From the NCBI GenBank assembly GCA_030446715.1, contig JAUJMU010000005.1, positions 21,176 to 85,175 of the forward strand: a stretch of DNA of 64,000 nt, written 5' to 3'. Of this stretch, positions 1 to 64,000 are shown in pieces. This DNA is from Cytophagales bacterium (GTDB lineage: Bacteria; Bacteroidota; Bacteroidia; Cytophagales; 172606-1). The first letter of the stretch is position 1. Each line of letters opens with the position of its first letter. The notes beneath the pieces are model-generated. The model saw only the letters and a program-made list of their open reading frames with translations, made no database searches and was not told where the DNA came from. The translations under genes were made by a program, and so were the position numbers.

Positions 1-125
1 TCACGGCCGTGGACAAAATACCCAACCAGCCCAACCGGAACACCATTGGCTTCCAACTGCAGCAGCAACTGGACAATTACCTGCAGAAGACAATTTCTCC
101 TCCGGCTCCGGAATCACAAAGCTGA
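1..125 (+). CDS. C-terminal end of an unrecognised protein (5' truncated by window)
   Basis: An open frame enters from the left edge (codons beginning at base 3) and ends with TGA at 123-125. The visible 40 residues are Gln- and Asn-rich with a run LQQQLDNYLQ and a Pro/Ser tail. Nothing here identifies a family. Only 36 bases separate its stop from the next ATG on the same strand, so it probably belongs to the same transcript as the unknown 216-aa protein and the patatin that follow. The upstream body of the gene would be needed to name it. Confidence 0.5.
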   Translation, partial: TAVDKIPNQPNRNTIGFQLQQQLDNYLQKTISPPAPESQS

Positions 126-161
126 AAAGTTTCAACGGCCAATCTGTTTACATCCGCCTCT

Positions 162-812
162 ATGGAATTTAACCCACAAAAAGACCCTATCACCATTGCG
201 GTACCTGCCTTCCGGTTGCGGCGGGGAGCCGAGGGCATGACGGACCGCTACAACGAGCCCTGTCTGATCTCCATTGCCATTGATGAGTGGGGAATTGCCC
301 AGCCTGAACCTGTACTGCACCTGAACTCAGTCTATTTTCCGAAGGTAAAGAAATGGACATGGGTCAACTTCGGCGGACACGGCCGGCTGATTTACGGCCC
401 CCGGAACCCGGGCAGCTTTGTTTCCTACTCGATTCTGTTCATGGAAAATGACCACGACATCCGCCGGCTGGGCCAGACAGTGGAAAGCATCATCAAATCA
501 CCGGAGGCACGGTCCATACTCGACACGTTTGCTACGGTGGTGAACCCCACCTACCAGGTAGCCGGCCTCGTGCTTACGCAACTGACGGCTTTGGTGGCGG
601 GCATCCTCCAGCGGAATCAGGATGACGAACTGGGACGGTTTGAAGGCACTTTTCTGCGGGATTTTCATCCGCCCTATAACGCCGGGGATCAGTTTACCCA
701 CGAGAATGATTTTATTACCTGTCCGGTAAAGGTGATTGCCCTGCCGGAAAGGGAGACTTCCGGGGAACTGCTGGCTGCCGCATTTTCCGGCAATCTGCCG
801 AAGCTGGTATAG
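162..812 (+). CDS. Hypothetical protein, 216 aa, upstream of a patatin phospholipase
   Basis: I do not recognise a named family. The N-terminal half reads like a beta-sheet domain with alternating hydrophobic residues. It is followed by YSILFMEND, a charged helical segment, and a long apolar stretch around residues 130-152 (VAGLVLTQLTALVAGIL) that could be a buried or membrane-touching helix. After that, RFEGTFLRDF reads like a returning beta strand. There is no signal peptide, so it is probably cytoplasmic. The ATG at 162 is the first start after the upstream stop. It lies between a partial unknown gene and a patatin-like lipase, all in one direction with short gaps, which suggests a common function; a partner or regulator of the lipase is only an inference. 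Confidence 0.7.
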   Translation: MEFNPQKDPITIAVPAFRLRRGAEGMTDRYNEPCLISIAIDEWGIAQPEPVLHLNSVYFPKVKKWTWVNFGGHGRLIYGPRNPGSFVSYSILFMENDHDIRRLGQTVESIIKSPEARSILDTFATVVNPTYQVAGLVLTQLTALVAGILQRNQDDELGRFEGTFLRDFHPPYNAGDQFTHENDFITCPVKVIALPERETSGELLAAAFSGNLPKLV

Positions 813-824
813 GCCTTCGGTGAT

Positions 825-853
825 TGTAAATTTTGAATGTTAAATGCTCAATG
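825..853. repeat. AT-rich intergenic repeat of the AAATTTTGAATGTTAAATGC type
   Basis: This short AT-rich stretch between the 216-aa gene and the patatin resembles stretches at 4290-4344, 45535-45568 and 50301-50396. All share words such as AATTTTGAAT and TAAATGCT. It appears to be one member of a dispersed intergenic repeat family and here has only one arm of the palindrome seen elsewhere. Confidence 0.35.
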
Positions 854-878
854 CCTGCCGGTTTGTTCCTGCTTGTCT

Positions 879-916
879 GGTTTACCCGCCGTAGCGTGGT
901 TTATCCGCCGTGGCGG
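879..916. repeat. Two tandem 19-bp units
   Basis: GGTTTACCCGCCGTAGCGT at 879-897 is followed directly by GGTTTATCCGCCGTGGCGG at 898-916, with 16 of 19 bases the same. It lies 35 bases ahead of the patatin ATG. It could be a dispersed intergenic repeat or a duplicated regulatory site; the sequence does not decide which. Confidence 0.5.
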
Positions 917-951
917 GCAGTTTCAACGGGTATTCATCCAATGCGTGATTC

Positions 952-1995
952 ATGTCAGACTTCAGAATTCTTTCCATTGACGGCGGCGGCACCCGGGGCA
1001 TTATTCCGGCTACCATCCTGCACTGCCTCGGCGAATCAACCGGCAAGCACCCGGTTGAACTGTTTGATCTGTTCGCCGGCACATCCACCGGGGCCATTCT
1101 CTGCGCCGGCATCAGCTACGGACTGCCCACCGACTGGATCAGGCAACTGTATCTCGAAAAGGCAAATGAGGTGTTCGACGATTCGTGGTGGGACAACCTG
1201 CGCGACGGATTCGGAAAACGGATCGGTGCTGATTACACCAACCGAAACCTCAGGAAGATTTTACAGAACCAGTTTGGTGATGCTACGCTGGGCGACATTG
1301 AGGAGAAAAACAGCGGAGGCAAAATACTGATGGTGGCTACTTTTCACCTGCACCCTCAGGAAGGAGGCAAGCCGGTAAACTTCCGCGCCAAAGTGTATAA
1401 TTCACATTTCCGCAAAGATAAGGATGTGAAGCTGGTGGATCTGCTGCTGCGGTCGTCGGCGGCTCCCACCTATTTCCCCATCTATCAGGAGCACATTGAT
1501 GGCGGGGTTGCCATCAATCACCCGGCCATGTCGGCGGTGGCCTTTGCCATCAACAACAATACCGATCCGGCCGGGGAGTTCTCTTATCCGGATGGCCGCT
1601 CCAAGGGGCTGCGCAAAGGGGTGGGTGAACTGAAAGTGCTGTCGCTGAGTACGGGCACCTCCAACCGCAATTATATCCCGCCCAAGACCATCGGCAGGGG
1701 CGACTGGGGCGAAATTCACTGGGTAAAGTACCTGCCCGACCTGCTGGCGGAAGCCAATGTGCAGGTATCAGAATATTACATCCGGCAGGTAATGCCCGAT
1801 AACCGGTACCTGCGGCTGGACCCGCATTTCGATGACCCATCGGCCCCGCCGCTCATCCGCAATAAAATAATTCACCTGGACGAGAAGCGTAAGGACATTC
1901 TGCTGGCCATGCAGGACTTTGCCCGTGACTTTTACTACAAGCACGAGAACGCCATCCTGAACTTTCTGGGAGAGGTTAAAAAAACGTCTGTGTAG
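952..1995 (+). CDS. Patatin-like phospholipase
   Basis: This is a patatin-family acyl hydrolase using a Ser-Asp dyad, expected to cleave fatty acyl chains from phospholipids. Visible motifs are the oxyanion-hole loop GGGTRG (residues 11-16), the nucleophile elbow GTSTG (43-47, Ser45) and the catalytic Asp in DGG (183-185). The N-terminus runs straight into the first strand (ILSIDGGG) with no signal peptide, so the enzyme is cytosolic. The length (347 aa) and the bare single-domain form resemble CBASS-type patatin effectors such as CapV, but no nucleotidyltransferase is visible next to it. It is the last gene of the left-edge cassette. The hydrolase assignment is firm; a role in defence, lipid turnover or signalling is not determined. 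Confidence 0.9.
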   Translation: MSDFRILSIDGGGTRGIIPATILHCLGESTGKHPVELFDLFAGTSTGAILCAGISYGLPTDWIRQLYLEKANEVFDDSWWDNLRDGFGKRIGADYTNRNLRKILQNQFGDATLGDIEEKNSGGKILMVATFHLHPQEGGKPVNFRAKVYNSHFRKDKDVKLVDLLLRSSAAPTYFPIYQEHIDGGVAINHPAMSAVAFAINNNTDPAGEFSYPDGRSKGLRKGVGELKVLSLSTGTSNRNYIPPKTIGRGDWGEIHWVKYLPDLLAEANVQVSEYYIRQVMPDNRYLRLDPHFDDPSAPPLIRNKIIHLDEKRKDILLAMQDFARDFYYKHENAILNFLGEVKKTSV

Positions 1996-2019
1996 CTGAC
2001 CAGCTTCCAACCATTGCGA

Positions 2020-2126
2020 CTAGTGCATGACCAACTTAGTTTTTAGAGAAAGACGGTCTTAAAACTTATTAGATTTGAATAGAAACGTTAGGTGTATCCC
2101 TAGAATTTAAATTGGTCATGCACTAG
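2020..2126. mobile_element. MITE-like element, 107 bp, with terminal inverted repeats
   Basis: The ends are a perfect 15-bp inverted repeat, CTAGTGCATGACCAA at 2020-2034 and its complement at 2112-2126. Similarity continues inward at reduced identity to about 26 bp. The outermost CTAG on both sides could be a duplicated target tetranucleotide, leaving TGCATGACCAA as the true terminus. The 77-bp interior is AT-rich with no reading frame. This form fits a non-autonomous miniature element mobilised by a DDE transposase encoded elsewhere. It lies between the patatin and the convergent isoaspartyl peptidase. Confidence 0.6.
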
Positions 2127-2170
2127 ATACCAAGAGAGCTGATCATTAACTGTACTGACAAGAAAGGTTA

Positions 2171-2250
2171 TGGCTGAATTGTTCTATGACCGTTTGGTCA
2201 ATTCAATCACCATACAACCATTCAGCCATATTCACTTTTGTCAATTCAGC
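2171..2250. repeat. Inverted repeats downstream of the isoaspartyl peptidase gene
   Basis: TGGCTGAAT (2171-2179) pairs perfectly with ATTCAGCCA (2220-2228), and a second copy, CAATTCAGC, follows at 2242-2250. Between them TGACC/GGTCA (2187-2200) forms a small inner stem. The site follows the stop of the minus-strand peptidase gene and could help end or stabilise its transcript. There is no clear T-tract, so I do not call a terminator. Confidence 0.3.
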
Positions 2251-2260
2251 TAACAGCGGA

Positions 2261-3304
2261 TTACTTATAGATCAGCACAGTGGGCTTACCATCGGCTTTG
2301 AGGTAGCCGCGGTACATGCCTTCCGAATTAAATGGCATGGCAACGTTGCCTTTGGCATCAAGAGCAATGACACCGCCTTCACCACCGCGTTGTACCAGCT
2401 TTTTCATCACTACTTCGTCGGCGGCTTGTTTAACGGAAATTCCTTTGTACTCCATCAGCGCCGAAATATCGTAGGCCACCACTGAGCGGATAAAGAATTC
2501 GCCGTGGCCCGTAGCCGATACAGCGCAGGTCTGGTTGTTGGCGTAAGTGCCGGCACCAATTACGGGAGCATCGCCGATGCGGCCCCAGCGTTTGTTGGTC
2601 ATGCCTCCGGTCGAGGTCCCGGCGGCGAGGTTTCCGTAAGCATCCAGCGCTACAGCGCCTACCGTGCCGAATTTGTTGCCTTCGGTGAAGATATTTTCAT
2701 CCAGGCTGCCTTTATCACCCGAATGGTCCAGCTGCACTTTTTCCTCCTCCTTGGCCTTATTCAATTGCCTGAAGCGGGTTTCGGTGTAGAAGTAAGACGG
2801 GTCCACAATCTCCAGACCCCGTTCGCGGGCAAATTGCTCGGCTCCCTTGCCGGCCAGCATGACGTGTTCGGAAGCCTCCATTATTGTCCGGGCCAGGGTA
2901 ATGGGGCTTTTGACCACGGTTACTCCGGCCACGGCTCCGGCTTTGAGGGTTTTGCCGTCCATTACCGAAGCGTCCAGTTCATTTTTGCCGTCGTTGGTAA
3001 ACACGGCTCCTTTGCCGGCATTGAACAGTGGTGATTCTTCCATGATGTGAATGGCAGCCTCCACGGCATCCATGCTGGTGCCGCCTTTCTTCAGAACGGC
3101 ATATCCGGCCTGAAGGGCCTGCTGCAGGGCTTCCTGATAGGCTTTTTCCTTTTCAGGCGTCATATTCTCGCGGGTAATGGTGCCTGCCCCGCCGTGTATC
3201 ACAAGGGTGATTTTGCTCATGTCTCCTTTTATGACCGGCTGCGCGTGCAGCGTTTCATTCGCGCAAAACAGCAGAACAAGGAAGCAAAGAAATATTTTAC
3301 GCAT
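2261..3304 (-). CDS. iaaA: Isoaspartyl peptidase / type 2 L-asparaginase, secreted
   Basis: This is an Ntn-hydrolase of the EcAIII/IaaA family that removes isoaspartyl residues from peptides and hydrolyses L-asparagine. The precursor is cut before a threonine, which becomes the N-terminal nucleophile; here that is Thr214 in FGTVGAV. The start of the mature enzyme (LVIHGGAGT), the FNAGKGAVF loop and the GTSTGG segment are all conserved. Residues 1-21 form a signal peptide ending in HAQ, so the protein is periplasmic. At 347 aa it has the usual length. It converges with the patatin gene, and its upstream end lies 37 bases beyond the terminator of the atp genes. Confidence 0.93.
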   Translation of the reverse strand: MRKIFLCFLVLLFCANETLHAQPVIKGDMSKITLVIHGGAGTITRENMTPEKEKAYQEALQQALQAGYAVLKKGGTSMDAVEAAIHIMEESPLFNAGKGAVFTNDGKNELDASVMDGKTLKAGAVAGVTVVKSPITLARTIMEASEHVMLAGKGAEQFARERGLEIVDPSYFYTETRFRQLNKAKEEEKVQLDHSGDKGSLDENIFTEGNKFGTVGAVALDAYGNLAAGTSTGGMTNKRWGRIGDAPVIGAGTYANNQTCAVSATGHGEFFIRSVVAYDISALMEYKGISVKQAADEVVMKKLVQRGGEGGVIALDAKGNVAMPFNSEGMYRGYLKADGKPTVLIYK

Positions 3305-3341
3305 AGCATAGTAACTTGAAGTAAGAAGTCAATATAATAAT

Positions 3342-3364
3342 AAAGCCCGTCTTGAACGGGCTTT
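3342..3364 (-). terminator. Rho-independent terminator of the atp operon
   Basis: AAAGCCCG (3342-3349) and CGGGCTTT (3357-3364) form an 8-bp GC-rich stem with a 7-base loop. On the minus strand the stem is followed by a T-rich tail (TATTATTAT). It lies 20 bases after the atpG stop. Confidence 0.8.
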
Positions 3365-3384
3365 ATGACTTGTTTTATCCGTGT

Positions 3385-4269
3385 TTAACTGCTTGCAAGG
3401 GCTTCGGCACCGCCCACAATCTCAAGGATCTCCTTGGTGATGGCTGCCTGACGGCTCCGGTTGTATTGCAGACGCAGTTCTTTGAGCAGGTCTTTGGCAT
3501 TTTCGGTTGCTTTATCCATGGCGCTCATCCGGGCACCGTGCTCAGACGCATTTGATTCGAGCAGCGCCCGGTAAAACTGCACTTTCAGCGATTTGGGCAC
3601 CAGTTCCTGAAAGATTTCTTCCTGAGACGGTTCAAAAATGTAATCGATTTTGTTTGCGTTCTGCTGCTGAACCGGCGCGGCAACGATGGGCAGAAACTGC
3701 TCCCGCTGCATCACCTGGGTAACTACGTTCCTGAATTCATTGTAGACCAGGTCTACGCGGTCGTAGGTGCCGTTCAGGAAAGCACTCATTGCATACTCCG
3801 AGGCAGCACGGGCATTGGCAAAACTAAGCCCGCTGAATAAACCAGTGTATTCACCATAAATCTTATAACGACGCCGGGTCAGCGCATCCATCCCTTTCTT
3901 ACCGATCGGCATGACCGTCACATTGCCGGCAGCGGCCTGAGCAGCGTATTTTTCGGCAATCAGATTCACTACACCTTTGACAATATTGGCATTGAACGCC
4001 CCGGCCAGTCCGCGGTCAGAAGTAATGGCGACAATCAAAACTCTTTCCGGGGCTCTTTCCTGTGCATACGGATTGGCTACATTGTCTTCCACGGCAGCCG
4101 ACAGATTGTTCAGGATACCCGTCAGGCGCTGCGCATACGGCCGCATCTGAATAATGGCATCCTGAGCCCGTCGCAGTTTGGCCGCCGACACCATTTTCAT
4201 GGCTTTGGTGATCTGCTGCGTGGAATTAATGGATTGAATCCGGTTTCTTACTTCTTTTAAACTGGGCAT
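3385..4269 (-). CDS. atpG: F1Fo-ATP synthase gamma subunit
   Basis: This is the central rotor shaft of F1, turning inside the alpha3beta3 ring and coupling it to the c-ring. The N-terminal helix with QITKAMKMVSAAKLRRAQ (near residues 18-36) and the C-terminal helix with NAKDLLKELRLQYNRSRQAAIT are the conserved coiled-coil ends; the SDRGLAGAFN segment is also diagnostic. At 294 aa it has normal length. It is the last gene of the operon, after atpA, and is separated from it by an 82-base gap holding a long inverted repeat. No atpD (beta) or atpC (epsilon) follows, so those subunits must be encoded elsewhere. Confidence 0.97.
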   Translation of the reverse strand: MPSLKEVRNRIQSINSTQQITKAMKMVSAAKLRRAQDAIIQMRPYAQRLTGILNNLSAAVEDNVANPYAQERAPERVLIVAITSDRGLAGAFNANIVKGVVNLIAEKYAAQAAAGNVTVMPIGKKGMDALTRRRYKIYGEYTGLFSGLSFANARAASEYAMSAFLNGTYDRVDLVYNEFRNVVTQVMQREQFLPIVAAPVQQQNANKIDYIFEPSQEEIFQELVPKSLKVQFYRALLESNASEHGARMSAMDKATENAKDLLKELRLQYNRSRQAAITKEILEIVGGAEALASS

Positions 4270-4289
4270 TTGTGCGGTGCTGAATAGTC

Positions 4290-4344
4290 AATGCTAAATG
4301 CTGAATGAGGCAATACCTCCATTTAACATTCAGCATTTAGCATT
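4290..4344. repeat. 18-bp perfect inverted repeat between atpA and atpG
   Basis: AATGCTAAATGCTGAATG (4290-4307) and CATTCAGCATTTAGCATT (4327-4344) are exact complements around a 19-base loop that itself contains GAGG/CCTC. The transcript would fold into a long AU-rich hairpin between the atpA stop and the atpG start. There is no T-tract, so it is not a typical terminator. It belongs to the same word family as the repeats at 825-853 and 50301-50396. Confidence 0.75.
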
Positions 4345-4351
4345 TTACAAT

Positions 4352-5932
4352 TTATTTAGACATTCCTCTGGCTACTTCCTGAGCTACTTTCTTCAGTACA
4401 CCCGCTACACCATCATCCAACTTACCAGACCGTATAGAAGCAAGGGTATCTTTATGGCTGGCCGCCAGCGTAGCAGCATACTGTTTTTCAAAGTCTCTCA
4501 CTCTTTCAACCGGCACAGTGTCCAGCAGTCCGGTGGTAGTTGCGTAAATAACGGCTACCTGCTGCTCTACTGAAACCGGTGAGAATTGCGGCTGCTTCAG
4601 AATTTCGGTGTTGCGGCGACCCCGCTCAATGGTCAGTTTGGTAGCGGCATCCAAGTCGGAACCAAACTTCGAAAACGCCTCCAGTTCGCGGTATTGTGCC
4701 TGGTCCAGCTTGAGGGTACCAGCTACGCGCTTCATGGATTTGATCTGTGCACTACCCCCTACCCGGGAAACCGAGATACCTACGTTGATGGCCGGACGCA
4801 CACCCGCGTTGAACAGGTTGGTTTCAAGGAAGATCTGTCCGTCGGTAATGGAGATCACATTGGTCGGAATGTAAGCCGATACGTCACCCGCCTGCGTTTC
4901 AATGATGGGCAGGGCAGTCAGTGAACCGCCACCTTTCACGCGGCCTCTCAGAGACTCGGGCAGGTCGTTCATCTGACGGGCAATTGTATCAGAAGTTGTA
5001 ATCCGGGCAGCCCGTTCGAGCAGGCGGCTGTGCAGGTAGAATACGTCACCCGGGTATGCCTCCCGTCCCGGAGGACGACGCAGCAGCAGGGATACTTCGC
5101 GGTAAGCTACGGCTTGCTTTGACAAGTCATCAAAGATTACCAGCGCCGGCCGGCCGGTGTCGCGGAAGTATTCACCGATGGCGGCACCCGTAAACGGAGC
5201 GTAGAACTGCATTGGCGCCGGATCGGCGGCAGGGGCAGCTACTACAATGGTGTACGGCATGGCACCGGCTTTGGTAAGGGCAATTACCACCTGCGCAATG
5301 GTACTGGCCTTCTGTCCGCAGGCTACGTAGATGCAGATTACCGGCTCGCCTCTTTCGTAAAATTCCTTCTGGTTGATGATCGTGTCAATAGCCACCGCGG
5401 TTTTACCCGTCTGCCGGTCACCGATGATCAGTTCCCGCTGTCCGCGGCCGATGGGAATCATCGCGTCAATGGCTTTGATGCCGGTCTGCAGGGGCTCATT
5501 TACCGGCTGGCGGTAGATAACACCGGGCGCTTTGCGCTCAATCGGCATTTCAAACAATTCACCCGACAGGGCAGGACCGCCGTCAATCGGCTCAGCAAGG
5601 GTGTTGACTACGCGTCCTAAAAGGCTTTCCCCTACCTTGATGGAGGCAATTCTATTGGTGCGGCGTACAGTGTCACCTTCGCGGATACCGCTGTAATCAC
5701 CGAGACAAACCACCCCGACGTTATCTTCTTCCAGATTCAGCACCAGACCATTCAGGCCATTGGCAAATTCTACCAGCTCACCGGACTGGGCACGGGAAAG
5801 GCCGTAGATACGGGCCACACCGTCGCCCACCTGGAGCACTGTTCCCACTTCTTCCAGTTCAGCTTCCGTTTTGGAATTGGAGAGCTGAGCCCTCAGTATT
5901 GCTGATACCTCATCAGGTCTTACAGAAACCAT
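4352..5932 (-). CDS. atpA: F1Fo-ATP synthase alpha subunit
   Basis: The non-catalytic nucleotide-binding subunit of F1. It has the N-terminal beta-barrel, the P-loop GDRQTGKT (about residues 171-178), the arginine-finger region SVSRVGG and the C-terminal helical domain. I start at the ATG at 5932, giving 526 aa. A GTG 12 codons upstream is in frame, but the family starts next to the conserved [10 protein letters not shown] segment. Its start is 57 bases after the atpH stop, and its stop is followed by the intercistronic hairpin before atpG. Confidence 0.97.
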
Positions 5933-5989
5933 ATTATAGTTATTTATTTGATGCACAGTGCCATGCACCGCGCTTATTGATCTGAAAAA

Positions 5990-6529
5990 TTACGATTTTA
6001 CAAACTGATACTTTAACCGCTGCAATTTGGTCCTCACCGACTGGTCGATCTGAGTGTCTCCAATCTGCAGCACAAAACCTCCGATCAGCGCCGGCTCCAC
6101 TTTCTCCGTCAGTTCAATCTGCTTATTGGAAATCTGGTTGGCTACCCGGAGAAATTCCTGCCGCTCGGAGTCAATCAGCGGGATGGTGGTGGTTATTTCA
6201 GCCACCTGAATCTGCTTGTGCAGGTTGTACTGCCCGTGAAACTCCCGCGCAATGTCAGGCAGCAGTTCTTCGCGGTTTTTACTGGTAATGATCCTGATGA
6301 TGGTAAAAGAGATGGGATGGACCCGGTTCTCAAAAATCTGACTCAGCACCGCAAATTTTCTGACGTGAGGCACAACCGGACTTTGCAGCATCAGCTCCAG
6401 CGCCCGGTTTTCCGCTACCACCTGAGCAAACATCTGCATATCATTATGTACTTCTTCGAGAACCCCCCGTTCGAGGGATAGTTCCATGAGGGCTTTGGCG
6501 TACCGGGAAGATGCTCTGCTTTCGGACAT
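5990..6529 (-). CDS. atpH: F1Fo-ATP synthase delta subunit
   Basis: The peripheral-stalk subunit that joins the b subunits to the top of F1 (OSCP homologue). The N-terminal helical bundle begins with SRYAKALMELS. The C-terminal segment has the family pattern EPALIGGFVLQIGDTQIDQSV with the conserved GG. At 179 aa it has normal length. It follows atpF by 7 bases and is clearly in the same transcript. Confidence 0.95.
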   Translation of the reverse strand: MSESRASSRYAKALMELSLERGVLEEVHNDMQMFAQVVAENRALELMLQSPVVPHVRKFAVLSQIFENRVHPISFTIIRIITSKNREELLPDIAREFHGQYNLHKQIQVAEITTTIPLIDSERQEFLRVANQISNKQIELTEKVEPALIGGFVLQIGDTQIDQSVRTKLQRLKYQFVKS

Positions 6530-6536
6530 GGATAGG

Positions 6537-7031
6537 TTAGCTCAGGTGAATATCTTTGATCAGCTGATCTACCAGCTGGCGCTGCTGCGGCTCATCTTTC
6601 AATTGCCGGCGAAGTACTTTCTCGGCCACATCTACTGACAGCACCGCAATCTGGCGGCGGATATCGTCAACGGCAGCCTGCCGCTCAGCCAGTATGGCCG
6701 CCCGGGCACTTTCCACAATACGGTTGCTTTCGGCTGCTGCCTTGTTTTTAGCCTCCTCCACAATGGTATCAGCAGTCTGCTGAGCTTTTCTCATCATGGC
6801 GTCGCGTTCGGCACGGGCCTCATCCAGCAGGCGCTCATTGTCAGACCGCAGCTTCGCCATTTCCCGGCGGGCCAGTTCGGCCGACTTCAGCGCATTTTCG
6901 ATGGTTTCTTCCCGTTCGCGCAGTGAGCTCATGATCGGCTTCCACGCAAACCTGCCCAGCAGAAGCAGCAGACACAGAAAGGTTACGGTTTGCCAGAAAA
7001 GAAGACCAAGTTCAGGGGTGATCAGATTCAT
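6537..7031 (-). CDS. atpF: F1Fo-ATP synthase b subunit
   Basis: The peripheral-stalk subunit. A single membrane helix near the N-terminus (about residues 9-27, LLFWQTVTFLCLLLLLGRF) is followed by a long charged coiled coil rich in Ala, Arg and Glu, as expected for the dimeric stator. The 164-aa length is normal. It is 125 bases downstream of atpE, the largest gap among these first genes; that gap contains a strong hairpin at 7121-7153. Confidence 0.95.
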   Translation of the reverse strand: MNLITPELGLLFWQTVTFLCLLLLLGRFAWKPIMSSLREREETIENALKSAELARREMAKLRSDNERLLDEARAERDAMMRKAQQTADTIVEEAKNKAAAESNRIVESARAAILAERQAAVDDIRRQIAVLSVDVAEKVLRRQLKDEPQQRQLVDQLIKDIHLS

Positions 7032-7120
7032 ATTTCTTTCAGCCTCTTGAATGAGACTTTAAATGGTTATTGGAAAAGTTTATTGTGCTTTCTGTTCACT
7101 TGAAGGTACTTCATTCAGTA

Positions 7121-7153
7121 ATCTGCCGGCAAGCCTAATGCTTACCGGCAGAT
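7121..7153 (-). promoter_or_regulatory. Intercistronic hairpin between atpE and atpF
   Basis: ATCTGCCGGCAAGC (7121-7134) and GCTTACCGGCAGAT (7140-7153) pair at 13 of 14 positions around a 5-base loop. In the minus-strand transcript it starts 3 bases after the atpE stop and about 90 bases before atpF. There is no U-tract, so it looks more like an mRNA-stabilising or processing hairpin than a terminator. A position directly behind the c-subunit gene fits the need for many c copies per complex. Confidence 0.65.
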
Positions 7154-7156
7154 CCT

Positions 7157-7444
<288 letters not shown>

Positions 7445-7471
7445 TTATTAAAAGTGAAACAGAAATTCAGA

Positions 7472-8545
7472 TTAATGATGATCCGGGTGAACCGAATCGT
7501 GCTCAATACCCAGATCGCCGTGGTGCTCATGCTCCTCTACGGCACTGCCGATGTAGAGGGCCGAAAGCATCGTAAACACGTACGCCTGCAGAATGGCAAC
7601 CAGCAATTCCAGAATATTCATAAACAGGGCAAAGGCTACAATCACAGGCCCTACTGCGATGCTTTTGGCAATAAATATCAGAGAAAACAAGCTCAGGATA
7701 ATGATGTGACCCGCCGTGATGTTGGCAAACAATCGCACCATCAGCGAGAATGGCTTGGTGATGATGCCGATCAGTTCAACCGGGATCATGATAGGCAACA
7801 GCCACACAGGTACACCAGGTGTAGCAAAAATATGCTGCCAGTAGTATTTGTTGGAGCTGAACAGCACAATCAACAGCGTAATCAGCGCCAGCACCAGCGT
7901 AACGGCAATGTTTCCGGTCAGGTTGGCCCCGCCGGGCATCAGACCCAGCAGGTTATTGAACCAGATAAAGAAGAATACCGTCAGCAGGTAGGGCATGTAC
8001 CGCTGGTACTTGGAACCAATATTGGGCTTGGCAATGTCGTCGCGCACAAACAGGATAATCGGCTCGAAGAAAGACTGTAAGCCTCTCGGTGCCCGGCCAT
8101 TGTTCTTTTTGTAAGCACCGGCAACGCTGAAGAAGATGATAATAAGCAGGAGGGCACTCAGAAAAAGGGAGGCTACATTCCGCGTAATGGAAAAATCATA
8201 AAATTTAGCACCGGAAAGGGAAACAATATGATCATGTTCATCCAGCCGGTAGTCGCCGTAGGTCTGGGTTTCATTGTGGAATCTGGAGGAGGAGAACACG
8301 TCTAAACCTCGTTCCGGGGAATACAGAATGACCGGCAGCGGCAGGGTAAGGTGGGTATGCCCGATGGTGGCGAAGTGCCATTCGTGGGAGTCGCCCACGT
8401 GGTGCAAAATCATATCACCGGCTTTAAATTCGCCCTCCTGATACTCGGCAGTCGGGTTCTCGTCAGCGAAAGACTTGAGGGGGATAAGTGCTAAAAGTAA
8501 GAAAAATAGAAGATTTTTTATTTTACTACTGTGTCCTGCGTCCAT
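7472..8545 (-). CDS. atpB: F1Fo-ATP synthase a subunit
   Basis: The stator channel subunit, which passes protons to the c-ring. I use the ATG at 8545 (357 aa), since upstream candidates would overlap the preceding gene. This start gives a signal-peptide-like N-terminus (NLLFFLLLALIPLKSFA) and a His-rich periplasmic region, as is usual for Bacteroidota AtpB. The essential arginine lies in SLMVRLFANITAGH. The C-terminus is His/Glu-rich. It starts 10 bases after the small membrane gene and 39 bases ahead of atpE. Confidence 0.95.
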   Translation of the reverse strand: MDAGHSSKIKNLLFFLLLALIPLKSFADENPTAEYQEGEFKAGDMILHHVGDSHEWHFATIGHTHLTLPLPVILYSPERGLDVFSSSRFHNETQTYGDYRLDEHDHIVSLSGAKFYDFSITRNVASLFLSALLLIIIFFSVAGAYKKNNGRAPRGLQSFFEPIILFVRDDIAKPNIGSKYQRYMPYLLTVFFFIWFNNLLGLMPGGANLTGNIAVTLVLALITLLIVLFSSNKYYWQHIFATPGVPVWLLPIMIPVELIGIITKPFSLMVRLFANITAGHIIILSLFSLIFIAKSIAVGPVIVAFALFMNILELLVAILQAYVFTMLSALYIGSAVEEHEHHGDLGIEHDSVHPDHH

Positions 8546-8555
8546 ATCGTTCTCT

Positions 8556-8927
8556 TTAACTCGCACCAGGCGAATTGCGCCGCAAGTTACCCAGAACGCC
8601 GTAGATTTCAAATCCAAGAAACAACAAATACAAGACAAAAAAATTAATCACAAAGGTAAACAGATCCGGAACCCGCTTATAGATGAATATTCCGATGAAA
8701 AGTAAACTCGCAAGGAAGCGGAAACCCATCACTCCCAGATAGATACTCATAAAATTGTCCTTGTACCGGTGCAGCCCTTTTTGGATGAACCAGTGCCCGG
8801 CAAAGGTAATCACAGTGAAGAAGGCCAGTATCCACCAGACCAGCGGATGCACCCAGCTTGTGACTATCTGGTTAACGCCGGAGATAATGGCGGCTATAAT
8901 CAGGATGAACAGGACCAGACGTACCAT
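8556..8927 (-). CDS. Small membrane protein of the ATP synthase operon
   Basis: An integral membrane protein of 123 aa with about four hydrophobic segments (LVLFILIIAAIISG, LVWWILAFFTVITF, FRFLASLLFIGIFI, FVINFFVLYLLFLGFEIYGVL). The ATG at 8927 is preferred over a TTG three codons upstream. It has the position, size and topology of AtpI-like proteins, which help assemble the c-ring in other bacteria, but I cannot match it residue by residue. It lies between the AtpZ-like gene and atpB. Confidence 0.75.
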   Translation of the reverse strand: MVRLVLFILIIAAIISGVNQIVTSWVHPLVWWILAFFTVITFAGHWFIQKGLHRYKDNFMSIYLGVMGFRFLASLLFIGIFIYKRVPDLFTFVINFFVLYLLFLGFEIYGVLGNLRRNSPGAS

Positions 8928-9038
8928 AAAAACCAAAAACGCGGATCAATCCTGCAAAAGTACTGCTTTCAGGGATTCTGCTCTTATGGTTAGTCAGGTT
9001 GATCGAAAGAATTGCCACGTAAACAGAAATCCTTCTGT

Positions 9039-9263
9039 CTATTTGGGCAGTCCGCGGATCAGTTGCAAGAGGGAGCCGACTACTCCCAGCAGCGAAAGCA
9101 CTATCGTAAAAACGGGAAACTTCATATCCAGCCACTCATCCAGCTTGATGCCGCCCCATACGCCCAGGCCAATGGCCAGCAGCATCTGAAAAGCCAGTCC
9201 TGAATACCGGGCGTAGCTGGATGCGCTATTAGACTGGTTCTGCCTGTTCTTGGAATTGTTCAT
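9039..9263 (-). CDS. AtpZ/AtpI-like F0F1-ATPase accessory protein
   Basis: A 74-aa protein with two membrane helices (about residues 20-40 and 49-66) joined by a short loop containing KLDEW. This matches the putative F0F1-ATPase subunit family (AtpZ/AtpQ type) encoded just ahead of atp genes in many bacteria and linked to Mg2+ or c-ring assembly functions. The ATG at 9263 lies inside the end of the bactofilin gene, a 35-base overlap, which suggests translational coupling. A GTG two codons upstream is the alternative start. Confidence 0.8.
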   Translation of the reverse strand: MNNSKNRQNQSNSASSYARYSGLAFQMLLAIGLGVWGGIKLDEWLDMKFPVFTIVLSLLGVVGSLLQLIRGLPK

Positions 9264-9654
9264 GTACACCGTTGCTGATCTTTATTTCTTTGGGCGATGT
9301 GCCCATCTTGATGGTGCCGTTCCAGACGGCTCCGGCTTCCACCACCAGTTTACCCGTAACGATATCTCCTTTGATCACAGCGGTTGCCTTCAGCGTCAGA
9401 ATTTCAGTCACGTCAACTGTGCCTTTTACTTCACCGGCAATTTCGGCATTCTGGGAAATGATATTGCCTTCTACGTAAGAAGAATCACCCATGGCAATCT
9501 TTGATTTCGATTTGATATTGCCGATGATCTTGCCTTCCACCCTAACGTTGCCGAAAGTTTCAATGTTGCCTTCTACGGTGGTGCCTTTCATGATCTGAGT
9601 GCTGGAGTTACTCAGTTCTACTTGTTCCTTGCGGGCTTCTTTGTTGTTGAACAT
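9229..9654 (-). CDS. Bactofilin (polymer-forming cytoskeletal protein)
   Basis: Bactofilins self-assemble without nucleotide into filaments of stacked beta helices and position cell-wall enzymes. The 141-aa protein has the expected layout: short disordered ends around a core of repeating hydrophobic beta rungs with Gly turns (VEGNIETFGNVRVEGKI, VEGNIISQNAEIAGEV). It follows the M23 endopeptidase by 22 bases. A bactofilin next to an M23 peptidase is a recurring cell-shape module (for example CcmA with Csd proteins in Helicobacter). Its end overlaps the first gene of the atp group. Confidence 0.93.
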   Translation of the reverse strand: MFNNKEARKEQVELSNSSTQIMKGTTVEGNIETFGNVRVEGKIIGNIKSKSKIAMGDSSYVEGNIISQNAEIAGEVKGTVDVTEILTLKATAVIKGDIVTGKLVVEAGAVWNGTIKMGTSPKEIKISNGVHEQFQEQAEPV

Positions 9655-9676
9655 AGCTGGCAGAAAAATTATTGAT

Positions 9677-10546
9677 TTAAAATGAGATGAATTGCTCGGG
9701 ATCTACCGGGTTGCTGTTGTGCCACAGCTCAAAGTGCAGGTGCGGACCGGTAGTAAGCTGCCCGCTGTTGCCGATGATGGCAATCGCTTCACCGGCCTTT
9801 ACCAGATTGCCTTCCTTCTTCAGCAGTACTGAATTATGCTTGTACACCGAAACCAGATTGCCCGCGTGCTGTACCGTAATCACGTGGCCGGTGTCGTGGG
9901 TCCAGGAGGCGAGAATCACTGTGCCGTCGGCGACACACCGGATCGGTTCGTCTTTCCTGGCTACAAGGTCCAGCCCGTAGTGGTTAATCCTGGGATTGAA
10001 TTTGTCCGATATGATGCCTGCTTCCACGGGATTGAACAGGAGCATGTCCTGAATGCCCGGACCAGACGCATTGGCAACTGACCGTACGATGCCGGTGCCG
10101 GCACTTTCGAAGCTTTTCCTGAACTGGGCATCCACCGGATCAACGGCGTCAATGTTTACCTCCCTCACGCCTTTAGCGGCTTTCAGACCAGTCAGGCTGT
10201 CTTCTTTTAAGAATCCATTTTCGCCTTCAATTACTTTGCTCACACCCAGCAGGATTTTCTCGCGGGCCTCCAACTGGCGGGAAAGTGAATCGACTGCGGC
10301 AGACAACAAAAGAAGCTTCTTGTTAATTTCAACTTCTTTACTTGCCGGGTGAAACCAGCGGGATAAAATGGTGCTCGAAAGATAAAAGGAAAGGCAAAAT
10401 AAAAGGATGAGAGATGCCGTTGTAATTACCAGCACTCTGGCGTAGTTAAAGCTGACGGATGTTTTTTCCTCAAAATTCGCTTCGTTCCGGATCACCAGAA
10501 GGTATCGGTTGGTCAGCCGGGTAGACAAAGTACTTTTTGGTTTCAA
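9677..10546 (-). CDS. M23-family (LytM) peptidoglycan endopeptidase, membrane-anchored
   Basis: A predicted zinc metallopeptidase that cuts peptide cross-links. One membrane helix (about residues 36-58) is followed by a short coiled coil and a periplasmic LytM domain. Zinc ligands are visible as the HxxxD motif NHYGLD and the HxH motif HLHFE near the C-terminus, so the domain looks catalytically competent. The start is a TTG: no ATG or GTG precedes it in frame, and a TAnnTTTG promoter lies about 25 bases upstream. It opens a transcript that continues into bactofilin and the atp genes. Confidence 0.92.
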   Translation of the reverse strand: MKPKSTLSTRLTNRYLLVIRNEANFEEKTSVSFNYARVLVITTASLILLFCLSFYLSSTILSRWFHPASKEVEINKKLLLLSAAVDSLSRQLEAREKILLGVSKVIEGENGFLKEDSLTGLKAAKGVREVNIDAVDPVDAQFRKSFESAGTGIVRSVANASGPGIQDMLLFNPVEAGIISDKFNPRINHYGLDLVARKDEPIRCVADGTVILASWTHDTGHVITVQHAGNLVSVYKHNSVLLKKEGNLVKAGEAIAIIGNSGQLTTGPHLHFELWHNSNPVDPEQFISF

Positions 10547-10571
10547 CGGGTCGGCAAATTTTGAATCTGAA

Positions 10572-10579
10572 CAAAAATA
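10572..10579 (-). promoter_or_regulatory. -7 promoter element upstream of the M23 peptidase
   Basis: The minus-strand sequence TATTTTTG matches the Bacteroidota consensus TAnnTTTG. It places the transcript start about 20 bases before the TTG start codon. No TTG is found at the -33 spacing, so the -33 half is weak. Confidence 0.5.
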
Positions 10580-10733
10580 GAGAATAGATACCGCCCAGGC
10601 CAGTATAAGGCACCGGCGCAGTGGGCATCGGGAGGCATTTTGCGGCTGTGCAGCTGTAATAAAACGGGGCTTTTAATAGCAAAACATACCAAAGTCTGCA
10701 CGTCTGAAGTTTACTTTACCTCCGCAAAACCCC

Positions 10734-10741
10734 TAACTTTG
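10734..10741 (+). promoter_or_regulatory. -7 promoter element upstream of the PorW/SprE-like gene
   Basis: TAACTTTG matches TAnnTTTG, about 65 bases before the GTG start. The -33 region is TTTAC rather than TTG. It points away from the M23 promoter, so the 260-base gap is a divergent control region. Confidence 0.5.
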
Positions 10742-10806
10742 TAATCTGATCTGATTTTAGAGTACCTTAAACTTCTTTTTCAGGCGGAATAACTTCCTTT
10801 TAAGGC

Positions 10807-13032
10807 GTGATTTGTTTCATAAAAGATAAAGGACGGCATTTGACAGGATTAAGCGGAATGCTGCTGGTATTTGCAGCCGGCATGCTGTCTTCTTGTTCGC
10901 AGCATGGCACTGGAGTAACCAACCGGGCCTACCACAACATGACTGCCCATTACAATGCCTATTACCTTGCCCTCGAAAAGGTCACTGAGGCCCAGCAGAC
11001 ACTTTTCAAAAACCGCAAAGACGATTACACCCGCATACTGGACGTGCTGATCCCGATGGATTCGGTGCGGTCTAATTCCGTGAAAAGTCAGGCCGAGTAT
11101 GTAATCCAGAAATCTTCCATTGCCATCGGGCGTCACAAAAACAGCAAGTGGCTGGACGACTCCTACCTGCTGGTGGCAAAAGCCCGTCACCTGCTGATGG
11201 ACTACCCCAACGCCATTGAGACCTATAAGTACGTAAATTCGGAGAGCACCTCCCCTTCCGCCCGGCACCAGGCCATGACCGGGCTGCTGATGGTTTTTAC
11301 GGAAATGCAGGATTACAATTACTCCCGGGCGGTAATAGACAAGCTGCGTAAGGAAAAACTAAAGAAACGTGACCTTGTGGAGTTTTATCTGGCCCGGGCC
11401 CAGTACCACCTTGAGCTGGAGGAGTTTGATCCGGCGCTGGCTGTGCTCAACAAAACGGTGAAGATGATGCACCGCGGCGAACGCAGAGCCCGGGTAAACT
11501 TTATCATTGCCCAGTTGTACCAGCAGCTCGGCAAAAAGCCGGAATCTTATGATCACTATGTAGCCACGCTCCACAATAACCCCTCCTTCGAGCTGGCATT
11601 TTACGCCAACCTGAACATGATTCAGGTTTTTCAGTCAAAGCGGGCACAGGACAACAAGCGTCTGATGGCCAATTTCCGAAAACTGCTCCGCGATGCCAAG
11701 AATGCGGAATACAAAGACAAGATCTACTACCAGATGGGTCTTTATAAGCACCGGGAGAAGCACTATCCCAAAGCAGTAGAATACCTGAAGCAGTCGGTAC
11801 AGGCCAGCACCTCAGATCCCGCGCAGAAGGCGTATGCTTACCTCAAACTTGGTGAAATTCACTTTGAAGACCTTCAGCAATACAATCTGGCGAAGGCTTA
11901 TTACGACAGCACCATGTTATCGCTGCCAGCCACAGTGCCGGATTACGATGCCGTAGCCAAACGACATAAGGTGCTGGACAGCTTTGTGGCAAATATTACA
12001 ACCATTCATACGGAAGACAGCCTGCAGAGGCTCGTGCGGATGGACGAACAAAGCCTTGACCAGTACCTGGATAAACTCCTTGACGCGGAGGAGCAGAAGC
12101 AAAAGGAGCAGGCCCGGAAGAACACCACGGAAATTCAGCGTGAGGCAAGCAGTATTTTCGATAACGCTACTCCGCAAGACAACCGGAACCGGGACAACGC
12201 TGACGGTAAATGGTATTTCTCCAATGGTGCCGCCGTCAGCCAGGGCCGCACGGCTTTTACGCGCAAGTGGGGCAACCGTCCGCTGGAGGATAACTGGCGG
12301 CGATCCGGCCGGGAACGTGAAATGGCAGTCACCCAAGACCCGCGCCAGAACCCCAACCGGCCGGGAATGCCGCCGGCAGAGGCTCCTGCCAAACCCGACC
12401 GGAAGCAGCTGAAGGAGAGTATGATTGCCGGTTTGCCGCGTAGCCAGGAAGCACTGGCTGCTTCGGATAAGAAACTGGAAGATGCTTTTTACAACCTTGG
12501 CAAGATCTACGAACTGGAGCTCAAGGAGTCGCCCAATGCGTTGAAAACATTTGATACGCTCCTGACCCGGTTTCCGGGCACGGAGTACAAGCCGGAGGTG
12601 TATTACTTCCTGTACCTGATTCACAAAAACCAGGCTGACCCCGAGCAGGAAACTTACCGGACCAGGCTGATTACTGAGTTCTCCGGTTCCTCCTTTGCCC
12701 GGCTGGTGACCAATCCCGATTACCAGCGGGAAGACAATTTGGCCGACTTTGAATCCCAGAAGGCCTTTTCCGATGCTTACGAACAGTACGAGTACGGTAA
12801 TTACGCCGAGGCAGACCGGCTTGTAAATGAAGGACTCGGCCGGTTCACTAACAACAAAATTGCCGAACGGTTCAAGGTGTTGCGCATCCGGATCATCGGA
12901 AAAACTCAGAATGTCAATGCCTATCGCAACGCGCTTCATGACTTTGCCACGCAACACCCCGAAAGCGCCCTGCTTCCTTACGTGCAAAATCTGCTGAAAG
13001 CCACTGATGGTTTCGCCAACCGTTCCAAATAA
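10807..13032 (+). CDS. porW: PorW/SprE-like type IX secretion lipoprotein (TPR)
   Basis: A 741-aa lipoprotein: the signal sequence ends in MLSSC, with Cys as the lipid anchor. The segment directly after it (NRAYHNMTAHYNAYYLALEK) matches the N-terminal signature of PorW/SprE, followed by many TPR-type helical repeats, a disordered charged linker (about residues 420-560) and further TPRs. In Porphyromonas and Flavobacterium this protein is needed for type IX secretion and links PorK/N-type components to the outer-membrane translocon. A GTG start at 10807 gives a good positively charged signal n-region; ATG 10858 is the alternative. The core genes gldK-N lie a few kilobases away. Confidence 0.85.
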   Translation: MICFIKDKGRHLTGLSGMLLVFAAGMLSSCSQHGTGVTNRAYHNMTAHYNAYYLALEKVTEAQQTLFKNRKDDYTRILDVLIPMDSVRSNSVKSQAEYVIQKSSIAIGRHKNSKWLDDSYLLVAKARHLLMDYPNAIETYKYVNSESTSPSARHQAMTGLLMVFTEMQDYNYSRAVIDKLRKEKLKKRDLVEFYLARAQYHLELEEFDPALAVLNKTVKMMHRGERRARVNFIIAQLYQQLGKKPESYDHYVATLHNNPSFELAFYANLNMIQVFQSKRAQDNKRLMANFRKLLRDAKNAEYKDKIYYQMGLYKHREKHYPKAVEYLKQSVQASTSDPAQKAYAYLKLGEIHFEDLQQYNLAKAYYDSTMLSLPATVPDYDAVAKRHKVLDSFVANITTIHTEDSLQRLVRMDEQSLDQYLDKLLDAEEQKQKEQARKNTTEIQREASSIFDNATPQDNRNRDNADGKWYFSNGAAVSQGRTAFTRKWGNRPLEDNWRRSGREREMAVTQDPRQNPNRPGMPPAEAPAKPDRKQLKESMIAGLPRSQEALAASDKKLEDAFYNLGKIYELELKESPNALKTFDTLLTRFPGTEYKPEVYYFLYLIHKNQADPEQETYRTRLITEFSGSSFARLVTNPDYQREDNLADFESQKAFSDAYEQYEYGNYAEADRLVNEGLGRFTNNKIAERFKVLRIRIIGKTQNVNAYRNALHDFATQHPESALLPYVQNLLKATDGFANRSK

Positions 13033-13136
13033 AGGGCATTAATGTATAATTTAGGAAACGGTTACCATTTTTTGAATGTTTGGTAATGAAATACCAATCA
13101 GGCCAATAAGTGCTTTATATTATTCTCGCTAACAAT

Positions 13137-15440
13137 ATGATCAATCTGGAAAAAGGAAGTTACCGCAAGTGGATCACGTGGGTCTGGATAGTTTTTTTGT
13201 CGGGCTTAGGCATATTCATTTTTTACGTTTTTGCCGTCAGTCAGAATCTTTTCTTCCTGTTCGGCCCGCTTCCTGATCTGAAAACTCTTGAGAATCCCAG
13301 AAATGAACTTGCCTCTGAACTGTATTCGGCTGATGGTGTGCAAATGGGCAAATACTTTGTGGAAAACCGGTCTCCGGTTGAGTATGAACAAATTTCGCCC
13401 AATATGATCAACGCGCTGCTGGCTACAGAAGACGTCCGCTTCGAACGCCATTCCGGCATTGATTTTAAGGCCACTCTGGCTATTCCGTGGTCTATTCTGA
13501 AGGGTGACCCCAAGGGATCCAGTACGCTCTCCCAGCAGGTAGCCAAAAACCTCTACCGCACCCGGCGTGACGAAACCATGGGCCTGCTTGGCCGCGTTCC
13601 TCTGCTGGATATACTGATCATCAAAACCAAAGAGTGGATCACGGCCATCAATATCGAACAGAATTACACCAAGCGGGAAATCATCACCATGTATCTGAAT
13701 ACGGTTGATTTCGGCAGCAATGCTTTCGGTATCCGGACAGCTTCCAAGACTTATTTTAAAAAAGAGCCCCACGATCTGAATGTGGCAGAATCTGCGCTGC
13801 TGGTCGGTACTTTGAAGTCGACTACCTATTACAACCCGATCCGCAATCCTGAGCATGCATATTCCCGACGCAATACTGTGCTGGCTCAAATGAAGAAGTA
13901 TGGCTATCTGTCGGAAGATGAGTTTACCAAATTGTCTGAGATACCCATCAATAAGATGGTGACTAAGTACGACGTGGAAAATCATAACAAGGGTATGGCT
14001 ACTTATTTCCGGTCTTACATAAGGGGAGAATTGTACCAGTGGTGCAAAGAACGGAATCTGAGCCTCGACCGTGACGGTCTGCGGATCTATACGACCATTG
14101 ACTCCAGGATGCAGCGTTACGCGGAAGAAGCCGTTTCCGAACACATGCGTGATGTTCAGAGAAAATTCAACACCTACTGGAAAGGTCGTAACCCGTGGCG
14201 CGATGAGTTTAATAAGGAAATACCGAATTTCATTGAGAATGTCGCCCGCCGCACTTCCCGGTACCGGTCGCTTCAGGAGCGGTACGGGAAGGACCAGGAC
14301 TCGATCTGGATCGTGATGAAAAAGCCGGTGAAAATGCGGGTTTTTACCTGGAAGGGCGAAAAAGATACAATAATGAGCCCGTTGGACTCTATCCGGTATT
14401 ACAAACATTTTCTGCACACCGGCCTCCTTGCCATGGACCCGGAGAAGGGAGAGATCAAAGCATGGGTAGGGGGCATTGATTTCAAGTACTTTCAGTATGA
14501 CCACGTGAAGCAGGGTCGCCGTCAGCCCGGTTCATCGTTCAAGCCGATCATCTACACCGCCGCCATTGACAATGGCTTTACCCCCTGCTACCAGGTAATT
14601 GACGCCCCCGTCACCTTTGCCAAAGACGAAAAGGGAAAGCCTTACACGCCGCAAAATTCTGATGGACCTCCCACGGGTGAGTCAATGACGCTGCGCCGGG
14701 CCATTGGCCGTTCGGTAAATACGGTCTCAGCTTATCTGGTCAAGAACCTCGGCCCGACCAAAATCGTTGATTACGCCCGCAGGCTTGGCATTACCAGTCC
14801 GCTGGAGGCGGTGCCTTCCATTGCATTAGGCACGCCTGATGTTTCCATTTATGAATTGCTGGGGGTGTACGGTACGTTTGTAAACGGCGGGGTCTGGACC
14901 GAGCCAAAATATATTACCCGCATCGAAGACCGCAAAGGAAACATTCTATGGGAGCAACCTACCAAAACAGTGGAAGCCCTGAGTGAAGAAACTGCGTACA
15001 TGATGGTACACATGCTTAAGGGACCACTGGAAGAAGCCGGCGGTACAGCCCGCGGCTTATACCGCTACAAGTTTACTTCCAAAACTGAAGTAGGCGGAAA
15101 AACGGGCACAACCCAGAACTATTCTGATGGCTGGTTCGTAGGCATTACACCTAAGCTGGTGACCGGTGTGTGGGTCGGCGGCGATGACCGCAGCATTCAC
15201 TTCCGGGGCAAAGACGGGGAAGGCGGGCGTATTGCCCTGCCGCAGTTTGGGCTCTTTATGGAAAAAGTCTTTGCGGACGCCGAATTAGCTGCTGATTTGA
15301 AAAATACAAAATTTAAACGGCCCAAAAATCTTTCTGTGTCCCTGGATTGTCAGGTTTATCAGGAAGCCGTACCGGTAAGCGATTCCACCTATCTGGCTCC
15401 CTCCGCAGGTGATTCGCTGAAGAATGCCGGGTTATACTAA
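13137..15440 (+). CDS. mrcA: Penicillin-binding protein 1A (class A, bifunctional)
   Basis: An inner-membrane enzyme that polymerises and cross-links peptidoglycan. One N-terminal membrane helix (about residues 14-36) is followed by the GT51 transglycosylase, with catalytic Glu98 in ATEDVRFERHSG and the GSSTLSQQ motif. The transpeptidase has its nucleophile in QPGSSFKP (Ser467), plus RSVN and KTGTT motifs. I use the ATG at 13137 (767 aa); a GTG nine codons upstream is possible. It lies 5 bases ahead of uvrC. Confidence 0.95.
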   Translation: MINLEKGSYRKWITWVWIVFLSGLGIFIFYVFAVSQNLFFLFGPLPDLKTLENPRNELASELYSADGVQMGKYFVENRSPVEYEQISPNMINALLATEDVRFERHSGIDFKATLAIPWSILKGDPKGSSTLSQQVAKNLYRTRRDETMGLLGRVPLLDILIIKTKEWITAINIEQNYTKREIITMYLNTVDFGSNAFGIRTASKTYFKKEPHDLNVAESALLVGTLKSTTYYNPIRNPEHAYSRRNTVLAQMKKYGYLSEDEFTKLSEIPINKMVTKYDVENHNKGMATYFRSYIRGELYQWCKERNLSLDRDGLRIYTTIDSRMQRYAEEAVSEHMRDVQRKFNTYWKGRNPWRDEFNKEIPNFIENVARRTSRYRSLQERYGKDQDSIWIVMKKPVKMRVFTWKGEKDTIMSPLDSIRYYKHFLHTGLLAMDPEKGEIKAWVGGIDFKYFQYDHVKQGRRQPGSSFKPIIYTAAIDNGFTPCYQVIDAPVTFAKDEKGKPYTPQNSDGPPTGESMTLRRAIGRSVNTVSAYLVKNLGPTKIVDYARRLGITSPLEAVPSIALGTPDVSIYELLGVYGTFVNGGVWTEPKYITRIEDRKGNILWEQPTKTVEALSEETAYMMVHMLKGPLEEAGGTARGLYRYKFTSKTEVGGKTGTTQNYSDGWFVGITPKLVTGVWVGGDDRSIHFRGKDGEGGRIALPQFGLFMEKVFADAELAADLKNTKFKRPKNLSVSLDCQVYQEAVPVSDSTYLAPSAGDSLKNAGLY

Positions 15441-15445
15441 AGCCT

Positions 15446-17254
15446 ATGAATGACAGCAGATCACAAATAAAAGAAAGGATTGCCCGGTTGCCAGATGCGC
15501 CGGGCGTCTATCGTTTCTACAACTTGGAAGGAGAAATCATTTACGTTGGCAAAGCAAAAAATCTGAAGAACCGGGTCAGCAGCTACTTTGTAAAAAGCGC
15601 CCAGCACGACCGCAAAACCCTCCGGATGGTGTCGCAGATTGTCAATCTGGAATTTACCATTGTAAATACGGAGTTTGACGCCCTCCTGCTCGAAAATAAC
15701 CTCATCAAACAGTATCAGCCGAAATACAATATTCTGCTGCGCGATGACAAGACATACCCCTACATCTGCATTACCAAAGAACCTTTCCCAAAGTTAATTG
15801 CTACCCGTAAGCTGGAACGCGAACTGGGTACTTTTTACGGGCCTTACGCCAGCGTACGGGCCATGCATACGCTGGTCGAATTACTGCGGAAGCTGTATAC
15901 CATCCGCACCTGTAACCTGAACCTCACCGAGAAAAATATTGAGGCCAGAAAGTTCAAGGTCTGCCTGGAGTACCATCTGGGCAACTGCAAAGGACCTTGC
16001 GAGGGTTTGTTCAGCCGGGAAGAACACGACCACAACATTGAGCAGATCCGTCATATCCTGAAAGGAAATATTGCTCCTGCCCTTCAGCACTTCCGCCACA
16101 AAATGCAGGAAGCGGCAGCGGACCTTGCTTTTGAAAAAGCACAGGAATATAAGGAGAAGCTTGAGTTGCTGGAAAACTTTCAGAGCCGGTCATTGGTTGT
16201 CAATCCTAATTTAACGGATATAGATGCGCTGGCCCTGCTGTCGGATGAAGATTGTGCCTATGCCAGTTATCTGCGGGTAGTGAATGGTTCGATCATCCAA
16301 ACTAAAACACTGAGTATCAAAAAGCAGCTGGAAGAAGACGATAGTGATATTATTACCCTGTTACTGGTCAGCTTCAGGAATGAGTTTGGCAGCAGTTCCC
16401 GCGAAGTGATCACCAATATTCCGCTCAGTACCGCTCTGGAAGGCATTACCCATACCATTCCCCAGATTGGTGACAAGAGAAAACTGCTGGATCTGGCGAT
16501 GAAAAATGTGCTTTACCACAAAAAAGAACATACCGAAAAGCGGGGCCAGCAGGAACAGGTCAGTAAGGAAAGGAGCAACCGGGTTTTGCTCAAACTTCAG
16601 CAGGATCTTCAGCTAAAAACCATTCCGCTGCACATTGAGTGTTTCGATAACTCCAACCTGCAGGGTACTAACCCGGTTTCGTCAATGGTTTACTTTCGCA
16701 ATGGAGTAGCCTCCAGAAAGAATTACCGGCATTACAACATCAAGACCGTACAGGGCCCTGATGACTTTGCTTCCATGCATGAGGTCGTTTTCCGGCGTTA
16801 CAAGCGGCTTCTGGATGAGAAAGCCGAACTGCCTGACCTGATCATCATTGACGGTGGTAAGGGCCAGCTGAGTGCCGCGTCTGATGCCTTAAAAAAACTT
16901 TCCCTTTACGGCGAAATACCTATTGTGGGCATTGCAAAACGTCTGGAAGAAATTTATTTTCCGGAAGACAGCATTCCCCTTCACATCGATAAGAAGTCGG
17001 AATCCCTGATGCTTATGCAGCGGATCAGGGACGAGGCCCACCGGTTTGCCGTTACGTTTCACCGCGACAAACGCAGTAAAAACTCGCTGAACAGCCAATT
17101 GGAAACGATACCCGGAATTGGCAAGGGCACTACGGAGAAGCTACTGAAAACCTACAAATCGGTGCGCAAAATCAAGGAAGCCAACCTTGAAGAGCTGGTT
17201 CGGCTGATTGGCCAGCAAAAAGCAAGTGTCGTCAAAAACTTTCTGTCCAAATAA
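15446..17254 (+). CDS. uvrC: Excinuclease ABC subunit C
   Basis: The nuclease of nucleotide excision repair that makes both incisions around a lesion. The N-terminal GIY-YIG domain is visible (GVYRFYN ... IIYVGKAKNLKNRV, residues 20-45). A Cys-rich patch near residues 172-190, the UVR helix (about 205-240), the RNase H-like C-terminal nuclease (IECFDNSNLQGTNPV ... DLIIIDGGKGQL) and a terminal helix-hairpin-helix (IPGIGKGTTEKLL) follow. At 602 aa it has normal length. Its stop overlaps the start of a bidirectional terminator. Confidence 0.97.
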   Translation: MNDSRSQIKERIARLPDAPGVYRFYNLEGEIIYVGKAKNLKNRVSSYFVKSAQHDRKTLRMVSQIVNLEFTIVNTEFDALLLENNLIKQYQPKYNILLRDDKTYPYICITKEPFPKLIATRKLERELGTFYGPYASVRAMHTLVELLRKLYTIRTCNLNLTEKNIEARKFKVCLEYHLGNCKGPCEGLFSREEHDHNIEQIRHILKGNIAPALQHFRHKMQEAAADLAFEKAQEYKEKLELLENFQSRSLVVNPNLTDIDALALLSDEDCAYASYLRVVNGSIIQTKTLSIKKQLEEDDSDIITLLLVSFRNEFGSSSREVITNIPLSTALEGITHTIPQIGDKRKLLDLAMKNVLYHKKEHTEKRGQQEQVSKERSNRVLLKLQQDLQLKTIPLHIECFDNSNLQGTNPVSSMVYFRNGVASRKNYRHYNIKTVQGPDDFASMHEVVFRRYKRLLDEKAELPDLIIIDGGKGQLSAASDALKKLSLYGEIPIVGIAKRLEEIYFPEDSIPLHIDKKSESLMLMQRIRDEAHRFAVTFHRDKRSKNSLNSQLETIPGIGKGTTEKLLKTYKSVRKIKEANLEELVRLIGQQKASVVKNFLSK

Positions 17255-17283
17255 AAAAAGCGGGTTGGAAGCCCACTTTTTTT
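17253..17283. terminator. Bidirectional terminator between uvrC and gldN
   Basis: A run AAAAAAAG (17253-17260) pairs with CTTTTTTT (17276-17283) around an inner GGGTT/AGCCC stem and a short loop. The T-run on either strand serves both the plus-strand uvrC transcript and the convergent gldN transcript. Confidence 0.8.
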
Positions 17284-17308
17284 ATTTCTATTTCTCTTCC
17301 GGTCTTTC

Positions 17309-18169
17309 TTAAAATTCCCAAAGATTATGTTCGTATTCCATCAGTTGCTGACGTGCCCACTCTGATGCCATCAGGCCTTTCTTGCCTTCTCCATACACAT
17401 CGTTCAGACTGTTGTCTTCCGGATTGGATACTTTGATGATACGGCCTGCAAAAAGGCGCAGGTCAAAAGCGTCTGACAGGTTTTTATGTTCCTGATTGTT
17501 AAGCGCATTGAACCAGACCGCATTGGGGCTATTCTTGAAGAGCCGGGCCAGATCTATATATTTGAAAGAGGCTACTCTCTTATCAATGCCAGTCTCACCA
17601 TTACGATCGGCTGGCAGAAAGATGGTCATCGCCTGAATATCGTAGTACATGCGTGAACGCACTTTATCAAAAATCCAGTCTTCTTTCAGTTCTATCTGGG
17701 TAAAGAAAGACGGATCATATTCCTGAGCTCCGCTGCCTTTGTCCAACTCAGCAATGCGCTGCTGCTTTTCAGCGGCAGATAAAAAATCATCATCTTTGAT
17801 GCGCTGAATTTCAAATTTCTTTTCTTCAGGCGTCATAACAGTTCCCGTGGCACTGATGTTGCCAACGAATTCCTCAATAGGCATTTTCTTGGTGAGGGAG
17901 TCATCCGCATAAGGCTGCAAAAGCCCTGCCTTCACCGCATTGATAACAAATCGTGTTATTTCATTTCCTCTGGCCATAAAAGGGCGGTTCTGCTTCTCCT
18001 TCATGTCGAGGTTTTGCCATACAGTACGCTTAAACATGATGTGAGAGTCATGAATAGGACGCACTGAATTGGGATTATATCCACGGGTATCAGCCTCCTG
18101 TGCAGCGCACATCAAGGATGCACCAGCAACCAATGCACCAACCAAAAACCCTTCTTTAATAAATTTCAT
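17309..18169 (-). CDS. gldN: GldN/PorN, type IX secretion and gliding protein
   Basis: A periplasmic partner of the GldK lipoprotein ring in the type IX secretion system. Residues 1-23 form a signal peptide. The mature protein shows the GldN pattern: RPIHDSHIMFKRTVWQNLDMKEKQN near the start, then the ELKEDWIFDKVRSRMYYDIQAM segment and a terminal YEHNLWEF. At 286 aa it has normal length. It is the last gene of the gldKLMN order, 127 bases after gldM, and that gap contains a perfect-stem hairpin. Confidence 0.95.
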   Translation of the reverse strand: MKFIKEGFLVGALVAGASLMCAAQEADTRGYNPNSVRPIHDSHIMFKRTVWQNLDMKEKQNRPFMARGNEITRFVINAVKAGLLQPYADDSLTKKMPIEEFVGNISATGTVMTPEEKKFEIQRIKDDDFLSAAEKQQRIAELDKGSGAQEYDPSFFTQIELKEDWIFDKVRSRMYYDIQAMTIFLPADRNGETGIDKRVASFKYIDLARLFKNSPNAVWFNALNNQEHKNLSDAFDLRLFAGRIIKVSNPEDNSLNDVYGEGKKGLMASEWARQQLMEYEHNLWEF

Positions 18170-18216
18170 ATGCTAGCTAATATTGAATGAAGGAGAAAAT
18201 TTAGAATACCCCTGCA

Positions 18217-18270
18217 AATACCCCATCTTAACAACGGCCATTTCATGGTTACGTTGTTAAGATGGGTATT
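18217..18270 (-). promoter_or_regulatory. Long hairpin between gldM and gldN
   Basis: AATACCCCATCTTAACAACG (18217-18236) pairs with CGTTGTTAAGATGGGTATT (18252-18270); the arms are fully complementary except for one bulged C. The inner loop contains CCAT/ATGG. In the minus-strand transcript it lies about 27 bases after the gldM stop and is not followed by a U-tract, so it is unlikely to be a simple terminator. Confidence 0.7.
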
Positions 18271-18296
18271 TATTATTTTGTTGTTTGCAACAATGA

Positions 18297-19979
18297 TTAG
18301 TTGAGCTGGAAAGAGAAGCTTGGGCTGCCACTTACCTGCGTATTTATCAACTGTCCCTTGAAGTTCATCCGCTTTACACCTTTTATCTCGATGTACAGAC
18401 GGTCGCCGGGACGAGCCTGGGAGACCAGACCACCAATTGCAACGCGGTCATCACCTCTTACGGCACCACCCACCGGACGCTTGCTTCTGATCAGGAAAAC
18501 TTCAGTCTCAGTTACCTTGAAACGTGCATCTTTCGGAAGCAGCGCAGCAAAGCCTTCTTCAGCTACCGCACGAATTTCAAGTGAAGTAGGATAAGGAGCA
18601 TCAAGTCCAAGCTTGGAATTCAATTCTCTGCCACCGCTGAAAGGCTTTACAGATGGTCTCGGAACCGGCCGAACCTTAAACTTCTCCGTACCGATCATGT
18701 TGCCACCGCTGCTTACAGACACAGCTACTTCGGTACCAGTAGGTATGATAGTAACATCACCTACTTTTGAACCAGGTATGGTAGTTGCACCCGAAGCGGA
18801 GAACGAAGGGCGATACTCGGCACCCAATGCAGGCACGGCGAAGTTAAGTTCGTTACCGCAATTGGCATACAGAGTTTGCATCGCAGCGGATTGCACCTGA
18901 ATAACGGGCTTGATCACGGTATACTCCTGAGTAACTGCGAAGGTAGAATCCTTTCCGGATGGAGTGCGGATGGTGATAGAACCATTCCAGGTTCTTTTCA
19001 TTTTACCTTCCTTGTCAAACGCACCACCTTGGGCAGTAAATTCAACTTTACCCATACCGTTGGCAACCGGAATGCTGGAACCATTATAGGTCATAGTAGG
19101 CGTAACGCCGGAAGAAGAAGCAGCGATGAACATTTCTGCCTTATACTTTGTACCAGCCGCTACCACATTGGCTTCGGGGCGGACCATGGCTACGATTTTG
19201 TCGAAGCGCAGTTGAGTAGCGCCTACTTTAGAAGCTAACTTCTCCAGAACGGCCGTTTCGTAACGGGCTACCTCGTTCTGCTTCTGGCTGATTACGGCCA
19301 GTGAAGCCACCATCGGCGTCTGGGCAAAATTCAGTTCCACAAAATCCTTGTTCTTCTGAGCAGGATCACTCTTTAGGGCAGGAACGTCTTTGGCATCCAA
19401 TGCCAGAGGAGGAAGGTTTTCCCGGGTAATTGAGGACAGATAGCTTGTAAAGGCATTCAGTTCGTTGCGGACATCATAACCTTTGCCGTTCTTTTTCGAA
19501 CCAACCATCAGCTCCTCCATTTCGGTTTCGGCGCTGGGGTTCTGATAAGTACCTGTCTCGGTTTTGATACCACCGCTTTTAGCAATCATCTGCTCTTTAA
19601 CGTCTTCCAGAAACGCAATACTAGGATCCTTATATGTACCGGTTTCCTGTTTGATACCGCCACTTTTATCAACCATTTGCTGCTTGATGCTTTCCAAATA
19701 AGCAATCATTTCAGCCGATTTAGCTTTTACTTCCTGCGCCTGCTTCAGCACGTTAACATCTTCGGCACGGTTGCCCTGCTTGGATACTGCTTCCTGCATT
19801 GCACTGATGCGCTTTTGGTTTTCACCAGCCGCTTCATTAGCAGATTTCTCCAGACTCTTATTCATCAGATCAAACTTGTTGATGATTTCAGAACTAACCT
19901 GCAGGGCTAGTAAGGCAGTCAGTACCAGGTACATCATGCCTATCAATTTCTGTCTTGGTGTTTCTTTAGCTCCAGCCAT
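18297..19979 (-). CDS. gldM: GldM/PorM, type IX secretion motor component
   Basis: One of two inner-membrane proteins of the proton-driven motor that powers type IX secretion and gliding. The N-terminus (KETPRQKLIGMMYLVLTALLALQVSSEIINKF) holds the single membrane helix that packs with GldL. The rest is periplasmic and forms elongated dimeric domains reaching GldK/GldN. At 560 aa it is somewhat longer than usual. Residues 92-149 are two tandem copies of a 29-residue segment, which may account for the extra length. It lies 50 bases downstream of gldL. Confidence 0.96.
   Translation of the reverse strand: MAGAKETPRQKLIGMMYLVLTALLALQVSSEIINKFDLMNKSLEKSANEAAGENQKRISAMQEAVSKQGNRAEDVNVLKQAQEVKAKSAEMIAYLESIKQQMVDKSGGIKQETGTYKDPSIAFLEDVKEQMIAKSGGIKTETGTYQNPSAETEMEELMVGSKKNGKGYDVRNELNAFTSYLSSITRENLPPLALDAKDVPALKSDPAQKNKDFVELNFAQTPMVASLAVISQKQNEVARYETAVLEKLASKVGATQLRFDKIVAMVRPEANVVAAGTKYKAEMFIAASSSGVTPTMTYNGSSIPVANGMGKVEFTAQGGAFDKEGKMKRTWNGSITIRTPSGKDSTFAVTQEYTVIKPVIQVQSAAMQTLYANCGNELNFAVPALGAEYRPSFSASGATTIPGSKVGDVTIIPTGTEVAVSVSSGGNMIGTEKFKVRPVPRPSVKPFSGGRELNSKLGLDAPYPTSLEIRAVAEEGFAALLPKDARFKVTETEVFLIRSKRPVGGAVRGDDRVAIGGLVSQARPGDRLYIEIKGVKRMNFKGQLINTQVSGSPSFSFQLN
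19533..19706 (-). repeat. Tandem 87-bp duplication inside gldM
   Basis: Two adjacent 29-codon units (19620-19706 and 19533-19619) encode copies sharing about 20 of 29 residues, including KSGGIK, ETGTY and PS at identical places. They sit in the first periplasmic domain just after the membrane helix. The DNA has diverged between copies, so the duplication is not recent or is under selection. Confidence 0.85.
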
Positions 19980-20029
19980 TACACTCTGTTTAACTTATGT
20001 TTAATACTCATTCAGGAACTAATATACAA

Positions 20030-20839
20030 TTACTGTCCTCTCATAGCAGTCAGCATGCTGCCATAAACTTTGTTGAGGGAAGTCAGGTTGTTTGTCAGTT
20101 TTGACAGTTCACCTTTGAACTGGGCAGTATCTTTGCTGGCTTCGGCCATATTTTCCATTGCAGAAGACAAGCTGCTGTAGAAGGAATTCATTGCCTTCAG
20201 ATGCTTGTTGGTATCCTGCAGTTCCATCTCATACACAGCATTCAGTGCGCCGAGGTTCTTGGTGATGTGCTGTACCTGTGCATGGTAAGCTTTGGCATCC
20301 TGAGAAGCGCTTGCCATTTCGGACATAGCGTTTACAGTGTGAGCGTAAGACTTGTTCATCTCAACCAGAGAGGTAGAGGCCAGCTTAACATTCTTGGCAT
20401 ATTCACTGGTAGCAACAGTTGCGTCAGCCATCGTGTTCATTTTATGCGTAGTATCAGCAAGATTGCGCAGACCGGCACCCAGGCTGTTGATCAGTTCAGG
20501 ACCTACTTTAGCGTTGGCCAGCATATCATCCAGCTTGCCGGTAAGACCATTGCCCTGCTGGGGAGCATTGCGACGGGGCATAGAATCTCCTTTGTAATCT
20601 TCAGCCAGTTCTGGATATACTTTAGTCCAATCGGGCTCCAGATGAGGAGGTTGGAATGCGCTCAGGAAAAAGATAATTGCTTCCGTAGTCAAACCGATAA
20701 TAAGCATGGCGTTAGCGCCTTCCCAGTGCATAAGTTTAAACATAGCGCCTACAATTACAATCGCGGCACCAATACCATACACAAAGGGCATCACCCTTGA
20801 AAACACAAAGTCCATGGATCCACCTTTTTTAGCACTCAT
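20030..20839 (-). CDS. gldL: GldL/PorL, type IX secretion motor component
   Basis: The second inner-membrane motor protein, thought to carry the proton path. Two membrane helices lie at about residues 15-33 and 44-62, with the conserved KLMHWEGANAML segment between them. Glu53 within the second helix (TTEAII) corresponds to the conserved glutamate studied in other GldL proteins. A long helical cytoplasmic tail follows, rich in Met, Ala and Asn and ending in SLNKVYGSMLTAMRG. At 269 aa it has normal length. It lies between gldK and gldM. Confidence 0.96.
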   Translation of the reverse strand: MSAKKGGSMDFVFSRVMPFVYGIGAAIVIVGAMFKLMHWEGANAMLIIGLTTEAIIFFLSAFQPPHLEPDWTKVYPELAEDYKGDSMPRRNAPQQGNGLTGKLDDMLANAKVGPELINSLGAGLRNLADTTHKMNTMADATVATSEYAKNVKLASTSLVEMNKSYAHTVNAMSEMASASQDAKAYHAQVQHITKNLGALNAVYEMELQDTNKHLKAMNSFYSSLSSAMENMAEASKDTAQFKGELSKLTNNLTSLNKVYGSMLTAMRGQ

Positions 20840-20996
20840 TTTGTTTTACTGTTTAACGTTTAAGATTAATTGAAATTGATTGAATTGTTTATTGAAAAAA
20901 TAAAAAGGTTTGGCGGAAAAAATCCTTCCTGAAAGGGCACACTGGAAAACCTGCAGGTCCTGATACCTGCAACTAGTAACCTTTCAAGAAAGTTCA

Positions 20997-22037
20997 TTAA
21001 AATTCTTTGCCTGAAGAACGGCCCAGATAAGTCATCACGCAGCGGAATCCAAGGAAAGCATTGCTTGAATCTTGGTATTCAAAGGTACGGGTACCCGTCT
21101 CCAGATAATACGCAACGTCTTTCCATGAGCCGCCACGGATTACTTTACGCGGCTCGTTGTCGTCGTTGTACTTAGGGTTCAGATCCCATACAATCGGCAT
21201 GGCAGCAGGATTGTAGGCGTCCTCACACCACTCAGAGACGTTGCCGGCCATATCATACAAGCCGTAGTCATTTGAGAAGAAAGAGGCTACCGGTGCGGTA
21301 TACATGAAGTTGTCATTGTAGTAGTTACCACGTCCAGGCTTGAAGTTAGCCAGCAGACAGCCATACGTATTCACAAGGTAAGGATTGCCCCATGGATACT
21401 TTGCCATGTCGCGTCCGCCGCGGGCAGCATATTCCCACTCTGCCTCAGAAGGCAAGCGGAAATTAGGCATTGCAAACTTGCCTTCTGAGGCACGGTATGC
21501 ATTCAGATACTTGGTGCGCCATTCGCAGAAGTATTTGGAAGCCCACCAGTCAATGCCCACCACTGGATAATCGTCAAACGCCGGGTGCATATAGTAGTAC
21601 TCCATCATCGGATCACCGTAGTGATGCGCGAAATCTTTTACCCAAACAGTCGTGTCCGGATAAAGCTCCTTCATGATGTAATCTTCTCCCAGCACAGATG
21701 CTGAATCAGTCATCATATGGTCAATGAACTGACGGTATTCATTGTTGGTGATTTCCGTATCATCCATGTAAAAACCACCTATCGTGACCTGCTTATTCAT
21801 GTTGATCATCGTATGGGGCACGTCCTCGTCAGCCTGACCCATGTGAAAGGTTCCTGATGGCACCAGAACCATACCATAAGGTATTTCCTGTTTCCACCCT
21901 TCACGCCCGGCCACGCCAACCAGTTCTCCACGATCATCTCCTTTACCCCTTTTGCCAAGCAAACCGCAACCCTGCAAAAGCATGGGTGCCACCGCCAGAA
22001 GGCAATAGAAGATTTTAAAGTAATTGGACTTATTCAT
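20997..22037 (-). CDS. gldK: GldK/PorK, type IX secretion lipoprotein
   Basis: An outer-membrane-associated lipoprotein that forms a periplasmic ring with GldN. The signal peptide ends in LLQGC, giving the lipidated Cys. The rest is a formylglycine-generating-enzyme-like domain (VPSGTFHMGQ, GIDWWASKYFCEWR, RLPSEAEWEYAARGG, GNVSEWCEDAYNP, RGGSWKDVAYYLETG), used here as a structural fold rather than an enzyme. At 346 aa it is at the short end of the family. A well-formed promoter lies 59 bases upstream, so gldKLMN may be transcribed separately from porP. Confidence 0.96.
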   Translation of the reverse strand: MNKSNYFKIFYCLLAVAPMLLQGCGLLGKRGKGDDRGELVGVAGREGWKQEIPYGMVLVPSGTFHMGQADEDVPHTMINMNKQVTIGGFYMDDTEITNNEYRQFIDHMMTDSASVLGEDYIMKELYPDTTVWVKDFAHHYGDPMMEYYYMHPAFDDYPVVGIDWWASKYFCEWRTKYLNAYRASEGKFAMPNFRLPSEAEWEYAARGGRDMAKYPWGNPYLVNTYGCLLANFKPGRGNYYNDNFMYTAPVASFFSNDYGLYDMAGNVSEWCEDAYNPAAMPIVWDLNPKYNDDNEPRKVIRGGSWKDVAYYLETGTRTFEYQDSSNAFLGFRCVMTYLGRSSGKEF

Positions 22038-22095
22038 AGCACCTGATAAATTGAGAATATTCGATTCGGTTGATTAACAAAGCAAAAGACAGGGA

Positions 22096-22127
22096 CAAAT
22101 TTATAGTTTAAACTTTTCTGCGTTCAA
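22096..22127 (-). promoter_or_regulatory. Promoter of gldKLMN
   Basis: On the minus strand, TAAATTTG (22103 to 22096) matches the -7 consensus TAnnTTTG. TTG at 22127-22125 stands 21 bases upstream of it, matching the -33 element of Bacteroidota primary sigma promoters. The implied leader is about 50 nt. Confidence 0.65.
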
Positions 22128-22242
22128 TAAAGATTCATCTTTACACCACGTTGTAATATTTAAAGAAAAATGGGCTGCATGATTTAAGGGAAACCAAAGG
22201 CAACAGCTTAATCATCAATGAATTAAAATAACGGCACAATCA

Positions 22243-23211
22243 TCAATATCTGAACCTTGGCGTACGGGTTACCGACCTGGTAGAAGGCACCGGCGCGGGC
22301 AGTGTGTAAGAGAGCATCACCTCATTGGATGTTGGTCTTTTTACAGGCTGCGCCTTTATAACATAATCAAAAGCATAACCTAATCTGAATGCGTTCTCCT
22401 TGCCAAATGCGGCTCCCACTATTGCAGCAATTGACTCTCCTTGCCTGAAAGATAACCCTCCCCAAAATTTCTGCTCATACGTGGCAAGGGTACTTACCTC
22501 GAATGAGTACGTATTAAAATCAGATTTGACCAAAAAAGACGGCGACAGAACAATCTGATAAGTAAGGTCATAATCATAACCACCGGTCAGATATATATGA
22601 TTCTCTAGGGGATTTTTCAGAGCTTCTGAACCGAAATCAAATTCTGACCTGATTATGTGATTAACGCTGAGTCCACCATAAAATTTTTCTGCCCGGTAAA
22701 AAATTCCAAGTGCCAGATCGGGCCTCAGTTGCGATTCCTTGCCGGTCCGGTCACGCAGAATAGGATCGTCGTCCTCCACAGCCCTATAGCGTTCAAAATC
22801 AAGCGTTTGACTAAACATACCGCCTCTGATACCTAATGACAGCTTTCCCCTTTTAACCGGAAAGTGGTAGGCGTATGACACTTGGGCATCCAGATTGGTG
22901 AGAGGGCCAAGATTATCATTTGCGATGTGCAGCCCTACCCCGCTCCGGAGACGTAATATGGGTGAATTGAGACTGAAGTTGGAAGTTACCGGAGCACCAC
23001 CCTGATCGTTGGGAAAGGAAGTCTGATAAGTTGTCCATTGCCACCGGTGAAGCAACTGGAACTTCGTCCGGCCTTCCACGCCGGCATAGGCAGGATTGAA
23101 ATAAAGGTTATTGAACATGTATTGGCTGAACTGCGCGTCCTGCTGGGCAAAAGAAGGCAAACCGCCCCCCAGGCAGCACACCAACAGGATAGTAGAAAGT
23201 CTATGTCTCAT
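22243..23211 (-). CDS. porP: PorP/SprF-family outer-membrane protein
   Basis: A beta-barrel of the PorP/SprF family that binds the GldK-N ring or secreted adhesins at the outer membrane. It has a signal peptide (ending PSFAQQ) and the diagnostic start of the mature protein, QDAQFSQYMFNNLYFNPAYAG. Alternating strands continue to an aromatic C-terminal end (TPRFRY). The ATG at 23211 gives 322 aa; a GTG three codons upstream also exists. It is upstream of gldK in the same direction, the order seen in the P. gingivalis porPKLMN cluster. Confidence 0.94.
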   Translation of the reverse strand: MRHRLSTILLVCCLGGGLPSFAQQDAQFSQYMFNNLYFNPAYAGVEGRTKFQLLHRWQWTTYQTSFPNDQGGAPVTSNFSLNSPILRLRSGVGLHIANDNLGPLTNLDAQVSYAYHFPVKRGKLSLGIRGGMFSQTLDFERYRAVEDDDPILRDRTGKESQLRPDLALGIFYRAEKFYGGLSVNHIIRSEFDFGSEALKNPLENHIYLTGGYDYDLTYQIVLSPSFLVKSDFNTYSFEVSTLATYEQKFWGGLSFRQGESIAAIVGAAFGKENAFRLGYAFDYVIKAQPVKRPTSNEVMLSYTLPAPVPSTRSVTRTPRFRY

Positions 23212-23365
23212 AGCAAGCACAAGTGATAGGTTTAAATATAGCGATTCGTTTTACAACCGTACAAAACATAACAAGTTTTGTGCAGAGGTGCCTTGATCAA
23301 AAACCTTGTGCAAGCTATTAAACGTAAAAAAGGATAAATTATTGGGTAGATATATTACGCGGGCT

Positions 23366-24151
23366 TTAACCGATTTGGTTCGCTTTCTTGATGTACATTT
23401 CAATAGCGCCGGTCATGGAAGGTGCGTTGGGTTGCGGAGCTTCAATATCCAGAATAAGGTTGTGCTCACGGACTGCCTTGGCAGTAGTGGGACCAAAGGC
23501 TGCTATTCTGGTTTTGTTCTGCTTAAAGTCAGGAAAGTTTACAAAAAGTGAGGTGACACCCGAAGGGCTGAAAAATGCAATGATATCATAATTCACATCA
23601 GCGAGGTCAGAAAGATCAGTGGCAACGGTATTGTACAGAACCGCTTCTGTAAGGTGTAGTCCGTTCAAATCCATAAACTCCGGAATGTCGTTCTTACGGA
23701 TATCTGAGCAGGGGAAGAGACACTTCTCGCTTTTATGCTTCTTGAGCAGGTCAAGCATATCTGCCGCCGTTTTTTCACCCGTGAAAATCTTACGCTTCCG
23801 GACAACAATATACTTTTGCAGGTAATTAGCCGTTTGTTCAGAAATACAGAAGTATTTCATCTCGGCAGGCATTTCCAGCTTGCTCTCACCGCAGATCCGG
23901 AAAAAATGATCCACTGCGTTACGGCTGGTGAAAATTACGGCTGTGTGCTCAGGAATGTTGATCTTCTGCTTCCGGAAATCCTTCAGCACAACAGGCTCAA
24001 TCTGAATAAATGGGCGGAAATCTACTTCAAGATTGTACTTTCTTGCCAGTTCAAAATAAGGAGATTTGTCATCGGGCTTTGGCTGGGAAACCAGGACACT
24101 CCCCACTTTATATAATCTGTCCTGTGCATCCGGTGTCTTTACTGCGCTCAT
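23366..24151 (-). CDS. hemD: Uroporphyrinogen-III synthase
   Basis: Closes hydroxymethylbilane to uroporphyrinogen III with inversion of ring D in haem and sirohaem synthesis. The family is poorly conserved, but two Rossmann-like halves are visible: VLVSQPKPDDKSPYFELARKY at the start, AVIFTSRNAVDHFF in the first half, and DIIAFFSPSGVTSLF plus IAAFGPTTAKAVRE in the second. The ATG at 24151 gives 261 aa; an alternative start 14 codons upstream would leave only 6 bases from the preceding gene. The enzyme before it in the pathway, HemC, is encoded at 56.9 kb. Confidence 0.88.
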   Translation of the reverse strand: MSAVKTPDAQDRLYKVGSVLVSQPKPDDKSPYFELARKYNLEVDFRPFIQIEPVVLKDFRKQKINIPEHTAVIFTSRNAVDHFFRICGESKLEMPAEMKYFCISEQTANYLQKYIVVRKRKIFTGEKTAADMLDLLKKHKSEKCLFPCSDIRKNDIPEFMDLNGLHLTEAVLYNTVATDLSDLADVNYDIIAFFSPSGVTSLFVNFPDFKQNKTRIAAFGPTTAKAVREHNLILDIEAPQPNAPSMTGAIEMYIKKANQIG

Positions 24152-24199
24152 CTGACCAAGGCTAAAACGTTTTATTCTAGTTCCACGCGGCAAAACTGC

Positions 24200-25411
24200 C
24201 TATTTTATCAAAATCTTGATTCCTATCAGTAAGGGTATCAGTTCGGTGGTGCAAAGATAGGAAAATAAGTATAGATTTTTAGCGGCCGTGAGTTTGCCCA
24301 AAACAGAATTGATGATCACGATCCGCACCAGGTTAAAGAGCAACACTACCCATATCATTACTTCAGCCACAACGGAGACCCAGACGGGAGCCACTAAAAA
24401 CAAGGTAAACTGCAGAAAAACCACCACTGTATAGAAAACCCGCGAAAAGAGCAGATACTCGTAATAATGCACATGTGTTACTCCGGATAACTTAAACACA
24501 CTTCCCACTGCCTGAATCAGAATGTATTTACCCAGCAGCAGAGAAAATATCAATCCTGCCATCATGAGAAAATACAGGCTCAATGACCAGAATTGATCAG
24601 TAGTACTGACAGGAAGTACATCGGCAAAAAGGCTGTCCGAGCTTTGCTGCACGGTAACGTAGAACAGACTCAGCAGAAAGCTATGCGCAAGAATAAAAAG
24701 CAGGCTGCCTCCGCTCAGGGGCTTGTGGACCAGCGGAAGATCTTCCCGCAATGCCCCCGGTACCATAAACCGCAGATTGAAGTATTGGGAAAAGGCTTTG
24801 GGATGGTAGTTCCACAGGAAGGCGTACAACCCAAGCACAAAAACAGCAGCAATAATCAGAAAATCACTGAAGAAATCATCTTCTCGCACTTTAGCCTGCA
24901 GTTCTTCCTGGGGAGTAGGTGAGGCTGTCTGAAGCACCTGTGACCGGGGAAAAATGACCTGCGCCACAGGTACAGTGCTGTGTCCGGCGGACGTATACAA
25001 AGACAGAAGCAACGTCTGACTTTTTATCTGCTTCTGGAGGCTGTCCAGATTCAGGGATATCTTCTGATCAGGCTGCATCAATTTCACCAGCCTGGACTGC
25101 ACAAAGAGGTAGCACACCTGGTCTGACTGCACCATCAGGTGGTAAGAGCGGTACCGGGCCGGGTCCAGTACCAAATTGAGAGAATGCTGCACCGGGTAGC
25201 GGTCGGGTAGATAAGGCACGTACGACTGATAGGCATTGTCATACACGAGCCACTGGTCACTCAGATTTTCGATCAGATCGAACTCTGCCTGCACTTTCTG
25301 GGCCTGCCCTGCAGCCGGACCACAAAAGCAGATGCTGGCAAGCCAGAAAAAAAGAATGCCTGCCCGGTACCTGATTGCTCCGGCTATTCTGTATTTGAGT
25401 TCAATCATCAT
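24200..25411 (-). CDS. DUF4271 membrane protein
   Basis: A protein of about 403 aa with a signal-like N-terminal segment, a periplasmic domain of roughly 150 residues, and then about six membrane helices from residue 175 to the C-terminus (FLIIAAVFVLGLYAFLWNY, LLFILAHSFLLSLFYV, MMAGLIFSLLLGKYILI, VFYTVVVFLQFTLFLV and others). This is the DUF4271 arrangement, a family of unknown function found in Bacteroidota, often next to hemD as here. The ATG pair at 25411/25408 is preferred to a TTG farther upstream. It is followed by hemD after 48 bases. Confidence 0.85.
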   Translation of the reverse strand: MMIELKYRIAGAIRYRAGILFFWLASICFCGPAAGQAQKVQAEFDLIENLSDQWLVYDNAYQSYVPYLPDRYPVQHSLNLVLDPARYRSYHLMVQSDQVCYLFVQSRLVKLMQPDQKISLNLDSLQKQIKSQTLLLSLYTSAGHSTVPVAQVIFPRSQVLQTASPTPQEELQAKVREDDFFSDFLIIAAVFVLGLYAFLWNYHPKAFSQYFNLRFMVPGALREDLPLVHKPLSGGSLLFILAHSFLLSLFYVTVQQSSDSLFADVLPVSTTDQFWSLSLYFLMMAGLIFSLLLGKYILIQAVGSVFKLSGVTHVHYYEYLLFSRVFYTVVVFLQFTLFLVAPVWVSVVAEVMIWVVLLFNLVRIVIINSVLGKLTAAKNLYLFSYLCTTELIPLLIGIKILIK

Positions 25412-25890
25412 GCGTGTTAAAACTTTACTTCCCAAACTTTGCCAGAGAAGCAGATACTTAAGTTACTAAATTATTCAGTGTTTTAGCTGATAATACCCAA
25501 GCCTGTGCAGCCTATATCCAGACCAAAAAGCTTACAGTCGGGCTATGGAGACAGCATCTGGCACTGTTCAGACCTAAACCTGATGGTGCGGTAAAAAGAC
25601 TGAAAACGCTTTATGTGAGAGGCTGCAAAACAGGTACCCTTGTCAGTTGTGCAGCAAAAATACGCTACAAATATAATTTAAAAACCCAGCTGTTACCGGA
25701 AACTGAACCCGGATACACCAGGCAAGAGGCGCAATCATGTAAGATGCTTTTGAAATAAACTCTTTTCCCGAACCAGCGGCAGTGTCTCTCCTGCACATCT
25801 GTCCGCTGGCTGGATACCCGGAACAGCAACCCGTTGTGAATTAGTATTAATATAGGTTTTTTTATACTCATCCTAACGCTTTGCATTGCT
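25412..25890. other. Intergenic region, 479 bases, no supported gene
   Basis: This gap separates the divergent DUF4271 and TerB-like genes. It contains a 99-codon stop-free stretch on the plus strand (25462-25758) with no ATG start and no recognisable family. I see no clear promoter of the TAnnTTTG type, no hairpin with a T-tract and no repeat shared with the rest of the window. Confidence 0.5.
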
Positions 25891-26265
25891 ATGTATACCT
25901 ACACAGCTTTGCTGGTGGCTCATACGGACGGAACAGTCGATGACAAGGAGTGGCAGTTTATAAGGGCTCTGGCTGATGATCTGATCAGTATTTCCTCCCG
26001 GAAGGACATCTGCAAGGAAGAGGTCAAGGATTTGCAGCTGTTATTTTTCAATGAATTTAAATACTTAATTTGCCACTTCGATCAGTGGGAAAGGAAGTTT
26101 ATGAAGACGCTCAAGCGTTACCTCATCGAGAAGCCCGAAGAAAAAGCGGCAGTTATGAAAGCAATTTATATGCTGGCCGACGCTTCTGATGGAATATGCG
26201 AAAAAGAGAGCGTTATGATTGAACACCTCTCCCACGAACTGGACATTTATCCCAGCCTCATATGA
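25891..26265 (+). CDS. Small TerB-like helical protein
   Basis: A 124-aa all-helical, acidic soluble protein with no signal peptide. The start (LLVAHTDGTVDDKEWQFIRAL) and the end (IYMLADASDGICEKESVMIEHLSHEL) each carry a D-G-x-x-x-x-E/K-E pattern typical of TerB-like folds (tellurite-resistance TerB and relatives), which often bind metal. The match is by pattern only. Its TGA overlaps the ATG of the following acetyltransferase (ATGA), so the two are translationally coupled. Confidence 0.7.
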   Translation: MYTYTALLVAHTDGTVDDKEWQFIRALADDLISISSRKDICKEEVKDLQLLFFNEFKYLICHFDQWERKFMKTLKRYLIEKPEEKAAVMKAIYMLADASDGICEKESVMIEHLSHELDIYPSLI

Positions 26266-26747
26266 CCCATCCGATAGTCTCTGTCCGCCGTGGTACTCCG
26301 GAAGACATTCCGGCTACTCTGAACCTGATCCGGGAACTGGCTCTCTACGAAAAGGCTCCTCACGAGGTAGAAAATACGGAGGAAAGGATGCTGCAGGATG
26401 GTTTTGGTCCTAACCCTGTTTTTGGCTTTCATGTCGCAGAGCTGAATGGCACAGTTGCAGGAATTGCCGTTTATTACTACCGGTACTCAACCTGGAAAGG
26501 GAAGCGCCTTTACCTTGAAGACATTGTAGTAACCCAATCAGAGCGAGGCAAAGGAATCGGCAAATTACTTTTTGAAGCCGCAATTGGTGAGGCCAAACGT
26601 ACCGGATGTAATGGAATGAGCTGGCAGGTGCTGGAGTGGAATACGCCTGCTCTCCGGTTTTACGAAAAATTTGGTGCCGGATCTGACGCAGAGTGGATCA
26701 ACTGCAGCCTTACCGGCGCCCAGCTTGCTGCATATAAGGTTGAGTAG
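26262..26747 (+). CDS. GNAT-family N-acetyltransferase
   Basis: A predicted acetyl-CoA-dependent acetyltransferase of 161 aa. The acetyl-CoA binding loop is visible as SERGKGIGKLLFEAA, after the strand LYLEDIVV and before the WQVLEWNTPALRFYEKFGA segment. These segments resemble the diamine/thialysine acetyltransferase branch, so a polyamine or lysine-analogue substrate is possible but unproven. It starts inside the stop codon of the TerB-like gene. Its end faces aroA across 58 bases. Confidence 0.9.
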   Translation: MTHPIVSVRRGTPEDIPATLNLIRELALYEKAPHEVENTEERMLQDGFGPNPVFGFHVAELNGTVAGIAVYYYRYSTWKGKRLYLEDIVVTQSERGKGIGKLLFEAAIGEAKRTGCNGMSWQVLEWNTPALRFYEKFGAGSDAEWINCSLTGAQLAAYKVE

Positions 26748-26805
26748 ACAGGTTGTCCAAGGCCAAGGACGACTTTCTGAAAAATCCCTCTGGAAAGCCT
26801 TAGCC

Positions 26806-28044
26806 TTACTGCTCGTCGCCTGTCCTGAATCCTGCTTTCTGAAGATCCTCCCAATAACGGGGATACGACTTTACCACTACATCAGGGTTTTGGATGATCA
26901 GGTCTGTCCGCAAGGCCAATGGCGCAAAGGCCATTGCCATGCGGTGGTCATCGTAAGTTTCAATACTAACCGGACCATCCGTTCTGGCATGCGCCGGAGT
27001 CACTGTATATACCAAAGGCCGCACCTCTTTCAGTCGGCCGCCAAACTTCGCCAGTTCCATCTGCAAAGCTGCTACCCTGTCAGTCTCTTTTATCTTCAGG
27101 CTCTCTATCCCGGTCATAGTCAGGTTGATGCCCTGCACGGCACAGCATACCGCCACTGTCTGAGCCAGGTCCGGGCAATCCGTAAAATCAACCTGTCCTT
27201 CCGACTTTCGGGGTGATTTTGTGAGCAAAACACCTCTCTCCGTAAAAGTGGAATGGACTCCCAATGGCTCCATAATCTGTACGATGCGGCTGTCTCCCTG
27301 CAATGACTGCGCCTTCAGGCCAAGCAATTCAACTTCCGCGTCATCAGCAAGAGCAACGATGCTGTACCAGTAGCTTGCTCCGGACCAGTCAGATTCTACG
27401 GCATAAGTTGTAGGCTCATAGGGCTTGGGCGCTACCCGGATTATATTGTTACGCCATTCGGTCTGTGCGCCGAAGTAGTGCATCTGCTCAAGGGTCATCT
27501 GGATATAGGGTCGGGAGCCCACCGGGCCGGTAAGTTCCAGCTGGAGTCCGTTGGGCAGCAGGGGCGCAATCATCAGCAGGGCTGAAATGTATTGACTGCT
27601 GACATCGCCCCGGACAGAAACACGGTCATTTCCATTGAACGTCATGCCTTTGACATGAACAGGCGGAAACCCCTCCTGCCCAAGGTACTCAATATCGGCG
27701 CCCAGTGTACGAAGGGCATCTACCAGCAACGCAACAGGCCGTTCACACATGCGGGGTGTGCCAGTCAATATTTTGTTTCCGTTGGTGGCCGCTACATAAG
27801 CTGTCAGGAAACGCATGGTGGTACCGGCATCAATTACGTCCAGTGTCTGCTCACTACTCGCCAGCAGCCGCTGCATAGTATGGGTATCGCGTGCCTCAGA
27901 AATATTGTGCAGGATGGCCCGGTTTCCAGCCAAAGCATTGATAATCAACGCCCTGTTGCTTTCACTCTTGGAGGCGGGCAACTGGATCGCCGCACGGATG
28001 GGCTTCTGGGGACGCTGTAAGTGAAGTGTTTTCTGAGATGACAC
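26806..28044 (-). CDS. aroA: 3-phosphoshikimate 1-carboxyvinyltransferase (EPSP synthase)
   Basis: Joins phosphoenolpyruvate to shikimate-3-phosphate in aromatic amino acid synthesis. Visible motifs are LPASKSESNRALI (substrate loop), DAGTTMRFLTAY, GDVSSQYISALL, SLKIKETDR and YDDHRMAMAFA. At 412 aa it has the usual length for the Bacteroidota form. The start is a GTG at 28044; no ATG is available before the substrate loop. It is transcribed toward the GNAT gene and is not obviously in an operon. Confidence 0.95.
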   Translation of the reverse strand: MSSQKTLHLQRPQKPIRAAIQLPASKSESNRALIINALAGNRAILHNISEARDTHTMQRLLASSEQTLDVIDAGTTMRFLTAYVAATNGNKILTGTPRMCERPVALLVDALRTLGADIEYLGQEGFPPVHVKGMTFNGNDRVSVRGDVSSQYISALLMIAPLLPNGLQLELTGPVGSRPYIQMTLEQMHYFGAQTEWRNNIIRVAPKPYEPTTYAVESDWSGASYWYSIVALADDAEVELLGLKAQSLQGDSRIVQIMEPLGVHSTFTERGVLLTKSPRKSEGQVDFTDCPDLAQTVAVCCAVQGINLTMTGIESLKIKETDRVAALQMELAKFGGRLKEVRPLVYTVTPAHARTDGPVSIETYDDHRMAMAFAPLALRTDLIIQNPDVVVKSYPRYWEDLQKAGFRTGDEQ

Positions 28045-28244
28045 AGGCAGAGTATCGAATGAATAAAGAGGAGTCGGGTGGCAATTTAATCAACTATTAC
28101 TATTCCCAAACCCTCATGCCGGCCCCAGCTCACGGAAATTTTAAATCTGCCTGTACAATAAATAGCTCCGGAGAAGAAGCTTCAGCCAGGCTCTGGCTGC
28201 AAGGCTTGCCGGGTCATTCCGGACGCATACAACTGCTGCCAGGT

Positions 28245-29024
28245 TTACCACTTTGCCGTATACCTCTCCTCCAGCCCCAGTCCGAACAGGGCGAAGTCGT
28301 ATTTGACGGGGTCCGCGGGATCAAGCCCTCTCAGATGCTCCGTCAGTTCGAGGGCAGTAAGCCAGTCCATTCCCCTGCGGGTGATCAGCCCCAGACGCCG
28401 GGCGGTGCGTTCCACGTGTACATCACAGGGACACACCAGCTGCGCCGGACTTATGTTTGTCCATAGCCCGAAATCAACACCTTTGGTGTCGCGGCGGACC
28501 ATCCAGCGCAGAAACATATTCAGTCGCTTGCAGGCAGATTTGGAGGCCGGAGAGGAGATATGCTTACGGGTACGCTGCGGCGCGTATTCAGGAAGGAAGA
28601 AATAATTACGAAAGCCGTTCAGTCCTCTTTCAACGGTAGTGTCACCGGGTTGCATGGATGCGGTAAATGCATCTTCAAGCGATTGGTGACGTGCGTAATG
28701 TTCGTGCAGAAAAGAAATGAAGTACAGCGCATCGGTTGGGTTGAAAGTACGATGCCTGAATTGCAGAAAACGCTTCAGGTCATTTTCCTGATGCCCCGTT
28801 ATAAAACTATACGGAGCGCCATCCATCAGATCCACCAGATGTGAACACTTGGTGATGATCGTTTTCCGCTGCCCCCACGCCAGTACTGCGGCAAAAAATC
28901 CGGTAATTTCAATGTCCTGCCTGCGGGTAAAGCGGTGCGGAATGCTGACCGGATCGCCGGCAATAAAGGTCGGAGTGTTGTACTGAGAATACTTTTCTTC
29001 CAGTACTTCGTGAAGGGTTGGCAA
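28245..29024 (-). CDS. TIGR02757-family protein (DUF2400)
   Basis: A 259-aa protein of a family common in Bacteroidota and without an assigned function. The recognisable segments are DPVSIPHRFTRRQDIEITGFFAA, AWGQRKTI, LNMFLRWMVRRD and LVCPCDVHVERTARRLGL. The helical pattern with late Cys and His residues recalls DNA-glycosylase-like folds, but no reaction is known. The start is a TTG at 29024; the frame has no ATG or GTG after the preceding in-frame stop. The product is probably cytosolic. Confidence 0.85.
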   Translation of the reverse strand: MPTLHEVLEEKYSQYNTPTFIAGDPVSIPHRFTRRQDIEITGFFAAVLAWGQRKTIITKCSHLVDLMDGAPYSFITGHQENDLKRFLQFRHRTFNPTDALYFISFLHEHYARHQSLEDAFTASMQPGDTTVERGLNGFRNYFFLPEYAPQRTRKHISSPASKSACKRLNMFLRWMVRRDTKGVDFGLWTNISPAQLVCPCDVHVERTARRLGLITRRGMDWLTALELTEHLRGLDPADPVKYDFALFGLGLEERYTAKW

Positions 29025-29092
29025 AATAAGGTTAATCAGGAGGAGAAATACGCCGGTGGCTGTGATCCGGAATTACCGGTCAGCAGACGAGG

Positions 29093-29302
29093 TTACTCTC
29101 GTCTGGCAAAAATCTTGAATACCCACGAAAGTATCCGGGAAATGGCTGCAAAGGTCCACAGCAGGGAAGTATACACCAGGGCAAACGCAACGAGTACCGG
29201 ATAAATCAGCACAAAGAATATATGCCACAGCCACCACAGGAAGGTTTTTTCTGCCGGGGGATGATTTTCAGTGTGTTCCATTTGTATCGGGTTATGATGC
29301 AT
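29093..29302 (-). CDS. Small membrane protein, 62-69 aa
   Basis: A very hydrophobic protein with two near-continuous helices (WWLWHIFFVLIYPVLVAFALVY and LLWTFAAISRILSWVFKIF) and a basic end (ARRE). Two ATGs are possible, at 29302 (8 bases after the upstream stop) and 29281. It follows the LysM/DPBB gene in the same direction and probably shares its transcript. I recognise no family. Confidence 0.6.
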   Translation of the reverse strand: MHHNPIQMEHTENHPPAEKTFLWWLWHIFFVLIYPVLVAFALVYTSLLWTFAAISRILSWVFKIFARRE

Positions 29303-29310
29303 TTGTTTTT

Positions 29311-30537
29311 TCAGTGTGGCAGGTAGGTTACCTCCACCCGGAAGCGCCGGTCGATGGCAGCCAGCCGTTCGTACGCCTTTTGCGTAATCTTGACCACCAG
29401 CTTGTCATTGGCTCCTGTGTCAGGCAGTTTGCCTACCACTTTTACGAAAACACTCATATTGTTCATTTCATTCCGTACCTGCAAAATAGTTCCTACCGGC
29501 GCGGTCCGGTGCAGGGCGTAATAGCCCTCCGTATCGCCTGAGTCGTTGATGGATTCGGCAAGGCCTGCTTCCACTACTTTGGACAGACTGCCCGTACCGG
29601 CAATTACCGCATCACCGGAACGGTTTTCCCGGCGGCCCGGTTCTTCTCTTCCTGCCCGGGCTTCGGCATCCGCCCGTGCCTGCAACCCGGCGGGATCAGC
29701 ATTTTCACCGTCTTTTACGGAAGATCTGGTATCAGATTTTCGCCGCGGGTCGTTGTTTACCGGAACTGTCTGCCGGGCAGAGGTCTCCCTGACTTCGGTT
29801 CCTGCCGGGGCTTCGTCGGGGGCGGCTGACTGTTTTTTCGGCGGAGAAACGACCAGCACCTGCCCCACCTTTATGTTGCTGGAAGAAAGCCGGTTCCATT
29901 CCCGCAGATCTTTCATGGATACGTTGTACTTCCGGGAAATGGTGGTCAGCCCTTCGCCCCGGCCTACCTTATGAGTTTTCCGGCGGGCAGCCGGCTGTCC
30001 GGGCTTTTCCTTCACTGCAGGCTGTGCGGCAACGGCAGGTTCTGTGAGAGTGGTTGCCGGTTCTGCAGGCGCTCCTTCCGCAACCGTTGTACTTCCGTCT
30101 TTACCGGCACTTACAAACAGCTCCTGCCCCTCCGACAGGTTGTCGGAAGTCAGGCCGTTCCAGGTACGCAGGTCAGCCACGGAAACATTGTACGTACGGG
30201 CAATGGAAAAGAGTCCCTGTCCGCCCGTCACGGTATGGGTCTTGCGTCCGGCGGAAGCGGGTTTGTTTTCAGCCGGGTAAGGCACTTTTACTACTTCTCC
30301 CACTTTTACGCCGGCCGCAAGGTGCGGATTTTCCTCTTGGATGGCCTTCAGGTTTGTGCCGTAACGCCGGGCCAGTGCCATCAGGGTTTCTCCGGCCTCT
30401 ACTTTATGCAGCACAAGCAAACTGGCACCCTTTCGTTCCGTACCAAGGGAGTCACGCACGGTTACAGCCTCAGCCTTTACAGAGGTTGAGTACAGGGAAA
30501 AAGCGAAAAGGAAAATGGTAAGAACTTTAGAGGGCAT
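29311..30537 (-). CDS. Secreted LysM protein with C-terminal double-psi beta-barrel
   Basis: A periplasmic peptidoglycan-binding protein of 408 aa. A signal peptide (residues 1-22) is followed by three LysM modules (about 43-87, 100-142, 188-230), a low-complexity linker rich in Glu, Arg and Ala, and a C-terminal domain (about 318-408). That domain shows YYALHRTAPVGTILQVRN and DKLVVKITQKAYERL, the pattern of RlpA-like double-psi barrels. RlpA cleaves denuded glycan in some bacteria, but I cannot confirm the catalytic residues here. The ATG at 30537 overlaps the end of the DUF4905 gene by 11 bases. Confidence 0.88.
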   Translation of the reverse strand: MPSKVLTIFLFAFSLYSTSVKAEAVTVRDSLGTERKGASLLVLHKVEAGETLMALARRYGTNLKAIQEENPHLAAGVKVGEVVKVPYPAENKPASAGRKTHTVTGGQGLFSIARTYNVSVADLRTWNGLTSDNLSEGQELFVSAGKDGSTTVAEGAPAEPATTLTEPAVAAQPAVKEKPGQPAARRKTHKVGRGEGLTTISRKYNVSMKDLREWNRLSSSNIKVGQVLVVSPPKKQSAAPDEAPAGTEVRETSARQTVPVNNDPRRKSDTRSSVKDGENADPAGLQARADAEARAGREEPGRRENRSGDAVIAGTGSLSKVVEAGLAESINDSGDTEGYYALHRTAPVGTILQVRNEMNNMSVFVKVVGKLPDTGANDKLVVKITQKAYERLAAIDRRFRVEVTYLPH

Positions 30538-31354
30538 ATCCCAACAACTGGTTTTTTTCTCTGACAAAAATCAACAGATTCTCTGTGATGAAAAATGTAT
30601 TCACACCGGCTCCCGGCAACCCGCCTGCGATACGCTGCTGCCACCGGAGATGCCCGTTGCGATCAAAAAGGGCCAGGTAATTTTCGTATTCCCCGTTATG
30701 GTAAAGATAATAAGAAATTACTACCGCATCTTTTCTCTGCGCATAATCAAACGCAGGTACCGGCTGCACCCCCAGTTTATTCTTAATGAATCTGGCAATA
30801 CCAGAAGTGTACCGGCTCCCTTCCGGATAGTGAACCGGCCATACAGCAGCCTCACTATCTGCAGGTTCCCAAATCAGTTTTTCCGCAGCCGCCGTCTCCC
30901 GGATTACCCTTCCATCCTGCGGGTTCAGGGTAAAAAACCTGAACCCGTCGTATCCCATTTCCATGAGGACCACCCCTTCGTCAGCCACTCCATGCCATGA
31001 ACTTTTTGGCTGCTGCCACCGGACCTGGCGGGTAGCAACATTGACTGCAATGACGGCCAGTGGCTGGGGTGGCTGGCCACCGGAGAGAGCCTGCAGGTAA
31101 AGTATACCCCGGTGCAAAGCCGCGGCGGTCAGCCAGGAATATCCGGGCACCAGCGGGCCTTCCCATAAGCATTTACCGGCAGCGGTATCCACGGCGGCAA
31201 AAGTCCGTAAGCCCTCTGCTCGGTCCCGCAGTTCGGCCACCAGCAGATTTGCTGCAGGATCAGCCGTTACCCGCCAGATGGTACCGGTAAAAAGGATCTC
31301 AAAGGCAGGTTCGGGGATGTAAGCCAAGGCAGGGGGGGTGGATGCCGTCCGCAA
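30527..31354 (-). CDS. DUF4905 protein
   Basis: A 275-aa protein with repeated W-containing beta strands (TIWRVTADPAANLLVAELRD, KCLWEGPLVPGYSWLTAAAL, RQVRWQQP, HLRWQQR) suggesting a beta-propeller-like fold. It fits the DUF4905 family of Bacteroidota, which has no known function. There is no signal peptide. A TTG at 31354 is the only conventional start I find after an in-frame stop. Its 3' end overlaps the start of the LysM gene, so the two are probably co-expressed. Confidence 0.8.
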   Translation of the reverse strand: MRTASTPPALAYIPEPAFEILFTGTIWRVTADPAANLLVAELRDRAEGLRTFAAVDTAAGKCLWEGPLVPGYSWLTAAALHRGILYLQALSGGQPPQPLAVIAVNVATRQVRWQQPKSSWHGVADEGVVLMEMGYDGFRFFTLNPQDGRVIRETAAAEKLIWEPADSEAAVWPVHYPEGSRYTSGIARFIKNKLGVQPVPAFDYAQRKDAVVISYYLYHNGEYENYLALFDRNGHLRWQQRIAGGLPGAGVNTFFITENLLIFVREKNQLLGYAL

Positions 31355-31527
31355 AGGTGTACCTAATCTCCGGTTAGCAGCGACCGGAATACAAAAATTC
31401 AGGGTTATATTCCAAAACGTTTCCGCTTATCCCGGTCGTTGTTTGTTTTGCACGGAGCACCTATTGGAAAATAGGTGCGCTTTACCCATCTTTCATTAAA
31501 GTAGTCAAATTTTTCTTTCCTATATCC

Positions 31528-33963
31528 ATGATCGGGATCAAAGCCTTCTTTACGCTCCTCTTTACAATCACGCTGGTATTTCTGCTGAACAGCAGGATGG
31601 GATCAGTGCCGCCGCTGGGAAAATTCATGAATCCTTTTGGCGGTTTCTGGGCCAACGCTGAACCACGCAATGCCGGTAAGGATAAAAACCTGAACCTGCA
31701 CGGTCTGCGCGGCGAGGTAAAGGTGGTGTTTGACGATAATATGGTGCCCCACATCTTTGCAGCCAGCAACCACGACCTTTACTTCGCGCAGGGTTATGTG
31801 ACGGCCATGCACCGGCTGTGGCAGATGGAGCTGCAAACGCACTTTGCGGCTGGCCGTGTTTCAGAGATTATCGGGGAAGCCACGGCTGAGATAGATCGTT
31901 ACAACCGCCGGATGGGCCTGACCTACGGAGCCGGACAGTCCCTGAAGGCGATGATGGCTGATTCAATGAGCAGGGAAGTGATACAGGCGTACTCCGACGG
32001 AATCAACGCGTATATAAACGGATTATCTCCGGCTGACTATCCGCTGGAGTACAAGTTGCTGGGTTACGAACCTGAGCCCTGGTCGCCTCTGAAATGTGCC
32101 CTGCTGCTCAAGCAAATGGCTATGACGCTGTCCAGTGGTAACGATGACCGCCGGCTGACCAACATTCTGCACAAGTACGGCTACGCCACCACGCAGAATC
32201 TTTTCCCGAATTTTCACTTCCGGTCCGAGCCCATCATTCCAACGGATGCGCCCCGCGACTTCCAGCCGGTGCCGGTGCCTAAGCAGCCGGAGAATTTTCT
32301 GCCCAGGCCGACGGACAAAATGGCCATGTACGAACCAGACCCCGGCACTGGCAGCAACAACTGGGCAATCAGCGGCAGCAAATCGGCTACGGGCTATCCC
32401 ATTCTCGCCAACGACCCCCATCTTGACCTGACGCTGCCTTCAATCTGGTACCAGGTTCAGCTGGTCGGGCCGGACGTAAATGTGTACGGAGCCAGCCTTC
32501 CGGGTTCTCCTCATGTAATCAGCGGTTTCAACCAGCGGATTGCGTGGGGCGTCACCAACGTGGGCTCCGACGTACTCGACTGGTACGAGATCAGGTTCCG
32601 TGACGCAGCCCGCAACGAATACCTGTACGACGGCAAGTGGCGGCCGGTGCGCAAAGTAGTGGAGGTGATCAAAGTGCGGGGCAAAGCCGACGTTGCGGAT
32701 ACGGTGCGTTACACCCACCACGGCCCGGTAGTGTACGATGAAGGAGGCAAGCCTTATAATGCAAACGTGCCTCCCGGCCACGCGATGCGCTGGGTGGCGC
32801 ACGACTCCTCCAATGAGGTAATGACTTTTCACCAGCTCAACCGGGCCAGAAACTACGCAGACTACACCGAGGCACTGACGCATTACATCTGCCCCGCGCA
32901 GAATTTTGTGTTTGCCTCCGCCGACAATGACATTGCCATCTGGCCCAACGGTAAGTTTCCGCTTAAATGGAAAGAGCAGGGCAAATACATTCTCGACGGC
33001 AGCAATCCGGCGCATGAATGGCAGGGCTGGATACCGCAGCCGCACAATCCGCACGTAAAAAATCCGGCGCGGGGTTTTGTCAGTTCGGCCAATCAGTTCC
33101 CGGCCGATACTACCTATCCGTATTACATGGACTGGTCCTTTGAAACCTACGAACGGGGCACCCGGATCAATAACCGCCTGGCCGCCATGCAGAAGGCAAC
33201 CATTGACAGCCTGCGGATGCTGCAGAATGACAACATGAACCTGATGGCCCGGGATGCGGTGCCGCGTATGCTCACCTACTTATCGCCCAATCAGTTGAAT
33301 GATGTACAACTAAAGGCGCTGGGCCGGATGCGCAACTGGAACTTCCAGAATGATCCGCAGGAAGTGGGACCCACCCTTTTTGATCTCTGGTGGAAAAACA
33401 TGATGGTTGCCCTGTGGGAAGATGACTTTCCGTCAGATGCCCAGTACCCCGTCCGCTACCCGACCCGTGACCGTACGCTGAAACTTATCCTTGACGAACC
33501 CGATGCCAGATGGGTGGACAACGTAAAAACGGAGAATAAAGAAACGCTGGCCTACCTCTGCACCCAGACCTTCCGGGCCGCTGTGGACACGCTGGCCAAA
33601 AACGGGGGAGAAAATATAAATGAGAAGTGGCAGTGGGCAAATTACAAAAGCACTTACATTCCGCACCTGACGCGGCAGATCAAGCCTTTTGGCCGGTACA
33701 ACCTGCCGATTGGCGGCGGCCGCAACATCGTAAATGCTACTTCCGAAAAGAATGGCCCCTCCTGGCGGATGGTAGTTGCCCTGGGGCCGCAGGTAAAAGG
33801 CTACGGCGTATTCCCGGGCGGTCAATCCGGCAATCCCGGGTCCTACTATTATGATAATATGGTGGATACCTGGGCCAGAGGAGAATTGAACGAACTCGTG
33901 TTTCTCAGCCAGCCGGAGGAAGAGAATAAGCGCATTCTGGCGAGGTGGGCGCTTAAGAAGTAA
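31528..33963 (+). CDS. Penicillin acylase family protein (Ntn hydrolase)
   Basis: An 811-aa precursor of the penicillin G acylase/AHL acylase superfamily, which cleaves amide bonds in beta-lactams, N-acyl homoserine lactones or related compounds. An N-terminal hydrophobic segment (residues 4-20) exports it. The alpha-chain part includes the PHIFA and HRLWQMELQ segments. Self-cleavage should expose Ser276 (GTGSNNWAI) as the nucleophile of the beta chain, followed by ANDPHL. The overall length is typical. Substrate cannot be read from sequence. It is a single transcription unit between unrelated genes. Confidence 0.92.
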   Translation: MIGIKAFFTLLFTITLVFLLNSRMGSVPPLGKFMNPFGGFWANAEPRNAGKDKNLNLHGLRGEVKVVFDDNMVPHIFAASNHDLYFAQGYVTAMHRLWQMELQTHFAAGRVSEIIGEATAEIDRYNRRMGLTYGAGQSLKAMMADSMSREVIQAYSDGINAYINGLSPADYPLEYKLLGYEPEPWSPLKCALLLKQMAMTLSSGNDDRRLTNILHKYGYATTQNLFPNFHFRSEPIIPTDAPRDFQPVPVPKQPENFLPRPTDKMAMYEPDPGTGSNNWAISGSKSATGYPILANDPHLDLTLPSIWYQVQLVGPDVNVYGASLPGSPHVISGFNQRIAWGVTNVGSDVLDWYEIRFRDAARNEYLYDGKWRPVRKVVEVIKVRGKADVADTVRYTHHGPVVYDEGGKPYNANVPPGHAMRWVAHDSSNEVMTFHQLNRARNYADYTEALTHYICPAQNFVFASADNDIAIWPNGKFPLKWKEQGKYILDGSNPAHEWQGWIPQPHNPHVKNPARGFVSSANQFPADTTYPYYMDWSFETYERGTRINNRLAAMQKATIDSLRMLQNDNMNLMARDAVPRMLTYLSPNQLNDVQLKALGRMRNWNFQNDPQEVGPTLFDLWWKNMMVALWEDDFPSDAQYPVRYPTRDRTLKLILDEPDARWVDNVKTENKETLAYLCTQTFRAAVDTLAKNGGENINEKWQWANYKSTYIPHLTRQIKPFGRYNLPIGGGRNIVNATSEKNGPSWRMVVALGPQVKGYGVFPGGQSGNPGSYYYDNMVDTWARGELNELVFLSQPEEENKRILARWALKK

Positions 33964-34022
33964 AACCCGGGGCCCGCCGGAGCATCATGATCAAATAATA
34001 TTCAAAATCTACCATTTCTGTT

Positions 34023-34451
34023 ATGCCTTTGTTCTTCCTGATTCTTGCCCTCAGCTTTGTTTTGCAATTTTTCCTGCCGTGGTGGATTATCGCACCGGTA
34101 GCGTTTGGCCTTTCCCTGTGGAAAAGCACTTCAGCCCGGCAGGCCTTTCTGGCTGGCTTTTCAGCTATATTTTTCCTGTGGGCAGCAATGGCGCTGGTGA
34201 TTCATCTGCGCAACGAAGGAATTCTGACGGCGAAGATTGCCGCCCTTTTTTCACTGCCTTTCCCGTCACTGATGATTCTGGTAACCGCCTTGATTGGTGG
34301 CCTGGTGGGTGGCATCGCGGCGCTGAGCGGCTTTTACTGGAAGCAGTTTCTGAAGCCTTCACCAGCCGCTTCCAGTATGAAAGCCAACGCCGGCACCCCC
34401 GTAACGGCGCAGCAAAACTTTACTTTCAAGACCAGACACAATAAAGTATAG
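34023..34451 (+). CDS. Small integral membrane protein, 142 aa
   Basis: Three to four hydrophobic helices (LFFLILALSFVLQFFL, WWIIAPVAFGLSLW, AFLAGFSAIFFLWAAMALVI, LMILVTALIGGLVGGIAALSGF) followed by a polar tail. I do not recognise a family with confidence. It is 59 bases downstream of the penicillin acylase and 74 bases upstream of the DUF3140 gene, all in the same direction. Confidence 0.7.
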   Translation: MPLFFLILALSFVLQFFLPWWIIAPVAFGLSLWKSTSARQAFLAGFSAIFFLWAAMALVIHLRNEGILTAKIAALFSLPFPSLMILVTALIGGLVGGIAALSGFYWKQFLKPSPAASSMKANAGTPVTAQQNFTFKTRHNKV

Positions 34452-34525
34452 CCAGATTATGGGGGCAGCCGGTAACTTATCTTGCCTGTTCGAGTATAAG
34501 CCTTTAAACCAAAGCACTATCTGTT

Positions 34526-34885
34526 ATGGCACAGGCTGCATCTTCCGGTCAAGAGGAACGCGGAGAAATCTACCAGAATTTCCGCGACCTGGTAAACATG
34601 ACTCCCAAACAGCTGGAAAAGTGGCTGCAAACGGAGGAGTCAAAAAAAGTAGGCTTCCGGCATGAGGGGGAACAGGAAGCGGTCGGGCACGGATCCGGAC
34701 GAAAAATCATTCAGATCCTTGAGCAGAAAAAAGCTGATCTTTCAGATGATGATTACGCACACATGAAAAAGGTAATCAGTTACATTAAACGGCATTCTGC
34801 CCAGCGGCCTGACGGGGACATCGAAGACACCCGCTGGCGCTTTTCGCTGATGAACTGGGGACACGATCCAAAGCAGAGTCAGTAA
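34526..34885 (+). CDS. DUF3140 protein
   Basis: A 119-aa soluble protein with the family's conserved blocks: VNMTPKQLEKWL, ESKKVGF, EAVGHGSGRKI, DDYAHMKKVISYI and DTRWRFSLMNWGHDP. DUF3140 proteins occur in many bacteria; some are described as DNA-binding-like, but no mechanism is established. The basic helices and conserved Trp/His residues are visible here. A clear terminator follows it. Confidence 0.88.
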   Translation: MAQAASSGQEERGEIYQNFRDLVNMTPKQLEKWLQTEESKKVGFRHEGEQEAVGHGSGRKIIQILEQKKADLSDDDYAHMKKVISYIKRHSAQRPDGDIEDTRWRFSLMNWGHDPKQSQ

Positions 34886-34910
34886 TCTGACTGAAGGTGA
34901 ACTACGAAAA

Positions 34911-34950
34911 GAGGGAATAACAGCATTGTGGTCTGTTATTCCCTCTTTTA
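34911..34950. terminator. Terminator after the DUF3140 gene (possibly bidirectional)
   Basis: GAGGGAATAACA (34911-34922) and TGTTATTCCCTC (34934-34945) form a perfect 12-bp stem with an 11-base loop, followed by TTTTATT on the plus strand. On the minus strand the stem is followed by TTTTC, so it can also serve the convergent TPR gene. Confidence 0.8.
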
Positions 34951-34994
34951 TTGTTCTAAGCAGGCATTGTGCCAGCTTACCCCTTTTCAGGTGC

Positions 34995-36779
34995 TTAATT
35001 TCCCTTCCGGCCCTGAGCACCAAACCCGGATAATTCCTCAAGGGCTATACGGGCATCGTTTAGCTGCGGATCAAGCCGGAGGGCTTTGGCGTAATCAGAA
35101 ATGGCTTCATTTTTTTGCCGGAGCTTCTCGTAGGCGTATCCTCTGACGCAGTAAGCCAGCGCATTGGCATCGTCGGCCCTGATTACCTGATTGCAATCGG
35201 TCAATGCATCTTTGTACCGGCCCATTTCATTGTAGAACCCGGCCCGCACCAGCAACATGGCAAAATCGTCTTTTTCCAGCCCGAGGGCCATGTTGATATC
35301 CTGCAGGGCTTCTTCGTAGTCACCCAGCGCCGCCGCTGCGTAAGACCGGTCGTAGTAATAAGCTGATTCCTGATTATTCAGGCGGATGGCCTCACTGAAA
35401 TCTTCGTGCGCAGGCTCATACTGTTCCAGTTCAAAATAGGCCAGCCCGCGCAGGTAAAAGTTATCCGGCGTCAGGTTTCCCTTTGCCAGCCGGAAGCCAA
35501 AGTTATAATCCCGAAGGGCATCCGGATAACTGGCGGTCAGGTAAAGAATTCGGCCGCGGAGAAAATAGCTGTCGGCATCGAGGCTGTCCATACGCAGTGC
35601 CTGATTAACGGCCTTCAATGCTTCCGCTTCTCCGTCTTCAGTGTCCAGCAGTGCCTCGGCCCGGTCGCGGTATCCGGCTGCACGGGCGGCATTCAGTTGT
35701 TTCTGGGAATACAATCCTTTGAGCATCAGCGGGGCACTGGCCAGCAAGTCAATGGTGTCGCCCTGCATGTTGCGTCGCTGCAAAACTTCGGGCATCAGGT
35801 AAGCGGCCTTCAGCAAATCAGCTACGGCTCCTTTTTTATCACCAGACTGAAAGCGTACCACCGAACGGTCATAAAACAGCGGTGCGTACGACTCGTCGGC
35901 CGTGTCGGCGTATTGGACGGCTTTGTTCAGTGCCTGTAAGGCCTCTGGGGTCTGCTTCATCCGGTAATGTGTCAGACCGGCGTAGTAGTGCAGCAATGCA
36001 TTCCGGTGATTTTCGGGCAGCGTAAAGTAAACCAGTGCTTCCGGATACTTTTTCATCTTATAATATACAATTCCCCAGTCCAGCAAATCATCCGGGTGGG
36101 CAAGGTTGCCGTTGGCCGCCAGCTGGTCGTACAGTTTTACCGCCTCGCCATACTGCTTCCGGTCGGTTAGGATGTTGGCCTTCAGGCGCAGCGCTTTGTC
36201 GTACCGGGGATCTTCCTTCAGGGAGTTGTCCAGGCTGGTCAGGGCCTGATCAGATTGGTTCTGGTCGTACTGCACCAGTGCCTTGTAGTACCACGCAGTC
36301 TTGTTCGGCTTTATTTTGAGGGATTGTTCAAACTGAAGCTGTGCCTCCTGCGGCTTTCCCCACTGGTAGTAAAGGTATCCCAGGTCATTCCACGTGCCGG
36401 CATCCGTCGCATCCAGACTCAGGGCTTTGCGCAGATCTGTTTCTGACTTCGGATAATCCTCAAGGTACATATAGGTAAGCGCCCGGTAACGGTAAAAGGT
36501 CGTATCGCCGGGGTAAAGCCCGATGAGGCGGTTAAACGCCTGCAGGGCTTTCGGATAGTCTCCCCCTCCGAAAGCGTAGTAGCCTTTGGCGTACCATGCT
36601 TCACGGTAAAGTGAGTCGGTCTGCAGGGCCTTGTCCAGCAAGGCAAAGCCTTTTTCCAGCTTACCTTTGTTGAGGTAACTGATTGCCTTTTTGTAGGCTG
36701 CCTGTGCCGGTTTGGGTTGCCCCCACGCGGCTTGCGCAACGAGGCAAATCCCGAGTATAAGCAGATTGAGCGTTTTCAT
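34995..36779 (-). CDS. Secreted tetratricopeptide-repeat protein
   Basis: A 594-aa protein with a signal peptide (ending AAWGQ) and consecutive TPR units over nearly its whole length. Typical A/B helix signatures such as AWYAKGYYAFGGGDYPKAL, TWNDLGYLYYQWGKPQEA and AYCVRGYAYEKLRQKNEA repeat about every 34 residues. TPR arrays are protein-binding scaffolds; no partner is evident. The ATG at 36779 is chosen because it begins the signal peptide; an earlier in-frame start adds eight polar residues. It converges with DUF3140. Confidence 0.9.
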   Translation of the reverse strand: MKTLNLLILGICLVAQAAWGQPKPAQAAYKKAISYLNKGKLEKGFALLDKALQTDSLYREAWYAKGYYAFGGGDYPKALQAFNRLIGLYPGDTTFYRYRALTYMYLEDYPKSETDLRKALSLDATDAGTWNDLGYLYYQWGKPQEAQLQFEQSLKIKPNKTAWYYKALVQYDQNQSDQALTSLDNSLKEDPRYDKALRLKANILTDRKQYGEAVKLYDQLAANGNLAHPDDLLDWGIVYYKMKKYPEALVYFTLPENHRNALLHYYAGLTHYRMKQTPEALQALNKAVQYADTADESYAPLFYDRSVVRFQSGDKKGAVADLLKAAYLMPEVLQRRNMQGDTIDLLASAPLMLKGLYSQKQLNAARAAGYRDRAEALLDTEDGEAEALKAVNQALRMDSLDADSYFLRGRILYLTASYPDALRDYNFGFRLAKGNLTPDNFYLRGLAYFELEQYEPAHEDFSEAIRLNNQESAYYYDRSYAAAALGDYEEALQDINMALGLEKDDFAMLLVRAGFYNEMGRYKDALTDCNQVIRADDANALAYCVRGYAYEKLRQKNEAISDYAKALRLDPQLNDARIALEELSGFGAQGRKGN

Positions 36780-36965
36780 GGTATAGGGCTGGCTGGTTGA
36801 CAAAATTCATCCTCACAAGATAGATGATTCAGGACAGGCAAACCCGGTGTTTTAATGATAAAAAGTACAGTAGGGAACAGCGTAGATAAAGACTTTCTGA
36901 TGTTTTAATCGTATTTCCTGCGCATTTGTTGGAGGAAAATATATTTATTCCTTTCACGCGGTTAT

Positions 36966-38069
36966 TCAGGAAACACTCAGGGACACAGTACGGCGTTTAT
37001 CTATTTTACCGGAAGGGGTTTCCGCGAAGAGGGACACGTAGCGGAAGCATTTGGGAAGTTCATACTTGGTTAGGGAAGACTGTAAAAGTTCAATCAAATC
37101 TGACTGTATCTGGTTGGGCAGCGGGTTTCCCTCAATAAAGAGGGCTACGGATTCACCTAACTGAGGGTGAGGCAAACCCGTTACAAAGAAACGTTTTTTT
37201 ATATTCAAAAACCCAAAAAATTCTTCTGCTTTCCTCTCAATTTTTTCAGCCTGCACCTTTACACCTCCGCTGTTGATTATGTTGTCAGCCCGGCCCAGCC
37301 AGCGGAAAGTGGAGGGCGTAATGATTTCCACCACATCATTTGTAACTACGGGCAGCAGGCCGGGAAAACCAGTGTCAATCACGGCGCAGCCGCGGCTGTC
37401 GGCAGTGAGGCGTATTCCTTCCGTGAGGGTGTAAAAATCCTGTTTCTGCGGACCGTTTATCCGGCGCAGGGCTACGTGCGACACAGTCTCTGTCATGCCA
37501 TACGTCTGGTATACCGGCGCCTCAATTGTCTGAAGCTGATTTTCCAGAACTTTCGGAACCGGGGCTCCGCCCACCAGAATTGCTTTTGCTGCGCGTAATA
37601 TGGCCACTCCGCCGGCATCTTTCTCCAGGGTGGCAAGCAGCTGGAGCGGCACAAAGGACATGAAATGAAAACGGGCATCCGGCCCGAAACCGGCCAGCGG
37701 CGTGGCAGAGGGTTCCTGCACGGTCAGTTGCAGCCCCAGTTCCATGCCGCGTACCAGCATCATGATCCCGGCAATATAGCGGGTATTCAGATTCACCAGT
37801 GCCCGGTCACCGGGGTTCAGCCTTAGGGCTTTACCGGTCATGCGGGCACTGGCTGCCATTTGCTGCCGGGTCAGGAGAATGGGCTTCGGCGCTCCGGTGG
37901 AGCCGGAAGTGTGCAGCCCAAGCTGCTCCTGCCCGCTTTGCCACTGCCGGCAGAATTGCAGGGTTTGCCGTTCATAGGTTGTCAGACCGTCCCCCGGCTG
38001 ATCCTCAGACAGAAGATCAGCGGCAAACCGGCGGCCGGAAGGGAGCAGCGTCAGGGTGAAAGCACACAT
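36966..38069 (-). CDS. menE: o-Succinylbenzoate-CoA ligase-like AMP-binding enzyme
   Basis: An adenylate-forming ligase of 367 aa. The ATP-binding loop LHTSGSTGAPKP, the QTYGMTET motif, the hinge region GRADNIINSGGVKV and the catalytic lysine in PSGKIDK are all present. It is shorter than most acyl-CoA ligases, with a reduced N-terminal domain, which matches Bacteroidota MenE (menaquinone synthesis). No other men genes lie nearby, so the exact substrate is inferred. It starts 4 bases after the kup stop and is probably co-transcribed with it. Confidence 0.8.
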   Translation of the reverse strand: MCAFTLTLLPSGRRFAADLLSEDQPGDGLTTYERQTLQFCRQWQSGQEQLGLHTSGSTGAPKPILLTRQQMAASARMTGKALRLNPGDRALVNLNTRYIAGIMMLVRGMELGLQLTVQEPSATPLAGFGPDARFHFMSFVPLQLLATLEKDAGGVAILRAAKAILVGGAPVPKVLENQLQTIEAPVYQTYGMTETVSHVALRRINGPQKQDFYTLTEGIRLTADSRGCAVIDTGFPGLLPVVTNDVVEIITPSTFRWLGRADNIINSGGVKVQAEKIERKAEEFFGFLNIKKRFFVTGLPHPQLGESVALFIEGNPLPNQIQSDLIELLQSSLTKYELPKCFRYVSLFAETPSGKIDKRRTVSLSVS

Positions 38070-38073
38070 TGGC

Positions 38074-40101
38074 TTATGTATACCGCATCAGGGGCGGGTC
38101 TTTCTCCGGCGAAAGATCCTTGGCCACGGCAATTGGCTTGTTGCACTTGCCATTTTTCATATTCGGCGGGTTGATCCGCTTCAGCTCCACATTCGACACC
38201 GACCGAATCACCAGCGGCACCTTCTCTATTTTCACGGCGCTGGTATCAAGGCCGAACCACTTATCGTCGGAATTGGTGAATTGCTTGATGAAAAAGTAGG
38301 CATCCATGGTGAGCCGCTCCTGCAGGGGCAGATCGTTCTCGTAAGACAGGAACCGCTCAAACACCACAAAACGGAAATCACCGATTACCTGCTGCTTGTT
38401 GAGCGATTCGTAGCGGCTGGTAATGTCTACTTCGCCGTGTTTGACCATTTCTTCCAATACCTTCCGGAAGAACAGGTTGATGCGCGGCGCCACCCGGAAG
38501 CCGAGGCGGAAGTTGATCTTCACCATGTCATCCGGAGCAAGTACATCTACCTTGTATTCCATTGTGTACGGCTCATCCGTAGTATCCACGTGGACGAACC
38601 AGTAGATGTCAGCCCGTTTGGGCCGCTTCTGGAAAATGGAATAGATAATGGTGCTTTCAATTTCACTGGGCCGGCTGGCATTGGTCAGAAATACCAGGTG
38701 CGTGGCGTATTTAGGTATGGTAACATCCTGGCTCAGCGCCTTGGTCGGTTCTACGTAATCCTCCAGCCGTACGTACTGCGTGAGCCGCTGCTTGATCCGG
38801 TACGCATTGAACCAGATATACATAATTGTGATCAGCATGCCACCGATCAACAGCGATACCCAGCCGCCGTGCGGAAACTTCTCCAGGTTGGCCACCAGAA
38901 AAGACACTTCAATGCCCAGGTAAACCAGCAGGAAGAAGCCGATTATCAGTTTTGAAACCCGGCGGGTGTAGAGATAATAGCACAGCAATACGGTCGTGGA
39001 TAACATGGTGACCGTAATGGCCAGCCCATACGCCGCTTCCATGTTGGACGACTCCCGAAAGTACAGCACAATGCTGATGCAACCTGCCCAGAGCAGCCAG
39101 TTTACGCTTGGCACGTAGATCTGTCCTTTTTGCAGGGTGGGATAAACCAACCTTACCTTGGGCCAGAAGTTGAGCCGGATTGCTTCACTAATCAGCGTAA
39201 ACGATCCGCTGATCAGCGCCTGGCTGGCAATAATGGCAGCCATGGTCGCAATGGCAATGCCCGGAACCAAGAACCACTGCGGCATGATGGCGTAAAAGGG
39301 GCTCATTTCCAGCTGTTTGCCTTCGTGGGTAATCAACCAGGCACCCTGGCCGAAATAATTGAGCAGCAGGCAACTCTTCACCAGTATCCAGCTGATCCGG
39401 ATATTGCCCCGGCCGCAGTGCCCAAGGTCCGAGTACAGGGCTTCGGCTCCGGTTGTACACAGGAAAACCGCGCCAAGCAGCCAGAATCCGCCCGGATGAT
39501 GCACCAGCAACTCGTAGGCGTAATAGGGATTGACTGCCTTCAGAATGGCTCCATCCTGCGCCACGTTTATCAGGCCAAGCACCGCCAGCATTCCGAACCA
39601 GAGCAGCATCAGCGGACCAAAGGCTTTGCCCACCAGCTGGGTACCAAATCCCTGCACAATGAACAGAAAAGTCAGAATGCCAATGACTATGGGGATGGTC
39701 TGTATGGATGGATCAATCAGCCGGAGCCCCTCAATAGCGGACGAAACTGAGATCGGCGGCGTAATGATACCATCGGCCAGCAGCGCACTGCCTCCGATGA
39801 TGGCCGGTATCACCAGCCATTTGGCATGGCGGCGCACCAGCGCAAACAGTGAAAAGATACCGCCCTCTCCGTTGTTATCGGCGCGGAGGGTAAGTACTAC
39901 GTATTTGAGGGTAGTCTGTAACGTGAGGGTCCAGAAAATACAGGAAAGGCCTCCATATACCACATTTGTCTGGATGGCAGCGTCTCCGATGATGGCTTTA
40001 AAAACGTACAGGGGGGAAGTACCAATGTCTCCGTAGATAATTCCCAGTGCAACCAACAGACCGGCCGGGGTGACCTTGTCAGTTTGGTGTTTACTTTCCA
40101 T
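38074..40101 (-). CDS. kup: KUP-family potassium uptake transporter
   Basis: A proton-coupled K+ importer of the KUP/HAK/KT family. The N-terminus has the family signature ALGIIYGDIGTSPLYVFKA, and the segment DNNGEGGIFSLFALV is diagnostic. About 12 membrane helices cover residues 15-430; the remaining 240 residues are a hydrophilic cytoplasmic domain. At 675 aa it is slightly longer than the E. coli protein. It is the first gene of a short unit with menE. Confidence 0.95.
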   Translation of the reverse strand: MESKHQTDKVTPAGLLVALGIIYGDIGTSPLYVFKAIIGDAAIQTNVVYGGLSCIFWTLTLQTTLKYVVLTLRADNNGEGGIFSLFALVRRHAKWLVIPAIIGGSALLADGIITPPISVSSAIEGLRLIDPSIQTIPIVIGILTFLFIVQGFGTQLVGKAFGPLMLLWFGMLAVLGLINVAQDGAILKAVNPYYAYELLVHHPGGFWLLGAVFLCTTGAEALYSDLGHCGRGNIRISWILVKSCLLLNYFGQGAWLITHEGKQLEMSPFYAIMPQWFLVPGIAIATMAAIIASQALISGSFTLISEAIRLNFWPKVRLVYPTLQKGQIYVPSVNWLLWAGCISIVLYFRESSNMEAAYGLAITVTMLSTTVLLCYYLYTRRVSKLIIGFFLLVYLGIEVSFLVANLEKFPHGGWVSLLIGGMLITIMYIWFNAYRIKQRLTQYVRLEDYVEPTKALSQDVTIPKYATHLVFLTNASRPSEIESTIIYSIFQKRPKRADIYWFVHVDTTDEPYTMEYKVDVLAPDDMVKINFRLGFRVAPRINLFFRKVLEEMVKHGEVDITSRYESLNKQQVIGDFRFVVFERFLSYENDLPLQERLTMDAYFFIKQFTNSDDKWFGLDTSAVKIEKVPLVIRSVSNVELKRINPPNMKNGKCNKPIAVAKDLSPEKDPPLMRYT

Positions 40102-40197
40102 AATATATAATCTCAGGAGAATGGTCTCAGGGTAGTCCTAAGATTGAATAGCTTGCGCGGGAGGCCATTCTTAAAATTTTCCTAATCCGTAAAGAAG

Positions 40198-40205
40198 CAA
40201 AGTTA
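40198..40205 (-). promoter_or_regulatory. -7 promoter element upstream of kup
   Basis: The minus-strand sequence TAACTTTG matches TAnnTTTG and lies about 97 bases before the kup ATG. No TTG is visible at the -33 spacing. Confidence 0.4.
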
Positions 40206-40350
40206 GGTAATTCCGGTAAAAAAAAAGCGGCTGTAGAAAGTGTTTTTACTGTAGGTAAGTTACTGTTAAAAAAGAAGTTATCTTTTCCCTCCTGACAGAG
40301 GTGCCATTTTTAGCACATTCATAAAAAATCGCGGAAAAATCAAATTGAAA

Positions 40351-41025
40351 TTACTGGTGCCAGTCTTTCTTTTTGAGGTCGCCCTTCTTCACCGACCTGA
40401 TAAACTTAGCCCAGGCAAATGGGTTGAGGAAAGGAATAGTCGGAGTGAAGTAACGGTTTGTCTGACCGGTAAGCTGCTGCTGGTTAAAGGTCCGGAAGTT
40501 TTCGTTGGGCGTCATACCGGCTTCGTAAGCCATCCGGGCCATGAGTTGCTGATTCAGATTTTTCCGGATTGCCTCGCGGTCCTTTTCATCGGGCAGTTCG
40601 AGGGCCAGAAAAGCTTGCTTGAACAGTTCTTCTGTCGGGTAAGGATGTACTTCCACCACCGGCAGCAAAGTAGTATCGGCATTCAGCTCTATTACAACTG
40701 AGTAGCCCTCGTCGGGCATGTCAGGCATTACAAAAAACCGTTTTTTGAAACCCACCGCACTGATAATGACACTGTCGCCGGCCATAGTCGGCATGGTAAA
40801 AAAGCCATACGCATTGGTATTGGTGCCCCGCCCGGCTTTAGGTATAAACAGGTTTGCACCCACCAGCGGCTGACCGTCTTCACCTCCCAGCACAAAACCC
40901 GAAAACTGGATGATGTGGCGTTTGCCCTGGGCCTGCACTTCTGACCCCGCAATCAATAAGCAGAAAGCCATGAAAATGAGAAGCAGGCTCTTATGGGGTT
41001 TGAAGGAGTAAATCTGGTTTTTCAT
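40351..41025 (-). CDS. Secreted protein with carboxypeptidase-regulatory-like domain
   Basis: A 224-aa exported protein (signal peptide ending SEVQAQ). Residues about 38-125 form a carboxypeptidase D regulatory-like beta sandwich: FSGFVLGGEDGQPLVGANLFIPKAGRGTNTNAYGFF is the classic pattern. This domain also precedes SusC/TonB receptors, but no barrel follows. The C-terminal 90 residues are helical and unrecognised, ending in a basic tail. The ATG at 41025 starts the signal peptide. It lies downstream of cdsA by 62 bases. Confidence 0.85.
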   Translation of the reverse strand: MKNQIYSFKPHKSLLLIFMAFCLLIAGSEVQAQGKRHIIQFSGFVLGGEDGQPLVGANLFIPKAGRGTNTNAYGFFTMPTMAGDSVIISAVGFKKRFFVMPDMPDEGYSVVIELNADTTLLPVVEVHPYPTEELFKQAFLALELPDEKDREAIRKNLNQQLMARMAYEAGMTPNENFRTFNQQQLTGQTNRYFTPTIPFLNPFAWAKFIRSVKKGDLKKKDWHQ

Positions 41026-41087
41026 AAAACGTTTCTGAATTAAAACGCCGGTTCGGGAACGTTTCGTACAGCAAGGACACCATTCCT

Positions 41088-41984
41088 CTATACACCTAAC
41101 CAGCCCTGTAAGTTCCAGACCATCACTGCCGAAAAAAAGTCTTCTTTGTTCATCCCGAACAGCCTTAGAAAGGTAACAATAAATGGCGCGGAAAGCAAAA
41201 GTCCGTCGAAGCGGTCCAGAAAGCCACCATGCCCGGGAATTACCGTACCGGAATCCTTTATTTCCATGCTCCGTTTGAAGAGGGATTCGACCAGGTCGCC
41301 GTAGGTACCGGCCACCACAATAATGATGGCAATGCAGTGCCACTGCCACGCCCGGAGGTCGGTAAAATACCAGCCCAGAATATAGGAAACCATCATTGCC
41401 GCAATTGCCCCGCCGATGCTGCCTTCCCACGACTTCTTTGGTGAGACCCGCTCAAATAATTTGGTGCGGCCAAAGTTGACCCCCGCAAAGTATGCTCCCG
41501 TATCGCTGGCCCACAGCAGGAAGAGGCTCCCGAGTATGATCTGGTGACTGTACAGCCCCTGCGAATACACGCTCACGTTAATCAGCGCAAAAGGGATGGC
41601 TACGTAAATGATTCCCAGAAAGGTAAGGGCAATATTGGTAAAGGGCTTTTTCTCTCCTTTTTTGTAGAGTTTGATGAAGAAAATCAGCGAAACAAAGGGA
41701 GAAATCAGGAAGTATAGCCGGAAATCGAGGTCTTGCTTCTCGATCAGGAAGGAAAGCACAAAGATCAAAGCGCCGGAAAGCGTACCGTACAGTTTCAGCG
41801 GCTCGTTGCCGTCAAGGCCGACCAGCCGGTAAAACTCCCACTGCGTCAGGAAGCAGATCAGAAAGAAAACCACGAAATAAGACCACTCACCGTAATAAAT
41901 TGCACTCACAATCAGCACGCCCCCGAGTGCTGCCGCAATGATACGCTGTTGCAGGTTGGTGAGGTTATTCAAACCGGATTTCAT
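41088..41984 (-). CDS. cdsA: Phosphatidate cytidylyltransferase (CDP-diglyceride synthase)
   Basis: Makes CDP-diacylglycerol from phosphatidic acid and CTP, the precursor for most phospholipids. About eight membrane helices are visible. The family signature near the C-terminus has its key residues: SLFKR, then KDSG, then PGHGGFLDRFD. At 298 aa it has normal length. It overlaps the DUF2007 gene upstream by 20 bases, so both are read from one transcript beginning at the CPBP gene. Confidence 0.95.
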   Translation of the reverse strand: MKSGLNNLTNLQQRIIAAALGGVLIVSAIYYGEWSYFVVFFLICFLTQWEFYRLVGLDGNEPLKLYGTLSGALIFVLSFLIEKQDLDFRLYFLISPFVSLIFFIKLYKKGEKKPFTNIALTFLGIIYVAIPFALINVSVYSQGLYSHQIILGSLFLLWASDTGAYFAGVNFGRTKLFERVSPKKSWEGSIGGAIAAMMVSYILGWYFTDLRAWQWHCIAIIIVVAGTYGDLVESLFKRSMEIKDSGTVIPGHGGFLDRFDGLLLSAPFIVTFLRLFGMNKEDFFSAVMVWNLQGWLGV

Positions 41985-42171
41985 CAGCGATAATTTTCAG
42001 GGCACGCAGTATATGATCAGGGCCAACGTGTACTTCAAAATGGCCGAAATGATACGTAGTATCCTTCTTGTTTACAATGACTGCGGGCAGAGAATAGGTT
42101 TGCAGCACTGATTGTACAATCTGGGCCCGGTGCTGGCTTGGGCTTTCAAAAACTTTGTGCCAGTTCTTCAT
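41965..42171 (-). CDS. DUF2007-like small protein
   Basis: A 68-aa soluble protein with a beta-alpha pattern (KVFESPSQHRAQIVQSVL, LPAVIVNKKD, FEVHVGPDHILRALKII) matching the DUF2007 putative signal-transducing family, a small ACT-like fold of unknown role. Its start overlaps the CPBP stop by four bases and its end overlaps the cdsA start, so the three genes are tightly coupled. Confidence 0.8.
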   Translation of the reverse strand: MKNWHKVFESPSQHRAQIVQSVLQTYSLPAVIVNKKDTTYHFGHFEVHVGPDHILRALKIIADEIRFE

Positions 42172-43124
42172 CGGTCAGCCGGGCGGAAACGGGAAAATTG
42201 AGTTTTCAGAATCATCACTAGCAGAATGGTCAGCATCAGTGCACTGATTGAGAAAGTCAACGGCACGGAAGCGGTATCTTCAATGTCAATGGGTACAGCC
42301 TTCTGCTGGTAAAAATAAAACATGATCAGCGTAAAGCCATTGTTGGTAAAGTGTCCGATGATCGGGTAGAGCAGATTACCTGACCAGGCGTAAAGGTACC
42401 CAAACACCACCCCGAGCAGCATCCGCGGGATCAGGCCGTAAAACTGCAGGTGGATAAAGCTGAAAATAAAGCCGGTGATCCATACGGCGGCGTGCACATT
42501 GCCCGTAAGCCGGAATATCTTCGGCTGAACGAGTCCGCGGAACACCAGTTCCTCCCCGATTGCCGGAATCAGGGCAATGACTACCAGGCCAAATAAGAGT
42601 TGCGGCACGGTCCTGAACTCGGTGATACGCCGGGTCAGTTCCGCCAGATCGGTCTCTTTGGCTTTGGCCCACTCCTCCCATTGGTCAAGCACCGCGGGTA
42701 AATCAATATTCCGGTTCCATTCAATAAAAACGGCATTGAATGGCATAAAAGCAATCACCAGAAAGATGGTGAGCACGGCGGGAATCAGCCAGAGCGGCAC
42801 TCCCGGGTTCAGGCTGTTTACCGTGCGGCCTTCCACCACGCGGAGATAGGCCAGGGGAGCGATGATAAATGCGCAGGCAGCGGCTACGGCCTGTAGAATC
42901 AACAGGGCAGTCTGGGCCTGCGGATGATCGGCAGTACCGTTAAGCACGCCCTGAAAAGTAGCCAGAAAATTAGTGGAATCCCTTCCCAGAAGAAGCCAGA
43001 CAAAGGCCATCCCCAGAAAATTGCCCACGAATAATCCGCAGACGATAAATACAAACAGTATTGCCAGGCTGGTGAGGGGCCCTCGCTGTACGGCGGAGGT
43101 CGTGTCGTTAGGGTATTCCTGCAT
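42168..43124 (-). CDS. CPBP-family intramembrane metalloprotease
   Basis: A polytopic membrane protein of 318 aa in the CAAX-protease/bacteriocin-processing (ABI) family. The catalytic double glutamate is visible in AIGEELVFRGL, followed by the histidine-bearing helices containing HAAVWITGF and FSFIHLQFYGLIPRM. About eight helices are seen. The substrate is unknown; relatives act in protein processing or bacteriocin immunity. It is the first gene of the unit with DUF2007 and cdsA. Confidence 0.9.
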   Translation of the reverse strand: MQEYPNDTTSAVQRGPLTSLAILFVFIVCGLFVGNFLGMAFVWLLLGRDSTNFLATFQGVLNGTADHPQAQTALLILQAVAAACAFIIAPLAYLRVVEGRTVNSLNPGVPLWLIPAVLTIFLVIAFMPFNAVFIEWNRNIDLPAVLDQWEEWAKAKETDLAELTRRITEFRTVPQLLFGLVVIALIPAIGEELVFRGLVQPKIFRLTGNVHAAVWITGFIFSFIHLQFYGLIPRMLLGVVFGYLYAWSGNLLYPIIGHFTNNGFTLIMFYFYQQKAVPIDIEDTASVPLTFSISALMLTILLVMILKTQFSRFRPADR

Positions 43125-43227
43125 AACTGCGTAAATTTAAGGCAAATTCCCGGTTACGGCTGCATAGGGAACAAAACCGTAAACCCGATGGTTTGAATGC
43201 AGTCCCGATCATTTTATCATATGGGTT

Positions 43228-44217
43228 GTGGTTAAAATCAGAGAAATAGAGTTAGGTAAATTTCCGTTGCTGCTGGCACCCATGGAAGACGTGAGTGACC
43301 CTCCTTTCCGGGCTGTCTGCAAGGAAAACGGTGCCGACCTGATGTACACGGAGTTCATTTCATCCGAAGGCCTTATCCGCGACGCGGCCAAAAGCAGGCA
43401 AAAGCTGGACATTTTTGAATACGAAAGGCCAATCGGCATTCAGCTGTTCGGCAGCGACATTGAATCCATGCGCCAGTCGACGGAAATTGCCACCGGCGCC
43501 AGTCCGGACCTGATCGACATCAACTACGGCTGCCCGGTCAAGAACGTGGCCTGCCGGGGTGCCGGTGCGGCTTTGCTGCAGGACATTCCCAAGATGGTAA
43601 AAATGACCGGGGCCGTTGTGAAGGCAACTCACCTGCCGGTTACCGTAAAAACCCGCCTCGGCTGGGACGATAATACCAAAAATATCCTTGAAGTAGCGGA
43701 ACGGCTGCAGGACATCGGCATCGAAGCCCTCACCGTACACGGCCGTACCCGCGTGCAGATGTACAAAGGTGAGGCCGACTGGACCCTGATCGGGAGGGTA
43801 AAGGAAAATCCCCGCATCCGGATTCCGGTATTCGGCAACGGCGACATTGATTCACCCGAAAAAGCCCTGCAGTACAAAAACCGCTACGGCGTAGATGGCA
43901 TCATGATCGGCCGGGCTTCCATTGGCTACCCGTGGGTGTTTAATGAGATCAGACACTACCTCAATACGGGCCAGCACCTGCCCGGTCCCACTATGGCCGA
44001 ACGCGTAGCGGTCTGCAAGAAGCACCTGGAGTTTTCGGTACGCTGGAAAGGCGACAAGGCCGGCATTTTTGAAATGCGCCGTCACTACACCAACTACTTC
44101 CGCGGCATTGACCACTTCAAACCCTTCCGGATGCGCCTGGTGGAGGCTGGTACGTACGGGGATGTCTGCGAAGTACTGGATGAAGTATCGGAAGCATTTA
44201 CCGTTGCCGCAGTTTAG
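43228..44217 (+). CDS. dusB: tRNA-dihydrouridine synthase
   Basis: An FMN enzyme that reduces uridine to dihydrouridine in the D-loop of tRNA. Conserved segments include APMEDVSDPPFRAVC, DINYGCPVKNVACRGAGAALL (flavin site and catalytic Cys), VKTRLGWDD, LTVHGRTR and the C-terminal FGNGDI and GRASIGYPW. At 329 aa it matches DusB in length. The start is a GTG at 43228: the nearby ATG at 43221 runs into a stop. It diverges from the CPBP gene. Confidence 0.93.
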   Translation: MVKIREIELGKFPLLLAPMEDVSDPPFRAVCKENGADLMYTEFISSEGLIRDAAKSRQKLDIFEYERPIGIQLFGSDIESMRQSTEIATGASPDLIDINYGCPVKNVACRGAGAALLQDIPKMVKMTGAVVKATHLPVTVKTRLGWDDNTKNILEVAERLQDIGIEALTVHGRTRVQMYKGEADWTLIGRVKENPRIRIPVFGNGDIDSPEKALQYKNRYGVDGIMIGRASIGYPWVFNEIRHYLNTGQHLPGPTMAERVAVCKKHLEFSVRWKGDKAGIFEMRRHYTNYFRGIDHFKPFRMRLVEAGTYGDVCEVLDEVSEAFTVAAV

Positions 44218-44264
44218 ATACGGGACGGGAGGGGTGCAGGACAAGTTTAGTTTCTCGCAGACCT

Positions 44265-44355
44265 GCCTGCCGGCAGGCGGGTTTACGCGGATGAAACCGC
44301 AGATATTCGCGGGTAAAGACAAAATCTGCGCTTATCTGTGCTGATCTGCGAGAAC
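44265..44355. repeat. Intergenic repeats between dusB and the ABC permease
   Basis: GCCTGCCGGCAGGC (44265-44278) is a perfect 14-bp palindrome. It is followed by spaced copies of ATCTGCG/ATCTGTG-type words around 44325-44355. The 160-base gap has no gene; it looks like a palindromic intergenic repeat of the kind scattered in Bacteroidota genomes and may act as a transcript-end hairpin for dusB. Confidence 0.45.
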
Positions 44356-44381
44356 TATTCTCCGTACCGGCCAGAGAATGA

Positions 44382-45353
44382 TTATTGCCCTCCGAAGCGG
44401 TGCTTAAGCCGGTCCACGGCCACTGCTCCGATGATGATGGCACCGATGATCACCTCCTGCACGAAGTTGGGTACACCCAGCATGTTGCACCCGTTGCGCA
44501 GCACCGCCATGATCAGGGCCCCGATAATGGAACCGGTTGCACTGCCTTCCCCACCGCTGAGGGAGCCGCCGCCGATGACCACCGCCGCAATGATATCGAG
44601 TTCCATGCCGACGGCAGCCGTAGGGTCGCCGACCGTCAGGTTGCTGTACTGCATAATGGAAGCTACGCCGACGAAGACAGAGTTAAGCGTGTAAATAAAA
44701 ACCCGGTTGAGGGGAACGTTGATGCCGCAGAGCCGGGCCGTTTTTTCGTTGGAGCCAATGGCAAAAACGTAGCGGCCAAAAACGGTGTATTTTAGAAGAA
44801 CAGCAGTAACCAGCAGCAGCACTATCGCCACCCATACCCCCGGGGCAAATACCAGCCACTCCGGGTCCGGGTCGGTGAGCATCAGCGACTGCAGCCCGTT
44901 GGTTGGCGTGCTTACCGTTTGCTCCTTGCCAATCCATTTAGCCACACCCCGGGCAATCTGCATCATGCCCAGCGTAATGATAAACGGTACGATGTTGAGC
45001 CGCGACACCAGCAAACCGATCAGTATGCCACACGCCGCACAGGCCGCAATACCACCCAAAGCTGCAAAGACGACCGTACCCGTGGCGGCATCCGCCGCAC
45101 CGCCGCCCGTATTCAGCAGCGTGGCCACAACCACCGTGCCCAGCGCAATCTGTGAGCCGACACTCAGGTCAATGCCTCCCGAAACGATCACCAGGGTCAT
45201 CCCCAGTGCGGCAATGCCTACGATCACCGTTTGGGTAATGATGGTTTTGATATTGTAAAAACTGTAAAACTGGGGCGGACAGATAATTACGAAGAGAATA
45301 AAAACGGAGAAAAGTCCAAAAAAAGGAGCAAAACGAAGCAGAAGGTTTTTCAT
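44382..45353 (-). CDS. Sugar-type ABC transporter permease (RbsC family)
   Basis: A 323-aa membrane permease of the branched-chain/ribose type (BPD_transp_2). About eight to ten helices are visible, along with conserved segments such as GGIDLSVGSQIALGTV, GFIVSR-like LLVSRLNIVPFIITLGMM and AVVIGGGSLSGGEGS. It should form the membrane channel of a carbohydrate importer. No ATPase or binding-protein gene lies on either side, so its partners must be encoded elsewhere or missing. The downstream neighbour is dusB, convergent. Confidence 0.88.
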   Translation of the reverse strand: MKNLLLRFAPFFGLFSVFILFVIICPPQFYSFYNIKTIITQTVIVGIAALGMTLVIVSGGIDLSVGSQIALGTVVVATLLNTGGGAADAATGTVVFAALGGIAACAACGILIGLLVSRLNIVPFIITLGMMQIARGVAKWIGKEQTVSTPTNGLQSLMLTDPDPEWLVFAPGVWVAIVLLLVTAVLLKYTVFGRYVFAIGSNEKTARLCGINVPLNRVFIYTLNSVFVGVASIMQYSNLTVGDPTAAVGMELDIIAAVVIGGGSLSGGEGSATGSIIGALIMAVLRNGCNMLGVPNFVQEVIIGAIIIGAVAVDRLKHRFGGQ

Positions 45354-45534
45354 GCGGAGGTCAGGAGGTGCTCTTTTCAGATAGTGCTAATCTCCAATAT
45401 TATGTCGTTTTGGACGATTTCGCAACGAACGGTTCATTTTTAATGAATGAGACGTGTGTACGTCCATGTTTAATATCCAATTTGCAAGGCATCGCCCGGA
45501 ACTGACCAGGCCGTTCACTTAACGCCTGCATTCA

Positions 45535-45568
45535 TTTAAAATTTACAATCCAAAATTTAAAATTCAAG
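45535..45568. repeat. AT-rich intergenic repeat
   Basis: A run of TTTAAAATTT, CAAAATTTAA and AATTCAA words in the 226-base gap downstream of the SNF2 gene. It resembles the arms of the composite inverted repeat at 50301-50396. I see no gene in this gap. Confidence 0.35.
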
Positions 45569-45579
45569 GTTACGCAGCA

Positions 45580-48512
45580 CTAGTCCAGCAGGGCCAGTAC
45601 GTCTTCTCTCGTCAGGGCTTTCACGAAACCTTCCTCGGTGGTGATCAGCTCATCGGCCAGCCGCTTTTTGTTCCGCTGCAGGGCCAGAATCTTCTCTTCC
45701 ACCGTATTGCGGGAGATAAACTTGTAATTGAACACGGTTTGTTCCTGACCAATGCGGTGGGCCCGGTCTACGGCCTGCGCCTCAATGGCCGGATTCCACC
45801 AGGGGTCCAGGATGAACACGTAATCGGCGGCAGTCAGGTTCAGGCCCAATCCTCCGGCTTTGAGGGAGATCAGAAAAATCTGCACTTCCTTTTCCCGCTG
45901 AAACAGCTCCACCTGCGTACGCCGGTTGCGGGTGCTGCCGTCGAGGTAGGCATAGGGCAGCTTCATGTCTTCCACGCATTCTTTGACCAGCGAAAGGTGC
46001 TTTACAAACTGGCTGAAAACCAAAATTTTGTGATTCTCTCCCACGGCGGTTTCGAGGCGGTGGCTCACGTCTTCGAGTTTACCCGATCCTCCCGCGTAGG
46101 CAGGGTCCACCATTTTCGGATGGTTGGCAATCTGGCGGAGCCTGGTCAGCCCCTGCAGCAGGATCAGCTGGGACTGGACCGTGCCGTGGCCAGTCATTTT
46201 CTCCAGCACCTTGTTGCGGAAGTAGGACTTTGCTTCTTCGTAAGCTTCTTCCTGCTCCGGCGTCATGCGGCAGTACTGAATCTGCTCCACCTTCTCGGGA
46301 AGCTCAGTGGCTACCTGCGACTTATGACGCCTCAGAATGAAAGGTTTTATGATGGCAAACAGCCGCTTTGTCTTGTCCTCGTCATTCTTCTTTTCAATGG
46401 GCAGCTGAAATTCGTTCCGGAAAAACTTTTCCGTACCCAGCAGACCCGGATTAACAAAGGACATCTGCGACCAGAGATCAAGGGTGCTGTTTTCCAGCGG
46501 CGTACCCGTCAGGATCAGCCGGTGCTTTGCGTTCAATTGCCGGATGGCTTTGGCAATGTTGGAACCAGGGTTTTTAATGGCCTGCGACTCGTCCAGAATC
46601 ACGTACTCAAAGCAGTATTGCCGGAGCAACCCGATATCTATCCGCACGATGCCGTACGAAGTGAGAATTAAGTCATACTCCCCGAATTGGGAAATATCCT
46701 TGTCGCGGTGCGTGCCGGTGTAGGCGAAGATTCTCAGTCCGGGCGTGAACTTCTGCGCCTCCACCTCCCAGTTGTACACCAGCGAAGTTGGCATCACCAG
46801 CAACGACGCCTGGGTATTGCCCTTCTCTTTCTGCGCCTGCAGCAGGGCCAGCGCCTGAATGGTCTTGCCCAAGCCCATATCATCAGCGAGGCAGCCGCCG
46901 AAGTTGTACTGCTGCAGGAAGCGCATCCAGTTGTAACCGGCTTTCTGGTAGGGCCGGAGCTGGCCGAAAAAACCCTCGGGAATGGGGAAATCCTCCATCT
47001 GGGTGAAATCGCGCAGCTTTTCCAGTTTACGGCTCATGGTGATCTGGGCAAGACTCTCAGCCTGCAGGTGCTGTACCAGTGCCAGGTGATGCTTGCGCAG
47101 CGTGAAGCCTTCCTGCCCCTCGGCAAAAGCAAACAAATCCGAATACTGGGTGAACCACACTTCCGGAATAACCGCTGTTTCGCCGTTGGGCAGCGTAAAC
47201 TCCCGCTTTTTCTGCAGAATCATGGTGCGCAGTTTCATGAATGGGATTTCAAAATCACCAAACTTCACCTTGGCATAGAGGTCAAACCAGTCGCGGTTTT
47301 CAGAAATATTGATGTCAATGGAAGAAGTACCCAGAAAGTACCGCCGCCCGTTCTGCGGTTGCTGGTGCAGGATAAAGCCCTCCTGCGCGATAAGCGGTGT
47401 ATACTTGTGCAACCAGTTAAACGCTTCCGCTTTATCGACCAGTACCCGGCCACCGCGGATCTCCAGCCCCGTTTGCTTTAGCAGACTGAGCTTCTGCTCC
47501 TCAAAAGCCTGGTGCCGCTCAATTCTGTGGAAAACGTAAGATTCTTCTGTTTTTCCAGGCTGACGTTGGCATCGGTGGAGTGGTCAGTCCCGAAAGAAAA
47601 TTTGCCGTACCGGAAAGAAAGGTCAAACAGAATCTTTCCTTCGTCCCCGGCTACTTCGTCTTCGGTGTCATCGGCTTCGCCACCCGGCAGGGCAAGGGCG
47701 GCCGGTCTGGCGCTGTGCCACTCCGAAAATGTAAGCACCGGCACGGCATTAAACCGGGCAGAACGGATTTCAAAGCCTTTGGCCGAAACATCAAAATCGG
47801 CCACCAGTGGCGCAACGAACTTCTGGTAATAGGTCTCTTCTACTTTGCGGGGAATTTCGATGAATCGTTTGTTGAGAAACGGCCGGAGTTTTTTCCCGTC
47901 AACTTTCTTATCAAAGCTGTAGAGTTTTTCTCCCAAAATCATCCAGGCGGGTTCATTGCAGATGATCAGGGCATTCTTATACTGAAAATCAAGCTTTTCA
48001 CCGGCGTATTTAATGGTCGGGAAATAGTGGGTATTAGACTCATTGCGCCGGAAGTGAAACAATACAGTGGCCTTTTCGGGAGTCTGGTAAATGCGCTTCC
48101 ACACCGGATTGCCGTCATTGCCCATGATAAACAGCCATTTGTTGCCGATCAGGTCCAGAATCTGCGCCCGGCGTTCATCCACGTAACTTTCAATCGTTTC
48201 CGCAGCTCCTTATCGCCTTTTTTGGGATCGTAGATTTTGAGGAAAATCCACTGTGTTGATTTTCTTGTTGTAAAACTTCCGCTGTACGGCGTCCTGCTGG
48301 ATGGTATCAATCAGTTCTACCAGCTGATAATCAAGCGCATCCATCCCCTTCGCGAATTCTGCCGCGTTTTTGGCAGAAATGTTCTGGTACTGGAGGGTAA
48401 GCAGTCCTCTGGAATTTACCTGGACCACGAACGATTCGAAAAGATACCCGAGGTATTCGTGCTGGTAAAGAGAATAAACAATCTGAAAAGGCTGAGTGGT
48501 AGAAACGTTCAT
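45580..48512 (-). pseudogene. SNF2-family helicase, interrupted by three single-base indels
   Basis: Read on the minus strand, this is one gene of about 977 codons broken into three frames. Part 1 (48210-48512) encodes the N-terminus (YSLYQHEYLGYLFESFV). Part 2 (47478-48182) encodes the middle, with MDERRAQILDLIGNKW and FHFRRNESNTHYFPTIKY. Part 3 (45580 to about 47545) holds the ATPase: DDMGLGKT, DESQAIKN, LTGTPLENS, then LDGSTRNRRTQ and DRAHRIGQ in the C lobe. A 45-base out-of-frame stretch containing a TAA lies between about 48243 and 48198. It is explained by one extra T in a T4 run and one missing A in an A3 run. A further missing A near 47545-47556 separates parts 2 and 3. Protein similarity continues across each break. 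Either the gene is decaying or the assembly has homopolymer errors here. Confidence 0.85.
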
Positions 48513-48615
48513 CTTTTTTAGGCAAAACCATCCTAAACAGGGGAAAATAGGCTGATTATTGTATTATTTGAGATTAAAATTTGATTATAAAACAGAAGTT
48601 TTTTTCGTTTAATAA

Positions 48616-49548
48616 ATGTATCAGACAATGACAGAAAAATGGATACGGCCCCCGGCTTTGCGGGAAGGTGATACAATTGCACTGATTGCACCCGCCGGCA
48701 GAATTACGGAAGAAGCAGTAATACCGGCATTTCCGCGGCTGAAGGAATGGGGGCTGACTGTCGTGTCAGGGCAATATGTCTTTGCGGAATCGTATCAGTT
48801 TGCCGGTACCGACGAGCAGCGCCTCTCTGATCTGCAGCGTGCCCTCGACAATCCGGCAATCCGGGGCATTGTCTGCGCCCGGGGCGGCTATGGCACCACC
48901 CGCATCGTGGACCGGCTCGATTTCAGCGGGTTTCTGCATAAACCCAAATGGCTGGTGGGGTACAGCGACATCACTACGCTGCACCTGAGGCTGCACGGAC
49001 TGGGCGTAGAGAGCCTGCATGCCACCATGCCACTGCTGTTTGGCCGCGATACGGCTTTTTCAATCCAGAGCCTGCAGAATCTGCTGTTCGGCGGAGAAGC
49101 TGATTACTGCGCCGCGCCGCATCTGCTCAACCGCACGGGCGAAGCCGCCGGAGTTTTAACCGGTGGGAACCTTGCCCTGCTGGCCTCCAACACCGGCACG
49201 GCCTCGGATGTGGATACCACCGGCAAAATTCTCTTCATAGAGGATATAAGTGAATACCTCTACAACATTGACCGGATGATGATTCAGCTGAAGCGGGCAG
49301 GCAAGCTGGCCGGTCTGGCCGGGCTGATTGTCGGGCATTTCACCGACTCCAAAGACAATGAGATTCCGTTCGGCAAAGATCCGTACGGGATTGTGGTTGA
49401 AGCAGTGCAGGCGTACAATTTCCCGGTTTGCTTCGGCTTCCCGGTTGGGCACGAACCCGAAAACTGGGCTATGCCCTGCGGGCGGACTGCCCGGTTGCAG
49501 GTCCGGCCGGATGCAGTCCGCTTGTCGACGGGAAGCGAAAGGGCATAA
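48616..49548 (+). CDS. LD-carboxypeptidase (peptidase family S66)
   Basis: A cytoplasmic serine peptidase that trims murein tetrapeptides to tripeptides in peptidoglycan recycling. The S66 triad can be located as Ser in VGYSDITTLH, Glu in FIEDISEYLY and His in VGHEPENW. The N-terminal segment DTIALIAPAGRI and the ARGGYGTTRI loop are conserved. There is no signal peptide, as usual. The ATG at 48616 is used; a second ATG four codons later is equally possible. It converges with the OmpH-like gene. Confidence 0.93.
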   Translation: MYQTMTEKWIRPPALREGDTIALIAPAGRITEEAVIPAFPRLKEWGLTVVSGQYVFAESYQFAGTDEQRLSDLQRALDNPAIRGIVCARGGYGTTRIVDRLDFSGFLHKPKWLVGYSDITTLHLRLHGLGVESLHATMPLLFGRDTAFSIQSLQNLLFGGEADYCAAPHLLNRTGEAAGVLTGGNLALLASNTGTASDVDTTGKILFIEDISEYLYNIDRMMIQLKRAGKLAGLAGLIVGHFTDSKDNEIPFGKDPYGIVVEAVQAYNFPVCFGFPVGHEPENWAMPCGRTARLQVRPDAVRLSTGSERA

Positions 49549-49550
49549 AA

Positions 49551-49580
49551 AATGGTTCAGGCATCCGTGCCTGAACCATT
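49551..49580 (-). terminator. Terminator of the OmpH-like gene
   Basis: AATGGTTCAGGCA (49551-49563) and TGCCTGAACCATT (49568-49580) form a perfect 13-bp stem with a 4-base loop. On the minus strand it is followed by a run of T (ATTTTTTATG). The plus strand lacks a T-tract, so it mainly serves the minus-strand gene. Confidence 0.8.
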
Positions 49581-49606
49581 GGTACAAAACCTCAGGACTG
49601 GAAGAA

Positions 49607-50245
49607 TTATTTTTTCGGCGCAGCCCGGGTGCCGCCCTGATTGGCCTGGTAATCCTGGTTCAGTCCGACCAGCACTTCTCTGGTAATGTCGAGGCTGTCG
49701 GTGGCGTAGAGGATGCCGCCGCCTTTGCTGTAGCCAAACACAATTTTATAAGGCTTGTCTTCGGTGTGCTTCTTCAGGTAAAGGGAAATGTTATTAATCA
49801 GTTCCTCATTCTTCTTCTGCTCTTCTTCGGCCAGCTGCCGGGCAGCGTCGGTCTGGTAACGTTCCAGTTCCTGTCCTTTGCGGCGCAGGTTCTGCTCCGT
49901 CAGCTGGGCCTGTTCCAGGGTCATGGTGTTGGCCCGGCGCTGAGCAGACACCACTTCATTCTCCAGTGACCGGGTGCGGCCGGCAATTTCAGTTTCCAGT
50001 TTCTTGCGGCGGTCCTCGAGTTGACTGCGGGTAACTTTAAAGTAATCGTAATTGGTAAGCAGAGAATCTACGTTCACGTAGGCATACTGGGTTTGTCTGC
50101 GGTTATTGGCATTGGCCGAAGTGGTATCGGTTATGGAGGCTGTGGCAGGGCCGGAGCCAGTTCTCCGGTCGCTGAAATGAAGGAAATACAGAACGGCAAC
50201 GGCTACTATCAGAACGGCGTTCAGGACAAGGGACAGATTTTTCAC
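49607..50245 (-). CDS. OmpH/Skp-like periplasmic chaperone
   Basis: A 212-aa protein with one N-terminal hydrophobic segment (residues 5-22, signal or anchor), the OmpH motif QYAYVNVDSLLTNYDYFK, a long Gln/Arg/Glu-rich coiled coil (about 75-155) and the closing segment YKIVFGYSKGGGILYATDSLDIT. Skp-type proteins trap unfolded outer-membrane proteins. The start is a GTG at 50245, about 25 bases downstream of the start site implied by a TAnnTTTG element. It ends in a lysine-rich tail. Confidence 0.9.
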   Translation of the reverse strand: MKNLSLVLNAVLIVAVAVLYFLHFSDRRTGSGPATASITDTTSANANNRRQTQYAYVNVDSLLTNYDYFKVTRSQLEDRRKKLETEIAGRTRSLENEVVSAQRRANTMTLEQAQLTEQNLRRKGQELERYQTDAARQLAEEEQKKNEELINNISLYLKKHTEDKPYKIVFGYSKGGGILYATDSLDITREVLVGLNQDYQANQGGTRAAPKK

Positions 50246-50276
50246 AATTACTGAATGGTGTTGAATTTAGGAAAGG

Positions 50277-50284
50277 CAAAGGTA
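50277..50284 (-). promoter_or_regulatory. -7 promoter element upstream of the OmpH-like gene
   Basis: The minus-strand TACCTTTG matches TAnnTTTG. The implied leader to the GTG start is about 25 nt. No TTG stands at the expected -33 position. Confidence 0.5.
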
Positions 50285-50300
50285 ATAAGTAAGAAAACAA

Positions 50301-50396
50301 TTTTAAATTATGAATGCTGAATTTTGAATGAACATGACCACACACTGTATGCGGGAGGTCTTAATTTAAAATTCAAAATTTAAAATCCATAATTTA
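50301..50396. repeat. Composite AT-rich inverted repeat
   Basis: TAAATTATG (50304-50312) pairs with CATAATTTA (50388-50396), and AATTTTGAAT (50320-50329) pairs with ATTCAAAATT (50371-50380). The nested arms flank a 41-base centre. The same words occur at 825-853, 4290-4344 and 45535-45568. It lies in the divergent gap between the OmpH-like and MFS genes. Confidence 0.6.
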
Positions 50397-50477
50397 ATTC
50401 TGATCGGGTACTTAAATATGCGCCAGGTAGCTGTGGGTTATTCGTTGCTTTTGCCTTTTCAAAGGTACAAATCTGCC

Positions 50478-50485
50478 TACCTTTG
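50478..50485 (+). promoter_or_regulatory. -7 promoter element upstream of the MFS gene
   Basis: TACCTTTG matches TAnnTTTG, 55 bases before the ATG. TTG words at 50445 and 50451 are a few bases too far for ideal -33 spacing. Confidence 0.45.
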
Positions 50486-50540
50486 GCGGTTGATTTTCGT
50501 AATAGCCACCTGAAAAGGATTTGTGCGGAATTTCTCTTTT

Positions 50541-51728
50541 ATGCAGACTGCCATTACCACCGGCCGGATTTTCACACTCCCCTTTATTCTTCTGTGCTTC
50601 AGTTCGTTTCTGTTCTTTGCCAGCTTCAACATGATGATTCCGGAGCTGCCCGACTACCTGACCAGTCTGGGTGGCGCGGAGTACAAAGGATTGATCATTG
50701 CCCTCTTCACGGTAACGGCGGGAATCTCGCGGCCCTTCAGCGGCAAGCTGACCGACACCATCGGCCGCGTACCCGTAATGGCTTTCGGTTCACTGGTATG
50801 TTTTGTGTGCGGCTTTCTCTATCCCTTCCTGCAAACCGTGGCCGCGTTCCTGATGCTGCGGCTGGTACACGGCTTCTCTACGGGATTTAAACCCACCGGT
50901 ACCTCGGCTTACGTGGCGGATGTGGTGCCATTCGACCGGCGTGGCGAAGCCATGGGCTGGCTGGGCCTGAGCGGCAGCACGGGCATGGCCATTGGTCCGG
51001 CCATCGGGAGCGTGGTCACGAGTCACCTTTCGCTGGATTTCATGTTCTACAGCTCTTCTATACTGGCCCTGCTCTCCATTGCCATTCTGCTGGGGATGCC
51101 CGAAACACTGCCCGACCAAGTGCCGTTCCGGCTCGGCTTACTGAAGATTTCCCGGAAAGACATTTATGAGCACCGGGTCTTTCCGGCCGCTTTTGTCACT
51201 TTTCTGACTTCGTTTGCGTACGGCACGGTGCTTACCATCACGCCCGACCAGAGCAGCTACTTAGGCATTGGAAACAAAGGTTTGTTCTTCACAGTGTTTA
51301 CAATTTCATCGCTGGCGACCCGGTTTCTGGCGGGCAAATTCTCCGACCGGATGGGCCGCGTACCGGTGCTCAAAATTTCTTCCCTTGCACTGGGCATTTC
51401 GATGGTCATGACGGGCTTTGCCGGATCGGCCGCGATGTTTCTGGTATCGGCAGTAGCTTTCGGGGCTGCCATTGGCACCAACTCCCCCACCGTATCGGCC
51501 TGGACCATTGACCTGAGCCATGAAGAGCGCCGGGGCAAGGCAGTGGCAACAATGTACATTTTTCTGGAAGCCGGTATCGGCCTGGGTGCTTTTCTGTCGG
51601 CGCTGGTCTATAACAACCAGACAGACCGCTTCGGCTGGTCTTTTGCCCTGGCGGCTGCCACGGCCTTTGCGGCTTTTGGGTACCTGCTGACGTACAAGCC
51701 AAAAAGAGTAACAACCCAGTCGGGATAG
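50541..51728 (+). CDS. Major facilitator superfamily transporter
   Basis: A 395-aa membrane transporter with 12 predicted helices. The conserved loop 2-3 motif is GKLTDTIGRVPVM and its counterpart in the second half is GKFSDRMGRVPVL, showing the usual two-fold repeat. The loop 4-5 region TGFKPTGTSAYVADVVP resembles drug/metabolite exporters. The substrate cannot be read from sequence. I use the ATG at 50541; a GTG six codons upstream is an alternative. Confidence 0.9.
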   Translation: MQTAITTGRIFTLPFILLCFSSFLFFASFNMMIPELPDYLTSLGGAEYKGLIIALFTVTAGISRPFSGKLTDTIGRVPVMAFGSLVCFVCGFLYPFLQTVAAFLMLRLVHGFSTGFKPTGTSAYVADVVPFDRRGEAMGWLGLSGSTGMAIGPAIGSVVTSHLSLDFMFYSSSILALLSIAILLGMPETLPDQVPFRLGLLKISRKDIYEHRVFPAAFVTFLTSFAYGTVLTITPDQSSYLGIGNKGLFFTVFTISSLATRFLAGKFSDRMGRVPVLKISSLALGISMVMTGFAGSAAMFLVSAVAFGAAIGTNSPTVSAWTIDLSHEERRGKAVATMYIFLEAGIGLGAFLSALVYNNQTDRFGWSFALAAATAFAAFGYLLTYKPKRVTTQSG

Positions 51729-51748
51729 AGAAAACTAATTAAAAATGC

Positions 51749-51833
51749 GAATCAAGGGTTGACAACAACCGGTCTCCACCTCAATAGCCTCTGCAATTGA
51801 TTAAGCGCAGATTGATACTTCAACCCTCGATTC
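51749..51833. repeat. Imperfect inverted repeat between the MFS and sod genes
   Basis: GAATCAAGGGTTGA (51749-51762) and TCAACCCTCGATTC (51820-51833) pair at 13 of 14 positions around a 57-base centre. It follows the MFS stop by about 20 bases and precedes the sod terminator. It might be a transcript-end structure for the MFS gene or a small mobile-element remnant. Confidence 0.45.
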
Positions 51834-51840
51834 ACAATAA

Positions 51841-51871
51841 AAACGCCGGTCTTTTCCATGGACCGGCGTTT
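51841..51871 (-). terminator. Terminator of the superoxide dismutase gene
   Basis: AAACGCCGGTC (51841-51851) and GACCGGCGTTT (51861-51871) form an 11-bp GC-rich stem with a 9-base loop. On the minus strand it runs into TTTTTATTG. It lies about 27 bases after the sod stop. Confidence 0.85.
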
Positions 51872-51897
51872 CGTTGAAACACTTTCAATCAACTGGC

Positions 51898-52494
<597 letters not shown>

Positions 52495-52539
52495 AAATTG
52501 AAGTGGTTTAAAGTGACAGATGTACCTGGTCTAACACCG

Positions 52540-52547
52540 CAAAGGTA
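52540..52547 (-). promoter_or_regulatory. -7 promoter element upstream of sod
   Basis: The minus-strand TACCTTTG matches TAnnTTTG. It lies in the 55-base gap after the tadA stop and implies a leader of about 40 nt, so sod can be expressed apart from tadA. Confidence 0.5.
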
Positions 52548-52549
52548 TT

Positions 52550-52996
52550 TTAGTTTCTCAACTTCTGAAAAAAAGCCTTCAGCAAACCGGCGCATTCTTC
52601 AGACATCACCCCGGCCACGACCTCTGTTTTCGGGTGCAGCAATTTGGGGCTGATCAGCGAATAACCCCGTTTTTCGTCCTTTGCGCCGTACACCAGCCGG
52701 CCGATCTGCGCCCAGAACAAGGCACCGGCGCACATGGGGCAGGGCTCCAGGGTAACGTACAAAGTGCACTGCGGCAGGTACTTACCGCCAAGGTGGTTGG
52801 CCGCCGCCGTGATGGCCAGCATTTCAGCGTGGGCGGTTACATCGTTGAGTTGCTGCGTCTGGTTACGGGTCCGCGCTACAACGGTGCCGCCGCAGACCAC
52901 CACTGCCCCTACCGGAATCTCGCCCGCGTCAAAAGCCATCTCCGCCTGCTTCAGGGCAAGGCGCATGAAGTTTTGGTCATCGGGCTGCTTTTGCAT
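52550..52996 (-). CDS. tadA: tRNA-specific adenosine deaminase / nucleoside deaminase
   Basis: A zinc deaminase of 148 aa. The zinc ligands are His56 in HAE (with catalytic Glu58) and the two Cys of LEPCPMCAG (86 and 89). The surrounding GEIPVGAVVV and RNQTQQLNDVTAHAEM segments match TadA, which makes inosine at the tRNA-Arg wobble position; guanine deaminases of the same fold are the alternative. It diverges from the Fic gene across 67 bases. Confidence 0.92.
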   Translation of the reverse strand: MQKQPDDQNFMRLALKQAEMAFDAGEIPVGAVVVCGGTVVARTRNQTQQLNDVTAHAEMLAITAAANHLGGKYLPQCTLYVTLEPCPMCAGALFWAQIGRLVYGAKDEKRGYSLISPKLLHPKTEVVAGVMSEECAGLLKAFFQKLRN

Positions 52997-53024
52997 GCAG
53001 AACTTGTTTTACTTTACATCAAGA

Positions 53025-53054
53025 AAGTAAAATAATGAATTTATTATTTTACTT
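53025..53054. promoter_or_regulatory. Perfect 12-bp palindrome over the fic promoter
   Basis: AAGTAAAATAAT (53025-53036) and ATTATTTTACTT (53043-53054) are exact complements with a 6-base spacer. The right arm overlaps the TACTTTTG promoter element, and the fic ATG begins 9 bases later. This is the layout of an operator for a dimeric repressor. Confidence 0.6.
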
Positions 53055-53057
53055 TTG
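53050..53057 (+). promoter_or_regulatory. -7 promoter element of the fic gene
   Basis: TACTTTTG matches TAnnTTTG. With a start site 6-7 bases downstream, transcription would begin at or next to the ATG at 53064, giving a leaderless or nearly leaderless mRNA. No -33 TTG is seen at normal spacing. Confidence 0.5.
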
Positions 53058-53063
53058 CATCAC

Positions 53064-54212
53064 ATGGAGAAACCCATACAAATAGAGCAATTTAACGCTG
53101 GAACGAAGTTGAAAGGCACCGGGTATAGTTTCTTTGTTCCTGCAAAAATCAATCGCCAGTGGAATTGGGCTGATCCTAAACTGAATACCTTACTTGAACA
53201 AGCCTCCATTCAGTTGGGTCAGCTGAACTCTTTTGCCCGTCTGGTGCCCAATATCGATCTGTTTATCCAACTGCATGTAACCAAGGAAGCCGTAATTTCG
53301 AGCCGGATCGAAGGCACCCGAACCAGCATTGATGAGGCTCTGTTGCCGGAGGAGGACATCAACCCGGAGAGAAGAAACGACTGGCAGGAAGTCAATAATT
53401 ACATTCTTGCCTTAAATCAAGCGGTTGAAGAACTTGCTGATCTGCCATTATCTTCCAGACTGCTCCGTAAAACGCACGGAATTCTTTTGCAGGGTGTGAG
53501 AGGCAAACACAAAATGCCCGGCGATTTCCGCAGCAGCCAAAACTGGATTGGTGGTGCCAGTCTGCAAGATGCTGCATTTATTCCACCAGCTCACCAATAC
53601 GTGGGAGAATTGATGGGCGACCTGGAAAACTTCCTGCATAACGATACCATTGCGGTACCAGATCTGATCCGGATCGGAATAGCCCATTATCAGTTTGAAA
53701 CTATTCACCCTTTTCTGGATGGCAACGGCCGGATCGGGCGGTTGCTGATTACGCTTTATCTGGTAAGCAAAGGAATCCTGAGCAAACCCTTGTTATATCT
53801 TTCGGTCTTCTTTGAAAAGGATAAGACCCTCTATTACGACAACCTGACGCGGGTCCGGGAGAAAGATGAAATGGGAAACTGGTTGAGGTATTTTCTGGTG
53901 GGTGTTGCCGGTACTGCACGGCAAGCCTCTGAAACGCTCAGCAAAGTTTTGGCACTGAAAACGCAACTGGAAGGAGAAATTCACCAGTCATGGGGCCGCC
54001 GCACCCAGAGTGGTCTTGTCCTGCTGGCACATTTGTTTAGAAATCCGATTGCAGACATCAAAGTTGTGCAACAAATATGCGATTTGAGTCCCAAAGCCGC
54101 CGGTGACCTGATGCAATGTTTTGAAACGCCTGGCATATTGCGGGAATCTACCGGAAGGAGCCGAAACCGTATTTTTGTTTTTGATCAGTATCTGGACCTG
54201 TTCAAATCCTGA
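53064..54212 (+). CDS. Fic-domain protein (AMP transferase type, class II)
   Basis: Fic enzymes transfer AMP or related groups from nucleotides to protein hydroxyls. The 382-aa protein has an N-terminal Fic_N region, the inhibitory motif SSRIEG (about residues 79-84, class II type, lying N-terminal in the same chain) and the complete active-site loop HPFLDGNGRIGR (215-226). A C-terminal winged-helix-like domain follows (FRNPIADIKVVQQICDLSPKAAGDLMQCFE). All catalytic residues are present, so it should be active once the inhibitory helix moves. There is no antitoxin gene beside it. The ATG at 53064 is preferred to the TTG three codons upstream. Confidence 0.93.
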   Translation: MEKPIQIEQFNAGTKLKGTGYSFFVPAKINRQWNWADPKLNTLLEQASIQLGQLNSFARLVPNIDLFIQLHVTKEAVISSRIEGTRTSIDEALLPEEDINPERRNDWQEVNNYILALNQAVEELADLPLSSRLLRKTHGILLQGVRGKHKMPGDFRSSQNWIGGASLQDAAFIPPAHQYVGELMGDLENFLHNDTIAVPDLIRIGIAHYQFETIHPFLDGNGRIGRLLITLYLVSKGILSKPLLYLSVFFEKDKTLYYDNLTRVREKDEMGNWLRYFLVGVAGTARQASETLSKVLALKTQLEGEIHQSWGRRTQSGLVLLAHLFRNPIADIKVVQQICDLSPKAAGDLMQCFETPGILRESTGRSRNRIFVFDQYLDLFKS

Positions 54213-54295
54213 ATGTACTCCTGCACCAATAAGTCAGCAATACTCATTGAGTGGCTTCAGAAAGGGAGGAGATTTTGTACTTATCTTTTCAGACA

Positions 54296-55414
54296 ATGCT
54301 CTTCAAAGACATTCCCGGCCTTACGGATATTAAAAGAACACTAATCGGTACAATCGGACAGGGCCACGTGGCACACGCCCAGTTATTTTTCGGCAATGAA
54401 GGTGGTGGCAGCCTTGCCATGGCGCTGGCCTATGCCACTTACCTGAACTGCGAGGACAAACAGCCCGGCGACGCCTGCGGAAAATGCTTCTCCTGCAGCA
54501 AGCTGAACAAACTGATTCATCCTGATTTTCACCAGATTTTTCCGGTAGCCACCACCAAAAAGGTTACTTCCAATCCGCGGAGCGAGTTTTTTATGGCCGA
54601 CTGGCGGGCCTTTCTGAAGGAATCACCCTATTACTGCCTGAGCGACTGGCTTGCTTATATCGGCACTGAAAACAAGCAGGCCAATATTTCGGCCGAAGAG
54701 AGCCGGCTGGTGATTGGCAAGCTGAGCCTGAAAGCGTTTGAGGCGGAGTACAAAGTGCTGCTGCTCTGGCTGCCGGAGGTAATGCACGTAACAGCAGCCA
54801 ACGCCCTGCTGAAAATTCTGGAAGAGCCGCCGCCCAAAACAGTGTTTCTGCTCGTCAGTCACCAGCCTGACAAGGTGCTGACCACGATCCGGTCCCGCAC
54901 GCAGCTGGTGCAGGTCCGTCCGTTTACGGATGTGGAGATTACGGAGCTACTGGTATCGGAATACGGCATGGAAACCCGTCGGGCTGCCCAGATTGCCCGG
55001 CTGGGTGACGGCAACCTGAACCGTGCGCTGCGCCTCACCGGAGAGACCCGCGAGGATCACCACGAAATGTTCCGGGACTGGATGAATCTGTGCTTCCTGC
55101 GTAAGTACGCCGACCTGATCGAAAGGACCGAAAAATTCGGCAAGCTTAGCCGTGATGCTCAGAAAAATTTGATGCAGTACGGCATGAGCATGGTACGGGA
55201 GTCGCTGGTGTGGTCGCAGCAGGCCCGTAATCTGGTGCGGCTGGAAGGCGAGGAACTAGCTTTTGTCGAACGTTTCTCCAGGGTAATTTCTCTCGACAAG
55301 GCAAACTGGCTGTACGGCCTGCTCAATGAAGCCTGCTTCCACCTGGAGCGGAATGGTAACCCCAAAATCATTTTTCTGGATACGTCACTGGCCGTAACGG
55401 CAGGTATACGTTGA
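54296..55414 (+). CDS. holB: DNA polymerase III delta' subunit
   Basis: A clamp-loader subunit of the AAA+ family. The N-terminal lobe has IPGLTDIKRTLIGTIGQGHVAHAQLFFGNEGGG (a modified, non-ATP-binding P-loop), the zinc-binding cysteines CGKCFSCSKL, and the sensor region NALLKILEEPPPKTVFLLVS ... TIRSRTQLVQVRP. The start is the ATG at 54296 (372 aa); the frame extends upstream, but only with residues that do not match the family. It follows the fic gene in the same direction with an 83-base gap. Confidence 0.9.
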   Translation: MLFKDIPGLTDIKRTLIGTIGQGHVAHAQLFFGNEGGGSLAMALAYATYLNCEDKQPGDACGKCFSCSKLNKLIHPDFHQIFPVATTKKVTSNPRSEFFMADWRAFLKESPYYCLSDWLAYIGTENKQANISAEESRLVIGKLSLKAFEAEYKVLLLWLPEVMHVTAANALLKILEEPPPKTVFLLVSHQPDKVLTTIRSRTQLVQVRPFTDVEITELLVSEYGMETRRAAQIARLGDGNLNRALRLTGETREDHHEMFRDWMNLCFLRKYADLIERTEKFGKLSRDAQKNLMQYGMSMVRESLVWSQQARNLVRLEGEELAFVERFSRVISLDKANWLYGLLNEACFHLERNGNPKIIFLDTSLAVTAGIR

Positions 55415-55464
55415 AGCCCATAATGCATAAAGACCATCTTTCTGTTGCCATGAATAAGGGCTGC

Positions 55465-56328
55465 TTACTTTTTAATCAGCGGAAACAGGCCTGGTTCGAT
55501 AACAGTATTGTATACTCTTACGTTATCCAATTCGCCGGAATAAAAACATTCCGGTATGTCATTCGCGTGCTTACCAAGAAAAATACTGGAAACATTCAAT
55601 TTTTTCAGTGGTGTTTCAATTGTACTGGCTAACCTGTCATTAACATATAGATTAGCAGTGTTGCTGGTGAAATTAATGGTGGCTACCACTTTATTCCAGG
55701 CCGTAAAATCGGGGGCATCCTGAGAGACCAGTTGCGCCCTCTCGGCTTTTCTTCCTTCGTCCCAATTCGTAAACCTTATCCGGCTGTTGCTTAAGTACAG
55801 TTCAACACTGTTCCCCTCTTCGTCTACCAGTTGAAATAACCGCTCTTGCCGGTTAGGGTTATTGGCCTTAAAAAACAGGACAACCGAAAATTGATCCTGT
55901 ACGGTAAAGGTCCTGACGCCGCCCGGAATTCTTATGGATGAACTTACGCCATTGAAAGAAGCAGTCTGCGCACCGAAAACGACATCTGTTGCAGTACCGG
56001 TTCCGAGCACATTGGTAGAATCGGATGCATCCCCGTCTAATTTATATAAGCCAAACAGCTTATAATTTATCGGCGTTACGCATGTCATTGCTTTATCAGC
56101 CTCCGCCATTGCCGCACTACTGGCTTTTTCGTCGGCATCCGCCTGACTGACAGTTGACTCAATGGTTACAGTTTTTGTAACCGATTCGCCCATAAGGCCG
56201 GCAGAACAGTTAGCTGTAAAACTTTTGGTAGCAGTAAATTTTGCGGCTGGTTCAGGCTCCACCCCTTCTTTGTTCTGGCAGGATACAATAAGGGAGGCCA
56301 GAATTACAACCATGCTGAATTTTTTCAT
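55465..56328 (-). CDS. LamG-domain surface lipoprotein
   Basis: A 287-aa lipoprotein: the signal peptide ends in SLIVSC, with Cys as the lipidation site. Residues about 32-85 resemble the DUF5977 module (ANCSAGLMGESVTKTVTIES plus an Ala/Asp-rich ADADEKA helix and a closing Cys). Residues about 95-280 form a LamG/concanavalin-like jelly roll (YKLDGDASDST, FNGVSSSIRIP, FSVVLFFKANN, YVNDRLASTIETPL, SGELDNVRVYN). Such domains usually bind sugars or other surface ligands. No type IX C-terminal sorting domain is visible. It stands alone between holB and hemC. Confidence 0.85.
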   Translation of the reverse strand: MKKFSMVVILASLIVSCQNKEGVEPEPAAKFTATKSFTANCSAGLMGESVTKTVTIESTVSQADADEKASSAAMAEADKAMTCVTPINYKLFGLYKLDGDASDSTNVLGTGTATDVVFGAQTASFNGVSSSIRIPGGVRTFTVQDQFSVVLFFKANNPNRQERLFQLVDEEGNSVELYLSNSRIRFTNWDEGRKAERAQLVSQDAPDFTAWNKVVATINFTSNTANLYVNDRLASTIETPLKKLNVSSIFLGKHANDIPECFYSGELDNVRVYNTVIEPGLFPLIKK

Positions 56329-56820
56329 TGGTTTCGGATTTTTCATTTGTTTGAAGAAAAAAATCGGGTAGTATTTGTTTTGTTAGTTGAAGAATACTTA
56401 ACTCTTTAAATCCGGTTTTACACTCTCCTGCTCGCTGCCGTGGATTGAGCCGGGGCAACAGTTACCTGAGTCACTTTTCAGAAGAGAATCCGCTGCCGAA
56501 AAGGCAAGCATTGCCCGCTAATCTTCTTTACAGACACCAAACCTGGAATTGTGTAAAATATGCTTAAGTAAGATTTTCTTCAATTTAGGATTAATTTCAC
56601 CTAATGTGAAATTGTAACCGTTTTTTGATACTCTTTTACAAACCCAGTGTGAAAACCGGCAAAGAAATTCTATGCGCTTAAAATAGCAGACAGGGAATCG
56701 GAGCCTTGCCCCGGAGTAAGGGCCCGCAGTGTGTACGGAGACTCTCAGGTCGGTTTTCCGGGCCACGGGCCCTGCACAGGTCTGGTGGCTGGCTACGGTT
56801 TCAACAATTTATGCCAGTCA
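56329..56820. other. Intergenic region, about 490 bases, no supported gene
   Basis: It lies between the divergent LamG lipoprotein gene and hemC. An 82-codon minus-strand frame (56518-56766) exists but resembles nothing known. I see no promoter of the standard type for the lipoprotein gene, no palindrome with a clear stem and no repeat shared with other gaps. Confidence 0.5.
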
Positions 56821-56851
56821 TTGGCCTTCTCTGCTTTTGCGGGTAAATTTG
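56821..56851 (+). promoter_or_regulatory. Promoter of hemC
   Basis: TTG at 56821-56823 and TAAATTTG at 56844-56851 are separated by 20 bases, matching both halves of the Bacteroidota primary sigma promoter. The start site would fall near 56857, giving a leader of about 15 nt before the TTG start codon. Confidence 0.7.
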
Positions 56852-56871
56852 ACATTTAAACCGATACGGCT

Positions 56872-57816
56872 TTGTCTTCAAATCACATAAGAATCGGCAC
56901 CCGCGGCAGTGCACTGGCCCTCTGGCAGGCGCATTACGTCGCTGATCAGTTAACCAGAGGCGGCCTTTACTCGGAAATCATTACCTTTGAAACCAAAGGC
57001 GATAAGATTCTGGATAAGTCGCTGGCCAAGATCGGCAGCAAAGGTATTTTCACCGCCGAACTTGAATATGCGCTCCGCGCCGGTGAGATTGACATTGCCG
57101 TACACAGCGCCAAGGATCTGCAATCTGAACTGCCCGAAGACCTCGAAATCATTGCCTTTACGGAGCGGGAAACGGTAAATGATGTGTTGATCAGCTACAA
57201 CAAAACGCTTTCGCTCACCGACGGCAAGCCGTGGGTAATCGGCACCTCCTCCACGCGGCGTACGGCTACGTTGCGCCATTATTACCCGCACCTGCAAAGA
57301 GTGGACATGCGCGGCAATCTGCAAACCCGCATGCGGAAACTGCAGGAAGGCCAGTGCGACGCCCTGCTGCTTGCTTTTGCCGGCGTACACCGCATGGGTT
57401 ACGACGAATACATCGTGGCCCGGTTATCTGTTGAAGAATTTACGCCACCCGTCGGACAAGGCAGCATTGCCGTAGAGACCTCCCGCAGCCTCGATCCGGA
57501 AAAGCGCAATCTGATCCGCGGCCTGATCAATCACGAACGGACGGAGCATTGTCTGCTGGCCGAAAGAGGCTACCTCCGGCGGCTCCAGGGCGGCTGTAGC
57601 GTGCCAGTTTTTGCCCTCGCTACACTTAAAGACCATAATTATGTACAGCTTACCGGCGGCGTGGTCAGCCTCGACGGCGGCCGGATGATCCGCGAAACGA
57701 TGCAGGCGCCGGTAGCGGAAGCGACTCAGCTCGGTTTCCGCCTTGCCGATGCCGTAGCGGGAGCGGGCGGCTACGAAATCCTGAAGGAAATCCGGAGCAA
57801 TGCGGCCAGATTGTAA
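56872..57816 (+). CDS. hemC: Hydroxymethylbilane synthase (porphobilinogen deaminase)
   Basis: Polymerises four porphobilinogens in haem synthesis. Conserved segments include IGTRGSALALWQA, VHSAKDLQ with catalytic Asp82, GTSSTRRTA, DMRGNLQTR and GGCSVPVFA with Cys242, which carries the dipyrromethane cofactor. At 314 aa it has the usual length. The start is a TTG at 56872: an in-frame stop lies 15 bases upstream and no ATG or GTG intervenes. A two-part promoter directly precedes it. The PPIase gene follows by 36 bases. Confidence 0.95.
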   Translation: MSSNHIRIGTRGSALALWQAHYVADQLTRGGLYSEIITFETKGDKILDKSLAKIGSKGIFTAELEYALRAGEIDIAVHSAKDLQSELPEDLEIIAFTERETVNDVLISYNKTLSLTDGKPWVIGTSSTRRTATLRHYYPHLQRVDMRGNLQTRMRKLQEGQCDALLLAFAGVHRMGYDEYIVARLSVEEFTPPVGQGSIAVETSRSLDPEKRNLIRGLINHERTEHCLLAERGYLRRLQGGCSVPVFALATLKDHNYVQLTGGVVSLDGGRMIRETMQAPVAEATQLGFRLADAVAGAGGYEILKEIRSNAARL

Positions 57817-57852
57817 GAAAAGAGCCTGATAGAAATTCACTGAACAGATCTT

Positions 57853-58557
57853 ATGCAAAAAACACATTTTCTGGTGATCCTCCTGCTGGTGTCAAATACC
57901 CTTCCGGGTTTTGCCCAGAAGAAGTCAAGGAAGGATTACCTGGTAACCATTACCACTGATTACGGCACGATGTACGCCGTGCTGTACGACCAGACACCGA
58001 GGCACAAAGCAAACTTTATTGCCCTTGCCGATACCGGATTTTACAACGGTACGCTCTTTCACCGGGTGATCAACAACTTCATGATTCAGGGAGGTGATCC
58101 GGAATCTAAAAAAGCGCAACCCGGCACGCCGCTGGGCAACGGCGACGTGGGTTACCGGGTACCGGCTGAGTTTAATGAGAAGCTTTTCCACAAAAAAGGC
58201 GTACTTGCCGCCGCCCGCGACAATAATCCGGATAAGTCCTCAAGTGGCTGCCAGTTTTACATCGTGCAGGGAAAAGTATTGAAAGACGAAGATTTTGCGG
58301 TAGCCGAACGCCGCTCGGGCCGCACCATTCCCGCCGGCCAGCGGCAGGTATACAAAACCACCGGCGGCACGCCGCACCTCGACCAGGGTTACACTGTTTT
58401 CGGAGAAGTAATCAAAGGACTGGAAGTAATTGATACCATTGCGGGTCAGCCCCGCGATGCCCGGGACCGTCCGCAGAAAGACATTGCCATGCAGGTGAAG
58501 GTGGAGAAGATGAAGAAGAAAAAAATCACGAAGCGGTACGGGTATAAATTTGAGTAG
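57853..58557 (+). CDS. Periplasmic peptidylprolyl isomerase (cyclophilin type)
   Basis: A 234-aa exported cyclophilin that speeds proline isomerisation in folding proteins. A signal peptide (residues 1-21, ending GFAQK) precedes the barrel, with FHRVINNFMIQGGDP (catalytic Arg and the F-M-Q-G-G core), SSGCQFYIV and GYTVFGEVIKGLEVID. An insert between the Q-F-Y strand and the closing strands (FAVAERRSGRTIPAGQRQVYKTTGG) is larger than in E. coli PpiA but common in Bacteroidota. The C-terminus is lysine-rich. It is likely co-transcribed with hemC. Confidence 0.93.
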   Translation: MQKTHFLVILLLVSNTLPGFAQKKSRKDYLVTITTDYGTMYAVLYDQTPRHKANFIALADTGFYNGTLFHRVINNFMIQGGDPESKKAQPGTPLGNGDVGYRVPAEFNEKLFHKKGVLAAARDNNPDKSSSGCQFYIVQGKVLKDEDFAVAERRSGRTIPAGQRQVYKTTGGTPHLDQGYTVFGEVIKGLEVIDTIAGQPRDARDRPQKDIAMQVKVEKMKKKKITKRYGYKFE

Positions 58558-58576
58558 TCAGAATCAGCTTGTCAGA

Positions 58577-58746
58577 ATCAGGATTTTCAGGATTAAAAGA
58601 TGAACGGGATTTTAGTTCTATAAGTAGCCATTAACAATTAGCTTTTAGTGATTATGTTGATTATCAAATTGTTACGCCCCAATTCTTATCTTAATTCCCG
58701 GCGAGTACTTCTATCCTGCTGATCCACTAATCCTGAAAATCCTGAT
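58577..58746. repeat. 19-bp inverted repeat with the ATCAGGATTTTCAGGATTA motif
   Basis: ATCAGGATTTTCAGGATTA (58577-58595) is perfectly complementary to 58728-58746. Further TCAGAATCAG and AATCCTGA words lie outside each arm. The element fills most of the 248-base gap between the PPIase and RmlD-like genes. It has no reading frame and looks like a dispersed palindromic intergenic repeat. Confidence 0.65.
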
Positions 58747-58805
58747 CTTGACAATCCTGACCCCAACCGATTATCCATCCAGTAAATTCAGATCATAACA
58801 CACTC

Positions 58806-59720
58806 ATGCAAAAAATCCTTATTACCGGTACCAATGGCCTGCTGGGCCAGAAGCTGGTCGAACTGCTGATGCAAAAAGGCGACTACCAGATTATTGCCAC
58901 CGCGCGGGGCACTAACCGCCTGCCCCATTCCGGAGGCTATCAGTACCATTCCCTTGACGTGACGGACCGTACGCGGGTGCATCAGCTGGTAAAGGAACTG
59001 AAGCCCGATTACATCATCCACACGGCGGCCATGACCAACGTGGACCAGTGCGAGACCGAAAGGGAAGCCTGCCGGAAGCTGAACGTGGACGCGGTGCAAT
59101 ACCTGACCGAAGCCTGTCAGGAAACGGATGCTTTCCTGCTGCACCTGTCTACCGATTTTATTTTTGACGGCACTGCCGGACCTTACGACGAGGAAGCCGC
59201 CGCCAATCCGCTGAGTTATTACGGCGAAAGCAAACTGGCCGCTGAAAAAGTGCTCTTTGCCAGCTCCATCCGCTGGGCGGTTGCCCGCACGGTGCTGGTG
59301 TACGGCATTGCCCACGACATGAGCCGGAGCAATATTATCCTCTGGGTCAAAAAGTCGCTGGAAGAGGGCAAAACAATCAAAGTGGTGGACGACCAGTGGC
59401 GCACCCCTACCCTTGCCGAAGATCTGGCGATGGGCTGCTACCTGATTGTGAAGCACCGGGCTCAGGGCATTTTCAATATTTCCGGCAAGGATCTGCTCAC
59501 GCCGCTCGACATGGCTTATCAGACCGCTGACTACTTCGGGCTGGACAAATCCTTTATCACCCGCGCCGATTCCAGCACTTTTACCCAACCGGCTAAACGT
59601 CCGCCCCGCACCGGCTTCGTGCTGGATAAAGCTTACCGGGTGCTGAATTATCAGCCGCATTCCTTTGCTGAAGGCATCGGAGTGCTGGCGGCTCAAACAG
59701 GTACGACCATAAAAGCCTGA
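58806..59720 (+). CDS. RmlD-like NAD(P)-dependent sugar reductase (SDR superfamily)
   Basis: An extended short-chain dehydrogenase of 304 aa resembling dTDP-4-dehydrorhamnose reductase. The NAD(P) loop is GTNGLLGQKL (residues 8-17). The AAMTNVDQCE segment and the catalytic Tyr-Lys in YYGESKLAAE, after STDFIFDG, follow the RmlD pattern. There are no other rhamnose genes nearby, so the true substrate is open; MAT2B-like or flavin-related reductases are alternatives. It is a single gene after a repeat-filled gap. Confidence 0.85.
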   Translation: MQKILITGTNGLLGQKLVELLMQKGDYQIIATARGTNRLPHSGGYQYHSLDVTDRTRVHQLVKELKPDYIIHTAAMTNVDQCETEREACRKLNVDAVQYLTEACQETDAFLLHLSTDFIFDGTAGPYDEEAAANPLSYYGESKLAAEKVLFASSIRWAVARTVLVYGIAHDMSRSNIILWVKKSLEEGKTIKVVDDQWRTPTLAEDLAMGCYLIVKHRAQGIFNISGKDLLTPLDMAYQTADYFGLDKSFITRADSSTFTQPAKRPPRTGFVLDKAYRVLNYQPHSFAEGIGVLAAQTGTTIKA

Positions 59721-59821
59721 CAGGCAACCAGGATGAAAGGTGAACGTCCGGTAATCTTTACTGATCCTGCGCGGCGTAGGATATGAACATAAATTGCACC
59801 GCCTGCCGGGTGACAACGGAA

Positions 59822-59829
59822 TATTTTTG
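59822..59829 (+). promoter_or_regulatory. -7 promoter element upstream of the HhH protein
   Basis: TATTTTTG matches TAnnTTTG. The implied start near 59836 would place a GC-rich hairpin with a T-tract inside a leader of only about 30 nt. The nearest TTG upstream is about 25 bases away, slightly beyond normal spacing. Confidence 0.4.
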
Positions 59830-59832
59830 CAG

Positions 59833-59865
59833 GACAGGCTCTCCGGAGGGCCTGTCTTATTTTTT
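59833..59865 (+). terminator. Terminator-like hairpin directly before an ATG
   Basis: GACAGGC (59833-59839) pairs with GCCTGTC (59850-59856), followed by TTATTTTTT, which runs up to the ATG at 59866. It could be a terminator for the upstream RmlD-like transcript, or an attenuator of the gene it precedes. Confidence 0.6.
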
Positions 59866-60813
59866 ATGAAACGTCTCCATTACTGGCTGCGCAGCATTTT
59901 TGGGTATTCCCGCACGGAAAGCAACGGTTTTCTGATCTTATGCCTCATTATCCTGCTCTTTTTGCTGTTCCCGCTTTTGTACCCGGTTCTTTTCCCGCCG
60001 GTAGCCTTTGACCACGCCGCCGACCGGCAACTGCTGGACAGCATGGTAGTGGCGATGGAAAAAGACCAGCCGGAAGCATTGGTCCAAGAATCCGCAAAAG
60101 CACCGCGGGAAGTCAGAAACTTATTCGACTTTGACCCGAATCTGATCACTGCGGCACAATGGCAGTCGCTGGGCCTGCCCAGGTATCTGGCCGAAAGAAT
60201 CATCAAGTACCGCAGTAAGGGCGGAAAGTTTCGGGTAAAGGGTGACGTGAAAAAGATTTACGGATTCCCGGAGCCACTTTACGCGCAGCTTTACAGCTAC
60301 ATTCTGCTGCCCGATTCACTTTCCCGCGATTATCCGAAAAGGGAATTTCCGAAGAAGGAATTTGCGGCAACCAACTATCCACCGGCTGCGGAAAAGAAAA
60401 CTGTAAAGGCAGAATTATTTGACATCAATCAGGCCGATACGCTGCAACTGGCCAGTGTCCGGGGCATTGGCCCCGCTTTGTCGCGCCGCATTGCCAGGTA
60501 CCGCGACCTGCTGGGCGGCTTCTCCGGCCGGCACCAGATTTATGAAGTGTACGGACTCGATTCACTGGTGGTAGGTGAGCTGTTCCGGAAGGGCTATCTC
60601 AGGGAGGGAGTAGGCGTCAGGCGGCTGAGGATCAATCAGGCTACCGAGCCGGCACTGGCTGCGCGCCCGTATATATCGCCGCGGCTGGCAAAAATCCTGG
60701 TGGCTTACCGTGTGCAGCACGGTAATTTTACCTCCGCAGAGTCGCTGGCACCAGTCAAGCTGCTGGACGAGGTTACGCTGCGCAAACTGGCCCCTTACCT
60801 TAGTTTTGAGTAA
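59866..60813 (+). CDS. ComEA-like helix-hairpin-helix membrane protein
   Basis: A 315-aa protein with one membrane helix (about residues 20-44, LILCLIILLFLLFPLLYPVLF) and a periplasmic part containing three helix-hairpin-helix modules. Each has a similar core: FDFDPNLITAAQW ... GLPRYLAERIIKYR, FDINQADTLQLASVRGIGPALSRRIARYR, and LRINQATEPALAA ... ISPRLAKILVAYR. In ComEA this fold binds incoming DNA during transformation, so a DNA-uptake role is plausible but unproven. The ATG at 59866 is chosen because the residues before it do not resemble the family and hold the leader hairpin. Confidence 0.88.
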   Translation: MKRLHYWLRSIFGYSRTESNGFLILCLIILLFLLFPLLYPVLFPPVAFDHAADRQLLDSMVVAMEKDQPEALVQESAKAPREVRNLFDFDPNLITAAQWQSLGLPRYLAERIIKYRSKGGKFRVKGDVKKIYGFPEPLYAQLYSYILLPDSLSRDYPKREFPKKEFAATNYPPAAEKKTVKAELFDINQADTLQLASVRGIGPALSRRIARYRDLLGGFSGRHQIYEVYGLDSLVVGELFRKGYLREGVGVRRLRINQATEPALAARPYISPRLAKILVAYRVQHGNFTSAESLAPVKLLDEVTLRKLAPYLSFE

Positions 60814-60859
60814 GCGGCGGTAAAGTTTCCGGCGGGTTTACCCGAACCGGCAGTTTCAT

Positions 60860-60867
60860 TACTTTTG
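60860..60867 (+). promoter_or_regulatory. -7 promoter element upstream of the phosphoribosyltransferase
   Basis: TACTTTTG matches TAnnTTTG and implies a leader of about 44 nt before the ATG at 60918. The -33 half is not recognisable. Confidence 0.45.
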
Positions 60868-60917
60868 TGCCGTCAGCCGTATGCGGCGCGACCTCCCGAC
60901 TCTTTACCTGCATTTAC

Positions 60918-61427
60918 ATGACTGCCACCCGCACCCCTATTCTGAACCGGACCCAGACGCTGCAGAAAATCAAGCGCATCGCCTACGAGATTTACGAGAA
61001 TAACTTTCAGGAGGAGGAAATTGTGCTGGCGGGCATTTACGACCGGGGGTACCTCTTTGCCCGGATTCTGGAGCAGGAACTAAAAGCCATTTCTCCCCTG
61101 CGCGTCCGGCTGGTGAAGATTTCGCTGGAAAAGTTTTCTCCCGTGCAAAGCGCCGTTACGCTTGACTGCCCCGCCAAAGACCTGCGAAACCGGAGCATTG
61201 TCGTGGTAGACGACGTACTCAACTCCGGACGTACGCTGATGCACAGCCTCCAGCCTTTTCTTCAGATCGAAATCAAGAAGCTGCAAACGGCCGTGATCGT
61301 GGACCGGAGTCACCGTTCTTTCCCGATTGCCGCCGGCTACGTGGGCTATTCCCTCTCCACCACGATTCAGGAACACATTGAGGCGGTACTGGAAGATGGT
61401 GAAGCGTTCGGCGTGTACTTAAGCTGA
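60918..61427 (+). CDS. PyrR-like phosphoribosyltransferase
   Basis: A type I PRTase of 169 aa. The PRPP-binding loop is IVVVDDVLNSGRTL and the second loop is AGIYDRGYLFARIL. The order and size fit PyrR (uracil PRTase and pyrimidine attenuator) or hypoxanthine-type relatives. There is no adjacent pyr operon, so regulatory RNA binding is not implied. The ATG at 60918 is used; the in-frame residues upstream are unconserved. It converges with the helicase gene across 14 bases. Confidence 0.85.
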   Translation: MTATRTPILNRTQTLQKIKRIAYEIYENNFQEEEIVLAGIYDRGYLFARILEQELKAISPLRVRLVKISLEKFSPVQSAVTLDCPAKDLRNRSIVVVDDVLNSGRTLMHSLQPFLQIEIKKLQTAVIVDRSHRSFPIAAGYVGYSLSTTIQEHIEAVLEDGEAFGVYLS

Positions 61428-61441
61428 CTCCGTCAACCGCA

Positions 61442-62794
61442 TCAGGAAGCTTTGAATTTCTTTCCCGTCCGTTTGGGAGGCCCTTTTTTACCGGCAGCCT
61501 TAGGAGTTCCTTTCTTGCCGGAAGTTTTTCCTGAAACGGCCTGCTGGGCCTTCGGGGATTTCTTTTCGTGAAAGGCACCCTTGAAGTCCGGATTTTCGCG
61601 GCGCTTCTGCAGGTCAACTTCGCGGGCCATGTCCTGCTCCTCCTCAAACGGCGTCGGGAAAACCTCCACGCCTTCGGGTACCGGCAGCCGGGGAATGGGC
61701 ATCCGGATCAGCTTCTCAATTTTTTCGACAGGAATGTTTTCGGCCCTGGTCATGAAGGTGATGGCCTCGCCGGTCTGGTTGGCGCGGCCGGTCCGGCCGA
61801 TCCGGTGCACGTAATCTTCGTATATCAGCGGCACGTCGAAGTTGATCACGTGGCTTACCATGGTAACATCGATGCCCCGGGCGGCCACATCAGTAGAAAC
61901 CAGTACCCGCACGTTTCCCTCCTTGAAAGCATCCATTGAATTGATGCGGGTATTCTGCCCTTTGTTGGCGTGGATCACCCGGATCTGATCTTCACTCATC
62001 TTGCGGGACAGAAAACGGAAAATATTATCGGCCGACTGGCGGGTACGGGTAAACACGATTACCCGGTTGAACTTTTCGCGGTCCTGCAGCAGCCATTCCA
62101 GCAGGTGCGCCTTGGTTTTGAGGTTGGGCACTTCGTACAGCACCTGCGACACCGTCTGGGCGGGAGTAGCCTGGGCCGTTACCTCTACCCGCACCGGAAA
62201 TTCGAGAAATTCTCCGGAAAAGCGTTCTACCTTTTCCGGAAAAGTAGCCGAAAAGAGCAGGTTTTGCCGTTTGGTGGGAATAATCTCCAGCATCCGCCGG
62301 ATCTGCGGCATAAAGCCCATGTCCATCATCTTGTCGGCTTCGTCCAGCACCAGCGTCTTCAGATGTTTGGTCACCAGTTCACCCTTCAGGTAGATATCCA
62401 TGAAACGCCCCGGCGTCGCAATGAGAATATCAACCCCCTTTCTGATGGTTTCGATCTGGGTTTTGGGCCCAACCCCTCCGTAAATTACAGCATGCCGGAG
62501 GTCGGTGTTTTTGGCCAGTTGCCGCAAACTTTCCTCAATCTGAATGGCCAGTTCACGGGTCGGGGCCAGAATCAGGGCCCGGGGATTTTCACCCTGCGCG
62601 TACTTGACCTTCATCAGAAGGGGAAGCAGATAAGCAGCCGTTTTGCCGGTACCCGTCTGGGCAATGCCCAGCACATCCTGCCCCGCCAGTATCGGCGGAA
62701 TGCCTTTCTGCTGAATCTCAGTTGGCATCTCAAAGCCCAGGTCAGCCACGGCATCCAGCAGTTGCCGGTTTAGTTTAAAATCCTCAAAGGTCAT
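61442..62794 (-). CDS. rhlE: DEAD-box RNA helicase (RhlE type)
   Basis: An ATP-dependent RNA helicase of 450 aa. The full motif set is present: the Q motif, AQTGTGKT, PTRELA, TPGR, DEAD (in LVLDEADKMMDMGF), SAT, and in the second lobe VFTRTRQSAD, VLVSTDVAARGID and HRIGRTGRA. A lysine-rich tail (residues about 405-450) may bind RNA. Its ATG overlaps the 3' end of a hydrolase remnant. A TAnnTTTG element about 150 bases upstream may drive it. Confidence 0.94.
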   Translation of the reverse strand: MTFEDFKLNRQLLDAVADLGFEMPTEIQQKGIPPILAGQDVLGIAQTGTGKTAAYLLPLLMKVKYAQGENPRALILAPTRELAIQIEESLRQLAKNTDLRHAVIYGGVGPKTQIETIRKGVDILIATPGRFMDIYLKGELVTKHLKTLVLDEADKMMDMGFMPQIRRMLEIIPTKRQNLLFSATFPEKVERFSGEFLEFPVRVEVTAQATPAQTVSQVLYEVPNLKTKAHLLEWLLQDREKFNRVIVFTRTRQSADNIFRFLSRKMSEDQIRVIHANKGQNTRINSMDAFKEGNVRVLVSTDVAARGIDVTMVSHVINFDVPLIYEDYVHRIGRTGRANQTGEAITFMTRAENIPVEKIEKLIRMPIPRLPVPEGVEVFPTPFEEEQDMAREVDLQKRRENPDFKGAFHEKKSPKAQQAVSGKTSGKKGTPKAAGKKGPPKRTGKKFKAS

Positions 62795-62945
62795 GGTTTA
62801 TCTCTTTTGTATGCAACAGAAAATCATTGATTGCCGCTTTCCAGCGGCCAGGCTGCTTTTTGAGATAGGACTCATGTGCCAGCTCTTCAAAATACACTAC
62901 TTCTTTCGGTCCGGGCAGGTTGCGGTAAATTTCTTTTCGGGGCAA
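62784..62945 (-). pseudogene. C-terminal remnant of an alpha/beta hydrolase
   Basis: The minus-strand frame encodes about 53 residues reading RKEIYRNLPGPKEVVYFEELAHESYLKKQPGRWKAAINDFL, in pieces recognisable as the end of an alpha/beta hydrolase: LPGPKEV, then AHESYL with the catalytic His, then the closing W-x-x-A helix. The lid, nucleophile elbow and catalytic Asp are missing. Upstream of it the frame runs into the terminator of the SDR gene and loses similarity. The fragment ends inside the start of rhlE. Confidence 0.7.
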
Positions 62946-62950
62946 AAGTA
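62943..62950 (-). promoter_or_regulatory. Possible -7 promoter element for rhlE
   Basis: The minus-strand TACTTTTG matches TAnnTTTG. It lies at the edge of the hydrolase remnant, about 150 bases ahead of the rhlE ATG, just past the SDR terminator. The -33 half is not evident. Confidence 0.35.
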
Positions 62951-62993
62951 ACCATAACAGCCCGTACCGTGGTACCCGACGCTGCGTAAACAA

Positions 62994-63020
62994 AAAGGAT
63001 TGCCGGGGTGGCAATCCTTT
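62994..63020 (-). terminator. Terminator of the SDR gene
   Basis: AAAGGATTGCC (62994-63004) and GGCAATCCTTT (63010-63020) form an 11-bp stem with a 5-base loop. On the minus strand it is followed by a T-run (TTTTTG). It lies 20 bases after the SDR stop. Confidence 0.85.
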
Positions 63021-63039
63021 GGGCGTTCTGCGTGTCCTG

Positions 63040-63903
63040 TTACTTTGGCAGTTTATGCCCGCCGTCCCGCTGGTGAGACAAGGGCAGTACACCTTTGGGC
63101 TCATCGGTAAGTGAACCGGGCGTTAGCTTGCCAACGGCGCCTTTGGCCGGGGTAACCCCGCCGTCAACCAGCCAGAGGGCACCCGTCACGTAACTCGCTT
63201 CGTCGGAGGCGATAAACGCATATACGTTGGCGATTTCCTCGGTAGTGCCGCGCCGGGCCATCGGCGTAGCTTCAATCAGCATTTTTTCCATTTTTTTGTC
63301 CATCGGCCCTTCACCCTTGTGCGTCCAGGCGGTGTCAATGGCTCCCGGACAGATGCAATTGGCCCGCACGCCGTGTTTGGCTTGTTCTACGGCTACGCCC
63401 ATCATAAAAGAGTGCACCCAGGCTTTAGTGCCGCCATAGGGCGTACATTCCGCCAGCCCGTTGAAGCCTGCTTCGGAGCCGGCGGACACGATGTTACCGC
63501 GTGTTTTCTGCAAATGCGGCAAAGCATACCTTGTCATCAGAAAAGCCGAACGAATGTTGTTCCTGATCATCATCTCGAAAGCCTCTACCGGCAGGTCCTG
63601 GGTTTCGGCCATGTAAGGCAGCACACCGGCGTTGTTGACAAGAACGTCCAGTTTGCGGTAAGTGTCAACGGCCAGTTGCACGCACTGCCGGGCGTAAAGT
63701 TCCTCGGAAATATCGCCGAGGTGGGTTACGGCATTGCCGCCCCGGAGCCGGATGGCAGCGGCTACTTCATCCACCGGGTCGTTAGGCAGCCCGTTCAGGA
63801 CGACACTGGCACCTTCCAGTGCAAACTTATGGGCAATGGCTTCACCGATACCGGCACCTGCCCCCGTGATAATGGCAACTTTGCCTTCTAATCTGCGCTG
63901 CAT
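63040..63903 (-). CDS. Short-chain dehydrogenase/reductase
   Basis: A classical SDR of 287 aa. The cofactor loop GAGAGIGEAIA (residues 15-25), the NNAGVLP motif, and the catalytic Tyr-Lys in YGGTKAWVHS with SAGSEAG before it are all present. The ICPGAIDT and YVTGALWLVDGG segments complete the fold. The C-terminal tail beyond the fold is about 35 residues longer than usual and rich in Pro, Lys and Gly. Residues around GLPNDP after the second strand suggest NAD(H) or NADP(H) without settling which. The substrate is unknown. Confidence 0.92.
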   Translation of the reverse strand: MQRRLEGKVAIITGAGAGIGEAIAHKFALEGASVVLNGLPNDPVDEVAAAIRLRGGNAVTHLGDISEELYARQCVQLAVDTYRKLDVLVNNAGVLPYMAETQDLPVEAFEMMIRNNIRSAFLMTRYALPHLQKTRGNIVSAGSEAGFNGLAECTPYGGTKAWVHSFMMGVAVEQAKHGVRANCICPGAIDTAWTHKGEGPMDKKMEKMLIEATPMARRGTTEEIANVYAFIASDEASYVTGALWLVDGGVTPAKGAVGKLTPGSLTDEPKGVLPLSHQRDGGHKLPK

Positions 63904-64000
63904 AGTTTCTCTGGTTGTTGGTTTTACATCTGTTTTCTTTATTACTTACTGAATTTCAACGCCAAAGTTGCCTTGCGGTGGTTGATCGTTGTTCGTTATT

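Follow-up and report, generated by a model that had tools for sequence, protein, structure and literature searches.

Class II Fic enzymes carry an inhibitory motif, (S/T)xxxE(G/N), before the Fic motif HPFx(D/E)GN(G/K)R. SoFic, known from Shewanella oneidensis (SO_4266) and from E. coli (EcSofic), joins a Fic domain and a class II inhibitory helix to a C-terminal winged helix. Sofic acts as a toxin against phage, and how it is regulated has been called elusive; in E. coli its C-terminal domain is needed for toxicity, and the available part of the same paper makes no mention of DNA binding by that domain (PMC12249575; this and the other papers cited here were available in part, and what is said of each refers to that part). 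DNA binding by SoFic is stated elsewhere as not demonstrated (PMC10628234). EcSofic is followed by the gene of a 47-aa antitoxin, AS1 (PMC12249575); as AS1 has been described for E. coli only, it does not define the whole family.

The Fic enzyme CbFic2 (PDB 8cil) likewise ends in a winged helix, and its activity is altered by DNA binding; it was assayed with random DNA, and the authors raise the matter of non-specific binding (PMC10628234). CccR of Yersinia pseudotuberculosis, a distant Fic–wHTH protein and a secreted effector, uses its C-terminal domain to bind inverted repeats that lie in the promoter of its own gene, which it represses, as seen by gel shift, footprint and reporter; family-wide arrays are not described for it in the available text (PMC9755527). 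RptR, which is linked to type I restriction loci, is an autorepressor with three repeated operators over its promoter, but it is an unrelated 9-kDa protein that reads 6-bp palindromes in direct repeats, and the paper on it never uses the word Fic (PMC12255303). A role in regulating fic was proposed for fused helix-turn-helix domains as early as 2009 (PMC2686095), and the available part of a review of toxin–antitoxin systems holds nothing on the SoFic-type family (PMC2701414). A self-repressing Fic protein is known already in CccR; for family-wide arrays no published account was found, and a search for earlier reports of arrays or operators before SoFic-type genes, which covered few subscription-journal papers or preprints, returned none. 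What the present locus adds is, very probably, a Fic–winged-helix protein with a conserved operator array through which it represses itself.

The locus lies in a 64,000-nt stretch of DNA from a Cytophagales bacterium (GCA_030446715.1, contig JAUJMU010000005.1, positions 21,176–85,175 of the forward strand), here called the window, whose numbering is used throughout (Table 1). A domain search finds Fic_N and Fic domains in the product of its fic gene. An earlier note on this DNA had placed the protein in class II, and the motifs bear this out: SSRIEG at residues 79–84 is followed by HPFLDGNGR at 215–223, the start of HPFLDGNGRIGR (215–226). Among 32 aligned proteins S79, S80, E83 and G84 of the inhibitory motif are invariant, as are H215, P216, N221 and G222 of the catalytic motif. 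The C-terminal winged-helix-like domain that the same note had described is present in the AlphaFold2 model (mean pLDDT 89.5, pTM 0.88), in which helices 332–339 and 343–354 form a helix-turn-helix. The SoFic structure 3zcn aligns with residues 14–382 of the model (Z 38.5, rmsd 2.8, 351 residues aligned), at an identity of only 26%, and structure 7cb8 ties with it among the best structural matches (38.9). The PADLOC SoFic model PDLC03963 matches residues 20–381 with 372.7 bits. Because the score against the NCBIfam SoFic equivalog NF046030 is 154.5 bits, below the curated cut-off of 550 bits, the protein is, as judged by its sequence, a SoFic relative and not the SoFic equivalog itself. It presumably AMPylates a target protein, and an anti-phage role is possible.

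Table 1. Features of the fic locus, in window coordinates
Feature	Position	Strand	Remarks
tadA	52550-52996	-	divergent from fic; start 7 bp from half-site 1
half-site 1, TTGTTTTACTTT (AAAGTAAAACAA on - strand)	53004..53015	-	17 bp before half-site 2
half-site 2, AAAGTAAAATAA	53024..53035	+	middle copy of array
half-site 3, TTATTTTACTTT	53044..53055	-	23 bp after half-site 2; palindrome partner
TACTTTTG, putative -7 element	53050..53057	+	overlaps half-site 3; ends 6 bases before ATG
fic	53064..54212	+	382-aa class II Fic, SoFic type (Fic_N + Fic + C-terminal winged helix)
inhibitory-helix motif SSRIEG, residues 79-84	53298..53315	+	class II, N-terminal to Fic motif
Fic catalytic motif HPFLDGNGRIGR, residues 215-226	53706..53741	+	read from sequence
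C-terminal winged-helix domain, ~residues 311-382	53994..54209	+	AlphaFold2 model; SoFic 3zcn alignment
predicted recognition helix PKAAGDLMQCFE, residues 343-354	54090..54125	+	model and co-variation

A perfect 12-bp inverted repeat ending 9 bases before the ATG (53064) and overlapping a promoter element had been reported in the earlier note. Its arms, AAGTAAAATAAT (53025–53036) and ATTATTTTACTT (53043–53054), are indeed exact, and can be extended to 16 nt with one mismatched pair (53024–53055); the right-hand half-site overlaps TACTTTTG. The palindrome is, however, only the right-hand part of a row, whose third half-site, TTGTTTTACTTT, had been missed. The half-site cores alternate as TTTTACTTT (53007), AAAGTAAAA (53024) and TTTTACTTT (53047), at spacings of 17 and 23 bp, and the array (53004–53055) covers the fic promoter region. 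Like CccR, the window protein combines a Fic domain and a C-terminal domain, here predicted to bind DNA, with inverted repeats in its own promoter, but in CccR there is a single pair of 10-bp repeats separated by 26 bp (PMC9755527), whereas the half-sites here alternate 17 and 23 bp apart. When up to three mismatches are allowed, the palindrome is matched once in the 64-kb window and not at all in 100 shuffled versions of it. In the genome as a whole (6,425,628 bp), AAAGTAAAA-N4-16-TTTTACTTT is found once; any other match to the inner pair has at least two mismatches, and any other match to the outer pair at least three. At up to three mismatches the matches, the window's own included, number 14 for the inner pair and 7 for the outer, against 11 and 15 in the reversed control. 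No place outside the array comes within one mismatch of either pair, so that a single genomic operator is likely for this protein. The same genome holds another Fic-domain gene, a distant one (G000:C18:138416-139087; 28% identical over query residues 70–282), at which the palindrome pattern does not occur.

The consensus of the Bacteroidota -7 element is TAnnTTTG, which TACTTTTG matches; by eye, no TTG is seen at the -33 distance from it. A sigma-70-like promoter over the array (53008–53036) was set aside as being at chance level (1 found vs 1.6 expected). As TACTTTTG ends so close to the ATG, transcription plausibly starts at or near the start codon, and to that extent the almost leaderless start put forward in the earlier note is tenable here. 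The feature is not conserved. Upstream of fic, TAnnTTTG occurs in 22 of 127 loci of the own-phylum sample described below (10.3 expected), and in none of these 22 does it lie within 9 nt of the start codon, so that the leaderless feature is local and incidental.

Array and fic stand between tadA and holB. The order sod–tadA–holB is kept in a genome of the same genus (G001), where the starts of tadA and holB are 81 bp apart, with no fic, as against 1305 bp in the window's own genome; array and fic are therefore most simply an insertion here, loss in G001 being the alternative. In the other six genus or family genomes drawn, tadA was not seen adjoining holB. At E 1e-60, fic is absent from all seven same-genus or same-family genomes drawn, two of them only 72–75% complete, and occurs in 5 of the 59 genomes searched, namely its own and four of the same order. 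The gene is probably a horizontally acquired single-gene module of the SoFic type. None of six nearby window proteins has a PADLOC match at E 1e-10. Between the fic stop and the holB ATG lie 89 nt (54213–54301), which leave no room on that strand for the 47 codons of a Sofic-AS1-type antitoxin without overlap, in contrast to EcSofic. On the other side, the tadA promoter can only sit in, across or beyond the array, and tadA, a housekeeping gene, might be co-controlled by Fic at this locus. Such co-control would be a local accident, since tadA is not among the 14 commonest neighbour families of the first-set loci (best 80 of 587 relatives plus five).

Eighty-five loci made up this first set: of 587 confirmed relatives the best 80, the four same-order loci found among the 59 genomes searched, and that of the window. 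Its labels include Siphonobacter, Nitrosomonas, Nitrospirae, Deltaproteobacteria, Turneriella and Lentisphaerae, and many are metagenome bins, so that single taxon labels may be wrong. Among these best 80 of 587 plus five, at least three half-sites, each with at most one mismatch, occur upstream of fic at 44 of 85 loci, compared with 3 of 84 downstream regions and none of 76 far-upstream or 85 coding regions. An inner spacing of 23 bp is seen in 46 cases; 33 cases have an outer spacing of 17 bp, and 8 have one of 18 bp. A plain inverted-repeat score proved too weak in AT-rich DNA (p<0.01 in 30/82 upstream, 11/84 downstream, 1/76 far upstream and 0/85 coding regions of the same set). It was replaced by a fixed-geometry scan, in which the spacing is fixed and the half-site may be any sequence; the geometry came from these 85 loci and was carried over to the later samples. 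The earlier note had proposed to look in relatives for the palindrome beside the gene. An array is present in most of them: arrays scoring above every one of 200 shuffles are found upstream at 65 of 83 first-set loci (best 80 of 587 plus five), downstream at 9 of 84 and far upstream at 1 of 76.

Wider samples agree. In the own phylum, Bacteroidota, a gene matching the SoFic model at E 1e-80 is present in 156 of 395 genomes; 130 loci were taken (30, and 100 further among the matches listed), of which 127 could be scanned. Arrays above all 100 shuffles stand upstream at 85 of 127, downstream at 13 of 125 and in coding sequence at 1 of 127, while 42 of the 127 have no upstream array above all shuffles. 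A second phylum, that of locus L018 (labelled Nitrosomonas), has the gene in 73 of 398 genomes, and 70 loci were taken; here the counts are 29/69 upstream, 20/68 downstream and 1/69 coding, and at z>4 the array is upstream only in 26, downstream only in 12, on both sides in none and on neither in 31 of 69. The samples partly overlap through recurring loci and are thus not fully independent. Other periods fit 6 to 24 of the 127 own-phylum regions (60 shuffles each), against 89 for spacings of 22–24/16–18 bp. Spacings of 26–28/12–14 fit 90 of 127 and are taken as the same arrays with the half-site frame moved by 2 nt, because the 40-bp period is identical. The half-sites themselves vary widely between clades (AAAGTAAAATAA, AAACTTGACTAA, AACTTGAGATAA, TTCTGCAAATAT, TATCTCCATTAT), that of locus L005, TTCTGCAAATAT, being unlike the window's. 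The half-site sequence shifts among clades; the spacing hardly does.

Viral contigs yielded 99 relatives, of which 80 (L313–L392) were kept and 79 scanned. Arrays above all 100 shuffles lie upstream in 29 of 79, downstream in 7 of 77 and in coding sequence in 0 of 79; since 29 of 79 have upstream arrays, such modules may be carried by phages or prophages. SoFic proper was sampled with NF046030, which at E 1e-130 matches 13 of 369 genomes of the class of genome G445, 11 of them over the cut-off. A TCGACA-type array stands upstream at p<=0.05 in 8 of these 13 loci (L295, L297–L301, L304 and L305), in seven of the eight at p<=0.02, and at L296 ATGTCGA/TCGACA copies are visible at p 0.109. At L302, L303, L306 and L307 the chosen fic start is internal or doubtful, which puts the true upstream region outside the test; L302 (p 0.04) and L306 (p 0.03), with unrelated sequence, were left out of the count. 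The ATGTCGA/TCGACAT-type repeats before SoFic-model loci form an operator class other than the window's.

The variation of the array was compared with that of the protein. A column-by-column test on 73 loci ranked K344 second and could not separate it from columns 243 and 77, which are likely clade markers. A half-site AGT and K/R344 are both present or both absent in 62 of the 73 loci, with 11 exceptions, although half-site orientation is ambiguous in divergent clades and was assigned by nearest relatives, so that the 12-mers lean towards agreement. An independent-pairs test on the tree did not reach significance (3 pairs from K/R344, 2 from R348), and in 8 pairs drawn from operator changes residue 344 was the same in 5.8 on average. 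Because K344 could not be separated by column and the tree pairs were too few, a test over protein segments was made on a larger set: of 187 loci whose array scored z>4, 186 had a usable protein, and thinning at 80% identity left 158. Orientation-free operator similarity was compared with identity in each 11-residue segment, identity elsewhere being removed.

Residues 334–353, which make up the helix-turn-helix, predict operator similarity best (partial r 0.40 vs 0.25 elsewhere). Segments starting at 334–343 are the top ten of 372 among pairs at least 45% or at least 50% identical; the best r is 0.395 in the former (0.204 in the best segment elsewhere) and 0.397, at 341–351, in the latter (0.249), and over all pairs of the 158 loci it is 0.259 vs 0.149. 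The top single column is K344 (0.395; next 0.266). Helix-turn-helix segments lead in 60 of 60 locus bootstraps, and when operators were swapped 60 times among related loci they reached at most 0.179, and any segment at most 0.204. The result does not depend on the AAAGTAAAA class, the removal of which (128 loci left) gives 0.432 vs 0.336; among the AAAGTAAAA loci taken alone, 30 in number, helix segments do not come first (best segment 110, r 0.292; segment 340, r 0.264), as is to be expected of an operator that scarcely varies. The top five segments all start at 337–342 both in the first set (59 loci, drawn from the best 80 of 587 plus five) and in the own-phylum sample (67 loci). In the second-phylum subset (32 loci) segment 341 ranks 18th of 372 over all pairs and 5th among pairs at least 40% identical, and 18 non-redundant viral-contig operators give no clear ranking (343 fifth, 342 seventh, 341 43rd). 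Judged by these comparisons, sites and C-terminal domain have changed together across the family.

Some relatives carry the array on the other side of the gene. It lies within about 60 nt after the fic stop in 9 of the 18 first-set loci (best 80 of 587 plus five) that have no upstream array above all shuffles: L056, L062, L073, L075, L078, L081, L082, L085 and L086. Fic and its downstream array are followed at L082 by a restriction subunit (HSDR_N, ResIII) and at L073 and L085 by a DNA methylase, while the gene after fic at L062 looks, by eye, like a transporter. This suggests that Fic might control restriction or modification genes at such loci. Pfam has no match for L073:2-1852 and L085:1-2001, two of eight neighbour proteins. 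An HsdS gene precedes fic at L233 and L096, and a 68-aa piece after fic at L233 has no Pfam match. Within flanks of up to 2 kb there is no partner gene common to the first-set loci (best 80 of 587 plus five): the commonest family occurs at 13 of 85 and the next at 8 of 85, these two being HsdM- and HsdS-like (by Pfam, HsdM at L014 and L050, HsdS at L022). A wide scan of the same set called 64 arrays in 16 kb upstream, 14 in 21 kb downstream, 17 in 259 kb elsewhere and 4 in 95 kb inside fic; because it also calls arrays in these last two classes, a lone downstream call with z close to 4 could be a chance event.

It is highly probable, on the sequence evidence set out above, that this Fic protein is a single-gene SoFic-type module which binds its own array through the C-terminal winged helix and represses itself; the C-terminal domain very probably reads the array and keeps fic off. 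Weighing against this are the 42 of 127 own-phylum loci with no upstream array above all shuffles and the 31 of 69 second-phylum loci with none on either side at z>4, the arrays downstream of fic, the exceptions to the pairing of K/R344 with AGT, the non-significant tree pairs, the lower helix ranks in the second-phylum and viral-contig subsets, and the silence of the E. coli study on DNA binding. The protein, probably a dimer like SoFic, would set its recognition helix on the three alternating copies of AAAGTAAAATAA across its own promoter. As the spacings of 17 and 23 bp average 20 bp, near two turns of DNA, the half-sites would face roughly the same side. An occupied array would block RNA polymerase. 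An AMPylating enzyme that may be toxic would thereby be kept at a low level, in addition to the check by its own inhibitory helix. In relatives with an array just after fic, three of them before a restriction or methylation gene, Fic may control that gene. A bolder but unlikely extension is that the array acts as a DNA antitoxin: a row of dimers would be held non-toxic on it, and release, when a phage destroys, modifies or out-replicates host DNA, would derepress fic and start AMPylation. The C-terminal domain would then be the joint which couples the state of the DNA to enzyme activity, and in restriction-linked relatives Fic would time the expression of restriction genes.

Autorepression has to be weighed against readings in which the array serves otherwise. 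That Fic binds the array mainly as an activator or a sensor seems decidedly unlikely, even though position alone cannot give the sign of regulation, the distance from array to ATG varies among loci, and TAnnTTTG overlaps an array called at z>4 in only 11 of the 22 sampled loci having the element; against it, half-site 3 of the window runs into the putative -7 element, and the only protein of the kind for which a test was found, CccR, is a repressor (PMC9755527). Promoter palindromes usually belong to some regulator, which might be a host protein unrelated to Fic, but the array accompanies fic across many groups, varies in step with the Fic helix-turn-helix and occurs once in the genome, which makes this a very improbable reading.

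Equally slight is the chance of a mobile element that carries fic and has these repeats as its ends or recombination sites. The empty 81-bp tadA–holB junction in the same genus would suit such an element, as would the few relatives with arrays on both sides (L016, L030, L061, L115, L154 and L171). Arrays are, however, mostly one-sided in the first set (64 upstream vs 14 downstream; best 80 of 587 plus five) and never two-sided at z>4 in the second phylum; the window has no downstream array, no neighbour family recurs beyond the 13 of 85 loci given above, and co-variation with a helix would not be expected of such sites. Least probable of all is an RNA structure, be it a tadA terminator or a regulatory hairpin. 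Although the arms are long AT-rich inverted repeats, the two terminator-like sites in 52950–54320 fall inside fic, at chance level, there is no Rfam match, and a hairpin does not need a 40-bp period with both direct and inverted copies of a half-site.

If autorepression through the array is the right reading, it bears on a family in which the regulation of the toxin has been called elusive (PMC12249575), and on the unsettled job of the C-terminal domain. An operator that is conserved, keeps a nearly fixed geometry and seems to be read by this domain makes a direct and cheap test possible. SoFic proteins are predicted to bind ATGTCGA/TCGACAT arrays, and operators become predictable for many members of the family. 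The loci linked to restriction stand out as candidates for control of restriction genes by a Fic protein.
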